A stretch of 40,728 nucleotides of DNA, taken from positions 1 through 40,728 of the forward strand of contig NZ_NFLM01000022.1 in assembly GCF_002160915.1 (NCBI RefSeq). Direction: 5' to 3'. The notes under the pieces are model-generated. The model was not told the origin of the DNA and searched no databases. It saw only the letters and a list, made by a program, of their open reading frames with translations. This DNA is from Faecalibacterium sp. An121. GTDB taxonomy: Bacteria; Bacillota; Clostridia; Oscillospirales; Ruminococcaceae. How positions within the stretch are numbered: position 1 is the first letter of the stretch; each line of letters begins with the position of its first letter. Below, piece by piece: positions 1 to 40,728 of this stretch. Position numbers and translations under genes: made by a program.

Positions 1-69
1 AATAGAACCAATATTCCTTCTGTTGTTGATCGCACCAAAACAAAAGAACTTTTGCGTCACGAAAGATAG
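1..69 (+). CDS. C-terminal tail of an upstream gene (partial)
   Basis: Frame 1 is open from the window edge to a TAG at 67-69, giving 22 residues that end in LLRHER. A strong rho-independent terminator begins ten bases after the stop, which is what the end of a real gene looks like. The rest of the protein lies outside the window and the visible tail is too short to assign a family. The call rests on position and the terminator only. Confidence 0.5.
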   Translation, partial: NRTNIPSVVDRTKTKELLRHER

Positions 70-78
70 GGTCCCTCT

Positions 79-117
79 GCGGGGGTCGGCTGCAAAGCCG
101 GCCCCCGCATTGTTTTT
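79..117 (+). terminator. Rho-independent terminator of the upstream gene
   Basis: A 13-bp GC-rich stem (79-91 with 96-108, one T-G pair) with a GCAA loop is followed by TTGTTTTT. The T-run lies on the right, so it ends rightward transcription from the partial gene at 1-69. Confidence 0.85.
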
Positions 118-176
118 GTGTGCCGCCCGCTTTTGCCGCGCCCTGGATGGGGCTGGCTGTTTTGCGGTTGGGCGGG

Positions 177-1232
177 TCAGCGCTGGTTTGTTTCCTCCAA
201 AAAGCTTTTGAGTTCGGGGCTGTCCTTTAAAAATTCCGTGTCCTTGTCCTCGCATAGGGAGTTCAGAATGGTTTTTTGAAGCATCGGCCCGAAACTCGCA
301 TCTACCTCTTTGGTTTTGATGTGACGGTAAAGCGGGGAGCGGTTGATATCCCATTTCTTCGTGAGGGATCGGAGCATGGGGACAAGCAGCTTCAAACATC
401 CGGCGCGGTTCCCGCAGGCGGAATACAGCTGAAACTGCGCTACATAACGGTTGTATTCCCACAGATCGAATATTTCTGCCGCCTGCTTGTCAACCTTTGC
501 AATGGAATCCGCGTCATCCAACCGGTTCTCTTTTATGGCGATCTCCATAAGGGTCATAAGCGCCGCATGGATCTCGTTGTTTGCGGACAGCAATTTCTCC
601 TCCATTGTTTTGGCGGCCCTGGGCAGTTCGCCCTGCGCAATAAAAATGTTGGCCTGTATTTGCCTTTTGTCCACCGGGCTTGGATCGGATACGGAATCCA
701 AAAGCGCCTGTGCGCCTGCATAATCCTGCCGCTCCAGCGCATCGGCGATCAGACGTGAGAGCGCCTGCTCCCGGATCGGCGCCTTGCTGCTGGAAGCGGC
801 GCGCCGGTATAAAGACAGGATCGCCGAACGGTATTCTTCCAGCCTGCCATCTTTGGGGTCTTTCATGGTCAGGGCGCCGTCCAGAAGCATCGCCAGACTG
901 CACACCAGCTGGTCGCAAGTAGGGAATTCCCGCAGTTTCGAGACGGCCAGATCGTATCCGGCGGCAAAGCCGTTTTGCTCGATGACGTCGGAGACCTGAT
1001 TCAGAAAAAGAGCGACTTCCTGTTCCGTCAGGTCGTCTTGAAAAGACAGCAGGGTGTTCAGGTCTGTATCCAAAAGCCGGGCGAGCGCGGGCAATACGGT
1101 GATGTCCGGGTAAGAGATCGCCTTTTCCCATTTATTGACCGCAGGAGCGGTGACACCCAGGTAATGGGCGACCTGTTCCTGTGTGAGATGTTTGGCCAGG
1201 CGGCGCTCGCGAATGATCTGATGGATTTTCAT
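177..1232 (-). CDS. XRE family helix-turn-helix regulator with helical repeat C-terminus
   Basis: A 351-residue protein. Residues 1-65 form an XRE/Cro helix-turn-helix (LTQEQVAHYLGVTAPAVNKW is the HTH core). The remainder is helical and resembles the TPR-like sensor halves common behind Firmicute XRE domains; no enzymatic motif is visible. The reading frame is open further upstream to 1397, but the ATG at 1232 is preferred because it directly begins the HTH and has AAAGGAGA nine to ten bases before it. The gene is monocistronic with its own promoter at 1269-1297. Its targets cannot be read from the sequence. A role as a stand-alone transcriptional regulator that senses a peptide or small ligand through the helical half is inference. 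Confidence 0.85.
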   Translation of the reverse strand: MKIHQIIRERRLAKHLTQEQVAHYLGVTAPAVNKWEKAISYPDITVLPALARLLDTDLNTLLSFQDDLTEQEVALFLNQVSDVIEQNGFAAGYDLAVSKLREFPTCDQLVCSLAMLLDGALTMKDPKDGRLEEYRSAILSLYRRAASSSKAPIREQALSRLIADALERQDYAGAQALLDSVSDPSPVDKRQIQANIFIAQGELPRAAKTMEEKLLSANNEIHAALMTLMEIAIKENRLDDADSIAKVDKQAAEIFDLWEYNRYVAQFQLYSACGNRAGCLKLLVPMLRSLTKKWDINRSPLYRHIKTKEVDASFGPMLQKTILNSLCEDKDTEFLKDSPELKSFLEETNQR

Positions 1233-1268
1233 AGGACCCTGTCTCCTTTGCGCTTGATTCTTAACATC

Positions 1269-1297
1269 ATTGTAGCAGCTGGGGCGGCGCTTTTCCA
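1269..1297 (-). promoter_or_regulatory. Promoter of the XRE regulator gene
   Basis: On the minus strand TGGAAA and TACAAT are separated by 17 bases, about 37 bases upstream of the chosen ATG at 1232. The -10 is good and the -35 is weak. Confidence 0.5.
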
Positions 1298-1387
1298 TTG
1301 ACTGTTTTTTAACTTTCCGGAGAAAAAATGGACCGCAAATCAACTGCCGTAGCGCGCCGAAGGGCAAAATCGGTTCGGCTGGAGTAT

Positions 1388-1418
1388 AAAAAAGCACCCG
1401 CCCAGGGCAGGTGCTTTT
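1388..1418 (-). terminator. Terminator of the MYG1 / GIY-YIG-GNAT operon
   Basis: On the minus strand AAAAGCACC and GGTGCTTTT flank a second short GCCC/GGGC stem, followed by TTTTTTAT. It lies 13 bases after the stop of the GIY-YIG/GNAT gene. Confidence 0.85.
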
Positions 1419-1430
1419 GGGGGATCGGTC

Positions 1431-2294
1431 TCAAAGGGCGGACTCGTGCCGGTCGTATTTCGCCAGCACCTGGTCTACCTCAGCCGGCTCCAGCCGGAGG
1501 CGGACCGGAGCGGGGGCGGCGCTGCCTTTGCGCAGGGGCAGCCACCAGGTGGACAGCCCGGCCCAGCGGCCGAACTTGTAAGCCGTGTGGGGCTGGCGGC
1601 CTACGCAGGTGAAACCGAACTTCTGATGAAAGCGTTCGCTGGCCGGGTTGGGGTCGGCAATGAGGGCATAGACGTTCCAATACCCCTGCATGCGCAGCAG
1701 CTCCAGCAGCGCGCCGTACAATTTGGCGCCCACCCCCGCCGAACAGGCGTCCGGGGCGCAGTAGATGGTGCTTTCCACATCCCAGTCAAAGGCTTCCCGG
1801 GGATGGTAGCGATGGGCGCAGGCATAGCCCAGCAGGCGGCCGGTCCCGTCCCGCGCCAGAAGCAGCGGAGCTCGGGCCAGCGTATCCTCCACCCAGGTCT
1901 GGTATTCCTCCAGAGTGGACGGGGTGATCTGGAAGGTCGCGATCCGGTTGCGCACATACCAGTTATAAATGTGCAGGATGTCGGCGGCATCGGCGCAGGT
2001 GGCCATGGACAGCCGGGGCTGCATCTGCCGGGCCCATTCGGCACACAGGACCTCTTTTTGGGATTTGGACAGCTTCTTAAGGGCGGCTTCCCGCCGCAGC
2101 GCCGCCGGCTTGTCCGCGCAGGGTTCGAGGTAGGCCAGGCTCAGAGCCCCGAAGGCCCGGGTCGCCCGGGCGCCCTGCCCTGTTTTGTGGGCGTGCAGCC
2201 GGGCGGCAGGGTCGTTGGTCCAGCCGGTGTACAGCCTGCCGCCCCCGCAGCGGACCATGTAGACATAGGCGGGGGCGAACGATTCACCGTCCAT
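1431..2294 (-). CDS. GIY-YIG endonuclease domain fused to GNAT N-acetyltransferase
   Basis: A 287-residue two-domain protein. Residues 8-85 are a compact GIY-YIG domain of the YhbQ/UPF0213 type: YVY at 10-12, YTG at 22-24, Arg32 and Glu69 sit where the catalytic Tyr, Arg and Glu of the family are expected. Residues 94-258 are a GNAT acetyltransferase of the phosphinothricin-acetyltransferase (Pat/Bar) type, with the acetyl-CoA loop around CSAGVGAKLY (184-193) and the late ASERFHQKFGF segment. The last 30 residues are an extra tail. Stand-alone UPF0213 proteins are about 90 residues and Pat-like enzymes about 170, so this is one chain carrying both. The start ATG at 2294 overlaps the stop of the MYG1 gene by 11 bases, so the two are translationally coupled. 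Substrates of either half are unknown. Confidence 0.85.
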   Translation of the reverse strand: MDGESFAPAYVYMVRCGGGRLYTGWTNDPAARLHAHKTGQGARATRAFGALSLAYLEPCADKPAALRREAALKKLSKSQKEVLCAEWARQMQPRLSMATCADAADILHIYNWYVRNRIATFQITPSTLEEYQTWVEDTLARAPLLLARDGTGRLLGYACAHRYHPREAFDWDVESTIYCAPDACSAGVGAKLYGALLELLRMQGYWNVYALIADPNPASERFHQKFGFTCVGRQPHTAYKFGRWAGLSTWWLPLRKGSAAPAPVRLRLEPAEVDQVLAKYDRHESAL

Positions 2295-3108
2295 TGTTCT
2301 TGAGAACCAGGCGGCAGGCGGCCACGGCGGTCTGCTTGTCCCTGGCGGTGATCAAAAAGCGGCTGGCATGGCAGAAGCTGATCCCATCCAGACCGCTGCG
2401 GGCTTCAATGACCTGCTGGGGCTGGCCGGCCCAGGAGGCGGGGAAGGGGAGTTTGGGCTTTTTGGTCCGGTGGTCGGTGACGCACTGGGCGCTCCAGCCG
2501 CCCCGCTGGCTGGGATACACCACAAAAAGAGCGTCGGTTTTGTACAGGCCGTTTTTCCAGGGCAGATAGCACGGCAGCACCACGATGCCGTCTTTGGAGG
2601 CAGCGTAGGCGGCCCGCACCTTTTCGTCCGCCCGGTTGACCGCGTTGGCCGCCTCGATCTGACGGGACAGGATCTGCTTTGCGACCGCCACCGCCTCAAA
2701 GAAGCGGTCATCGGCGCTGTCGGCGCTGTCCCAGGGCGGATTGAAAAAGCCGATGGCATCGCACAGGCTGTTCTGCTCGCCGGTGTTGTCGTTCAGGTCC
2801 AAAGGCTGAATGAAATTTTCATCGATGAGGCGGGCCTGACGTTCCCCAACCAGGCCGGGACCCAGCACCCGCCACAGCAGCCCGAAGGCCGCGTAAGGCA
2901 CCCCGTTGGGGCGGGTCTGACGGGGCTCCCGGTGGTGGTCGAACATACCGTCGCCGATGTCATAGACGATGCCGTCGAAGTCATCCGGCACCACAAAGCC
3001 CCGGCTGACTTTGATGTCCGGGCGCAGGATCTGCAAAAGTGCGGTCGCAAACACATCGTCGGCGTGGAACTTGCCGGCGTGGGTAAAACCGCGGGCTGGG
3101 ATCTTCAT
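2284..3108 (-). CDS. MYG1 family metal-dependent hydrolase/exonuclease (UPF0160)
   Basis: A 274-residue protein matching the MYG1/UPF0160 family, a DHH-related group; eukaryotic MYG1 is a 3'-5' RNA exonuclease. Visible motifs are THAGKFHADDVFATALL (residues 9-25, His10, His15 and Asp17 as likely metal ligands) and YDIGDGMFDHHR (49-60, Asp57-His58-His59). The C-terminal PWKNGLYKTDALFVVYPSQ segment is also typical. Bacterial members are usually 280-300 residues, so this one is complete. The frame is open upstream to 3156, but the ATG at 3108 has AGAGAGGTG before it and starts exactly at the family's N-terminus. It is first in a two-gene operon with the GIY-YIG/GNAT fusion, from the promoter at 3145-3173. 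A nuclease activity in bacteria is inferred from the family. Confidence 0.88.
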   Translation of the reverse strand: MKIPARGFTHAGKFHADDVFATALLQILRPDIKVSRGFVVPDDFDGIVYDIGDGMFDHHREPRQTRPNGVPYAAFGLLWRVLGPGLVGERQARLIDENFIQPLDLNDNTGEQNSLCDAIGFFNPPWDSADSADDRFFEAVAVAKQILSRQIEAANAVNRADEKVRAAYAASKDGIVVLPCYLPWKNGLYKTDALFVVYPSQRGGWSAQCVTDHRTKKPKLPFPASWAGQPQQVIEARSGLDGISFCHASRFLITARDKQTAVAACRLVLKNNGR

Positions 3109-3144
3109 TAGGAACACCTCTCTGCACAGAACTGTTTTCGTAAC

Positions 3145-3173
3145 AGTATACCACATTTTACGCCGATGTGCAA
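3145..3173 (-). promoter_or_regulatory. Promoter of the MYG1 operon
   Basis: Minus strand TTGCAC-17 bp-TATACT. The -35 touches the terminator of the upstream hydrolase gene. Just downstream, 3131-3147 is a small hairpin (ACTGTT/AACAGT), which could be an operator or a leader stem. Confidence 0.75.
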
Positions 3174-3205
3174 AACAGCCGCAGCAGATCCCTGCTGCGG
3201 CTGTT
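3172..3205 (-). terminator. Terminator of the secreted hydrolase gene
   Basis: A 13-bp perfect stem (3174-3186 with 3193-3205; AACAGCCGCAGCA on the minus strand) is followed by TTTTG. It lies about 60 bases past the hydrolase stop at 3267. Confidence 0.8.
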
Positions 3206-3266
3206 GCATCATAATAGCATCGTGTGGGGGAGCCGGCGCACCGGGCGGGTGGCGGCCGTCGCCTCG

Positions 3267-4400
3267 TTACTGCACGTTTTGCTGGATCCAGTTCTCGATG
3301 TGGTCGGCGATGACGTCGTTGTTCAGATCCTGGAACATGAAGTGGTCGTTGCCGGTGATGCCCTCATCCGGCAGATGCACCACTGTGCTGGTGCGGCCGG
3401 CGGCGGTGTAAGCCGCGGTGAAGGTGTCGGCGGTGGAGGCCATCATGGACCACATGGCGGCTGCGGGCACGTCAGTGTACTGCTGGCCGATGTAATCGCC
3501 GTAGTAGAAGGCCACCGGGATGTTCTGTTCCACCATGGCGTTGTAGGCGTCGCTGCCCACCTCAGGCGCAGCGCCCGGCTCAATGGCCACGATGGCGGCC
3601 ACATGATCCGTATACAGGGGCACTTCCCAGCCGGGCAGGCCGCCCTGGGAATGGGTGACCAGGATGGAGTCTTTGCCGGTGCGGGCATACACTTCATCGA
3701 TGGTCGCCGCGACGGCCTGGGCCACCACGGTGTTGTCGATGGCCTGATCGCCTGCGTCGTTGTCCATGCCGGTGTCAGGGGTCATCTGACGGAAGAACTG
3801 ATCCAGTACCTCCTCGCCCCGGGGGAACTGGGAGCCCTCATTGTAGGTGAACTGATCGTTCCGGTAGGTGCCGATGCGGAACTGGGTGTACCAGGTCTGG
3901 TCCGAGGGGGTGGTGGTCATGGTGCCTGCCACCGAGGTCTGGCCGGCCTCGCCCCGGCGGGGCTGGTCGATCAGCCAGACGCTGTGCCCTTTGCGCAGGA
4001 ACATATCCGACCATCCTTCACGTCCGTCCGGGGTGGTCATCCAGCCCATGCGGGACTGGCCGTACCCGTGCAGGAACACCATGGGCAGTTCGGTGTCGTT
4101 TTCGGGGATCTGGTAGAGGACGTTGGCGTGGTCCACATGGGAGGTGTAGTAGTTGCCCACGTCAAAGGTGCCATCCGAGCGGATGACGGTGCCGCCCGCC
4201 GAGAAGATGCCCTGCTCTGCGATGCGCAGGGGCGCGTTTTCGGGGTCGATCAGGTCCCGCAGGGGGGCGGGCAGAAGGTCCAGGATGCCGTTTTCGGCGG
4301 CATCCTCGGATGCCGCAAAGGCGGTGACCGGCGCTGTCAGGGTGGACAGAGCCAGAACGGCGGCCGCTGTCAGGGCGGCGGCCCGATGCTGTAGTTTCAT
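3267..4400 (-). CDS. Secreted alpha/beta-fold hydrolase (esterase-like)
   Basis: A 377-residue protein with a clear Sec signal peptide: MKLQHR, a hydrophobic stretch to about residue 27, and a likely cleavage after AFA. The mature part has an alpha/beta-hydrolase core: HGYG at 111-114 (oxyanion region), THSQGG with Ser251 as nucleophile (a variant of GxSxG), an acidic candidate at Glu274 (AIEPG), and a C-terminal His353 in GNDHFMF. This fits a secreted esterase or lipase-like enzyme; the substrate is unknown. The frame is open upstream to 4649, but ATG 4400 has AAAAGGAGC before it and begins the signal peptide. Its promoter at 4473-4529 carries the same box as the neighbouring reductase and dehydrogenase promoters, so it probably belongs to the LysR-linked redox regulon. 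Confidence 0.85.
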   Translation of the reverse strand: MKLQHRAAALTAAAVLALSTLTAPVTAFAASEDAAENGILDLLPAPLRDLIDPENAPLRIAEQGIFSAGGTVIRSDGTFDVGNYYTSHVDHANVLYQIPENDTELPMVFLHGYGQSRMGWMTTPDGREGWSDMFLRKGHSVWLIDQPRRGEAGQTSVAGTMTTTPSDQTWYTQFRIGTYRNDQFTYNEGSQFPRGEEVLDQFFRQMTPDTGMDNDAGDQAIDNTVVAQAVAATIDEVYARTGKDSILVTHSQGGLPGWEVPLYTDHVAAIVAIEPGAAPEVGSDAYNAMVEQNIPVAFYYGDYIGQQYTDVPAAAMWSMMASTADTFTAAYTAAGRTSTVVHLPDEGITGNDHFMFQDLNNDVIADHIENWIQQNVQ

Positions 4401-4472
4401 AGGTTTGCTCCTTTTCTTTTGTACGGTGGACGGTCGTTCTTTTCTGGGGCCGAAGCCCTTTTTCCTGGCTTT

Positions 4473-4529
4473 ATTGTAACGCGCTCCGCCCCGGGGCAGA
4501 AGTCTCGATTGGTTATGGAGTGATAAGCC
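4473..4529 (-). promoter_or_regulatory. Box-containing promoter of the hydrolase gene (copy 1 of 3)
   Basis: Minus-strand -10 TACAAT (4473-4478) lies 20 bases downstream of a box that reads GAAGTCTCGATTGGTTATG on the plus strand (4499-4517) and continues to AAGCC at 4525-4529. The same box precedes the -10 by 19-20 bases at 6513-6568 and 7984-8030. No good -35 is seen, as expected for an activator-dependent promoter. The box contains a T-N11-A pattern as in LysR-type operators. Confidence 0.7.
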
Positions 4530-4537
4530 GAAGGTTT

Positions 4538-5002
4538 CTACTGGGGATGCATACGCCAAACAGGCCCGCAGCATTCGGCTGCGGGCCTGCGGCAAAGAAG
4601 GAAGATGGAGATGATGTTGCCGTCCTCGTTCACCTTGAGCAGCCGGCACTCCAGCGCCACCGGCAGCTCGTCGATGAGCGGCGCGTCCACCGTGCTGGCC
4701 TTGCTGGTGTGGAAGCCGGCCTTCTGCATCTTGGCCGGCTCACTGTTGCCCGAGACCATCCCCACATAGTCGGCGGAGACGGTGTCGGCCGCGTCGGCAA
4801 AGCTGATGGTGAAATCCTTCCGGGCCAGGATGTTGGCCGTAGTGCGGTGGTCTTTGCTGAGGCAGAGCACCACCTTGCCGGCGTCGTACAGGCCGCCCCA
4901 GGCCGCATTCATGGCGTCGGCGGTGCCGTCGGGGTTATAGGTGCCCACGATCAGCACCGGCAGCGGGTAGAACCAGGGCTTTGCGCCAAAATTTGTCCGC
5001 AT
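4538..5002 (-). CDS. Flavin reductase family protein, C-terminally truncated
   Basis: A 154-residue reading frame. Residues 1-130 match the flavin reductase (FMN-binding split barrel) family: PWFYPLPVLIVGTYN at the start, MNAAWGG at 31-37, CLSKDHRTTANI at 47-58 and SADYVG at 76-81. Family members of this type usually run to about 190 residues. After NEDGNI at 125-130 the family sequence stops and an unrelated 24-residue tail follows, the last part of which is translated from an inverted repeat (4562-4589). The likely history is a deletion that removed the last 55-60 codons and joined the gene to its own terminator. AAAGGAG precedes the ATG at 5002. It is last in the operon behind two aldo/keto reductase genes (31 bases after the intact one). 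Function is doubtful because the lost part normally contributes to the FMN pocket and dimer. Confidence 0.75.
   Translation of the reverse strand: MRTNFGAKPWFYPLPVLIVGTYNPDGTADAMNAAWGGLYDAGKVVLCLSKDHRTTANILARKDFTISFADAADTVSADYVGMVSGNSEPAKMQKAGFHTSKASTVDAPLIDELPVALECRLLKVNEDGNIISIFLLCRRPAAECCGPVWRMHPQ
4562..4589 (-). terminator. Inverted repeat ending the reductase operon
   Basis: AGGCCCGCAG pairs with CTGCGGGCCT; on the minus strand it is followed by GTTTGG, a weak T-run. It overlaps the out-of-family 3' end of the truncated flavin reductase gene, consistent with a deletion that fused gene and terminator. Confidence 0.55.
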
Positions 5003-5033
5003 AGAAAATCGCTCCTTTGTCTTTCAAAACGTC

Positions 5034-5879
5034 TTACTTCTGCCCGTCCACGTCGGGGATCATCTGCACATAGCGCCGCAGCAGTTCGGGGGTGCTGGTG
5101 TAGTAGCGTTTGGCCTGGTCCATGGCGGCGATCTGAGCCATCTCGCCCTCGGTCAGCTCAAAGTCGAACAGGTCGAAGTTGTCCCGGATGTGGTCGGGGT
5201 TCTTGGAACCGGGGATGACGATGTTGCCGCTCTGGATCTGCCAGCGCAGGATGATCTGTGCATTGGACTTGCCGTATTTTTTGCCCAGCTGGCTGAACAG
5301 AGGCTCGGCGATCAGGGCCTTGTCCCCGTGGCCCAGGGGATACCAGGCCTGGATGACCATGGCCTGCTCCTCCAAAAACCGCTTGAGGGCCTTTTCCTGG
5401 TTGTAGGGATGCACCTCGGTCTGCAGCACCGCAGGATGGACCCGGCAGTTGTCCAGGATCTCCTGGATCTGTTCCCGGTTGAAATTGGACAGACCGATGG
5501 CGCGCACCTTGCCTTCCTGGTAGGCCTTTTCCATCTGCCGGTAGCCGGCCATATAGTTGCCGGCGGGCTGGTGGATCAGCAGCAGGTCGATGTAGTCGGT
5601 GCCCAGCCGTTCCAGGGTCTTGTCCACCGCGTCAGGCTGCTCATAGAAACTGGGCCAGAGCTTGGTCTCCAGGAAGATCTCGTCCCGGGGCAGGCCCGAA
5701 GCGCGGATGGCCCGGCCCACCGCCTTTTCATTCCTATAGGCGTTGGCAGTGTCGATCAGGCGGTAGCCGCACCGCAGGGCGCTGCGCACCGAGGCCTCCG
5801 CCTCATCGGGGCTGAGAAGAAAGGTGCCGATGCCGGCCATGGGCATCTTGACGCCGTTGTTCAGGACTGCGTACTCCAT
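5034..5879 (-). CDS. Aldo/keto reductase (2,5-diketogluconate reductase-like)
   Basis: A full-length 281-residue AKR of the AKR5-like group. It should reduce aldehydes or ketones with NADPH in the cytoplasm. The catalytic tetrad is complete: Asp43 and Tyr48 (LIDTANAYRNE), Lys73 (ETKLWP) and His103 (LLLIHQP). The cofactor-binding segment VIPGSKNPDHIRDN near residue 220 is intact. The ATG at 5879 has AAGGAGG shortly upstream. It follows the deleted reductase gene at 5905-6471 by 25 bases and precedes the truncated flavin reductase by 31 bases, so it is read from the box promoter at 6513-6568. It is the only clearly working enzyme of this three-gene operon. Confidence 0.9.
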   Translation of the reverse strand: MEYAVLNNGVKMPMAGIGTFLLSPDEAEASVRSALRCGYRLIDTANAYRNEKAVGRAIRASGLPRDEIFLETKLWPSFYEQPDAVDKTLERLGTDYIDLLLIHQPAGNYMAGYRQMEKAYQEGKVRAIGLSNFNREQIQEILDNCRVHPAVLQTEVHPYNQEKALKRFLEEQAMVIQAWYPLGHGDKALIAEPLFSQLGKKYGKSNAQIILRWQIQSGNIVIPGSKNPDHIRDNFDLFDFELTEGEMAQIAAMDQAKRYYTSTPELLRRYVQMIPDVDGQK

Positions 5880-5904
5880 AAGAAAACCTCCTTGTTCCGT
5901 ATGT

Positions 5905-6510
<606 letters not shown>

Positions 6511-6512
6511 TT

Positions 6513-6568
6513 ATTATAGCCCGGCAGGCGGAAACCGGAAGTCTCGATTGGTTATGCAGTTGTAAGCC
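6513..6568 (-). promoter_or_regulatory. Box-containing promoter of the aldo/keto reductase operon (copy 2 of 3)
   Basis: Minus-strand -10 TATAAT (6513-6518), then 19 bases, then the shared box GAAGTCTCGATTGGTTATG (plus-strand reading, 6538-6556) followed by CAGTTGTAAGCC. No consensus -35 is present. See copies at 4473-4529 and 7984-8030. Confidence 0.75.
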
Positions 6569-6586
6569 GGGGGTTATAAGCTGCCG

Positions 6587-6730
6587 TCAGTGGCTGAACA
6601 GCCACCCCATCACGGCGGGACCGGTGTCGGAGCCTGCCTGGGATGCGCCGGCTGCCGGCACGCCGGCCGTGCAGCCCGCCAGGCCCAGGGCCATGACAAA
6701 GCCCGTCAAAAGGGCGGCCAGTCGTTTCAT
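6587..6730 (-). CDS. Short lipoprotein remnant
   Basis: A 47-residue frame starting at ATG 6730 with AAAGGAG upstream. It opens with a lipoprotein signal peptide: MKRLAALLTGFVMALGLAGC with LAGC as lipobox, so Cys20 would be lipidated. The following 27 residues (GVPAAGASQ linker) end abruptly in MGWLFSH. It lies 28 bases after the alcohol dehydrogenase stop, in the same operon. Lipoproteins with such a signal and linker normally carry a folded domain next, so this looks like the N-terminal stub of a larger lipoprotein truncated by deletion, like its neighbours. A genuine mini-lipoprotein cannot be excluded. Confidence 0.55.
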   Translation of the reverse strand: MKRLAALLTGFVMALGLAGCTAGVPAAGASQAGSDTGPAVMGWLFSH

Positions 6731-6758
6731 ACAAAAAACTCCTTTCCTGTATTTCCTG

Positions 6759-7925
6759 TTACTCGTAGCACTCACAGAAGATCTTGTAGATCTCGTCGTG
6801 GGTCATCTTTTTGTAGCTGCCCTGGGAGATGCCGCAGCTGTCGGCGATCTGGCGCAGCTGGGCCTTGTCAGCCCCCAGCTCCTTGAGGGTGGTGGGCAGG
6901 CCGATCTCCCGGATGAAGGCCGCCAGGGCGCTGATCCCGGCCAGGGCCAGTTCCTGGTCGCTCCGGCCCTCCCGGGGGATGCCCCAGACGTTCTGGGCAA
7001 ACCGCATGAATTTGGGCAGCCCTTCCTGGTAGATGTGCTGGTAGTAGACCGGGTGCAGCACCGCCAGGCCGCAGCCGTGGTTGCAGTTGGTGTAGGCCCC
7101 CAGCTGATGCTCCATGTTGTGGCACTCAAAGTCGCACTGTTTGCCCATCTTGATCAGGCGGTTTTCGGCCATGGTGGCGTCCCACATCAGGTTGGAGCGG
7201 GCGGTGTAATCCCGGGGGTTCTGGATGGCGGCGCGCAGGTTGCGGATGACGCTGCGCATCAGGGCCTCCATGATGTCATCCGAGACGTTGTCCTCGTCGG
7301 GGGCGCTGAAATAGGTCTCCATGATGTGGCTGAGGATGTCGAAGCTGCCCGACACCATCTGCCCCTGGGGCACGCTGTACGTGTAGGTCGGGTCCATCAG
7401 GGCAAACCTTGCGTTGAGGGCAGGGTAGTCCCGGCCGGTCTTGATCTTCTTTTCCTCGTTGGTGATGACGGCCCCGCCGTTGCACTCGCTGCCGGTGCCC
7501 GCCACCGTGACGATCACTCCCAGCGGCAGCGGCTCGAAGTCGATGACGCCGGGCCGGGCCCAGAAGTCATCCCAGACATCCCCGTCGTAGCGGGCGGCCA
7601 GACTGACCGCCTTGCAGCAGTCCATGACGCTGCCTCCGCCCACGGCCAGGATCATGTCGGCGCCGCAGGCGCGGGCCAGGCGGGCGCCCTCCTGCACCTT
7701 GGCGTAGGTGGGATTGGCCATGATGCCCGAAAATTCCACCACCTGCTTGCCTGCGCTGTAAAAGACATCCATGATCTCGTCGTAGACGCCGTTGCGCTTG
7801 ATGGAGCCGCCCCCATAGGCCAGCAGGATGGTATGGGCGTGTTTGGTCAGGCAGGCCAGGTACTCCTTGACGCAGCCCTGCCCAAAGTAGACCTTGGTGC
7901 TGTTCTGAAAAATAAAGTTGTTCAT
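6759..7925 (-). CDS. Iron-containing alcohol dehydrogenase (YqhD/BdhA-like)
   Basis: A full-length 388-residue group III alcohol dehydrogenase that should interconvert alcohols and aldehydes with NAD(P)H. It begins with NFIFQNSTKVYFGQG, typical of butanol dehydrogenases of the YqhD type. The dinucleotide motif GGGS is at 96-99 and the TVAGTGSE loop at 140-147. The metal ligands fall at Asp196, His200, His269 and His283. The start at 7925 has AAAGGAAGC upstream. It is first in an operon with the short lipoprotein frame and is read from the box promoter at 7984-8030, linking it to the reductase and hydrolase promoters. The physiological substrate is not readable; aldehyde detoxification or fermentation are both possible. 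Confidence 0.92.
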   Translation of the reverse strand: MNNFIFQNSTKVYFGQGCVKEYLACLTKHAHTILLAYGGGSIKRNGVYDEIMDVFYSAGKQVVEFSGIMANPTYAKVQEGARLARACGADMILAVGGGSVMDCCKAVSLAARYDGDVWDDFWARPGVIDFEPLPLGVIVTVAGTGSECNGGAVITNEEKKIKTGRDYPALNARFALMDPTYTYSVPQGQMVSGSFDILSHIMETYFSAPDEDNVSDDIMEALMRSVIRNLRAAIQNPRDYTARSNLMWDATMAENRLIKMGKQCDFECHNMEHQLGAYTNCNHGCGLAVLHPVYYQHIYQEGLPKFMRFAQNVWGIPREGRSDQELALAGISALAAFIREIGLPTTLKELGADKAQLRQIADSCGISQGSYKKMTHDEIYKIFCECYE

Positions 7926-7983
7926 AGAAAATGCTTCCTTTCCGACTGTGACCTCGCTTTTTCCGGCGGTCCGTTCTGTTCCT

Positions 7984-8030
7984 AGTATAAAAAAATCGAG
8001 ACTTCGGCAGAAGTCTCGATTGGTTATGCA
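7984..8030 (-). promoter_or_regulatory. Box-containing promoter of the alcohol dehydrogenase operon (copy 3 of 3)
   Basis: Minus-strand -10 TATACT (7984-7989), 20 bases, then the shared box (8010-8030). In this copy the inner part of the box is repeated in inverse orientation between box and -10: AATCGAGACTTC (7994-8005), GGCA, GAAGTCTCGATT (8010-8021), a perfect 12-bp palindrome overlapping the -35 position. It could be a second regulator half-site. On the minus strand it is followed by T7, so the transcript-termination look-alike must be kept in mind. Confidence 0.7.
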
Positions 8031-8054
8031 GTGTATACCTGCGGCTTATCAGTT

Positions 8055-8220
8055 TAGGGTGTATCTGAGAAGTCAAAAATGCTGAGATATTCGCCAAAAA
8101 ACGCCAGATGCAAGGCGCATGAGCGCTGCACTCCTTTGTGGAATGCAAGCGAATGCAACGCGGCAGATGGCGCTTTTTGGTAGAATAGAACAGTATTGGG
8201 GAGTTTTCAGATACACCCTA
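8055..8220. repeat. MITE-like repeat, full copy (copy 1 of 4)
   Basis: A 166-bp element bounded by perfect 14-bp terminal inverted repeats TAGGGTGTATCTGA ... TCAGATACACCCTA. The interior is itself a large imperfect palindrome (CCAAAAA..CGCCA against TGGCG..TTTTTGG) and contains no reading frame. The TA at each end could be a target duplication. Diverged or shortened copies lie at 15905-16005, 37699-37812 and 39531-39586. It sits between the glucosidase relic and the alcohol dehydrogenase promoter. Confidence 0.8.
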
Positions 8221-8243
8221 GCGCGGGATGGGACGGGCCGGGA

Positions 8244-9955
<1,712 letters not shown>

Positions 9956-9979
9956 CCGTGTCACCGTCCTTTCCTGTTT

Positions 9980-10008
9980 ATTGTAGGAGATGCGGGACGC
10001 CATGTCAA
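9980..10008 (-). promoter_or_regulatory. Strong promoter of the LysR gene
   Basis: Minus strand TTGACA-17 bp-TACAAT, one mismatch to sigma-A consensus, 24 bases before the LysR start codon. Confidence 0.85.
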
Positions 10009-10047
10009 GAAAAAGCGGGCGCGACCCGGCAGCCAGGCCGAGCCCGC
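10009..10047 (-). terminator. Terminator downstream of the PTS permease relic
   Basis: GCGGGC (10042-10047 read leftward) pairs with GCCCGC, with a second CGGC/GCCG stem inside, followed by TTTTT directly abutting the LysR -35. It lies 27 bases after the relic's stop. Confidence 0.65.
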
Positions 10048-10073
10048 AGGGCACAAGGAGGAACGCAGGCGGG

Positions 10074-10276
10074 TCAGGACTTCTGCGCCGGCTCGTCGCG
10101 ATAGGTGATCAGGGTGAGGATGAAGTCAGCCACCATGGCGACCAGGGACACCACGATAGCGACGACCATGCCGCTGGTGTTGTTGGTGGCGGTATCCACA
10201 AAGGCGGTCCAGCTGAATATGCCCAGAGCGCCGATGCTGTGATGATGCGGGCAAGGCCGTCGTACTTGCTTGCCAT
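10074..10276 (-). pseudogene. Beta-glucoside PTS permease (EIIBC) relic
   Basis: The ATG at 10276, with AAGAAGGA upstream, starts MASKYDGLARII, the usual first residues of beta-glucoside PTS EIIBC proteins. After these 12 codons the frame changes, and a second frame reads IGALGIFSWTAFVD ... MVVAIVVSLVAMVADF ... and stops at 10074 with a hydrophilic tail. That matches the last membrane helix and end of EIIC. Nearly all of a protein of about 600-650 residues is missing and the junction is out of frame. Together with the GH1 relic it shows that a beta-glucoside utilisation operon was deleted here while the gene ends were kept. Confidence 0.8.
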
Positions 10277-10632
10277 GATTCGTCCTTCTTTCTTTTGGAT
10301 TTTTTACAAACCGAACGCTTTATAACGCCTGCCGCAGTCCCGGGAGGGGGGCGTTTGTGCGTTTTCTATAAAATAGTCTAATAATATGGATGGAAAAGTA
10401 CAACGACAGAACAGGAAAGCTGCTTTCAAAAGATGGTTCCTGGCCGGCGCAGCAGGCATGTGCGGCCAACACGGGCTGCACATGGAGCGCATACGGCAGT
10501 GTGCCGCCGGAGAATGCCGCACAGGGACTGCTGCTCTGTAAAATAAAAGTAAGAACAGGTGGAATTGGAGCCCCCAACATGGTACAATAAAACAAAAGGC
10601 GGAACGATAAATCGATGGAAGGTGGACGAAGA
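10277..10632. other. Divergent intergenic region between PTS relic and glycan module
   Basis: This 356-base stretch holds no convincing gene. Leftward it is the old PTS leader; an inverted repeat AACGCC/GGCGTT is visible near 10324-10355. Rightward a good -10 (TACAAT, 10583-10588) lies about 45 bases before the small membrane protein gene at 10633, with no clear -35. The short frames at 10304-10595 look like noise. Confidence 0.5.
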
Positions 10633-10776
10633 ATGAAGGAGTATCAGGACCGGATCGGCAGGAGCATCATGGCAGCGGCCATGATTGCGGCGGCATTCAT
10701 CCTAGCCGGCGCCATCGAAAACGCGGGAGTCAACATCCAGAAGGGTCTGCGCTATGCAGCTGAGATCCTGCGGTGA
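10633..10776 (+). CDS. Small single-pass membrane protein
   Basis: A 47-residue frame starting at ATG 10633 with GGAAGGTGG before it. The sequence has a charged start (MKEYQDRIGR), one hydrophobic helix rich in Ala and Ile (about residues 12-29), and a basic amphipathic end (IQKGLRYAAEILR). It matches no family I recognise. It precedes the first glycosyltransferase gene by 44 bases on the same strand and is the first gene of the glycan module. Coding is supported by the ribosome binding site, the upstream TACAAT and the sensible topology. Confidence 0.6.
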   Translation: MKEYQDRIGRSIMAAAMIAAAFILAGAIENAGVNIQKGLRYAAEILR

Positions 10777-10820
10777 GGGGCGGATATGAAAGAGGTGAGC
10801 TGGCAGGGAGCAGGTGAAAG

Positions 10821-11990
10821 ATGGAAAATCGTGCGGAGAAATTGAGGATCGCCATGTTCGGCCAGAAAAGATGGAGCCGTGAAGGCGGCATTGAGGTCGT
10901 GGTCAAGGAACTCAGCAGCCGAATGGTGAAGCTGGGCCATCAGGTGACCTGCTACAACCGGAGCGGCCATCATGTGAGCGGGAAAAAATTTGACAGTGCA
11001 AAACTGCGGGAATGCAAGGGCGTGAAAATCAAAACCGTCCCGACCATAAACAGGAAAGGATTTGCAGCGGTATCGTCCAGCTTCTTTGCGGCGCTTGCCT
11101 GTGCATGGGGAAAATACGATGTGGTGCACGTCCATGCAGAAGGTCCTGCGGCCATGTGCTGGCTGCCAAAGCTGTTTGGTAAACGTGTGGTGGTCACGAT
11201 CCATGGCTTGGACCACAGACGGGGCGAAAAGTGGGGCAGGTTTGCCCGGAAATATATCATGTTTGGCGAAAGAAATGCCGTTCGTTATGCAGATGAGATC
11301 ATTGTTTTAAGCCGAGGCGTGCAGCAATACTTTGCCGATGCTTATGGACGAAAAACCGTCTTTATCCCCAACGGAGTCGAGCGTCCCATACAGCAGGCGG
11401 CAAAGCTGATTCAAGAGAAGTTTGGCCTCGATAAAGATGGTTATATTTTGTTTCTGGGAAGGATCGTTCCGGAAAAAGGGATCCAGTATTTGATCAAGGC
11501 ATTCAAGCAGGTCGATACCGATAAAAAACTGGTCATAGCAGGCGGCAGCTCGGATTCGGACGCATTCATGCAAGAGATCACAAGGCTTGCCGCGGATGAC
11601 CATAGAATACGGTTTACTGGGTTTGTACAAGGGCAGATCTTGGCGGAATTGTATAGCAACGCCTATGTATACTGCCTGCCCAGTGATCTGGAAGGGATGC
11701 CGCTCAGCCTGCTGGAAGCGATGAGCTACGGAAACTGCTGCTTGACCTCGGATATTGCTGAATGTGCAGATGTTGTGGAAGATAAAGCGGTACTTTTTGA
11801 AAAAGGAAACATAGTAGCTTTGCAGAAGAAACTGGAAGAATTGTGCCAGCATCCTGAACAGGTAGAACAATACAAAAAGGAAGCGGCAGATTTTATCTGT
11901 GAAAAGTACAACTGGGATACGGTTGTCCAACAAACACTGGGCGTATATAGAGGAGGGACGGTCCATAAAGGAGCGAAATATCCTGATTGA
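10821..11990 (+). CDS. GT4 family glycosyltransferase
   Basis: A 389-residue GT-B fold glycosyltransferase of family GT4 (group 1). The N-terminal acceptor domain starts with RIAMFGQKRW and a glycine-rich turn EGGIE; VVTIHGLDHRRGEKWG lies near residue 125. The donor domain starts at about 205 (ILFLGRIVPEKGIQYLIKA) and carries the EX7E-type motif LEGMPLSLLEAM. Such enzymes move a sugar from a nucleotide donor to a lipid-linked or polysaccharide acceptor at the inner membrane face. The start ATG has AGGTGAAAG before it. It belongs to a rightward glycan module with an acyltransferase, a second GT4 enzyme and a radical SAM protein. Donor and acceptor cannot be read. Confidence 0.9.
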   Translation: MENRAEKLRIAMFGQKRWSREGGIEVVVKELSSRMVKLGHQVTCYNRSGHHVSGKKFDSAKLRECKGVKIKTVPTINRKGFAAVSSSFFAALACAWGKYDVVHVHAEGPAAMCWLPKLFGKRVVVTIHGLDHRRGEKWGRFARKYIMFGERNAVRYADEIIVLSRGVQQYFADAYGRKTVFIPNGVERPIQQAAKLIQEKFGLDKDGYILFLGRIVPEKGIQYLIKAFKQVDTDKKLVIAGGSSDSDAFMQEITRLAADDHRIRFTGFVQGQILAELYSNAYVYCLPSDLEGMPLSLLEAMSYGNCCLTSDIAECADVVEDKAVLFEKGNIVALQKKLEELCQHPEQVEQYKKEAADFICEKYNWDTVVQQTLGVYRGGTVHKGAKYPD

Positions 11991-12104
11991 TAAATGTTTT
12001 GAAAAGCAATCAATGTGGCAGAGAACTGAATTTAAACATTACCTTGGGAGAACTCAAAAATAAATAGTTAATAACTAAAACATTACATATAAGGACGAGA
12101 AGCA

Positions 12105-13121
12105 ATGAACAAGCAAAGGGAAATATGGGTAGATAATGTTAAAGTTGTAGCCTGTGTCTTGGTAGTACTTGGCCATTTCTTTCAGAGTATAACACAGGCG
12201 GATGTATTACCCACGAATGATTTATATCGGTGGTTTAATCAGACTATTTATTACTTCCATGTGCCGCTGTTCTTTATCTGTTCTGGTTACCTTTATCAGA
12301 AACTGAGTGTGGTTGATGATGTCCACAGTTGGGGAAGAAATGTTCTGAAAAAGCTGGTGGTGCTGGGGATTCCTTACTTCACATTTTCATTTGCTACATG
12401 GCTATTGAAAACATTGTTTTCTTCTACAGTAAATAGTCAAATCGGAAGTCTGTGCGATACGCTATTTATCCATCCGGTGTCACCATATTGGTATTTGTAT
12501 GCTTTATTTTTTGTGTTTTTGATTACACCTACATTTCGAACTAAAACCATGGCAAGAATTGGCTTAATTATTGGGCTGGCTTTTAAAGCCTTGGGAATTC
12601 TTGAAGGGCATAAGATACAATCTGTTTCATATATCCTTTCAAATGAAATATGGTTTGTTATCGGTATGTGCCTGAGTGTTTTTGAATTTAGAAGCTGTCT
12701 GGATAAGATTGGCCTGCTCGTGCCGACAATCGGCGGAGTCTTATTCCTGGTTTTAAGTATTGATGTTTATATGGAGGGAACTGATCGGGGAAGCGTTAGT
12801 TTCTTGCTTGGGCTGCTTGCCTGCAGTTCAATCATTGTTGCTATCACGAAAATATACGAAAAGAAAAGCCAGTCTATATTGTTTGGTATTTTGGCAAAAT
12901 ATACGATGCCTATTTTTCTGATGCATACACTGTTTGCTGCGCCATTAAGAATCATACTATTTAAGTTGGAAATTCGGAACGCAGCCCCTCATGTGATTTT
13001 TGGAATTGCAATTAGTTTTATTGGGCCAATGATAGCGGCGGTTATCATGAATAAGAGTAAATGGCTGGAGTTTTTTCTTTATCCGGGAAAGTATATCAAG
13101 AGTAATATAAGAAGTCAATGA
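12105..13121 (+). CDS. Membrane acyltransferase (acyltransferase 3 family)
   Basis: A 338-residue integral membrane protein with about ten hydrophobic segments. The start REIWVDNVKVVACVLVVLGH, with a His after the first helix, and the HVPLFFICSGYLY motif are the marks of acyltransferase family 3, which O-acetylates exported glycans. The gene is visibly AT-richer than the window's core genes, with AAA/ATT-type codons, suggesting recent transfer. Its ATG has AAGGACGAG upstream. A 115-base AT-rich gap separates it from the first GT4 gene. Its TGA overlaps the ATG of the next gene (ATGA at 13118-13121), so the two are coupled. Confidence 0.88.
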   Translation: MNKQREIWVDNVKVVACVLVVLGHFFQSITQADVLPTNDLYRWFNQTIYYFHVPLFFICSGYLYQKLSVVDDVHSWGRNVLKKLVVLGIPYFTFSFATWLLKTLFSSTVNSQIGSLCDTLFIHPVSPYWYLYALFFVFLITPTFRTKTMARIGLIIGLAFKALGILEGHKIQSVSYILSNEIWFVIGMCLSVFEFRSCLDKIGLLVPTIGGVLFLVLSIDVYMEGTDRGSVSFLLGLLACSSIIVAITKIYEKKSQSILFGILAKYTMPIFLMHTLFAAPLRIILFKLEIRNAAPHVIFGIAISFIGPMIAAVIMNKSKWLEFFLYPGKYIKSNIRSQ

Positions 13122-14332
13122 GATATATGAGAATACTGATGGTTAATAAATTCCTTTACCCCAACGGCGGCAGCGAAACATACATATTTAAACTGGGTGA
13201 TTATCTGAAAAGCCAGGGGCATGAAGTGCAATACTTCGGCATGGAACATAAAGGCCGCTGTGTGGGCAATCGTGTGAATGCGTACACCAGTGATATGGAC
13301 TTTCATGGAGGCTCAAAGCTGGCAAAACTTACATATCCTTTAAAGACTATCTATTCCTCAGAGGCGCGGAAGAAGCTTCGTCTTGTTCTGAATGACTTCA
13401 AGCCGGATGTGTGTCACCTCAACAATTTCAATTACCAGCTGACGCCCAGTATCATTCTGGAAATCCAGAAATGGCGCAAAGAAGGCAATAAATGCCGGAT
13501 TGTTTTTACTGCTCACGATTATCAGTTGGTGTGTCCTAATCATATGTGTAACAACCCGAACACCGGTGAGAATTGTGAAAAGTGTCTGGGCGGACATTTC
13601 CTGAATTGTGTAAAAGGCAAGTGTATCCACGGCAGCACAGCCAGATCTGTGATCGGGATGCTGGAGGCTGAGTTCTGGAAACGGAACGGTGCATACAATT
13701 ATATTGACACGATGATCTGCTGCTCCAAGTTCCTGAAAACAAAAATGGACAGCAATCTGCTTTTTGCACAAAAGACAATTGCGCTGCACAACTTTGTAGA
13801 CAAGGTGGAGTGGAAGGATACTTGCAAGAAAGAGTATGTGTTGTACTTTGGCCGCTATTCCAAAGAAAAGGGGATTGAGACTCTGATTCAAGTATGTAAG
13901 CAGCTTCCCGATATACCGTTTGTTTTTGCTGGAACAGGTCCGCTTGAAAGCGAACTGAGTGGTATTCCCAATGTCGGAAATGTGGGTTTTCAACGCGGCA
14001 AAGCACTGGAAAAGCTGATCCGGGAAGCCCGCTTCAGTATTTACCCATCCGAATGGTATGAAAACTGCCCGTTCTCTGTGATGGAATCTCAGATGTATGG
14101 CACGCCGGTGTTGGGCGCTGACATAGGCGGGATCCCGGAACTGATCGAGGCAGGTAAAACCGGTACTTTATTTGAAAGCGGCAATGCAAATGACCTAAAA
14201 GAGAAAATCCAGACGTTGTGGTCCGACCATGCGTTGACCGACCAGTACATGGAAAATTGCAAATCGATTCATTTTGACACGATAGAGGACTATTATAAAA
14301 AGCTGATTCCCATTTACTGTCCGAAAAAGTAA
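13118..14332 (+). CDS. GT4 family glycosyltransferase
   Basis: A 404-residue GT4 enzyme. The acceptor domain begins RILMVNKFLYPNGGSETYIF with the glycine-rich loop; a Cys-rich insertion CPNHMCNNPNTGENCEKC near residues 139-156 is typical of a GT4 subgroup in polysaccharide clusters. The donor domain starts near 245 (YVLYFGRYSKEKGIETLI) and has EWYENCPFSVMESQMYG as the EX7E region. It starts in a 4-base overlap with the acyltransferase gene. An alternative in-frame ATG three codons later (13127) would also fit. It probably adds a second sugar in the same glycan; the substrate is unknown. Confidence 0.9.
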   Translation: MRYMRILMVNKFLYPNGGSETYIFKLGDYLKSQGHEVQYFGMEHKGRCVGNRVNAYTSDMDFHGGSKLAKLTYPLKTIYSSEARKKLRLVLNDFKPDVCHLNNFNYQLTPSIILEIQKWRKEGNKCRIVFTAHDYQLVCPNHMCNNPNTGENCEKCLGGHFLNCVKGKCIHGSTARSVIGMLEAEFWKRNGAYNYIDTMICCSKFLKTKMDSNLLFAQKTIALHNFVDKVEWKDTCKKEYVLYFGRYSKEKGIETLIQVCKQLPDIPFVFAGTGPLESELSGIPNVGNVGFQRGKALEKLIREARFSIYPSEWYENCPFSVMESQMYGTPVLGADIGGIPELIEAGKTGTLFESGNANDLKEKIQTLWSDHALTDQYMENCKSIHFDTIEDYYKKLIPIYCPKK

Positions 14333-14357
14333 TGAGAAAAAGGAGGGGGGACAACCA

Positions 14358-15551
14358 ATGGTCAAGGATAAAACAACGATAGGCAAAAAATTGAACGGGA
14401 CCGTCATTGTGACCTACCGCTGCAATGCGCGTTGCTCGATGTGCAACCGCTATAAGGCTCCTTCCAGAGCGGAAGAGGAAATCAGCATCGAAACCATCAA
14501 AAAGCTGCCCCGGATGTACTTTACCAACATCACCGGCGGCGAGCCGTTCATACGTACCGATCTGAAAGATATTGTGCGTGAGCTGTACAAAAAGAGCGAC
14601 CGTATCGTTATTTCCACCAACGGTTTCTTCACCGATCGTATTGTGGATCTGTGCAAAGAATATCCTGAGATCGGCATCCGCATTTCCATTGAGGGTCTGG
14701 AACAGACCAACAACGAGATTCGCGGCCTGCAGAACGGTTACCAGCGCGGCTATCAAACATTAAAAATGCTCCGTGAAATGGGAATGAAGGACGTCGGTTT
14801 CGGCATGACGGTGCAGGATAAGAACGCCCCTGATCTGGTGCCATTATACAGGATCTCAAATGAGATGGGCATGGAGTTTGCAACGGCTTCCCTGCATAAC
14901 AGCTTCTATTTTGTAGAGGCCAAAAATATCATCCATGACCGGCCAATGGTTGCCAAGAACTTTGAGAACCTTATCAATGAGCTGCTGCGCAGCAACAGCC
15001 CCAAAAAGTGGTTCCGAGCCTACTTCAATCATGGCCTGATCAATTACATTTACAGCCAGAAACGACTGCTGCCCTGTGATATGAGTTTCGATACTTTCTT
15101 TATTGACCCTTATGGAGATGTGATGCCCTGCAACGGCACCAAAGATAAGGAAGTTATGGGCAATCTGAACACCCAAACCTGGGATGAATTGTGGAATAGC
15201 CCGGAGGCTGAAAAAGTGCGGAAAAAGGTGCGTTGCTGTGACCGTGACTGCTGGATGATCGGATCGGTTTCGCCGGCCATGCACAAGTACATTTGGATCC
15301 CAATCTGGTGGGTGCTGCGCCATAAATTCAAGGCGCTGTTTACAAAACATCCTTACAGTATGTATGAACTGAAGATCTGCCGGGATTACCGAGACGGCAA
15401 GGTGACCAAAGAACAACTGGATCAGTGCAGTACTTGCGACTTGAATGCCGAGGTCAATGATGGGCTGAGCGAAGCCAGCAAAGCGCAGTTGAAAGGTAAG
15501 ACTGGCGAGGAAATTGTGGATGCGGATATTGCGGCGCAGATAAAAGAATAA
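14358..15551 (+). CDS. Radical SAM protein of the glycan module (SPASM-like)
   Basis: A 397-residue radical SAM protein. The cluster motif CNARCSMC gives Cys22, Cys26 and Cys29 (CX3CX2C), followed by the SAM-binding TGGEPF. The C-terminal part has further cysteines in CDMSFDTFFIDP, MPCNGTK and CCDRDCW, and a late CSTC pair, resembling a SPASM or twitch auxiliary-cluster domain. A hydrophobic stretch (IWIPIWWVL) sits near residue 315. The ATG has AGGAGGGGGG upstream and lies 25 bases after the second GT4 gene. Related proteins next to glycosyltransferases are thought to modify sugars or lipids. A peptide-modifying role is the alternative, but no precursor peptide is adjacent. Confidence 0.85.
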   Translation: MVKDKTTIGKKLNGTVIVTYRCNARCSMCNRYKAPSRAEEEISIETIKKLPRMYFTNITGGEPFIRTDLKDIVRELYKKSDRIVISTNGFFTDRIVDLCKEYPEIGIRISIEGLEQTNNEIRGLQNGYQRGYQTLKMLREMGMKDVGFGMTVQDKNAPDLVPLYRISNEMGMEFATASLHNSFYFVEAKNIIHDRPMVAKNFENLINELLRSNSPKKWFRAYFNHGLINYIYSQKRLLPCDMSFDTFFIDPYGDVMPCNGTKDKEVMGNLNTQTWDELWNSPEAEKVRKKVRCCDRDCWMIGSVSPAMHKYIWIPIWWVLRHKFKALFTKHPYSMYELKICRDYRDGKVTKEQLDQCSTCDLNAEVNDGLSEASKAQLKGKTGEEIVDADIAAQIKE

Positions 15552-15764
15552 GATGTATGTTATCTGCTTCCTTCCTGCATATATTTTGTATCAAAAGTGG
15601 AAAATGAAATCACAGAATTACGATGGGTAATATGGCGCGCCGTATCAGCGAAACTATCCCGTAATTTGTGTAAAGCTCCTGAAATGTGTAGAAACAGGAC
15701 ACATGGTATAAAAATATGGCCTAAAGACACAGTTTGCAAAAGAGAAAATTTGAACACCTTTTCA
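15552..15764 (+). other. AT-rich intergenic region, possible left part of an IS256-type remnant
   Basis: No intact gene is seen. The sequence is AT-rich, and the short frame at 15597-15791 has no ribosome binding site. It leads straight into the transposase remnant at 15765, so it may include the old left end and leader of that element, but no clear terminal inverted repeat could be found by eye. Confidence 0.4.
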
Positions 15765-15875
15765 GATAACAAACATCGGCAGCGTGGATGATATCCAGAA
15801 TCTCTTTAGAGAGAATCGCCAAATGTATGAAGAACGGTCTGGAAGTAGAATGAAATGAGAATTTAGGCCACAGCA
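15765..15875 (+). mobile_element. IS256 (mutator) family transposase remnant
   Basis: One frame reads TNIGSVDDIQNLFRE, and after a one-base shift the next reads IAKCMKNGLEVE followed by a stop in place of Met. Put together they match the N-terminal region of IS256-family transposases (DDI..LF...IA.CM..GLE.E...ELG). Only about 35 codons survive, with a frameshift and a nonsense change. It is a dead fragment at the edge of the AT-rich accessory stretch. Confidence 0.6.
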
Positions 15876-15904
15876 AATAGGACGATGAGAATAACGTTTA
15901 GCAG

Positions 15905-16005
15905 CAAGGTGCTTTAAGTGCAAGAGTTGCAGCGCTCATGCGGCTTGCAACTGGCACTTTTTGGAAAATACTCGGTATGGCTGACTCCTCAGGTGTACTC
16001 TAGCG
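15905..16005. repeat. MITE-like repeat, partial diverged copy (copy 2 of 4)
   Basis: The stretch TTGCAGCGCTCATGCG...CTTGCA..CTGGC..TTTTTGG, ending in TGACTCCTCAGGTGTACTCTA, aligns to about 85 bases of the right part of copy 1 (read from its minus strand), with the outer repeat degraded. Its inner hairpin AAGTGC/GCACTT with AGTTGCA/TGCAACT is followed by TTTTT, so it could also act as a rightward terminator after the radical SAM gene. Confidence 0.7.
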
Positions 16006-16371
16006 CGGTTTCTTTGGATTCTTTCGGCTATCAGGTGTGGGAGTTGACTTTGTACATAAAGAGAAACTGGACCTTGTGTTCATCTCTTGGATGATGGGCT
16101 TGCTCCCGTTGCAGCAGAGGGAGATGGATGCCTTTCTACAGGGGTGCAGCTGCCTCCCGCCGTCCTTTCTGCTTGTGTTGACCTGTCGGAAACCGTATAA
16201 AAATACAGGTCCCAAGCCTCCAAGAGCTTCCGAAGGGGGTCCTTTTGGTATTTCTTTCACGCATTTTAACGCATTGAAACGGATTTTCACGGAAAAGCTG
16301 TCTTTGAATATTTTTCGACTTATGATAATAGAGGGGTCCATGCTTTGGATGTTCCAAGGGAGGAATATAGT
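16006..16371 (+). other. Region before the Spo0A-like gene, possible receiver-domain relic
   Basis: No intact gene is seen. The plus-strand frame at 16037 reads GVDFVHKEKLDLVFISWMMG and then, near residue 45, FLLVLT. This resembles the third and fourth strands of a response-regulator receiver domain (DLVLLDxMMP, then VIVLT), with the phospho-acceptor Asp replaced by Ser. Sequence after that does not fit the domain. It begins right at the repeat copy ending at 16005. AGGATGATAAT-like DNA near 16322-16330 may hold the promoter of the next gene. Confidence 0.3.
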
Positions 16372-16725
16372 ATGGACAAGAAAAATGTTTTGCTGGACAT
16401 TTTGCGGCCGTTCGGCATCGTCAGCCAGTACGCTGGCTGTGCGCAGCTGATCCGTGCAGTCGAACTTACGCTGGAAAATCCGGATGCCATTCAGGCTGTG
16501 CACAAACAGATCTATGCGGTCATTGCAAAAGAATACGGCATTCAGCCGAAATCGGTCGAGAGCAACATCCGAACGGTATCGGCTGTTGCGTGGGCGACCG
16601 ATCCCGTCAGGCTGAAAAAAGTGGCTGGCTTTTCGCTGCATGGCCAACCGTCTGCCGTGGAGTTTATTGAAATTTTCTCGAATTATATGCAGAGAAAGGA
16701 CATGAAAGAAACCGTCCATAGTTGA
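16372..16725 (+). CDS. Stand-alone Spo0A C-terminal DNA-binding domain protein
   Basis: A 117-residue protein that is almost entirely a Spo0A_C domain, the DNA-binding half of the sporulation master regulator: LRPFGIVSQYAGCAQLIRAV, then the region with IYAVIAKEYGIQPKSVESNI, then SAVAW and FSLHGQPSAVEFI. Full Spo0A is about 265 residues with an N-terminal receiver; none is joined here. GGGAGGA precedes ATG 16372, which is preferred over an upstream in-frame ATG at 16345 without such a site. A terminator follows at 16767. It may bind 0A-type sites without phosphorylation control, or it may be the surviving half of a broken regulator. No other sporulation gene is in the window. Confidence 0.82.
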   Translation: MDKKNVLLDILRPFGIVSQYAGCAQLIRAVELTLENPDAIQAVHKQIYAVIAKEYGIQPKSVESNIRTVSAVAWATDPVRLKKVAGFSLHGQPSAVEFIEIFSNYMQRKDMKETVHS

Positions 16726-16766
16726 TGGCGTAAACAAAAGACATCTGAAGCGTTAGATGGCCCCGG

Positions 16767-16797
16767 GCTGTTGCAGACTGCTGCGGCAGCTCTTTTT
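16767..16797 (+). terminator. Terminator of the Spo0A-like gene
   Basis: GCTGTTGCAG pairs with CTGCGGCAGC (four-base loop) and is followed by TCTTTTT, about 40 bases after the stop. Confidence 0.75.
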
Positions 16798-16897
16798 ATG
16801 ACCGATGCAGCTCCAGCAGATGTTTTGATCCGTATAGTATAATACCGGTGGCAGAATAAAATCGAAAACAAACCAGCAACTCGGACAGGAGGGAAAT

Positions 16898-17224
16898 ATG
16901 AGCGATTTTAGCATTCAAGAAATGCTTGCCATGCAGCAGGCGCTGCAAGAAAAATATAAAGATAAGTGGGAAAGGATTTGTCCTGAAGCGGGCAAGCATA
17001 AATTGCTGTGGATGATTGGAGAAATTGGAGAGGTTATAGATATTATTAAGAAAAATGGAGAAAGCAAAGCGCTGGAAGAAAACGATTTGCGAAGACATCT
17101 CATCGAAGAAATGGCGGATGTCCTGATGTATTACAACGATGTCCTTCTTTGCTATGGGATTCGCGGTGAGGAATTGAAAGAAGCCTATACAACAAAATTT
17201 GAAAAGAATATGGAACGCTGGTAA
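16898..17224 (+). CDS. MazG-like nucleotide pyrophosphohydrolase
   Basis: A 108-residue all-alpha NTP pyrophosphohydrolase of the MazG-like type. GEIGEVIDIIKKNG near residues 41-54 and HLIEEMADVL near 68-77 supply the EXXE and EXXD acidic residues that bind magnesium. Such enzymes hydrolyse NTPs or dNTPs to monophosphates, cleaning noncanonical nucleotides. CAGGAGGGAAAT precedes the ATG, and TATAAT occurs about 60 bases upstream at 16839-16844. It is a single gene. Length fits the short MazG-like class. The nucleotide preferred is not readable. Confidence 0.82.
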   Translation: MSDFSIQEMLAMQQALQEKYKDKWERICPEAGKHKLLWMIGEIGEVIDIIKKNGESKALEENDLRRHLIEEMADVLMYYNDVLLCYGIRGEELKEAYTTKFEKNMERW

Positions 17225-17352
17225 CTTCCTTTGGATCGAGGAGAAGCAAAGCCGGAGAAATGAACCGCAAGAGGAACGGATGTATAAGTGCACGGTTGTC
17301 CGTCCCTCTACAATGTCCCTCTATGCTGCCCGGGCGCACGATCGCAAAACCG

Positions 17353-17383
17353 AAAAATATGGCCCAGAGGTTTCTCTGGGCCA
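17353..17383 (-). terminator. Terminator of the frameshifted CPBP gene
   Basis: TGGCCCAGAG pairs with CTCTGGGCCA (four-base loop); on the minus strand TATTTTTC follows. It lies about 35 bases past the stop at 17416. Confidence 0.75.
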
Positions 17384-17415
17384 TTGTGTTGAGGGTGATG
17401 GAATGTTTCAGGAGG

Positions 17416-18119
17416 TCAAGCCGGCAAGGCGTCGTGTTTTTGGAGGAACTTTTTGGTGCACAGATAAGTGATCCCGATTCCCAGAAACACCACGAACAGG
17501 CATACGATCACCCCGATGGTTCGGTGGGCGGTCAACAGGATGTACAGCGGTGTGGCTAACAAGCTACCAAAATTGGTGGTGCCATGAATCACCATGGTGA
17601 CTGCAAGATTATCGGTCCGCCAATAGATCCAGGCCAGCCATATTCCAATAACAAACACTGCTGGCCAGGAAACCTTAGTATGTCCAAACAAAAAGAAAGC
17701 AGCTGAGAATACAATTGCTTTTGGATAGGAAATAAACCTAGAAAAGGAGCCGAACAGCATCCCTCGAACTAAGAGTTCCTCTACAACTGGCAGCAGCAAC
17801 ACAGATGTTGCCATCCAAAGGAAGCCATCGGGAACCGACAGTTCAGGGATTGGCTCTCCGCTCAAAACAGTAATCAGAATCGATATTTTAAAAAAAGCGA
17901 CATACCAAAGCCGATTCCAAGACAAAAAAGGAGTTGAGATCCCTTCAAATCCCGGCTGCTCATATGCAACATTTGCTTCCTGTAAAGCATGAAAGCAAAC
18001 ACAATCACTGCAATGGTCCCGGCAATAACAGTATAATAAGTTTCTGAGATATAAAAATACACCATCAATTGCAATAGAAAATAACTGATAAAAGCCAAGA
18101 TTCCCTGGTACGGTTTCAT
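17416..18119 (-). CDS. CPBP family intramembrane metalloprotease, frameshifted copy
   Basis: A CPBP (CAAX protease and bacteriocin-processing, Abi) membrane protein whose frame is split. ATG 18119 (GGGAGGATG upstream) reads MKPYQGILAFISYFL... to SLFLKYRF and stops at 17874. The -1 frame continues with KISILITVLSGEPIPE and runs to 17416. Joined, it gives 234 residues, aligning end to end with the 237-residue intact copy at 18747-19460. The switch point is CTTTTTTTAAAA: in the zero frame it reads T TTT TTA, a canonical slippery heptamer, and a -1 slip restores the frame exactly. Conserved motifs lie after it: EELLVR (EEXXXR), FFLFGH (FXXXH) and HGTTN (HXXXN). It may be a pseudogene, a product of slippage, or a sequencing error in the T7 run. 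It lies downstream of the lanthipeptide precursor with its own promoter. Confidence 0.85.
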
Positions 18120-18165
18120 GCGGATTCATCCTCCCTTTATGCAATCGAAGATGTATTTAAATTAT

Positions 18166-18195
18166 ATTATATCACAGACGAAATTTTAAAGTCAA
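18166..18195 (-). promoter_or_regulatory. Promoter of the frameshifted CPBP gene
   Basis: Minus strand TTGACT-18 bp-TATAAT, near consensus, about 47 bases before ATG 18119. Its presence suggests that the gene is still transcribed despite the frameshift. Confidence 0.8.
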
Positions 18196-18258
18196 CACAG
18201 TACAATCTTTTCCATGCAGAATCGAACGACAAAAAGAATCAAAGATTTCTTTTGATTC

Positions 18259-18298
18259 CAAGAAAAGGCAACCGTTCTTCTGTTAGGACAGTTGCCTT
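18259..18298 (-). terminator. Terminator of the lanthipeptide precursor gene
   Basis: AAGGCAAC (minus strand) pairs with GTTGCCTT across an 18-base loop and is followed by TTCTT. It lies about 60 bases past the precursor stop. Confidence 0.65.
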
Positions 18299-18356
18299 CA
18301 GGCTAAAGATTATTTAGAGTAAATTACAAGCTTATATCGCTAGGGGTTCATTTAAG

Positions 18357-18602
18357 TTAACAGGAGCCACCACAGTAAGAGCGGCACTGCGAAATAGATT
18401 TTTCGTCTCCAGAGCCATCTCCGCAAATATCGGAAGTTTCGCATTCCCAGCAAATCGTAGCAATCTCCGTACAATGCATTTCCGATATTTGCGTAGGCGT
18501 ACAATCCCATTGAGTGTAAATAGAGCCAGTAGATCGAGGGCTGATTCCGTTCTTGGATTGAGAAATCTGCATATCCAGATCAAAATCATTGTAGTTGGTC
18601 AT
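18357..18602 (-). CDS. Class I lanthipeptide precursor peptide (LanA-like)
   Basis: An 81-residue peptide with the architecture of a nisin/subtilin-type precursor. The leader has NDFDLDMQIS at 5-14, the FNLD/FDLD box recognised by class I LanB and LanC enzymes (subtilin has DDFDLDV). It ends in ISPR at 20-23, like the ASPR processing site of nisin. The proposed 58-residue core starts at Ser24 and holds eight Cys (34, 44, 51, 54, 60, 73, 77, 81) and 16 Ser/Thr, as needed for (methyl)lanthionine rings. The core is unusually long, acidic in places (WECETSD, GDGSGDEKS) and lacks the nisin CTPGC lipid-II ring, having CTPT instead. AAGAAAGGAG precedes the ATG; it has its own promoter and terminator. 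No lanB, lanC, lanT or lanP is in the window. CPBP protease genes flank it on both sides, same strand. Modification and activity are inferred. Confidence 0.78.
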   Translation of the reverse strand: MTNYNDFDLDMQISQSKNGISPRSTGSIYTQWDCTPTQISEMHCTEIATICWECETSDICGDGSGDEKSISQCRSYCGGSC

Positions 18603-18671
18603 TTGGGACTCCTTTCTTACTTTAACATCACTTTAGCCTGGAAAGTGAAAGCAATAATGTTTTCAACTTTC

Positions 18672-18700
18672 AATATGCTATCCGTGTTACAACTAAGCAA
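18672..18700 (-). promoter_or_regulatory. Candidate promoter of the lanthipeptide precursor gene
   Basis: Minus strand TTGCTT-17 bp-CATATT, about 70 bases before the ATG. The 145-base gap to the upstream CPBP gene is AT-rich, leaving room for an independent promoter; other AT-rich hexamers nearby make the exact site uncertain. Confidence 0.45.
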
Positions 18701-18746
18701 GGTTACAATAATTCATCTTTTCTGAACGCAAATACTTTTCTATATG

Positions 18747-19460
18747 TCAAGCTGACAAGGCGTCATGTTTTTGGAGGAACTTTTTGGTGCACAGATAAGT
18801 GATCCCGATTCCCAGGAACACCACGAACAGGCATACGATCACCCCGATGGTTCGGTGGGTGGTCAACAGGGCGTAGAGCGGCATCGACAAGAAAGTGCCC
18901 AAATTGATTGTGCCATGAATCACCATGGTGACTGCAAGATTGTCGGTCCGCCAATAGATCCAGGCCAGCAAGATCCCGATGAGGAACACAGACGGCCAGG
19001 AAATCGTCAAATGTGACAGCGCAAAGATAGCTGCCGAGAGTACCATAGCAATTTTGTAAGAGAAGGAGCTGACAAAGGACCCAAACAGGATTCCCCGGAA
19101 CAAAAGTTCTTCCATGATAGGGATTAGAACTATCCTGGTTGCCATGTATTGTGTCCAAAAGAAAAGAGTAGGAAATATTTGTTCGGGGAGCGGCTCCTGG
19201 CTCAAAACGCCAAGAACAATCGCTATTTTGGAAATCAGGGCCAGGCCGAGGCCGATCCCGACACAAAAGAGGAGCTGAGAGCCCTTCAGGTCCCGGCTGC
19301 TGAGATGCAGCATCCGTTTTTTGTGCAGCAGCCATCCAAGTACAATCAATGCGATAATCCCGGCAATGGGCTCATAATACTCTACCGAGATAAAGCGGGC
19401 CACCAGGATCTGCAATACCAAATAACCAATCAAAGCCAAGATTCCCTGGTACGGTTTCAT
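18747..19460 (-). CDS. CPBP family intramembrane metalloprotease, intact copy
   Basis: A 237-residue multi-pass membrane protein. It carries all CPBP motifs: EELLFRG (EEXXXR), FALSH (FXXXH) and HGTIN (HXXXN), which form the glutamate/histidine active site of Rce1-type proteases. In Gram-positive bacteria CPBP proteins often sit next to bacteriocin genes and give self-immunity or process peptides. It lies directly upstream of the lanthipeptide precursor on the same strand and is nearly identical in its last 75 residues to the frameshifted copy at 17416-18119. ATG 19460 (GGGAGGAAG before it) matches the start of that copy; a longer frame to 19652 lacks a ribosome binding site. Promoter at 19503-19531. 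A role in immunity to, or maturation of, the peptide is inference from context. Confidence 0.88.
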   Translation of the reverse strand: MKPYQGILALIGYLVLQILVARFISVEYYEPIAGIIALIVLGWLLHKKRMLHLSSRDLKGSQLLFCVGIGLGLALISKIAIVLGVLSQEPLPEQIFPTLFFWTQYMATRIVLIPIMEELLFRGILFGSFVSSFSYKIAMVLSAAIFALSHLTISWPSVFLIGILLAWIYWRTDNLAVTMVIHGTINLGTFLSMPLYALLTTHRTIGVIVCLFVVFLGIGITYLCTKKFLQKHDALSA

Positions 19461-19502
19461 ATGGATTCTTCCTCCCTTCATGCGATTGAAATGGCTGCTT
19501 GT

Positions 19503-19531
19503 AGTATAGCATCCGTTGCGATCGAATGCAA
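19503..19531 (-). promoter_or_regulatory. Promoter of the intact CPBP gene
   Basis: Minus strand TTGCAT-17 bp-TATACT, about 43 bases before ATG 19460. Confidence 0.7.
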
Positions 19532-19745
19532 ACTTGTCCCTTGCCTGAATGGATTGCAGGAAAAAGAAGCGTAAACTGGAAAGAAAAGAAACATACACTA
19601 TGAAACAGAAGAAAAAACGAACCGCGTCTCCACGATACGGCGCTGGGTTCAAAAGCTGTGCGGCTGGCCGCCAGCTTCAACCTGGGGGATGCCTCCTGAT
19701 GAGGCGGCCTTTGCACTGGGCGCAGATCTTGTGCGGTGCGCCGGC
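19532..19745. other. Intergenic gap before tRNA-Ser terminator
   Basis: Nothing recognisable. A plus-strand ATG at 19600 begins a basic frame, but this runs antisense through the tRNA gene and has no family features, so it is not taken as a gene. Confidence 0.4.
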
Positions 19746-19786
19746 AAAAAAGAAGGGGACAGATGAATCAAAATTCACCTGTCCCC
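19746..19786 (-). terminator. Terminator of tRNA-Ser
   Basis: A 14-bp stem (GGGGACAGGTGAAT on the minus strand) with a short TTTG loop is followed by TTCTTTTTT, six bases after the tRNA 3' end. Confidence 0.9.
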
Positions 19787-19792
19787 TCGGTT

Positions 19793-19883
19793 TGGCGGAG
19801 CAGCAGGGATTTGAACCCTGGCGCCGGTCGCCCGGCCTACGAGATTTCGAGTCACGCCTCTTCGACCACTTGAGTACTGCTCC
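19793..19883 (-). tRNA. tRNA-Ser(CGA)
   Basis: A 91-base tRNA with acceptor GGAGCAG/CTGCTCC, discriminator G and encoded CCA. The anticodon loop is CTCGAAA, giving anticodon CGA for UCG codons; the anticodon stem has one U-U mismatch. The T arm CAGGGTTCAAATCCCTG is canonical, and the long variable arm (GTAGGCCGGGCGACCGGCGC region) marks it as a class II, serine-type tRNA. It has its own promoter inside the argF terminator and its own terminator. Confidence 0.93.
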
Positions 19884-19905
19884 AGATATGTTTTACAGCC
19901 CTATT

Positions 19906-19934
19906 ATTATAGCAAAAACCCGCCCTGGCGTCAA
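19906..19934 (-). promoter_or_regulatory. Promoter of tRNA-Ser, embedded in the argF terminator
   Basis: Minus strand TTGACG-17 bp-TATAAT, near consensus. The -35 falls in the loop side of the argF terminator hairpin and the -10 follows the T-run, so one 40-base segment ends the arg operon and starts the tRNA transcript. Confidence 0.85.
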
Positions 19935-19951
19935 CTGCCGGGACGGGTTTT
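19914..19951 (-). terminator. Terminator of the arginine operon
   Basis: AAAACCCG pairs with CGGGTTTT across an inner CC/GG stem, followed by TTTTTGC, 16 bases after the argF stop. Confidence 0.85.
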
Positions 19952-19966
19952 CTTTGCATTTTTATC

Positions 19967-20875
19967 TCACAGGCCGGCCAGGAGGATGGCCAGGACTGCC
20001 TTTTGGACATGGAGGCGGTTTTCGGCTTCGTCAAAGATCTCGCTGGCGTGGTCCTCAAAGACCGCATTGGAGATCTCCTCGCCCCGGTGGGCGGGCAGGC
20101 AGTGCAGCACCATGTGGTCGGGTTTGGCCCCGGCCAGCAGGCTGCCGGTCAGCTGGTAGCCCAGGAAGTCCCGCATCCGGCGCTCTGTCTCGCCCTCGCC
20201 GTTGTTCCACACGGCGGTCACCACCACGTCGGCATCCCGTACCCCTTCTTTGGGATCGTGGAGCAGCTGGAAGCCGGCGCCGTATTTGTGGGCGAACATC
20301 AGGACATCCGCCGCCGGACGGTAAGCGGGCGGGCAGACGCAGGTCACCTGCATCCCCGCCAGCAGACCGCCTACGATCAGGCTGTTGGCCATGTTGTTGC
20401 CGTCCCCCACAAAACACAGCTTCTGCCCCTGCAAAGAGCCGCGCCGCTCCCGAATGGTCATCAGGTCGGCCAGCACCTGGCAGGGATGGGCATAGTCGGT
20501 CAGGCCGTTGATCACCGGCACCCCGGCATACTCGGCCAGCTCCTCCAGGTCGCGCTGGCGGTAGGTGCGCCAGACCACGCAGTCGTAATAGCGGCCCAGT
20601 ACCCGTGCGGTGTCCCGCAAAGGCTCGCCCCGGCTGGCCTGCAGCTCGGTGGCGGCGTTCATGTAGTTGCCCAGGCCCCCCAGCTGGTATACGCCCACCT
20701 CAAAGCTGGTGCGGGTGCGGGTGGAAGCCTTGGAAAACATCAGAGCCACGCTTTTGCCGGCCAGCAGGGGCGGGGTGCCCCCGGCTTTCTGGGCGGCTTT
20801 CAGCTGGACGGCCACATCCAGGATGTGGTACAGCTCCTGCTGGGTCAGGTCGCTCATCTTCAGCAGATGGTTCAT
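19967..20875 (-). CDS. argF: Ornithine carbamoyltransferase (divergent)
   Basis: A 302-residue transcarbamylase, the last gene of the arginine operon. It should join carbamoyl phosphate and ornithine to make citrulline. The carbamoyl-phosphate motif STRTR is at 51-55, HPCQ at 130-133 and HCLPA at 258-262, and the FVGDGNNMANSL segment marks the second domain. One point is odd. The ornithine-binding loop, normally DXWXSMG, reads TAVWNNGEGE at 220-229, so the Asp and the SMG triplet are absent. That could mean an altered amino-acid substrate, such as an acylated ornithine, or simply a divergent loop. Because argJ and the rest of the linear pathway to citrulline are present, ornithine remains the likeliest substrate. 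It starts at ATG 20875, 12 bases after the argD stop, with GGGAGGGG before it. Confidence 0.88.
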   Translation of the reverse strand: MNHLLKMSDLTQQELYHILDVAVQLKAAQKAGGTPPLLAGKSVALMFSKASTRTRTSFEVGVYQLGGLGNYMNAATELQASRGEPLRDTARVLGRYYDCVVWRTYRQRDLEELAEYAGVPVINGLTDYAHPCQVLADLMTIRERRGSLQGQKLCFVGDGNNMANSLIVGGLLAGMQVTCVCPPAYRPAADVLMFAHKYGAGFQLLHDPKEGVRDADVVVTAVWNNGEGETERRMRDFLGYQLTGSLLAGAKPDHMVLHCLPAHRGEEISNAVFEDHASEIFDEAENRLHVQKAVLAILLAGL

Positions 20876-20887
20876 AGGCCCCTCCCC

Positions 20888-22081
20888 TCAGCGCTGGGCC
20901 GGGGCCATGCTGCACAGCACCTCGTCCAGGATGGTCAGGGCCCGCTCGATGTCGTGGGCGGTGACGATCAGGGGAGGCAGCAGCCGCATCCGGGTCTTGG
21001 CGGTCAGCACCAGCAGGCCCCGCTCCCGGCAGGCGTCCAGAACGGCCTGGGCGGTGATGCCCTCCTCAAACTGCACCCCCAGCATCAGGCCCATGCCATC
21101 CACGGCGGTGACGTGGGGGAGCTTTTCCAGGCCCTCCCGCAGCTGTTCGCCGTGCTGGCGCACCCCCGCCAGGAAGCTGTCGCTCAGCCGGTCCAGCACC
21201 ACGTTGGCGCCGGCGCAGACCACCGGGTTGCCCCCGAAGGTGGAACCATGGGTGCCGGGGCCCATGCAGCCCGCCACCCGGTCGTTCAGCAGGACCGCGC
21301 CGATGGGCAGGCCGCCGCCCAGGCCCTTGGCCAGAGTGACGATGTCGGGGCGCAGGTTGTACTGCTCACAGGCCAGGAAGGTACCGGTGCGGCCCACGCC
21401 GGTCTGCACCTCGTCCACGATCAGCACCAGGTCCCTGTCGTCGCACAGAGAACGCACCCCCAGCACAAAGGCGGGGTCCAGGGGCACCACGCCCCCCTCA
21501 CCCTGGATCAGCTCCAGCATGATGGCGCAGGTGTGCTCGTCCACCAGCTTGGTCAGGGCGCCCAGGTCCCCGGCGGCCGCATAGAGGAAGCCGTCGTTGA
21601 AGGGCCCGAAGAACTGATGGAACCCATCCTGGCCGGTGGCGGTCAGGGTGGCCAGGGTGCGGCCATGGAAGCTGTTCTTCAGGGTGATGATCTGGTCCCG
21701 GCCGGCGCCGTAACGGTCAAAGCTGTATTTGCGCGCAGCCTTGATGGCGCCCTCATTGGCCTCGGCCCCCGAGTTGCCAAAGAACACCTTGTTCATGCCG
21801 GTGCGGCGGCACAGGCGCTTGGCCAGCTTGGAGCAGGGGGCGGTGTAGTACAGGTTGGAAGTGTGCTGCAATTTGTGGGCCTGCCGCGCCACAGCGTCGG
21901 CCCAGTCCAGGTCGCAGTAACCCAGGCTGTTCACCCCGATGCCGCTGGTGAAGTCCAGATAATCCTGGCCCTCCGGGCCGTAGGCGTGCATCCCGTGGCC
22001 CCGCTCGATGACGATGGGGTTGCGCTTATAAGTGTGCAGGACGTAGTCGTTGTCCCGCACGATGACTTTTTCAGTATCCAT
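20888..22081 (-). CDS. argD: Acetylornithine aminotransferase
   Basis: A 397-residue class III PLP aminotransferase that makes N-acetylornithine from N-acetylglutamate semialdehyde with glutamate as donor. The PLP-phosphate region FGNSGAEANE is at 101-110, the HGRTLATLTATG segment at 139-150, Asp223 (IVDEVQTGVGRTG) binds the pyridine nitrogen, and Lys252 (LAKGLGGGLPIG) is the Schiff-base lysine. Length is normal. It follows argB by 21 bases with GGGAGGCA before the ATG and precedes argF by 12 bases. Family neighbours (4-aminobutyrate or ornithine aminotransferase) are ruled out by operon context. Confidence 0.95.
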   Translation of the reverse strand: MDTEKVIVRDNDYVLHTYKRNPIVIERGHGMHAYGPEGQDYLDFTSGIGVNSLGYCDLDWADAVARQAHKLQHTSNLYYTAPCSKLAKRLCRRTGMNKVFFGNSGAEANEGAIKAARKYSFDRYGAGRDQIITLKNSFHGRTLATLTATGQDGFHQFFGPFNDGFLYAAAGDLGALTKLVDEHTCAIMLELIQGEGGVVPLDPAFVLGVRSLCDDRDLVLIVDEVQTGVGRTGTFLACEQYNLRPDIVTLAKGLGGGLPIGAVLLNDRVAGCMGPGTHGSTFGGNPVVCAGANVVLDRLSDSFLAGVRQHGEQLREGLEKLPHVTAVDGMGLMLGVQFEEGITAQAVLDACRERGLLVLTAKTRMRLLPPLIVTAHDIERALTILDEVLCSMAPAQR

Positions 22082-22102
22082 TTCGATGCCTCCCTGGCAT
22101 TG

Positions 22103-22957
22103 TTATTCGCGATGGCTGCGGCGGTAGAAGCGGGTGCCCGAGCCACGGTTGGAGAACAGCTCCAGCAGCACGGTGTGGGGAACCCGGCCGTCGATGATGA
22201 CCGCCTCGTGGACGCCCTGGTAGATGGCGTCGGCCATGCCGCCGATCTTGGGGATCATGCCGCCGGCGATGATGCCCGCAGCCTTGTACCCTTCGATCTC
22301 GCTCACCTCCACCTCGGGGATGAGGGTGCTCTCGTCGTCCTTGTCCCGCAGCAGGCCGGCGATGTCGGTCATGGACACCAGCTTTTCGGCCTGGAGGGCA
22401 ATGGCGATCTGGGCCGCCGCCGTGTCGGCGTTGATGTTGTAGGGCTGGCCCAGGTCGTCCATCCCCACCGTGGCGATCACCGGGATGTAGCCGCCGTCCA
22501 GCAGGCTGCGGATCAGGGTGGTGTCCACATGGGTCACCTCTCCCACATAGCCCAGACGGCTGTCCATCTCGGCGCAGCGCAGCATCTGGCCGTCCATCCC
22601 GCACAGGCCGACCCCCCGGCCCCGCAGCTTGGACACCAGGTCCTTGTTGACCTTGCCGGCCAGCACCTGCTGCACGATCTCCATGGTGGCCTGGTCGGTC
22701 ACTCGCAGGCCGTCCACAAAGCGGCTCTGGACCCCCACCTTTTTGAGCATATCGTTGATGGCAGGGCCGCCGCCGTGGACCAGCACCACCCGTACCCCCA
22801 GCAACGTGAGGGTGACCAGGTCGTTCATCACCGCGTCCTTCAGCGTCTCGTTGATCATGGCGTTGCCGCCGTATTTGATGACCATGGTCTTGCCATGGTA
22901 TTTCTGGATGTAAGGTGTCGCCTCCGAAAACAGGAGGGCCATTTGCTCGTTTTTCAT
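22103..22957 (-). CDS. argB: Acetylglutamate kinase
   Basis: A 284-residue amino-acid kinase that phosphorylates N-acetylglutamate. VIKYGGNAM (27-35) binds the phosphates, LVHGGGPAINDMLKKVG (58-74) binds the substrate, and MIPKIGG near residue 220 completes the nucleotide pocket. The N-terminal helix (residues 1-20) before the first strand is the type seen in arginine-sensitive hexameric kinases, so feedback inhibition by arginine is plausible. It lies 28 bases after argJ with AAAGAAAGC before the ATG. Confidence 0.95.
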   Translation of the reverse strand: MKNEQMALLFSEATPYIQKYHGKTMVIKYGGNAMINETLKDAVMNDLVTLTLLGVRVVLVHGGGPAINDMLKKVGVQSRFVDGLRVTDQATMEIVQQVLAGKVNKDLVSKLRGRGVGLCGMDGQMLRCAEMDSRLGYVGEVTHVDTTLIRSLLDGGYIPVIATVGMDDLGQPYNINADTAAAQIAIALQAEKLVSMTDIAGLLRDKDDESTLIPEVEVSEIEGYKAAGIIAGGMIPKIGGMADAIYQGVHEAVIIDGRVPHTVLLELFSNRGSGTRFYRRSHRE

Positions 22958-22984
22958 ATGCTTTCTTTCCCGCCGCCTGCTGTA

Positions 22985-24211
22985 TCAGGTCCTGTAATCA
23001 CCGTTGATCTTCACATAGTCATAGGTCAGGTCGCAGCCCCATGCCTTGGCGGCGGCGTCTCCCAGGCCCATGTCCACCCGCACCAGGATGTCGCGCTCTG
23101 CCAGCACCCGGGCGGCCTCTTCCTCGCTGTAAGGGTGGTAGGCTGCATTCTCGCAGACATACACCTCGCCGGCGGCGCTGGACAGCCAGACGCACACCTT
23201 ATCGATGGAGAAATCCCCCGGCGTATAGCCGATGGCGCAGAGGATGCGGCCCCAGTTGGCGTCCCGGCCGAACACGGCCGCCTTGAACAGGTTGGAGCAC
23301 ACCACGCTGCGGGACACCGCCCGGGCCGTCTTGAGGTCGGGCGCGCCGGTCACCTGGCAGGTGATGAGGTGGGTGGCCCCTTCGCCGTCCCCGGCATGGA
23401 GGGCGCACATATGCTCCGCAATGGCGGTGAGGGCCTCCACGAAGGCGTCGTAATCGGGGCCTTCGGACTGGATGCAGGGATTGCCCGCCAGACCCGAGGC
23501 CATGATGAGCAGGGTGTCGTTGGTGGAGGTGTCCAGGTCTACGCTCATCTGGTTGTAGGTGCCGGGCACCACCTGGCGCAGGGCCTTCTGGAGCATGGCC
23601 GGGCTGACCGCCGCGTCGGTGGTGTAGAAAGCCAGCATGGTGGCCATGTTGGGGGCGATCATGCCGCTGCCCTTGCCGATGGCGCCCAGGGTGCAGCTCT
23701 TGCCCCCCAGCTGGAACCGGATGGCGTACTCCTTCTGGCAGGTATCGGTGGTCATGATGGCGGTGGCCGCGTCGGCGCTGCCCTGGGCGGTGTGGGCCAG
23801 TTTGGCCGCCGCCGCCGGGATGCCCGCCGCAAAGGGATCGATGGTCATGGGCTGGCCGATGACGCCGGTGGAGGCGGGCAGCACGTCCCCGGCGGGGATG
23901 CCCAGAGCCTGCCCGGTCAGCTGGCAGCAGGCCTCGGCCAGCTCCACCCCGTTGGCGGCGCAGGTGTTGGCGTTGCCGCTGTTGACCAGGATGGCCTGGG
24001 CGTAGCCGTCGGCCAGGTGGGCGCGGTCCACCTTGATGGGGGCGCCGCAGACCTTGTTGGTGGTGTAGACCCCCGCCGCCGCGCAGCGCACGTCGGCCTT
24101 GATGAGGGCCAGGTCGTATTTGGTGCGGTTGGCCCGGATGCCGCAGTGCACCCCGGATGCCGCAAACCCTGCGGGGGCGCAGATGCCTCCCGCAACCTCC
24201 TGATACTGCAT
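22985..24211 (-). CDS. argJ: Bifunctional ornithine acetyltransferase / N-acetylglutamate synthase
   Basis: A 408-residue ArgJ. It moves the acetyl group from N-acetylornithine to glutamate and in many bacteria also acetylates glutamate from acetyl-CoA, which would explain the absence of argA and argE here. The self-cleavage site is PNMATML with Ala190-Thr191; Thr191 becomes the N-terminal nucleophile of the beta chain. STGVIG at 114-119 forms the oxyanion region. Start ATG 24211 has AAGGAGG before it and begins the family N-terminus (VAGGICAPAGF); the longer frame to 24289 is rejected. It lies 29 bases after argC. Confidence 0.95.
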   Translation of the reverse strand: MQYQEVAGGICAPAGFAASGVHCGIRANRTKYDLALIKADVRCAAAGVYTTNKVCGAPIKVDRAHLADGYAQAILVNSGNANTCAANGVELAEACCQLTGQALGIPAGDVLPASTGVIGQPMTIDPFAAGIPAAAAKLAHTAQGSADAATAIMTTDTCQKEYAIRFQLGGKSCTLGAIGKGSGMIAPNMATMLAFYTTDAAVSPAMLQKALRQVVPGTYNQMSVDLDTSTNDTLLIMASGLAGNPCIQSEGPDYDAFVEALTAIAEHMCALHAGDGEGATHLITCQVTGAPDLKTARAVSRSVVCSNLFKAAVFGRDANWGRILCAIGYTPGDFSIDKVCVWLSSAAGEVYVCENAAYHPYSEEEAARVLAERDILVRVDMGLGDAAAKAWGCDLTYDYVKINGDYRT

Positions 24212-24240
24212 AGACTGTTCCTCCTTATATCTTGCGGGCT

Positions 24241-25179
24241 TTATTCCAGCCCGGCCGTCTCGGGCAGGCCCAGCAGGATGTTCATGCACTGGACCGCCGC
24301 CCCCGAGGACCCCTTGCCGAGGTTATCGAACAGGGAGATCAGCAGCATCTGGCTGCCGTCGGGGCTGGCGGTGCAGTAGATCTGGACCCGGTCGGTGCCC
24401 TGCATGGCTCCGGCGGCCAGCATCCCGTCCGCGGGCGTCTCCCCCAGGGGATGGACGGTGAACAGCGCCTCCCCCGCATAGTAATCGGCCAGAGCCTGGG
24501 CCACCGCCTGGGGCGTCACGCCGGGCAGAAGCTCCATCCGCAGGGGGACGGTGACCTCCATGCCGGCATAGTAGTCATCCACGATGGGGCAGAACACCGG
24601 CGCAGCCGTCAGCCCCGACACCGCCTGCATTTCGGGCAGGTGCTTGTGGTGCAAAGTCAGGCCGTAGGCCCGGGGTGTGCTGTAAAGGACGGGACGGTCG
24701 GGGTCCTGGTATTCGGCGATCATCTTCTTGCCCCCGCCCGAATAACCGGTCAGGCTGTGGCAGGTGAAGGGATAGTCCGCCGGCGCCAGGCCCAGTTCCA
24801 CCAGAGGACGCGCCAGGCAGATGAAGCCGGACGCATGGCACCCGGGCACCGCCACACGGTTTGCCTGCCGGATCTTTTCCCGCTGGCCGTGCAGCTCGGG
24901 GAAGCCGTATACCCACCCCGGCGCGGTGCGGAAGGCGGTGGAGGTGTCCAGCACCCTGACGTGAGGCTCCACCAGGGGGATCACCTCTTTGGAAGCGGCG
25001 TCGGGCAGGCACAGGAACGCCAGGTCGGCGGCGTTGATGGTTTCGGCCCGCTTGTGCAGGTCCTTGCGGCTCTCCTCGGGGATGGACAGCAATTCCAGCT
25101 CGGGCCGTCCGTCCAGACGGTCCGCGATGCGCAGTCCGGTGGTGCCCGACGAACCGTCGATGAACACCTTATAGCTCAT
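24241..25179 (-). CDS. argC: N-acetyl-gamma-glutamyl-phosphate reductase, type 2
   Basis: A 312-residue NADPH-dependent reductase making the semialdehyde for ArgD. It is the short, type 2 form: it opens with VFIDGSSGTTGLRIADRL (nucleotide-binding loop), and the active-site Cys114 lies in VPGCHASGF. HSLTGYSGGGKKM follows. Type 1 enzymes are about 345 residues with a GXXGYXG start, so the class is clear. The start is ATG 25179, with GGAGGGAC upstream, overlapping the argH stop by four bases (ATGA), so the two are translationally coupled. An in-frame ATG at 25197 lacks spacing to a ribosome binding site. Confidence 0.93.
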   Translation of the reverse strand: MSYKVFIDGSSGTTGLRIADRLDGRPELELLSIPEESRKDLHKRAETINAADLAFLCLPDAASKEVIPLVEPHVRVLDTSTAFRTAPGWVYGFPELHGQREKIRQANRVAVPGCHASGFICLARPLVELGLAPADYPFTCHSLTGYSGGGKKMIAEYQDPDRPVLYSTPRAYGLTLHHKHLPEMQAVSGLTAAPVFCPIVDDYYAGMEVTVPLRMELLPGVTPQAVAQALADYYAGEALFTVHPLGETPADGMLAAGAMQGTDRVQIYCTASPDGSQMLLISLFDNLGKGSSGAAVQCMNILLGLPETAGLE

Positions 25180-26576
25180 GCCTGTCCCTCCTCCCATGCT
25201 TCCAGGGCCTGCTGGGCCTGCTGGATCTGGAGGCGGACGCTGGCGGCGCTGGGGCCGCCGTAGCTGGTGCGGCCCTCACAGCAGTTGATCAGGTCCACCG
25301 CCTGGTAGATATCCTGCTCAAACAGAGGGCTGTACTGCCGGAACTGCTCCAGCGTCAGCTCCTCCAGCACGGTGCCCTGGGCGATGCAGTCGGCCACCAT
25401 CTGGCCGGTCAGCTTGTAGGCGTCCCGGAACGGCATCCCCTTGCGGGTCAGGTAGTCGGCGCAGTCGGTGGCGTTGATGAAGCCGGCCGCCGCCGCCCGG
25501 CGCATATTGGCCGGCAGGGTGCGCATGGTGTCCAGCATGGGGGTGATGGTGGTCAGGCAGAGGGACAGCGTATCCACCGCGTCAAAGATGGCTTCCTTGT
25601 CCTCCTGCATATCCTTGTTGTAAGCCAGGGGCAGGCCCTTCATCATGACCAGCAGGGTGTTCAGATCGCCGTACACCCGGCCGGTCTTGCCCCGGATCAG
25701 CTCGGTGACGTCGGGGTTTTTCTTCTGGGGCATGATGGAGGAGCCGGTGGTGAATGCGTCGTCCAGCTCGATGAACTTGAACTCCCAGCTGCACCAGAGG
25801 ATGATCTCCTCCGACAGGCGGGACAGGTGCATCATGCAGGTCGCGATGGCCGAGGCCAGCTCGATGCAGAAATCCCGGTCGGACACGCCGTCCATGCTGT
25901 TGGGGCAGGGCGCCTCAAAGCCCAGCTTCTGGGCGGTGAAGGCCCGGTCCAGAGGATAGGTGGTGCCCGCCAGGGCGCCCGAGCCCAGAGGGCACTGGCT
26001 GTCCATCCGGCGGGTGGCGTCGGCAAAACGGCCCAGATCCCGCAGCAGCATCCAGGCATAGGCCATCAGGGCGTGGCCGAAGGTGACCGGCTGGGCCCGC
26101 TGCAGGTGGGTATAGCCCGGCATCACCGAGGCGGTGTTCTCGCCGGCCTTTTTGCAGATGACCCGCACCAGGGCGGCGATCAGCCCCTGCAGGCGGATGC
26201 TCTCATCCCGCAGCGTCAGCCGGATATCCAGGGCCACCTGGTCATTGCGGCTGCGGCCGGTGTGCAGCCGCTTGCCTGCATCCCCGATGCGGGCGGTGAG
26301 GGTCTGCTCCACAAAGGTGTGCACATCCTCGGCGGCGGGGTCGATCTCCAGCCGGCCTGCGGCCAGGTCATCGGCGATCGAGGCCAGTCCGTCCAGGATG
26401 GCCCTGCAATCTTCTTCCGAGATGATCCCCTGCCGGGCCAGCATGGCGGCATGGACGCCGCTGCCCTTCATGTCCTGGGCGATCATCCGCTGGTCGAACC
26501 GGATGGAGGAGTTGAAATCGTTCACGCGGGAGTCCACCGCCTTGGAAAAGCGGCCTTTCCAGAGTTGTTCAGCCAT
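25176..26576 (-). CDS. argH: Argininosuccinate lyase
   Basis: A 466-residue member of the fumarase/aspartase superfamily that splits argininosuccinate to arginine and fumarate. HTGRSRNDQVALD at 105-117, the GYTHLQRAQPVTFGH block at 154-168 with the general-base-region His, and the superfamily signature GSSIMPQKKNP at 278-288 are all intact. Length is normal. AAAGGAGCC precedes the ATG. It is the second gene of the operon, separated from argG by 166 bases that hold a hairpin. Confidence 0.96.
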   Translation of the reverse strand: MAEQLWKGRFSKAVDSRVNDFNSSIRFDQRMIAQDMKGSGVHAAMLARQGIISEEDCRAILDGLASIADDLAAGRLEIDPAAEDVHTFVEQTLTARIGDAGKRLHTGRSRNDQVALDIRLTLRDESIRLQGLIAALVRVICKKAGENTASVMPGYTHLQRAQPVTFGHALMAYAWMLLRDLGRFADATRRMDSQCPLGSGALAGTTYPLDRAFTAQKLGFEAPCPNSMDGVSDRDFCIELASAIATCMMHLSRLSEEIILWCSWEFKFIELDDAFTTGSSIMPQKKNPDVTELIRGKTGRVYGDLNTLLVMMKGLPLAYNKDMQEDKEAIFDAVDTLSLCLTTITPMLDTMRTLPANMRRAAAAGFINATDCADYLTRKGMPFRDAYKLTGQMVADCIAQGTVLEELTLEQFRQYSPLFEQDIYQAVDLINCCEGRTSYGGPSAASVRLQIQQAQQALEAWEEGQA

Positions 26577-26742
26577 GGTCGGCTCCTTTCAAAACAGATG
26601 GGGACGGCAGGCGCAGCCGGTCCCAATAACGGCAAAGCCGCCGCAGGAAATGCACGTCCTGCGGCGGTGCCGCCGGCATCGCTGCCGGAGTTGCCTCTGC
26701 CCGGAAAGTGTGGAACGGGCAAAGGGGAGGAAAGCGTATCGA
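26577..26742 (-). other. Hairpin-bearing gap between argG and argH
   Basis: The gap holds a perfect 10-bp stem (CCGCCGCAGG/CCTGCGGCGG, 26638-26667) followed on the minus strand by CTTTG, and a smaller CCGGCA/TGCCGG stem just before it. The T-run is too short for a strong terminator, so it may reduce read-through or stabilise the processed argG end, lowering expression of the distal genes. No internal promoter is obvious. Confidence 0.5.
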
Positions 26743-27975
26743 TCAGTCCTTGGGCCAGTTCTTGGACAGCTTGGCCCGCTCTTTGATGGACAGGCCGAAC
26801 AGGTTGATGAAGCCTGCGGCATCGGCCTGGTTGTAATCCTCGTCCTCGCCAAAGGAGGCGGTCTGCTCATCGTAGAGGCTGTAGGGGGAGGTGACGCCGG
26901 CGTTGATCATGTTGCCCTTGTACAGCTTGAGCTTGACGTCGCCGGTGACGGTCTGCTCCAGGCTGTCGGCAAAGGCGTCCAGGGCCTGGCGCAGGGGGGT
27001 GAACCACTGGCCGTTGTAGACGATATCGGCGTACTTCTGGGCCAGCTGCGCCTTGAAGTGGGCGCTCTCCTTGTCCAGAGTGATGGTCTCCAGCACGTTG
27101 ATGGCCTTGTAGAGGATGGCGCCGCCGGGCGTCTCATAGACGCCGCGGCTCTTCATGCCCACCAGCCGGTTCTCGACGATGTCCAGCAGGCCGATGCCAT
27201 TGGCGCCGCCCACCTGGTTGAGGTATTCCACCAGTTCCACGGCGCCCATCTCTTTGCCGTCCACGGCGGTGGGGATGCCCTTCTCGAAGTGGATGGTCAC
27301 ATAGGTGGGCTGGTCGGGGGCCTGCTCGGGGCTGACCCCCAGCTCCAGGAAGCCGGGCTTGTTGTACTGGGGCTCGTTGGCGGGGTTCTCCAGGTCCAGG
27401 CCCTCGTGGGACAGATGCCAGATGTTCTTGTCCTTGGAGTAGTTGGTCTCCCGGTTGATCTTCAGGGGGATGTTGTGGGCCTCGGCGTAATCGATCTCCT
27501 CGTCGCGGCTCTTGATGTTCCACTCACGCCAGGGAGCGATGATGGCCATGTCGGGGCAGAAGGCCTTGAGGGTCAGCTCAAAGCGGACCTGGTCGTTGCC
27601 CTTGCCGGTGCAGCCGTGGCAGATGGCGTCGGCGCCCTCCTGGATGGCGATGTCGGCCAGGGCCTTGGCGATGCAGGGCCGTGCAAAGGAGGTGCCCAGC
27701 AGGTAATCCTCGTACTTGGCGCCGAACTTCAGGGTGGGGAAGATGTAGTTCTCCACAAAGTCTTTCTTCAGGTCCAGCACATACAGCTTGGAAGCGCCGG
27801 TCTTTTTGGCTTTCTCCTCCAGGCCGTCCAGCTCGGTGCCCTGGCCCACGTCGCCCGACACGGCGATGACCTCACAGTTGTTGTAGTTCTCCTTCAGCCA
27901 GGGGATGATGATGGATGTATCCAGACCGCCGGAATAGGCCAGAACGACCTTCTTGATGTCTTCCTTTTTCTTCAT
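26743..27975 (-). CDS. argG: Argininosuccinate synthase
   Basis: A 410-residue synthase that joins citrulline and aspartate at the cost of ATP to AMP. The N-type PP-loop AYSGGLDTS is at 13-21, [14 protein letters not shown] lies near 117, and the citrulline/aspartate-binding blocks follow. It is the first gene of the seven-gene operon. The start is ATG 27975, with AAGGAGCG before it; the frame is open to 28014 but without a better site. Regulation is probably by an ArgR-type repressor at the sites near 28152-28196. Confidence 0.96.
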
Positions 27976-28071
27976 TGCTGCTCGCTCCTTTTTGCATTCT
28001 TTGGCAGGTTTCACACACTTTCTGCCGCGCCCCAGATGGCGCGGACCGCCGCGTTTTGCGCGTCTGTCCCT

Positions 28072-28099
28072 ATTATATCCGCCCAGGCTCCAGCGTCAA
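28072..28099 (-). promoter_or_regulatory. Promoter of the arginine operon
   Basis: Minus strand TTGACG-16 bp-TATAAT, about 97 bases before the argG start. It is the only strong promoter seen for argGHCJBDF. Confidence 0.85.
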
Positions 28100-28151
28100 T
28101 GCAGAAAAACGACAAACCTTTTCTCATTTTGGCCGCCGTTTTGAGGCAATT

Positions 28152-28196
28152 TGTATTTTTATGCAATCATAAATGCATACAATGCGATTATATTCA
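28152..28196 (-). promoter_or_regulatory. Cluster of ARG-box-like operator sites
   Basis: The minus strand contains TGCATAAAAATACA (28152-28165), an exact fit to the TGNAT-N4-ATNCA core bound by ArgR/AhrC, plus weaker matches at 28162-28177 and 28174-28196. The best site and the next half-site are about two helical turns apart. The cluster is about 50-100 bases upstream of the arg -35 and just behind the cyclophilin terminator. Arginine-dependent repression is inferred from family knowledge; argR is not in the window. Confidence 0.55.
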
Positions 28197-28215
28197 TTGC
28201 GGCGCGAGACCCGGC

Positions 28216-28253
28216 AAACAAAAACCCCCACTTCCCTCAAGGGGAAACGGGGG
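28216..28253 (-). terminator. Terminator of the cyclophilin gene
   Basis: A CCCCC..TTCCC / GGGAA..GGGGG stem followed on the minus strand by TTTTTGTTT, 15 bases after the stop. Confidence 0.88.
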
Positions 28254-28267
28254 CGGGACGGGGCTTC

Positions 28268-28744
28268 TCAGTCCTCGATGAGGACGGCGCTCTTGATGCG
28301 GACGGGGGTTGCGGGCTTGTCGTTCCAGTCGGTGCGGACCGATGCGATCTTGTCCACCACATCCATGCCGGACACCACATGGCCGAAGGCGGCGTACTGG
28401 CCGTCCAGGTGGGGGGCATCCTTGTGCATGATGAAGAACTGGCTGCCGGCGCTGTTGGGATCGGCGGCGCGGGCCATGCTGATCACGCCGCGCACATGGC
28501 GGATGGGGTTGTTGACGCCGTTGGAGGCGAACTCGCCCTTGATCTTCCAGCCGGGGCCGCCGGTGCCGTTGCCCAGCGGGCAGCCGCCCTGGATCATAAA
28601 GCCGGGGATCACCCGGTGGAAGGTCAGCCCGTCGTAAAAGCCGGACTTGACCAGCTTTTCAAAGTTTTCGCAGGTGATCGGCGCAGCCTGCTTGTCAAGC
28701 TGGATATCGATCACACCGCCGTCTTCCATTGTAATACGAACCAT
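28268..28744 (-). CDS. Cyclophilin-type peptidyl-prolyl isomerase
   Basis: A 158-residue cytoplasmic cyclophilin (PpiB-like) that accelerates proline isomerisation in folding proteins. The catalytic-face motifs are visible: FHRVIPGFMIQGG (Arg, Phe, Met, Gln), MARAADPNSAGSQFFI, and the HLDGQYAAFGHV segment. A Trp of the human cyclosporin pocket is not present in the usual place, as in many bacterial forms. No signal peptide. Start ATG 28744 has GGAGAAG upstream; the longer frame to 28825 is rejected. Single gene with its own promoter and terminator. Confidence 0.93.
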   Translation of the reverse strand: MVRITMEDGGVIDIQLDKQAAPITCENFEKLVKSGFYDGLTFHRVIPGFMIQGGCPLGNGTGGPGWKIKGEFASNGVNNPIRHVRGVISMARAADPNSAGSQFFIMHKDAPHLDGQYAAFGHVVSGMDVVDKIASVRTDWNDKPATPVRIKSAVLIED

Positions 28745-28870
28745 AGTGCTTCTTCTCCTACTCTTTAACACGTGCCCCATACAGGGGCGGCATATACCTT
28801 GCCCGGGCGGCCGGCGCGCCGGCACGCGGGCTCCCCACTCTCCCGGATGGCCGGGATACGTTCCAGTTGC

Positions 28871-28899
28871 ATTTTACCATATTTTCGCCCGTATGGAAA
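28871..28899 (-). promoter_or_regulatory. Promoter of the cyclophilin gene
   Basis: Minus strand TTTCCA-17 bp-TAAAAT in an AT-rich patch about 125 bases upstream of the start. The leader between contains GC-rich inverted repeats (GCCGGCGCGCCGGC at 28811-28824). Confidence 0.5.
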
Positions 28900-28985
28900 G
28901 ATAAAAAATGTGAACCAAACGTGAATGGGCCGGACCGGGCCGCCGTTTCTGCATCCATGCCCTGCGGCGCTGCCTGCCGCCGGGC

Positions 28986-29023
28986 AAAAAATCCCCGCTC
29001 CGCAGCAGGGCCGCAGGGCGGGG
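28986..29023 (-). terminator. Terminator of the rubrerythrin-ferredoxin operon
   Basis: CCCCGC/GCGGGG outer stem with a GC-rich inner part, followed on the minus strand by ATTTTTTG, six bases after the ferredoxin stop. Confidence 0.85.
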
Positions 29024-29028
29024 AAAGG

Positions 29029-29541
29029 TCAGGCGTCGGAGCCTTCGTTGTTGGGAAGAAGTTCCAGCAGGCGCCGGACGGCTTCCACCGGGAAGCCGGG
29101 GGCGGGCGGGTCATCGGCCCAGCTCTGCAGCAGGGCGTGGGTATTGCCGCTCTGGGGCAGCATATAGCCCGACTCCCGCAGCAGGTCCTCATTGACCAGC
29201 CGCATCGAACGGGCGGCAGCGGCCATCAGCCGGCGCAGGCCCTCGGACGGGGCGGCGTCGGCCAGCTGGAGGGCGGCCTTTTCCTCCCGGGCCTTTTGGG
29301 CGGCCAGTCTGCGGGAGAGGTCCAGCACGTCCTCGGCTTTCTTCTGCTGGGGCGGATAGGTCACGGGCACCATCGAGATGGCCCCGCTGGGACAGGCGGC
29401 GGCACAGGTGCCGCAGCCCACACACTTGGAAGTGTCGATGATGCTGTCCTCGGTGTCGGACGCGCCGGTGGGGCAGACGTACAGGCACAGACAGTCTTTG
29501 GTGCACAGGCGCAGGTTGCGCACGGCGATCTTCTTCATCAT
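29029..29541 (-). CDS. 4Fe-4S ferredoxin-like protein with helical C-terminal extension
   Basis: A 170-residue protein. Residues 1-60 form a dicluster-type ferredoxin: [14 protein letters not shown] (13-26), in which the first cluster has non-standard spacing, and [14 protein letters not shown] (40-53), a normal CX2CX2CX3CP set. Residues 65-170 are a charged helical region ([18 protein letters not shown]) without a known domain. ATG 29541 overlaps the stop of the rubrerythrin gene by four bases, so the pair is coupled, and this protein probably passes electrons to or from the rubredoxin domains of its partner. A second in-frame ATG lies at 29538. Confidence 0.85.
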
Positions 29542-30185
29542 GCGGGCCGCCTCCCTTCCATCTTGTCAAATTTCCAGGCGGGCACCTTGCATACGGGGCA
29601 CAGCTCGGGGGGCGCGTCGCCGATGTAGATGAAGCCGCACACCGAGCATACCCATACCTGGGTGCCCTCCAAAAAGGCTTCCCCCTCCCGCTGGTAGCGG
29701 CCCAGCAGGGCGTAGAGCATCTGGGTCACCTTCTCGCCCCAGACACAGACCCGTTGGGTGCCCCGGTCGGCATGGTCCCGGGCGGCGGCATGGACCGCCG
29801 GGTAACCCTGTTCCAGGTCCTCCTGGAGCATACCGGCCAGCAGCGCCTGGTCCGCGTCGGACAGGGCGGGCGCCGCCTGCGCAAAGTAATCTGCGATCTG
29901 GCGGAACAGGGCGGCCTCCTCGTCTTTGTATTGTTTCTCGCAGCCCCGGGCCAGGTTGGAGCACAGGGCGGACAAGGCCCCGGCAGGCAGAAGCTGCAAG
30001 TCGTCCTCCTCCAGCGCCGGCGCGGGCTGGACGTCCTGGGCGGGCTGGGGCGCTTCTTCCGGCCCGAACATCAGCTTGGGCGCGCCGCAAAGCGGGCAGG
30101 ACCAGCTGTCGGGCAGACTGTCAAAGGGCGTCCCCTCGATGGCTTCGTCGTAGATGTAGCCGCAGATGGGGCAGACGTAACGCAT
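29538..30185 (-). CDS. Rubrerythrin-like protein with rubredoxin domains at both ends
   Basis: A 215-residue protein. Residues 1-40 are a rubredoxin ([10 protein letters not shown] and CPLCGAPK binding one iron). Residues 65-165 are a helical bundle related to the rubrerythrin/ferritin-like group, with [19 protein letters not shown]. Residues 175-215 are a short second rubredoxin-like zinc ribbon (CSVCGFIY and [11 protein letters not shown]), the usual rubrerythrin tail. The normal EXXH pair of the di-iron site is not obvious in the bundle, so peroxidase activity is uncertain. ATG 30185 has AAAGGAGGAG before it. It heads a two-gene operon with the ferredoxin, likely for oxygen or peroxide defence in an anaerobe. 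Confidence 0.85.
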
Positions 30186-30213
30186 GGCTTCACTCCTCCT
30201 TTGGCTTGAATTG

Positions 30214-30254
30214 ACGCCGCGCCCCCGGCAAGGGGTATGCCGGGGGGACGGCGC
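30214..30254 (-). other. Large hairpin in the rubrerythrin mRNA leader
   Basis: In the 5' leader between promoter and start, GCGCCG.CCCCCCGGCA pairs with TGCCGGGGG.GCGGCG around a short loop. No T-run follows, so it is not a terminator. It may protect the transcript 5' end or control ribosome access, as the ribosome site starts about 20 bases downstream. Confidence 0.55.
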
Positions 30255-30297
30255 TGGCTGCTGCACAGGCTGAAAAGCTTGTGCGGTTTATACAAAA

Positions 30298-30327
30298 AAT
30301 ATAACAGATGTGGACGCCGTTTGTCAA
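30298..30327 (-). promoter_or_regulatory. Promoter of the rubrerythrin-ferredoxin operon
   Basis: Minus strand TTGACA-18 bp-TATATT. The start of transcription would lie about 105 bases before ATG 30185, leaving a leader that contains the hairpin at 30214-30254. Confidence 0.75.
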
Positions 30328-30354
30328 TGTGAACCGGTCACATAAGGCGGCACG

Positions 30355-30386
30355 CAAAAACCCCCTGCTCCCTAGAGAGCAGGGGG
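30355..30386 (-). terminator. Terminator of the FMN-binding lipoprotein gene
   Basis: CCCCCTGCTC pairs with GAGCAGGGGG (six-base loop), followed on the minus strand by TTTTTGCG, about 40 bases past the stop. Confidence 0.9.
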
Positions 30387-30425
30387 GTGATTGGTTCTAA
30401 AGCTGGGTCAAAACCGCAGGGGGGA

Positions 30426-31760
30426 TTACTCGCCGGCGGCGGTCAGGACAGCGTGGATGTAGCCGGCGGTGTCCACCAGAGTAGCGCCCGAGATGGAGTC
30501 AACGGGGTTCTCCTGGTCGGCCAGGGCGGTGGCATCCGCGATGCTCATGCCGTTCAGGTGGTTCTGGATGGCGTCGAAGTTGCCGTCGATGGTGACGGTA
30601 GCGCCGCCCTTGGAGGACATATTGGCGCTGTAATACTCGGTGTTCACACGCTTGGAGCACAGCACCACGCCGTCGGCGTAGTTCTCGCCAAAGCCTGCGT
30701 CGCTGTTGGGCACGCCGGTGACATCCTCATCCGAGCTGATGAACTGGAAGTCATCGATGTAGCTCAGGATGATGTTCTCGCCGTCGGTCAGGGCAGCGGC
30801 GGTGGTGAAGCACTTGTCACCGTGAGCAGCGGCATAGGCCACGTTCAGCTGCAGCTGGCTGGAATCGCCGTTGAACTCCACGGCCTGGTTCTGCTGGGCG
30901 TTGCGGGCAGCCTCGGCGATGGCCTTCAGGTAGCCGGCGGTGTCGGCCAGGGTGGCGCCGCTCACCAGATCCACGGCGTTCTCGTCGCTGGCGGCAGCGT
31001 CGATCTCGTCGATGGTCTTGCCCACCACATAGTTCTGGATGGCGTCGTAGTTGTCGTCGATGCGGGTGGTGGCGCCGGCGTGGGAAGCCATCAGGTCGCT
31101 GTAGTAGTCAGCGTTCACACGCTTGGAACCCAGCACCATGCCGTCGGCGTAGTTCTCGCCGAAGCCGCCGTCGCTGTTGGGCACAGGGGTGATGCCTGCA
31201 TCGCTGGCAAAGAACTGGAACTCGTCCAGATAAGCTGCCACGATCACGTCATCCTTCACCACGGCCACAGCCTCGGTGAAGCAGCTGTCGCCATGGGCGG
31301 CAGTGTAGGACTGGCCGATCTGCAGGCCGCCCTCGATCTGGACGTTCTCAGCAGGAGCTGCCGGCTCGGGGGCAGCGGTAGAGCTGGCGGCCTCCTCCTG
31401 GATCTCCTCACCCAGGGCCTGGGCCACAGCCTGGCGGACCGCGTTGCTGGTGACGGTGGCGCCGCTGACGCCGTCGATCTCATAGCCGCCTGCGTCCACG
31501 ACCTGCTGCTGCAGCTCCTCCAGGGCAGCGCCGCCGATCTCGGGGGTCTCGCCGTCGCCGGTCAAGGTGCAGGCGGTGATGGTGCCGTTCTCCACCGTCA
31601 GGGTGGCGGTGACGTCGCCGCCAAAGCCCTCGGCGGTGCCGGTCAGGGTCTCAGCAGCGGTGCTGCCGGCCGCGCTGCCGGCAGTGGACTGGCTGCCGCC
31701 GCAGGCCGCCAGATTCAGGGCCAGGGCGCCGCACAGCACAAAAGAAAAAGCGCGCTTCAT
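30426..31760 (-). CDS. FMN-binding lipoprotein with three FMN-binding-like repeats
   Basis: A 444-residue exported lipoprotein. The signal peptide ends in the lipobox LAAC with Cys20 lipidated. An FMN-binding domain at about 38-118 carries DGVSGATVTS (96-105), the sequence to which ApbE attaches FMN covalently through Thr102. After an Ala/Pro/Glu linker (121-140) come two homologous repeats, about 151-282 and 308-440. Each begins AAHGD.CF, contains PNSD.GFGENYADG, and ends in VSGATLADTAGY (266-277) or ISGATLVDTAGY (423-434). The repeats lack the full flavinylation consensus, so they may bind flavin loosely or serve as structural copies. The protein probably carries electrons outside the membrane in flavin-based extracellular electron transfer or reduction; this is inference. 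GGAGGTAAT precedes the ATG. Single gene with promoter at 31817-31845. Confidence 0.88.
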   Translation of the reverse strand: MKRAFSFVLCGALALNLAACGGSQSTAGSAAGSTAAETLTGTAEGFGGDVTATLTVENGTITACTLTGDGETPEIGGAALEELQQQVVDAGGYEIDGVSGATVTSNAVRQAVAQALGEEIQEEAASSTAAPEPAAPAENVQIEGGLQIGQSYTAAHGDSCFTEAVAVVKDDVIVAAYLDEFQFFASDAGITPVPNSDGGFGENYADGMVLGSKRVNADYYSDLMASHAGATTRIDDNYDAIQNYVVGKTIDEIDAAASDENAVDLVSGATLADTAGYLKAIAEAARNAQQNQAVEFNGDSSQLQLNVAYAAAHGDKCFTTAAALTDGENIILSYIDDFQFISSDEDVTGVPNSDAGFGENYADGVVLCSKRVNTEYYSANMSSKGGATVTIDGNFDAIQNHLNGMSIADATALADQENPVDSISGATLVDTAGYIHAVLTAAGE

Positions 31761-31816
31761 GTAGAATTACCTCCATATATGTTGTTGCAATTCGTGCTTT
31801 TCACCAATGCGAAGCT

Positions 31817-31845
31817 ATTATATCATGTTGTGTTTGCGGTTACAA
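31817..31845 (-). promoter_or_regulatory. Promoter of the FMN-binding lipoprotein gene
   Basis: Minus strand TTGTAA-17 bp-TATAAT, about 57 bases before the start codon at 31760. Confidence 0.8.
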
Positions 31846-31960
31846 TCCCCGGGAGCGAATTGATAATCTTTTGTGACCGCCAAAGGGGCAAAACCTGAAC
31901 AAAGCAGCCAAATTGTCAAAAGGAGTTTCGGGCCGCGGGCGGCTGGACGCATCGTGTACT

Positions 31961-31988
31961 TTTCTTTGGGGATGCAGTGTGCTACAAT
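31961..31988 (+). promoter_or_regulatory. Promoter of the methionine synthase operon
   Basis: TTTCTT-16 bp-TACAAT, with transcription expected about 28 bases before ATG 32022. The leader is short; no cobalamin or SAM riboswitch fits between promoter and start. Confidence 0.65.
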
Positions 31989-32021
31989 AAAGCAACGACC
32001 ATACAGAAAGGGGCGCTGCAT

Positions 32022-32702
32022 ATGCCTGCACCGGCCAGCCGTGTGCTGCATCTGGCGCTGCCCGGCCGGATCGACCTGGCCCAGGCGGCGCGGTATCTTG
32101 GGGCCAGAGGGGAGCCGGACGCGGCCACCCTGGCCCTGCTGGAACGATGGGCCCCGCCGCTTTTGGCGGCGGCCGACCCCCGGGGGGTGTACCTGCAGGG
32201 GGACAAGGAGGCCCTTGCGTTCCTGTGGCAGGGACAGGATGTGCAGCGCCACCTGGCCGGCTGCACCCAGGCGGTGCTGCTGGCGGTGACCCTGGGGGCG
32301 GGGGTGGACGCCCAGATCCGCCGGGCCGGGGTGGGGGATGTGGCCGCCCAGGCCGCCACGGACGCATTGGCCAGCGCCCTTGCCGAGCAGGTGTGCGACG
32401 AGGCCGAAGCCCGGCTGCGGGCTGAGGCCCAAAGCCAGGGGCTGTACCTCACCGGGCGGTATTCGCCGGGGTATGGGGACTGGCCCATCGCGGTGCAGCC
32501 CCGGCTGGCGGCTGTCCTGGATACCCCGCGCCGGATCGGCCTGTACGTCACCGATACGTTTCTGATGCTGCCCCGCAAGAGCGTGACGGCTGTGCTGGGG
32601 GCCGGCCGTGCGCCGGTGTCCGGGCAGAGGGCCGGCTGCGCCCACTGTGCGCTGCGGGACAAATGCGAATACCGAAAGAGAGGCGAGAGCTGTGAAAGCT
32701 AG
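32022..32702 (+). CDS. Methionine synthase reactivation-domain protein
   Basis: A 226-residue stand-alone form of the MetH activation domain, which in large MetH proteins is the C-terminal 330-residue part that rebinds SAM and remethylates oxidised cob(II)alamin. The SAM-binding signature GRYSPGYGDWPI (near 146-157) matches the RXXPGYG motif of that domain. The C-terminus has a Cys cluster CAHCALRDKCEYRKRGESC not found in the E. coli domain, possibly for a metal or Fe-S centre. The GAAAGGGGCG site precedes ATG 32022; the frame is open earlier but begins before the promoter. Its stop overlaps the metH start by 11 bases, so both products are made together and likely form one functional enzyme. 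Confidence 0.88.
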   Translation: MPAPASRVLHLALPGRIDLAQAARYLGARGEPDAATLALLERWAPPLLAAADPRGVYLQGDKEALAFLWQGQDVQRHLAGCTQAVLLAVTLGAGVDAQIRRAGVGDVAAQAATDALASALAEQVCDEAEARLRAEAQSQGLYLTGRYSPGYGDWPIAVQPRLAAVLDTPRRIGLYVTDTFLMLPRKSVTAVLGAGRAPVSGQRAGCAHCALRDKCEYRKRGESCES

Positions 32703-35106
32703 AGAGATCCTGCGCACCCATCAGACCATCCTGCTGGACGGGGCCATGGGCACCATGCTGCAAGCGGCGGGCCTGCCCCTGGGGGCCAAGCCCGAGGCGC
32801 TGAACATCGAGGACCCGGCCCTGATCCAGTCCATCCATCGTGCGTATGCGGAGGCGGGCAGCCGCATCCTCTGCGCCAACACCTTTGGCGCGTCGGCCCA
32901 CAAACTGGCGGGCAGCGGCTATACAGTGGAGCAGACGGTTCAGGCGGGCATCCGGTGCGCCCGGCAGGCCGCCGCGCCCCATGGCGCCCTGGTGGCCCTG
33001 GACATAGGCCCTCTGGGGGAGCTGCTGGAACCTGCCGGCACCCTCCCCTTTGAGGAAGCGGTGGACGCCTTTGCCCGGATCGTGCAGGCGGGGGAGGCCG
33101 CCGGGGCCGATCTGGTGCTGCTGGAGACCTTCACCGACCTGTATGAGCTGAAAGCCGCCCTGCTGGCCTGCAAGGAGAACAGCAGCCTGCCGGTGCTGGC
33201 CAGCATGAGCTTTGAGGCAGGGGGCCGCACCTTTACCGGGTGCACGGTGGGCAGCTTTGCGGCCACGGCCCGGGGGTTGGGGGCGGACGGCCTTGGCATC
33301 AACTGCAGCCTGGGCCCCAAGGAGATCTGCCCCATGGCCCGGACCCTCTGCCAGGCGGTGCCGGGGGACTACCCGGTCTTTATCAAGCCCAACGCGGGTC
33401 TGCCTCGCGCGGACGGCAGCGGCTACGACATCACCCCCCAGCTGTTCGCCCACCAGATGATGCCCTACCGGGACCTGGGCCTGTTTGCGGCGGGCGGCTG
33501 CTGCGGCACCACCCCCGACTTCATCCGGGCGCTGCACAAGGTCTTTGACGGCTGCCTCACCGGACGGCCTGCCCATCCCATGGCATCGGTGCTGTGCAGC
33601 CCGGTGCAGCGGGTGGAAGTGGACGGCATCACGGTGGTGGGTGAGCGGATCAACCCCACTGGCAAAAAGCGGTTCCAGCAGGCCCTGCGGGAAGGAGACG
33701 TGGACTATGTGCTGGCCCAGGGCATCAGCCAGGCCGAGGCCGGGGCCGCCGTGCTGGACGTCAATGTGGGCGCCCCGGGCGTGGATGAGCCCGCCATGAT
33801 GGAACGGGTGGTCAAGGCCCTGCAAAGTGTGGTGTCCCTGCCCTTGCAGCTGGACTCCTCCAACCCCGAGGCCCTGGCCCGGGGCCTGCGGGTCTGCAAC
33901 GGCAAGCCCATCGTCAACTCGGTCAACGGGGAACAGGCGGTGCTGGACCGGCTGCTGCCCCTGTGCAAAAAGTACGGCGCGGCTGTGGTGGGCCTGACCA
34001 TGGACGAACAGGGCATCCCCAGGACGGCAGAAGGCCGTGTGGCCATTGCGCGCCGCATCCGGGACGCCGCCCTGGATGCCGGCATCCCCCGGGAGGATAT
34101 CTACATCGACTGTTTGACCCTCACCGCCAGCGCCCAGCAGGAGGACGTCCTGGCCACCCTGGAGGCCCTGGCCGCCTGCAAGCGGGAGCTGGGGGTGCGC
34201 ACGGTGCTGGGGGTGTCCAACATCAGCTTTGGGCTGCCCTGCCGCCCCTATCTGAACACCACCTTCCTGACCATGGCCATGTACGCCGGACTGGATCTGG
34301 CCATCATGAACCCCGCCAGCGAGGAAATGATGGGGGCAGTGTATGCATACGATGTACTGACCTGCCGTGACCCCCAGAGCGCCCGGTATATCGCCCGGTA
34401 CGCGGGGCGGGCCATGCCGGCGGCTGCCCAGCCTGCCGCCCTGCCGTCCCGGGAAGCCCCGGACCAGCCGGAAGGGCCGTATGGTCCGCTGATCCGGGCG
34501 GTGGAGCAGGGGCTGAAAGGGGAGGCCGGGGCCCACACCCGGGCCCTGCTGGACAGCTGCGCCCCGCTGGACCTGGTGGACCACGCCCTGATCCCCGCCC
34601 TGGATACGGTGGGCGCCCGGTACGAAAAGGGCACGTTGTTCCTGCCGCAGCTGCTGCAGTCGGCCAGCGCGGCCCAGGCTGCGTTTGAGGAGATCAAGGC
34701 GGCGGTGGCAAAGCAGGGGACCCCCGGTCAGAGCAAGGGCAAGATCGTGCTGGCCACCGTCAAGGGGGATGTCCACGACATCGGCAAGAACATCGTCAAG
34801 GTGATTTTGGAAAATTACGGCTTCGATGTGCTGGACCTGGGGCGGGACGTGCCGCCCGAGACCGTGGTGGACGCGGTGCGCCGCACCGGCGCCAGACTGG
34901 TGGGCCTGTCCGCCCTGATGACCACCACCCTCCAGAGCATGGCCGACACCATCGCCGCCCTCCATCGGGCGGGTCTGGACTGCAAGGTGATGGTGGGGGG
35001 CGCGGTGCTGACCGAGAGCTACGCCATGCAGATCGGCGCCGACTGGTATGCCAAAGATGCCAAGCGCTCGGCCGACATCGCCAAAGAGTTCTACCAGGTC
35101 CGGTAA
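32692..35106 (+). CDS. metH: Cobalamin-dependent methionine synthase lacking the activation domain
   Basis: An 804-residue MetH that transfers a methyl group from methyltetrahydrofolate through methylcobalamin to homocysteine. The homocysteine domain (about 1-300) opens with LLDGAMGTML and has zinc ligands Cys205 (NCSLGP), Cys270 and Cys271 (GGCCGT). The pterin domain (about 315-570) contains VGERINPTGKK and VNSVNGE. The cap and B12-binding modules (about 590-804) carry GDVHDIGKN with His695 as the lower cobalt ligand. The family's usual length with the activation domain is about 1230; here it ends after the B12 domain and the missing function is in the gene before. The start is GTG 32692 (GAGAGGCGAGAG upstream), inside the preceding gene; no ATG fits the domain start. 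Confidence 0.94.
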   Translation: MKAREILRTHQTILLDGAMGTMLQAAGLPLGAKPEALNIEDPALIQSIHRAYAEAGSRILCANTFGASAHKLAGSGYTVEQTVQAGIRCARQAAAPHGALVALDIGPLGELLEPAGTLPFEEAVDAFARIVQAGEAAGADLVLLETFTDLYELKAALLACKENSSLPVLASMSFEAGGRTFTGCTVGSFAATARGLGADGLGINCSLGPKEICPMARTLCQAVPGDYPVFIKPNAGLPRADGSGYDITPQLFAHQMMPYRDLGLFAAGGCCGTTPDFIRALHKVFDGCLTGRPAHPMASVLCSPVQRVEVDGITVVGERINPTGKKRFQQALREGDVDYVLAQGISQAEAGAAVLDVNVGAPGVDEPAMMERVVKALQSVVSLPLQLDSSNPEALARGLRVCNGKPIVNSVNGEQAVLDRLLPLCKKYGAAVVGLTMDEQGIPRTAEGRVAIARRIRDAALDAGIPREDIYIDCLTLTASAQQEDVLATLEALAACKRELGVRTVLGVSNISFGLPCRPYLNTTFLTMAMYAGLDLAIMNPASEEMMGAVYAYDVLTCRDPQSARYIARYAGRAMPAAAQPAALPSREAPDQPEGPYGPLIRAVEQGLKGEAGAHTRALLDSCAPLDLVDHALIPALDTVGARYEKGTLFLPQLLQSASAAQAAFEEIKAAVAKQGTPGQSKGKIVLATVKGDVHDIGKNIVKVILENYGFDVLDLGRDVPPETVVDAVRRTGARLVGLSALMTTTLQSMADTIAALHRAGLDCKVMVGGAVLTESYAMQIGADWYAKDAKRSADIAKEFYQVR

Positions 35107-35163
35107 GGACGGATGTTTGCAAACTGTTCAAAAAGTCCACAAAAAGCTGCCACAAATGTGCAG

Positions 35164-35370
35164 TATACTAAGGGTGCAGTCGGGGGAGCGAACAGACTTC
35201 CCCCTCCTATGCGGACTGCTGTTGCAGGCAGCTCCCGGAAACCCTACCGCCGCACTGCTCCGCGGGAGCCTCAGGCGGCGGCTCCGACATCCTACTGTTC
35301 CCCCGCCCATGCCAGGCAATCGCCGGGCGGCGGACAGACTACATACCCTCTCCCCTGCGCGGGAGTTTTG
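35164..35370 (+). ncRNA. Candidate structured non-coding RNA with own promoter and terminator
   Basis: A -10 TATACT (35164-35169) is followed by about 200 bases without a reading frame but rich in inverted repeats. AGGGT (35171-35175) and AGTC (35178-35181) can pair with ACCCT (35345-35349) and GACT (35337-35340), closing a multi-stem structure. Inside are a GGGGGA/TTCCCCC hairpin (35182-35204) and CCGCCGC/GCGGCGG stems. The unit ends in a CTCCC/GGGAG hairpin with TTTT (35349-35367). I cannot match it to 6S RNA, SRP RNA, tmRNA, RNase P, T-box or a riboswitch. It could also be a long metH 3' end. The exact ends are estimates. Confidence 0.5.
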
Positions 35371-35377
35371 ATAGAGG

Positions 35378-35404
35378 ACAGCCCCGGAAACGGGGCTGTT
35401 TTTT
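35378..35404 (+). terminator. Strong terminator after metH and the RNA candidate
   Basis: ACAGCCCC pairs with GGGGCTGT (GGAAAC loop) followed by TTTTTTG. It would stop both metH read-through and the RNA candidate's longer form. Confidence 0.92.
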
Positions 35405-35456
35405 GTCTCCCCAGTTTTAGGGAGTGTTGGGGGAAGAATATGGGGCGGTTTGCACA

Positions 35457-35485
35457 TTGTGCTCCCCGGCGGGCTGTGATACAAT
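35457..35485 (+). promoter_or_regulatory. Promoter of the lrgA-lrgB pair
   Basis: TTGTGC-17 bp-TACAAT, about 64 bases before the LrgA start. A CGGCCCGCATGGGGCCG inverted repeat lies in the short leader (35496-35512). Confidence 0.75.
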
Positions 35486-35548
35486 AACCGCTGTGCGGCC
35501 CGCATGGGGCCGCCTGGCAGGATATTGTGAAAAAAGAAGGGATCTGTT

Positions 35549-35923
35549 GTGCGTTATTTGCGGCAGTTTTTGTGGATCATCGGCTTTACCCTGGCAGGGG
35601 AGGCTTTGCACGCCTGGGTTCCGCTGCCGGTGCCCGCGGCGGTGTGGGGGCTGGTGCTCCTGTTCGTTGCCCTGGAGAGCGGCAAACTCCGGCTGGACTC
35701 GGTGCAGCAGTGCGGACAGTTCATGCTGGGACTGATGCCCCTGCTGTTCATCGCGCCGGCGGTGGGCCTCATCGACAGCTGGCCCATGCTGGCCCGGGTG
35801 TGGCCCGTCGTGCTGGCCATCATCCTGGCTTCCACCCTGGTGGTGTTCGGGGTCAGCGGCTGGGTCACCCAGCGCCTGCTGGACCGGGCCGACCGCAGCC
35901 GGAAGGAGGGTCTCGATGGGTGA
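35549..35923 (+). CDS. CidA/LrgA family holin-like membrane protein
   Basis: A 124-residue protein with four hydrophobic segments (near 5-22, 26-42, 60-78 and 85-107) and a basic tail, fitting the CidA/LrgA family. The PLPVPAAVWGLVLLFVAL segment and MLGLMPLLFIAPAVGL are characteristic. Members were first described as holin/antiholin-like controllers of murein hydrolases; in other Firmicutes LrgA-LrgB exports pyruvate, and either role is possible here. The start is GTG 35549 with AAGAAGGGA upstream. It overlaps the next gene by 8 bases. No LytST-type regulator is adjacent. Confidence 0.88.
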   Translation: MRYLRQFLWIIGFTLAGEALHAWVPLPVPAAVWGLVLLFVALESGKLRLDSVQQCGQFMLGLMPLLFIAPAVGLIDSWPMLARVWPVVLAIILASTLVVFGVSGWVTQRLLDRADRSRKEGLDG

Positions 35924-36599
35924 GTTCCTTTCGGGGTCGGCGCTGTTCGCCATCCTCCTGACCTTCGGGGCCTATGAGCTGGGACGGCTGTTCCAGCAAA
36001 AGACCGGTGTGGCCCTGTTCAACCCCATCCTGGTGGCGGCGGTGCTGACGGGGGCGGTCCTGGCTGCGGCCGGCGTGCCCAACCAGGTGTACCAGCAGCA
36101 CTGCGAGGTCTTTTCCTGGCTGCTGACCCCCGCCACCGTCTGTCTGGCCATCCCGCTGCACGCCCAGTTCAGCCGGCTGCGCCATGACCTGCCCGCCATT
36201 TTGGCGGGAGTGGGAGCGGGCACGCTGGTCAGCCTGGGCTTTGTCTGGGCCATGGCCCGTCTGTGCCGCCTGGATGCGGTGCTCACCGCCTCCCTGCTGC
36301 CCAAAAGCATCACCACCGCCATGGGGATCGTGGTCAGCCAGGCCGGCGGCGGCGAGCCCGCCATCACCACCGCGGCCATCATCCTCACCGGCATCCTGGG
36401 CAGCATCTTTGGCCCCTGGCTGTGCAAACTGCTGCGCCTGACCTGGCCTGCGGCCCAGGGTGCGGCCTTCGGCACCTCGGCCCATGTCATCGGCACCGCC
36501 AAGGCCGCCGAGTTCAGCCAGACCTGCGAGGCAGTCAGCAGCCTGTCTTTGGTGTTCGCGGGCATCCTGACCGCCGTGCTGTGCCCCCTGCTGCTGTAA
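35916..36599 (+). CDS. LrgB family membrane protein
   Basis: A 227-residue LrgB/CidB protein with about six to eight membrane helices. Family blocks are clear: GAYELGRLFQQKTG, NPILVAAVLTGAVL, LLPKSITTAMGIVVS, GILGSIFGPWLCKLL and GTSAHVIGTAKAAE. It works with LrgA as a two-gene membrane system, coupled by an 8-base overlap; GGAAGGAGG precedes its ATG inside the upstream gene. Transcription ends at the two-way terminator 36617-36654. Confidence 0.92.
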   Translation: MGEFLSGSALFAILLTFGAYELGRLFQQKTGVALFNPILVAAVLTGAVLAAAGVPNQVYQQHCEVFSWLLTPATVCLAIPLHAQFSRLRHDLPAILAGVGAGTLVSLGFVWAMARLCRLDAVLTASLLPKSITTAMGIVVSQAGGGEPAITTAAIILTGILGSIFGPWLCKLLRLTWPAAQGAAFGTSAHVIGTAKAAEFSQTCEAVSSLSLVFAGILTAVLCPLLL

Positions 36600-36616
36600 T
36601 GAGCGAGACGATACAA

Positions 36617-36654
36617 AACAGGCAGACGCATTTTGGTGCGTCTGCCTGTTTTTT
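36617..36654. terminator. Two-way terminator between lrgB and the hydrolase gene
   Basis: A 14-bp perfect stem AACAGGCAGACGCA/TGCGTCTGCCTGTT. Rightward it is followed by TTTTTTG, leftward by TTTTG, so it serves both convergent genes. Confidence 0.92.
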
Positions 36655-36666
36655 GTGCTTCGGCCG

Positions 36667-37644
36667 TCAGTTTTCAAACCGGATATCAGGGCCGTTTTGC
36701 AGGGGATAGAGAGTCAGGGTGTCGCCGTCCAGGCCGTCGCTGGCCAGCCGCACCGCGGTGATGCGGCTGTTCCCATAGGTCTTGTAGTAGTATACGCCGG
36801 CGCCGGCGCTGATGCAGCAGGAATAGGTGGTGATATCCTCCCGGCCTTCCGGAGTCACCACGCTGCCCCGCACCATGGCCACCCCCTCCAGCAGATGGAA
36901 GAACTGGACCACCCGTTCCTCCTCCGACCCGGGGTCGGGGCTGTTCAGCTTGAGGAAGGCCGCCTTGACATAGCGGGAGGCGGGGGAAAAGTCGCCGGGC
37001 AGGCCCACCGCGCCCATCCCCTGGCCAAAGGGGGGAAGGGACAGCCCGGGAGCCATCCGATTTTCCGCAGGCCGGGGGCTGAGCCCCTGGTATTGGCAGA
37101 GGTTGGCCCGATGGAAGGGGAAGGGCGGGTTGTTGGTCAGCACCCCTGCCGGATCGTCGTAGAGAAAGACCCCTTCCCGGGTGGCCTCCAGAACCAGAGC
37201 CCCGGTCGGGTCGGCAATGTGCCAGTGGAGCGGGGACAGGGGCAGTCCCGGGGCAAAGGGAACGCCCAAAGGCCGGAACCGGGCCAGCCGGGCTCTGGCC
37301 TGTTCCAGGGTGGCGCAGCTGCCCAGCACCCAGGGGATCAGCTCGTAGGGGGCTACGGCGTCGCAGTCTGCGGGTGGGTCGGGGTCATACCAGGCGTTGC
37401 CCGGGAAGTTCAGCCCCGCCATATACAGCCCCTTTTCGTTCATGGCTTCGGCGTAGAGGGGACAGCCCCCGGTCACATGGGCCATCCCGATGAGGGCCAG
37501 ATGGCGCTCCATGGCGGGCTGACGGTGGAACCGCAGCGGATACCGCCGCGGCGTGACCGCCACCTGCTCCCCAAAAGAATATTCCAGGTCCAGGTTGCGG
37601 CCAAAGTAACCGCCGCCCTGCTGCATGGCAATGCTGGTACACAT
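36667..37644 (-). CDS. Choloylglycine hydrolase family enzyme (bile salt hydrolase or penicillin V acylase-like)
   Basis: A 325-residue Ntn hydrolase. Cys2 is the nucleophile freed by removal of Met1, Arg16 and Asp19 lie in GRNLDLEYSFGE, the MNEKGLYMAGLNFPG loop supplies Asn ligands, TNNPPF supplies the second Asn, and SRY near residue 230 gives the Arg. This is the complete catalytic set of the family, which cleaves conjugated bile salts (gut bacteria), penicillin V or acyl-homoserine lactones. The NFPG segment resembles gut Firmicute bile salt hydrolases, but motifs alone cannot settle the substrate. No signal peptide, as usual for the cytoplasmic forms. AAAGGAGGAT precedes the ATG. Single gene. 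Confidence 0.88.
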   Translation of the reverse strand: MCTSIAMQQGGGYFGRNLDLEYSFGEQVAVTPRRYPLRFHRQPAMERHLALIGMAHVTGGCPLYAEAMNEKGLYMAGLNFPGNAWYDPDPPADCDAVAPYELIPWVLGSCATLEQARARLARFRPLGVPFAPGLPLSPLHWHIADPTGALVLEATREGVFLYDDPAGVLTNNPPFPFHRANLCQYQGLSPRPAENRMAPGLSLPPFGQGMGAVGLPGDFSPASRYVKAAFLKLNSPDPGSEEERVVQFFHLLEGVAMVRGSVVTPEGREDITTYSCCISAGAGVYYYKTYGNSRITAVRLASDGLDGDTLTLYPLQNGPDIRFEN

Positions 37645-37698
37645 AGAAGATCCTCCTTTCCGGCCCGGGACGGGATGCGGCCTGCCCGGACGGTGTAA

Positions 37699-37812
37699 GG
37701 CGTCTGTGAAAACTCCGCCCTACGGCTCCATTCTGCCCAAAAGCTCCACCTGCTGCGCTGCATCGGACGATTTTGGGCCAATGGCGCAGCAGGTTCGCAT
37801 TCTCAGATCCAG
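37699..37812. repeat. MITE-like repeat, variant copy (copy 3 of 4)
   Basis: From GGCGTCTGTGAAAACTCC the sequence aligns to the right end of copy 1 read on its minus strand (GGGTGTATCTGAAAACTCC), sharing the ATTCT.CC.AAAAGC.CCA.CTGC.GCG.TGCAT block. It ends in CGCATTCTCAGATCC, matching the other terminal repeat. The inner hairpin CTGCTGCGC/GCGCAGCAG (37750-37758 with 37784-37792) is perfect. It is shorter than copy 1 by about 50 bases. Confidence 0.7.
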
Positions 37813-37933
37813 TATACCACCGACGGCCTGCGTCTACAACATACAGCCTTGTGCGGGAGCAAAAAGGCCCGGCATCCGGACGCGCTCTGGCAAAAACTCC
37901 AAAAACCAGTGCTGAAAATCGGTGGATTTGTCA
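37813..37933. other. Gap between repeat copy 3 and the GltD-like promoter
   Basis: No gene or known site recognised. It contains several AAAA-tracts and GC-rich inverted repeats without T-runs. Confidence 0.35.
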
Positions 37934-37962
37934 TTGCACCGGCAGGCGGATGGGTGTATTAT
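37934..37962 (+). promoter_or_regulatory. Promoter of the GltD-like gene
   Basis: TTGCAC-17 bp-TATTAT, about 80 bases before ATG 38048. Confidence 0.7.
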
Positions 37963-38047
37963 AAAAACAGAAGAAGCTTGGATACAACGCGCGCCCGCGC
38001 GTGCCCACACCGGCGCCAGCCAGCGCCGCATCAAGGAGGAATGCACA

Positions 38048-39370
38048 ATGGCACTTCATGTTCTGGACGAGGCCAACCGCTGCCTTGGCTGCAAAAAGCC
38101 CATGTGTCAGGAGGGCTGCCCCATCCGCACCAACATCCCGGAGGTGGTCCGTCTGCTGAAGGCCGGCGAGATGGACAAGGCCGGCCGGATGCTGTTTGAG
38201 AACAACCCCCTGACCACCGTGTGCAGCCTGGTCTGCGACCACGAAAAGCAGTGCGAGGGCCACTGCATCCGCAACCGGATGCCCAGCCATGACCCGGTGC
38301 ACTTCTCGGTGATCGAAAATTATATCTCCACCACCTACGCCAACAAAATGGTGGCGGGCCCGGCGCCCAAAAACGGGATGCGGGCGGCCATCATCGGGTC
38401 GGGGCCGGCGGGCCTGACCATTGCGGTGCTGCTGGCCCGCTGGGGCTATGACATCACCATCTTTGAGGCCCGGGACAAGATCGGCGGGGTGATGCGCTAC
38501 GGCATCCCCAACTACCGTCTGCCCGACAGTGTGCTGGATGACTTCCAGTACCGCCATCTGGAGCTGAAGGACATCAAGGTGCGCACCAATACCGAGATCG
38601 GCCGCACATTGACCATCGACGACCTGTTCCGGGACGGCTACAAGAGCGTGTTCATCGGCGCCGGCCTGTGGAAAGCCAACGCCATGCACATCAAGGGCGA
38701 GAGCCTGGGCAACGCGGTGTTCGGCATCGACTACCTGGCCAACAGCAAGGCGTTCCGGCTGGGAGACAACATTGCCGTCATCGGGGTGGGCAACTCGGCC
38801 ATGGACTGCGCCCGCACGGCCATCCGCAACGGCGCCCGGCACGTCACCTGCTATGCCCGCCGGGATGAGAGCTGCATCAGCGCATCGGCCTATGAGGTCA
38901 GCTATGCCAAGCTGGAGGGCGTGGGCTTCCGGTTCTGCAAGGCGCCGGTGGAGATCCGCCCCGACGGCCTGATCTGCAAGGACACCGCCAAGCAGGAGGA
39001 CGGCCGCTTTGTGCAGGTGGAGGGCAGCGAACGGTTCTACCCCCATACCGGCGTCATCATCTCGGTCAGCCAGGGGTCGGAGTCCAGCCTGATCCAGACC
39101 ACCACCGGCATCGACACCAACCAGAAGGGCCTGCTGACGGTGGACCACGACGGCCGCACCACCCGTCCCGGCGTGTTTGCGGGCGGCGACGCGGTGAAGG
39201 GCGCCCGCACCGTGGTGGAAGCGGTGGCCATGGCCAAGGATGTGGCGGTAGCGATGGACGAATACATGAAGAGCCTGCCGGCCGACGACACCCCCGATCC
39301 CTATGCCGACATCCCCACCTTTGACACCCCTACCTCCGACGTGCTGGGGGAGCAGGAGCTGAAAGTCTGA
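38048..39370 (+). CDS. GltD/NfnB-like NAD(P)-dependent FAD oxidoreductase
   Basis: A 440-residue protein of the glutamate synthase small subunit family. Residues 1-95 are the two-cluster Fe-S domain (CLGCKKPMCQEGCPI at 12-26, then CSLVCDHEKQCEGHC at 59-73). An FAD Rossmann motif GSGPAGLTIAVLLA starts near 118, and an NAD(P) motif GVGNSAMDCARTA near 246. GVFAGGDAVKGARTVVEAV marks the end of the FAD domain. In GltB-GltD it feeds electrons to glutamate synthesis; in NfnAB it bifurcates electrons between NADPH, NADH and ferredoxin. Neither gltB nor nfnA is adjacent, so its partner is unknown. AAGGAGGAAT precedes ATG 38048; the longer frame to 37922 spans the promoter and is rejected. Confidence 0.88.
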   Translation: MALHVLDEANRCLGCKKPMCQEGCPIRTNIPEVVRLLKAGEMDKAGRMLFENNPLTTVCSLVCDHEKQCEGHCIRNRMPSHDPVHFSVIENYISTTYANKMVAGPAPKNGMRAAIIGSGPAGLTIAVLLARWGYDITIFEARDKIGGVMRYGIPNYRLPDSVLDDFQYRHLELKDIKVRTNTEIGRTLTIDDLFRDGYKSVFIGAGLWKANAMHIKGESLGNAVFGIDYLANSKAFRLGDNIAVIGVGNSAMDCARTAIRNGARHVTCYARRDESCISASAYEVSYAKLEGVGFRFCKAPVEIRPDGLICKDTAKQEDGRFVQVEGSERFYPHTGVIISVSQGSESSLIQTTTGIDTNQKGLLTVDHDGRTTRPGVFAGGDAVKGARTVVEAVAMAKDVAVAMDEYMKSLPADDTPDPYADIPTFDTPTSDVLGEQELKV

Positions 39371-39374
39371 CACC

Positions 39375-39403
39375 TTGACCCGCCCCGGCTTTTTTGCTAC
39401 AAT
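39375..39403 (+). promoter_or_regulatory. Promoter of the short transcript at 39410
   Basis: TTGACC-17 bp-TACAAT, four bases after the stop of the GltD-like gene. It is near consensus. Confidence 0.75.
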
Positions 39404-39409
39404 AAGAGG

Positions 39410-39487
39410 CACAGCCTGTCCCGCTCGGGCTGAACGATGTATACCGAACCCCGCGCCTGCTTTTGGCGGGCGCGGGGCTTTTTTATT
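39410..39487 (+). ncRNA. Candidate short RNA or attenuated leader
   Basis: The promoter at 39375-39403 would start a transcript at about 39410. It runs into a strong terminator only 75 bases later: CCCCGCGCC (39449-39457) pairs with GGCGCGGGG (39469-39477), then TTTTTT. An upstream AGCC/GGGCT stem lies at about 39413-39431. There is no reading frame. Either it is a small RNA of about 75 bases, or it is the leader of the YitT gene (start 39606) with conditional termination. The hairpin also terminates read-through from the GltD-like gene. Confidence 0.5.
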
Positions 39488-39530
39488 CGCGAGCGGCATC
39501 CGGCGGCCTGCTGCCGGGTATGCTGCTCTG

Positions 39531-39586
39531 GGGTGTATCTGAGAAGGCAAGGGCGCATGGGCGCCGCAGATGGCGTTTTCGGACAC
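39531..39586. repeat. MITE-like repeat, shortened copy (copy 4 of 4)
   Basis: GGGTGTATCTGAGAAG is identical to the left terminal repeat region of copy 1; GCGCATGGGCGC and GCAGATGGCGTTTT follow, matching two separated interior blocks of copy 1. The middle and right end are deleted. It lies 20 bases before the YitT start, just ahead of its ribosome binding site. Confidence 0.7.
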
Positions 39587-39605
39587 GCCCGGAAGGAGGT
39601 GCCTT

Positions 39606-40493
39606 ATGATCTGCCGCAGTGAAAAAGTCCGTCTGGCCCTGACCGCCCTGGCCCTGCTGGGGGGCAATGCGCTTTACTCTTTGGTGGTGGCAGTCTTTCT
39701 GGAGCCGTCGGGCCTGATCACCGGAGGGGCCACCGGCATTGCACTGGCCGTCAACCGGCTGGCCGGGCTGCCGGTGTCCGGTGTGATGCTGGTCATCAAT
39801 GTGGCCATGCTGCTGGTGGGCTGGGCGCTGCTGGGACGGCGTTTTGCCCTGTCCACGCTGGCCAGCAGCTTTTTGTCCCCCCTGACCCTGGCGCTGTGGG
39901 AGCGGCTGCTGGCGGGCTATGTCCTGACCCAGGATCTGCTGCTCTGCGCGCTGTTTGCCGGGGTGGGCATTGGCACGGCCCTGGGTATGGTGATCCGGGT
40001 AGGCGGCTCCACCGGCGGTATGGATATCCCGCCCCTGGTGCTGCAAAAATATTTCCGGCTGCCGGTGCCGATTACCATGAGCGTGATGGATCTGATGATC
40101 CTGCTGGCCCAGGCGGTGTCCAGCCCCAAGGAACAGGTGCTGTACGGCATCGTCCTGGTGTTCGTCTACACCGTCGTGCTGGATAAGGTGATCCTGATGG
40201 GCCGGCATCGGGTGGAGGTCAAGATCATCAGCGCCCACACCGACGAACTGCGGTCGATGATCCTGTCCGAGGTGGACCGGGGGGTCACCCTGCTGCAAGG
40301 GGAGGGCGGATATCTGCGCCAGCCCTGCCAGCTTCTGATGACGGTGATCTCCAGCCGGGAGCTGCCCCGCCTGGAACGGCTGGTCCATGCCATCGACCCG
40401 GCCTGTTTCATGGTGGTCAGCGAAGCCAGCGAGGTGCACGGCCGCGGCTTCACCCTGGCCGACGACGGCCCCGCCCCCAGGGACGGCCGATGA
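39606..40493 (+). CDS. YitT family membrane protein (DUF161/DUF2179)
   Basis: A 295-residue protein. Residues 1-190 hold five to six membrane helices with the family's glycine-rich blocks EPSGLITGGATGIAL and GGSTGGMDI. Residues 200-290 form the soluble DUF2179 domain (VEVKIISAHTDELRSMI; RGVTLLQGEGGY; VSEASEVHGRGF). YitT proteins are widespread in Firmicutes and of unknown function; the DUF2179 part is thought to bind a ligand. The start ATG 39606 has GGAAGGAGGT before it, with in-frame sequence upstream lying in the repeat copy. Single gene followed by a terminator. Confidence 0.9.
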   Translation: MICRSEKVRLALTALALLGGNALYSLVVAVFLEPSGLITGGATGIALAVNRLAGLPVSGVMLVINVAMLLVGWALLGRRFALSTLASSFLSPLTLALWERLLAGYVLTQDLLLCALFAGVGIGTALGMVIRVGGSTGGMDIPPLVLQKYFRLPVPITMSVMDLMILLAQAVSSPKEQVLYGIVLVFVYTVVLDKVILMGRHRVEVKIISAHTDELRSMILSEVDRGVTLLQGEGGYLRQPCQLLMTVISSRELPRLERLVHAIDPACFMVVSEASEVHGRGFTLADDGPAPRDGR

Positions 40494-40514
40494 GATCGAC
40501 CCTTCACGACACAA

Positions 40515-40543
40515 AAAGCGCACGCGAAAGCGTGCGCTTTTTT
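40515..40543 (+). terminator. Terminator of the YitT gene
   Basis: AAAGCGCACGC pairs with GCGTGCGCTTT around a GAAA tetraloop, followed by TTTT, about 22 bases past the stop. Confidence 0.92.
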
Positions 40544-40628
40544 GCTGCCTCCAGATCCCCGGCGCCCAAAGTTAGGGAATGCGAACTAAAGAAAATAAAG
40601 AAAAATGGGCAAAAATGAAAATTGGGTC

Positions 40629-40728
40629 TTGACACCGGGGGGGGGTATGTTATGATAGGCACACAAAGGAAAGGACCTTCCTTTGAACCTGTTTTGGGTC
40701 TCTATCTTTTATACACCATAAGGAGGAA
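40629..40728 (+). promoter_or_regulatory. Promoter and leader of a gene starting just beyond the window
   Basis: TTGACA-16 bp-TATGAT (40629-40656). The spacer contains a run of nine G. The leader has an AAAGGAAAGGACCTTCCTTT inverted repeat (about 40666-40685), and the window ends in AAGGAGGAA, a perfect ribosome binding site, so the start codon should lie 5-10 bases outside. A TTAG...CTAA inverted pair at 40572-40589 might be an operator, but this is weak. Confidence 0.7.

Follow-up and report, generated by a model that had tools for sequence, protein, structure and literature searches.

Is the small cysteine-rich peptide encoded at 18357..18602 (minus strand) of our window a class I lanthipeptide precursor, and could the bacterium that carries it mature it? 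(By the window we mean the whole stretch of DNA that was analysed, 40,728 nucleotides from Faecalibacterium sp. An121.) A preliminary description had proposed an orphan precursor whose core would form rings in a new layout.

Sequence features of the peptide

Translation of the minus strand from 18602 to 18357 gives an 81-residue LanA-like product, MTNYNDFDLD...CGGSC, and confirms the basic features that had been described, with the strand now given as minus. There is an FDLD box at residues 7-10 (18573..18584, minus strand), and the core of 58 residues contains 8 Cys and 16 Ser/Thr. By composition count, the core also has 9 Asp/Glu and 2 Lys/Arg; it is acidic, and its cysteines include one CxxC. 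The putative leader/core junction is SPR at residues 21-23 (18534..18542, minus strand), a junction type that we compared with the entries in Table 2 of PMC3930743.

F(D/N)LD-type leader motifs are described in PMC3930743 and PMC7268733. In Table 2 of PMC3930743, the distance from the box to the arginine is 18 residues for nisin A and entianin, 17 for geobacillin I, and 16 for streptin. Here, FDLD and the Arg of SPR are 17 residues apart, which is inside the 16-20 range of that table. The peptide was said to have ISPR exactly where nisin has ASPR; the SPR junction holds up, but the position is not exact (17 residues, versus the 18 tabulated for nisin A). Two leader features expected of a LanA are present: an F(D/N)LD-type box, and a proline at position -2 of a putative cleavage site whose distance from the first residue of the box falls within 16-20.

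Within the core, residues 30-36 match T-x3-C-T-P, an arrangement like that of nisin ring A with TP directly after it, and the first core Cys is inside the motif. The sequence at this motif is TQWDCTPTQ, and the next Gly-Cys of the lipid II motif is missing. The full lipid II motif of the nisin/gallidermin group, SxxxCTP(G/S)C (PMC7268733), is absent from the core. The earlier statement that the core lacks CTPGC was literally true, but it passed over the T-x3-C-T-P match. All 8 core cysteines have a Ser/Thr partner in reach, but the same is true of 461 of 5000 shuffled cores, so the argument from potential rings is weak.

The peptide thus shares two things with the precursors of nisin and subtilin (TIGR03731, PF02052): a leader of the F(D/N)LD...SPR type and T/S-x3-C-T-P. 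It differs from them in that neither model matches, the motif lacks its second Cys, and the core is longer. (The nisin core is shorter than the 58 residues seen here.)

The gene was also described as having its own ribosome site, promoter, and terminator. The ribosome-binding site region, AAGAAAGGAGTCCCAA, lies at 18603..18618 (minus strand) just before the ATG, and we graded this site as good. A terminator-like hairpin lies 3' of the ORF at 18264..18299 (minus strand; stem of 12 bp + 2); the 81 nt that contain it fold with -20.1 kcal/mol (z = -3.25). The run of T is short, some of it falls within the stem, and the hairpin is not among the terminators of the consensus scan. The promoter is the part that was not borne out, as the promoter scan found no minus-strand site in 18603-18760. 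Immediately upstream of the ribosome site is a perfect inverted repeat (7+7 nt, 18628..18648), which is possibly an operator.

Profile matches and chance tests

The peptide has a profile match to NCBIfam NF038155 (FDLD class I lanthipeptide). The match aligns residues 5-35 of the peptide to profile positions 1-30 of 34, which is the right place, but with just 15.6 bits (E = 0.021) against a cut-off of 20; in genome-wide searches the same peptide scores 17.3 bits, also below the cut-off. Scores of this size are not rare: among 297 genomes of the family, nine (including this one) have a match at E <= 0.1. None of the 297 reaches the cut-off; 1 of 391 genomes of the class is over it. Other lantibiotic models (TIGR03731, and Pfam including PF02052, Gallidermin) do not match the peptide at all, and PHROG gives no family match.

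Like the lanthipeptides of NF038155 (such as the precursor in genome G743), the peptide has an FDLD box towards the N terminus, a spacer with K, G, and P, and CTP in the core. In a pairwise alignment with the G743 precursor, which is encoded beside lanB, the common positions are NDFDLD, K17, G19, P22, and C-T-P. The peptide differs from this family in its score below the cut-off, its acidic 58-residue core with 8 Cys, the lack of CTPGC, and the lack of any lanB or lanC found in the genome.

With a profile made of 16 published leaders of class I, the peptide gets 8.3 bits (E = 0.67 among 2,898 ORFs), which is not significant. One protein among 14,490 shuffled ones scores 10.4 bits, equal to the LanA of G743, and the LanA of G116 is not listed at all. 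(This profile also gives a 44-residue match with E = 0.21 in locus L077, but this is our peptide again, truncated where the locus ends.)

Could the ORF be non-functional or a product of chance? We applied a filter for small ORFs with the box and the junction, which was designed after the peptide had been seen. In 6 Mb of random DNA with the composition of the island, 0 of 40,925 M-starts pass (24 have the box alone); in the window, 1 of 348 does. A looser filter, applied to 5,179 M-starts in 636,309 bp of partly overlapping loci, returns three distinct proteins: the peptide and two LanAs beside lanB, from loci that were chosen for their lan genes. The filter result argues against a chance ORF, as do the good ribosome site and the hairpin. 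On the other side are the ring partners in shuffled cores, the lack of a promoter in the minus-strand scan, and the lack of relatives in the collections searched (see below). We consider a chance or non-functional ORF improbable.

The NF038155 match supports the view that the leader resembles that of a class I LanA, at a sub-threshold level. An alternative is that FDLD and SPR occur by chance in something else, such as a small cytosolic protein rich in Cys (for instance, a metal-binding one) or an unmodified bacteriocin-like peptide that works together with the flanking CPBP proteins, and that the peptide is thus no lanthipeptide. The sub-threshold leader match, the weak leader profile, the 8 Cys with a CxxC, and the acidic core would all fit this. 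But the box, the junction, and T-x3-C-T-P stand in the order of a LanA, and the peptide matches no Pfam or PHROG family. We think that this alternative is distinctly unlikely, and the CPBP genes bear on it as well, as discussed below.

Search for maturation enzymes

The genome assembly is a draft (2.71 Mb in 62 contigs, 99.32% complete). Searching all of it for the N-terminal LanB domain (PF04738) gave no matches. (The PF04738 search was positive in two of four genomes, G116 and G743; in a separate first search, no control genome was positive.) The C-terminal LanB domain (PF14028) was found in none of 31 genomes of the genus, including this one, in a search in which no control was positive; the PF14028 model does recognise the LanB of G116 in hmmscan. 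Similarly, there are no candidates for LanC-like proteins (PF05147) in the assembly, and only 2 of 297 genomes of the family are positive. One of these two, G116, has a lanB-lanC locus with its own precursor, and the other, G341, has a weak match without LanB-N. In one family member with a 0.9-Mb genome, we noticed a precursor with an LSLD leader and a CTPGC core beside lanB and lanC (locus L056, 12839-13009, minus strand).

As for immunity, no gallidermin-type LanF is over the cut-off in this genome; among the 66 of 75 candidates that were scored, the best has 172.5 of the required 309.75 bits. In two of the 31 genomes of the genus, the scored candidates include an immunity ATPase of the gallidermin type that exceeds the curated cut-off. 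These are G003 (locus L105) and G022 (locus L106), where PF14028 was not found.

The orphan status of the gene, originally argued from the window, therefore extends to the entire assembly, which lacks LanB-N and LanC-like domains. The lack of a class I synthetase in the genome had been named as one of the observations that would refute the proposal, and as far as the assembly shows, there is none. We found no remnants of lanB or lanC either, so the loss of a lan cluster from this genome is not demonstrated.

A working orphan precursor might instead be matured in trans, with its FDLD leader recognised by LanB and LanC that are encoded on a plasmid, in an assembly gap, or elsewhere. The ORF is intact, it has a ribosome site and a hairpin, and the leader box has been kept; an assembly in 62 contigs that is 99.32% complete leaves some room for such genes. 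Nevertheless, the assembly has no match to LanB-N, LanB-C, or LanC-like domains, PF14028 was not found in any of the 31 genomes of the genus, and LanC-like genes are rare in the family. The sub-cut-off LanF score (172.5 of 309.75 bits, with 66 of 75 candidates scored) also counts against this explanation, and we judge it to be unlikely.

We also considered the radical SAM gene at 14358-15551 as a maturase, which is unlikely. It sits amid glycosyltransferase and acyltransferase genes. Orthologues that are 91-93% identical are present in 4 of 30 congeners, in which no peptide-like sequence was found (the best match, in G012, has E = 0.466). When the radical SAM protein is compared with profiles, the matches to AlbA, PapB, and pVip are of the kind that a radical SAM domain gives, and they are far below the cut-off where one is given. 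More broadly, the idea that an FDLD-leader peptide is used without LanB and LanC (either modified by an unrecognised enzyme of the organism, or unmodified and forming a new peptide/immunity pair with CPBP) seems very improbable to us.

Genomic setting

The gene lies in a low-GC stretch: mean GC is 45.6% over 10.3-19.8 kb, versus 61.5% before it and 65.0% after it. A tRNA-Ser (CGA) gene at 19793..19883 (minus strand) marks the right edge. The plus strand of this stretch carries genes for a glycosyltransferase, an acyltransferase, another glycosyltransferase, and a radical SAM/SPASM protein (10821-15551). It also carries an ORF of 126 amino acids at 16345-16725, whose sole Pfam match above the cut-off is the C-terminal domain of Spo0A and which has two PHROG relatives.

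We compared this region to other genomes of the genus using argF, which has a match in 29 of them (in some, only to a 45% paralogue). The 15 genomes with a close argF match were cut beside argF; 3 of these 15 stretches stop early at a contig end. The tRNA-Ser(CGA) gene is beside argF in 12 of the 15, at a variable distance. None of the 12 window proteins besides argF has a strong match in these stretches (E <= 1e-4), and the radical SAM protein gives two pieces at 27-28% in locus L099. Because the genes to the left of the low-GC stretch are also missing there, the left border of the island cannot be fixed by this comparison.

On either side of the peptide gene, on the same strand, are paralogous genes for CPBP (CAAX-type) intramembrane proteases, and such CPBP/Abi proteins have an immunity function in bacteriocin loci. 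The upstream neighbour (18747..19460, minus strand, 237 amino acids) has EExxxR, FxxxH, and HxxxN, which we take to be the CPBP motifs. The downstream neighbour (17416..18119, minus strand) is broken into two reading frames close to a run of T at about 17890. The longest repeat blocks of the two paralogues are 84% and 73% alike.

The adjacency of CPBP genes and a small peptide gene recalls those bacteriocin loci, and it is a further point in favour of the alternative that the peptide is not a lanthipeptide. One copy here, however, is broken. CPBP orthologues (66-73%) in three congeners (G001, G013, and G014) have no FDLD small ORF seen beside them, with the G013 gene at a contig end so that only one side is visible. 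This argues against CPBP as a fixed partner of such a peptide, and also against the reading in which the peptide is not a lanthipeptide. With a loose filter, one ORF each was found near the CPBP genes of G014 and G001 (82 and 124 amino acids); these lack a ribosome site and are not LanA-like. (Weak CPBP matches in G009 and G027 were examined within loci of 3.3-3.4 kb.) We can only guess that the CPBP genes on either side serve immunity, be it as remnants or as active genes.

Search for homologues

We found no homologue of the peptide in 198 other related genomes. The best match has E = 0.0158 over 36 residues and includes an internal stop, which is at chance level; matches at E <= 1 occur in 50 of the 198. 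The genome collection contains one genome per species. Octapeptide patterns hit 33 stretches in genome_contigs, of which none was confirmed, and no stretch in viral_contigs; an alignment query against viral_contigs hit 146 stretches, and again none was confirmed. Searching plasmids and phages with tblastn gave no match to the peptide. A DNA pattern for FDLD-P-CTP with fixed spacing, which is blind to relatives with other spacing, hit 10 stretches in genome_contigs and another 5 in viral_contigs; on translation, not one of these 15 encodes a small Cys-rich precursor. Relatives that adjoin lan genes, as expected for a LanA, were not found in the collections searched. The titles and abstract openings that we searched hold no report of this peptide.

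With no synthetase in the assembly and no homologue to show that the core is conserved, the earlier proposal of a processed lanthipeptide with a new ring layout is unsupported.

The most likely explanation

We read this most economically as a stranded LanA-like gene: a solitary lanA-type gene of class I, probably imported with the low-GC DNA beside tRNA-Ser, and now left without dedicated enzymes. We give this about an even chance, and it is more likely than a working new antibiotic. Several observations speak for it: the NF038155 alignment, the likeness to the G743 leader, the lack of LanB-N and LanC-like domains, the low-GC island next to tRNA-Ser, and the broken gene that adjoins. Against it, the intact ORF and the good ribosome site fit use better than decay. 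In addition, the NF038155 score is below the cut-off, there is no lan remnant, no homologue is available to show selection, and the 16-leader profile is not significant.

It is plausible that the precursor is able to work like a class I LanA. In its original setting, the FDLD leader would be bound by a LanB that dehydrates Ser and Thr residues, and LanC would close thioether rings, the first of which would be like ring A of nisin (T-x3-C). Export would fall to LanT, and cleavage after SPR to LanP. With the genes of this assembly, the known class I route could yield only the unmodified peptide, and the idea of a functional lanthipeptide does not pass the enzyme test there.

Should maturation in trans take place after all, class I would gain a core with eight Cys and part of the nisin ring-A motif. 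The peptide would also show that a precursor and its enzymes can be kept separately, in a family with few LanC-like genes (2 of 297 genomes). If it is stranded, the gene illustrates a precursor left alone beside a tRNA gene, and it would be a caution for genome mining that relies on precursors only.
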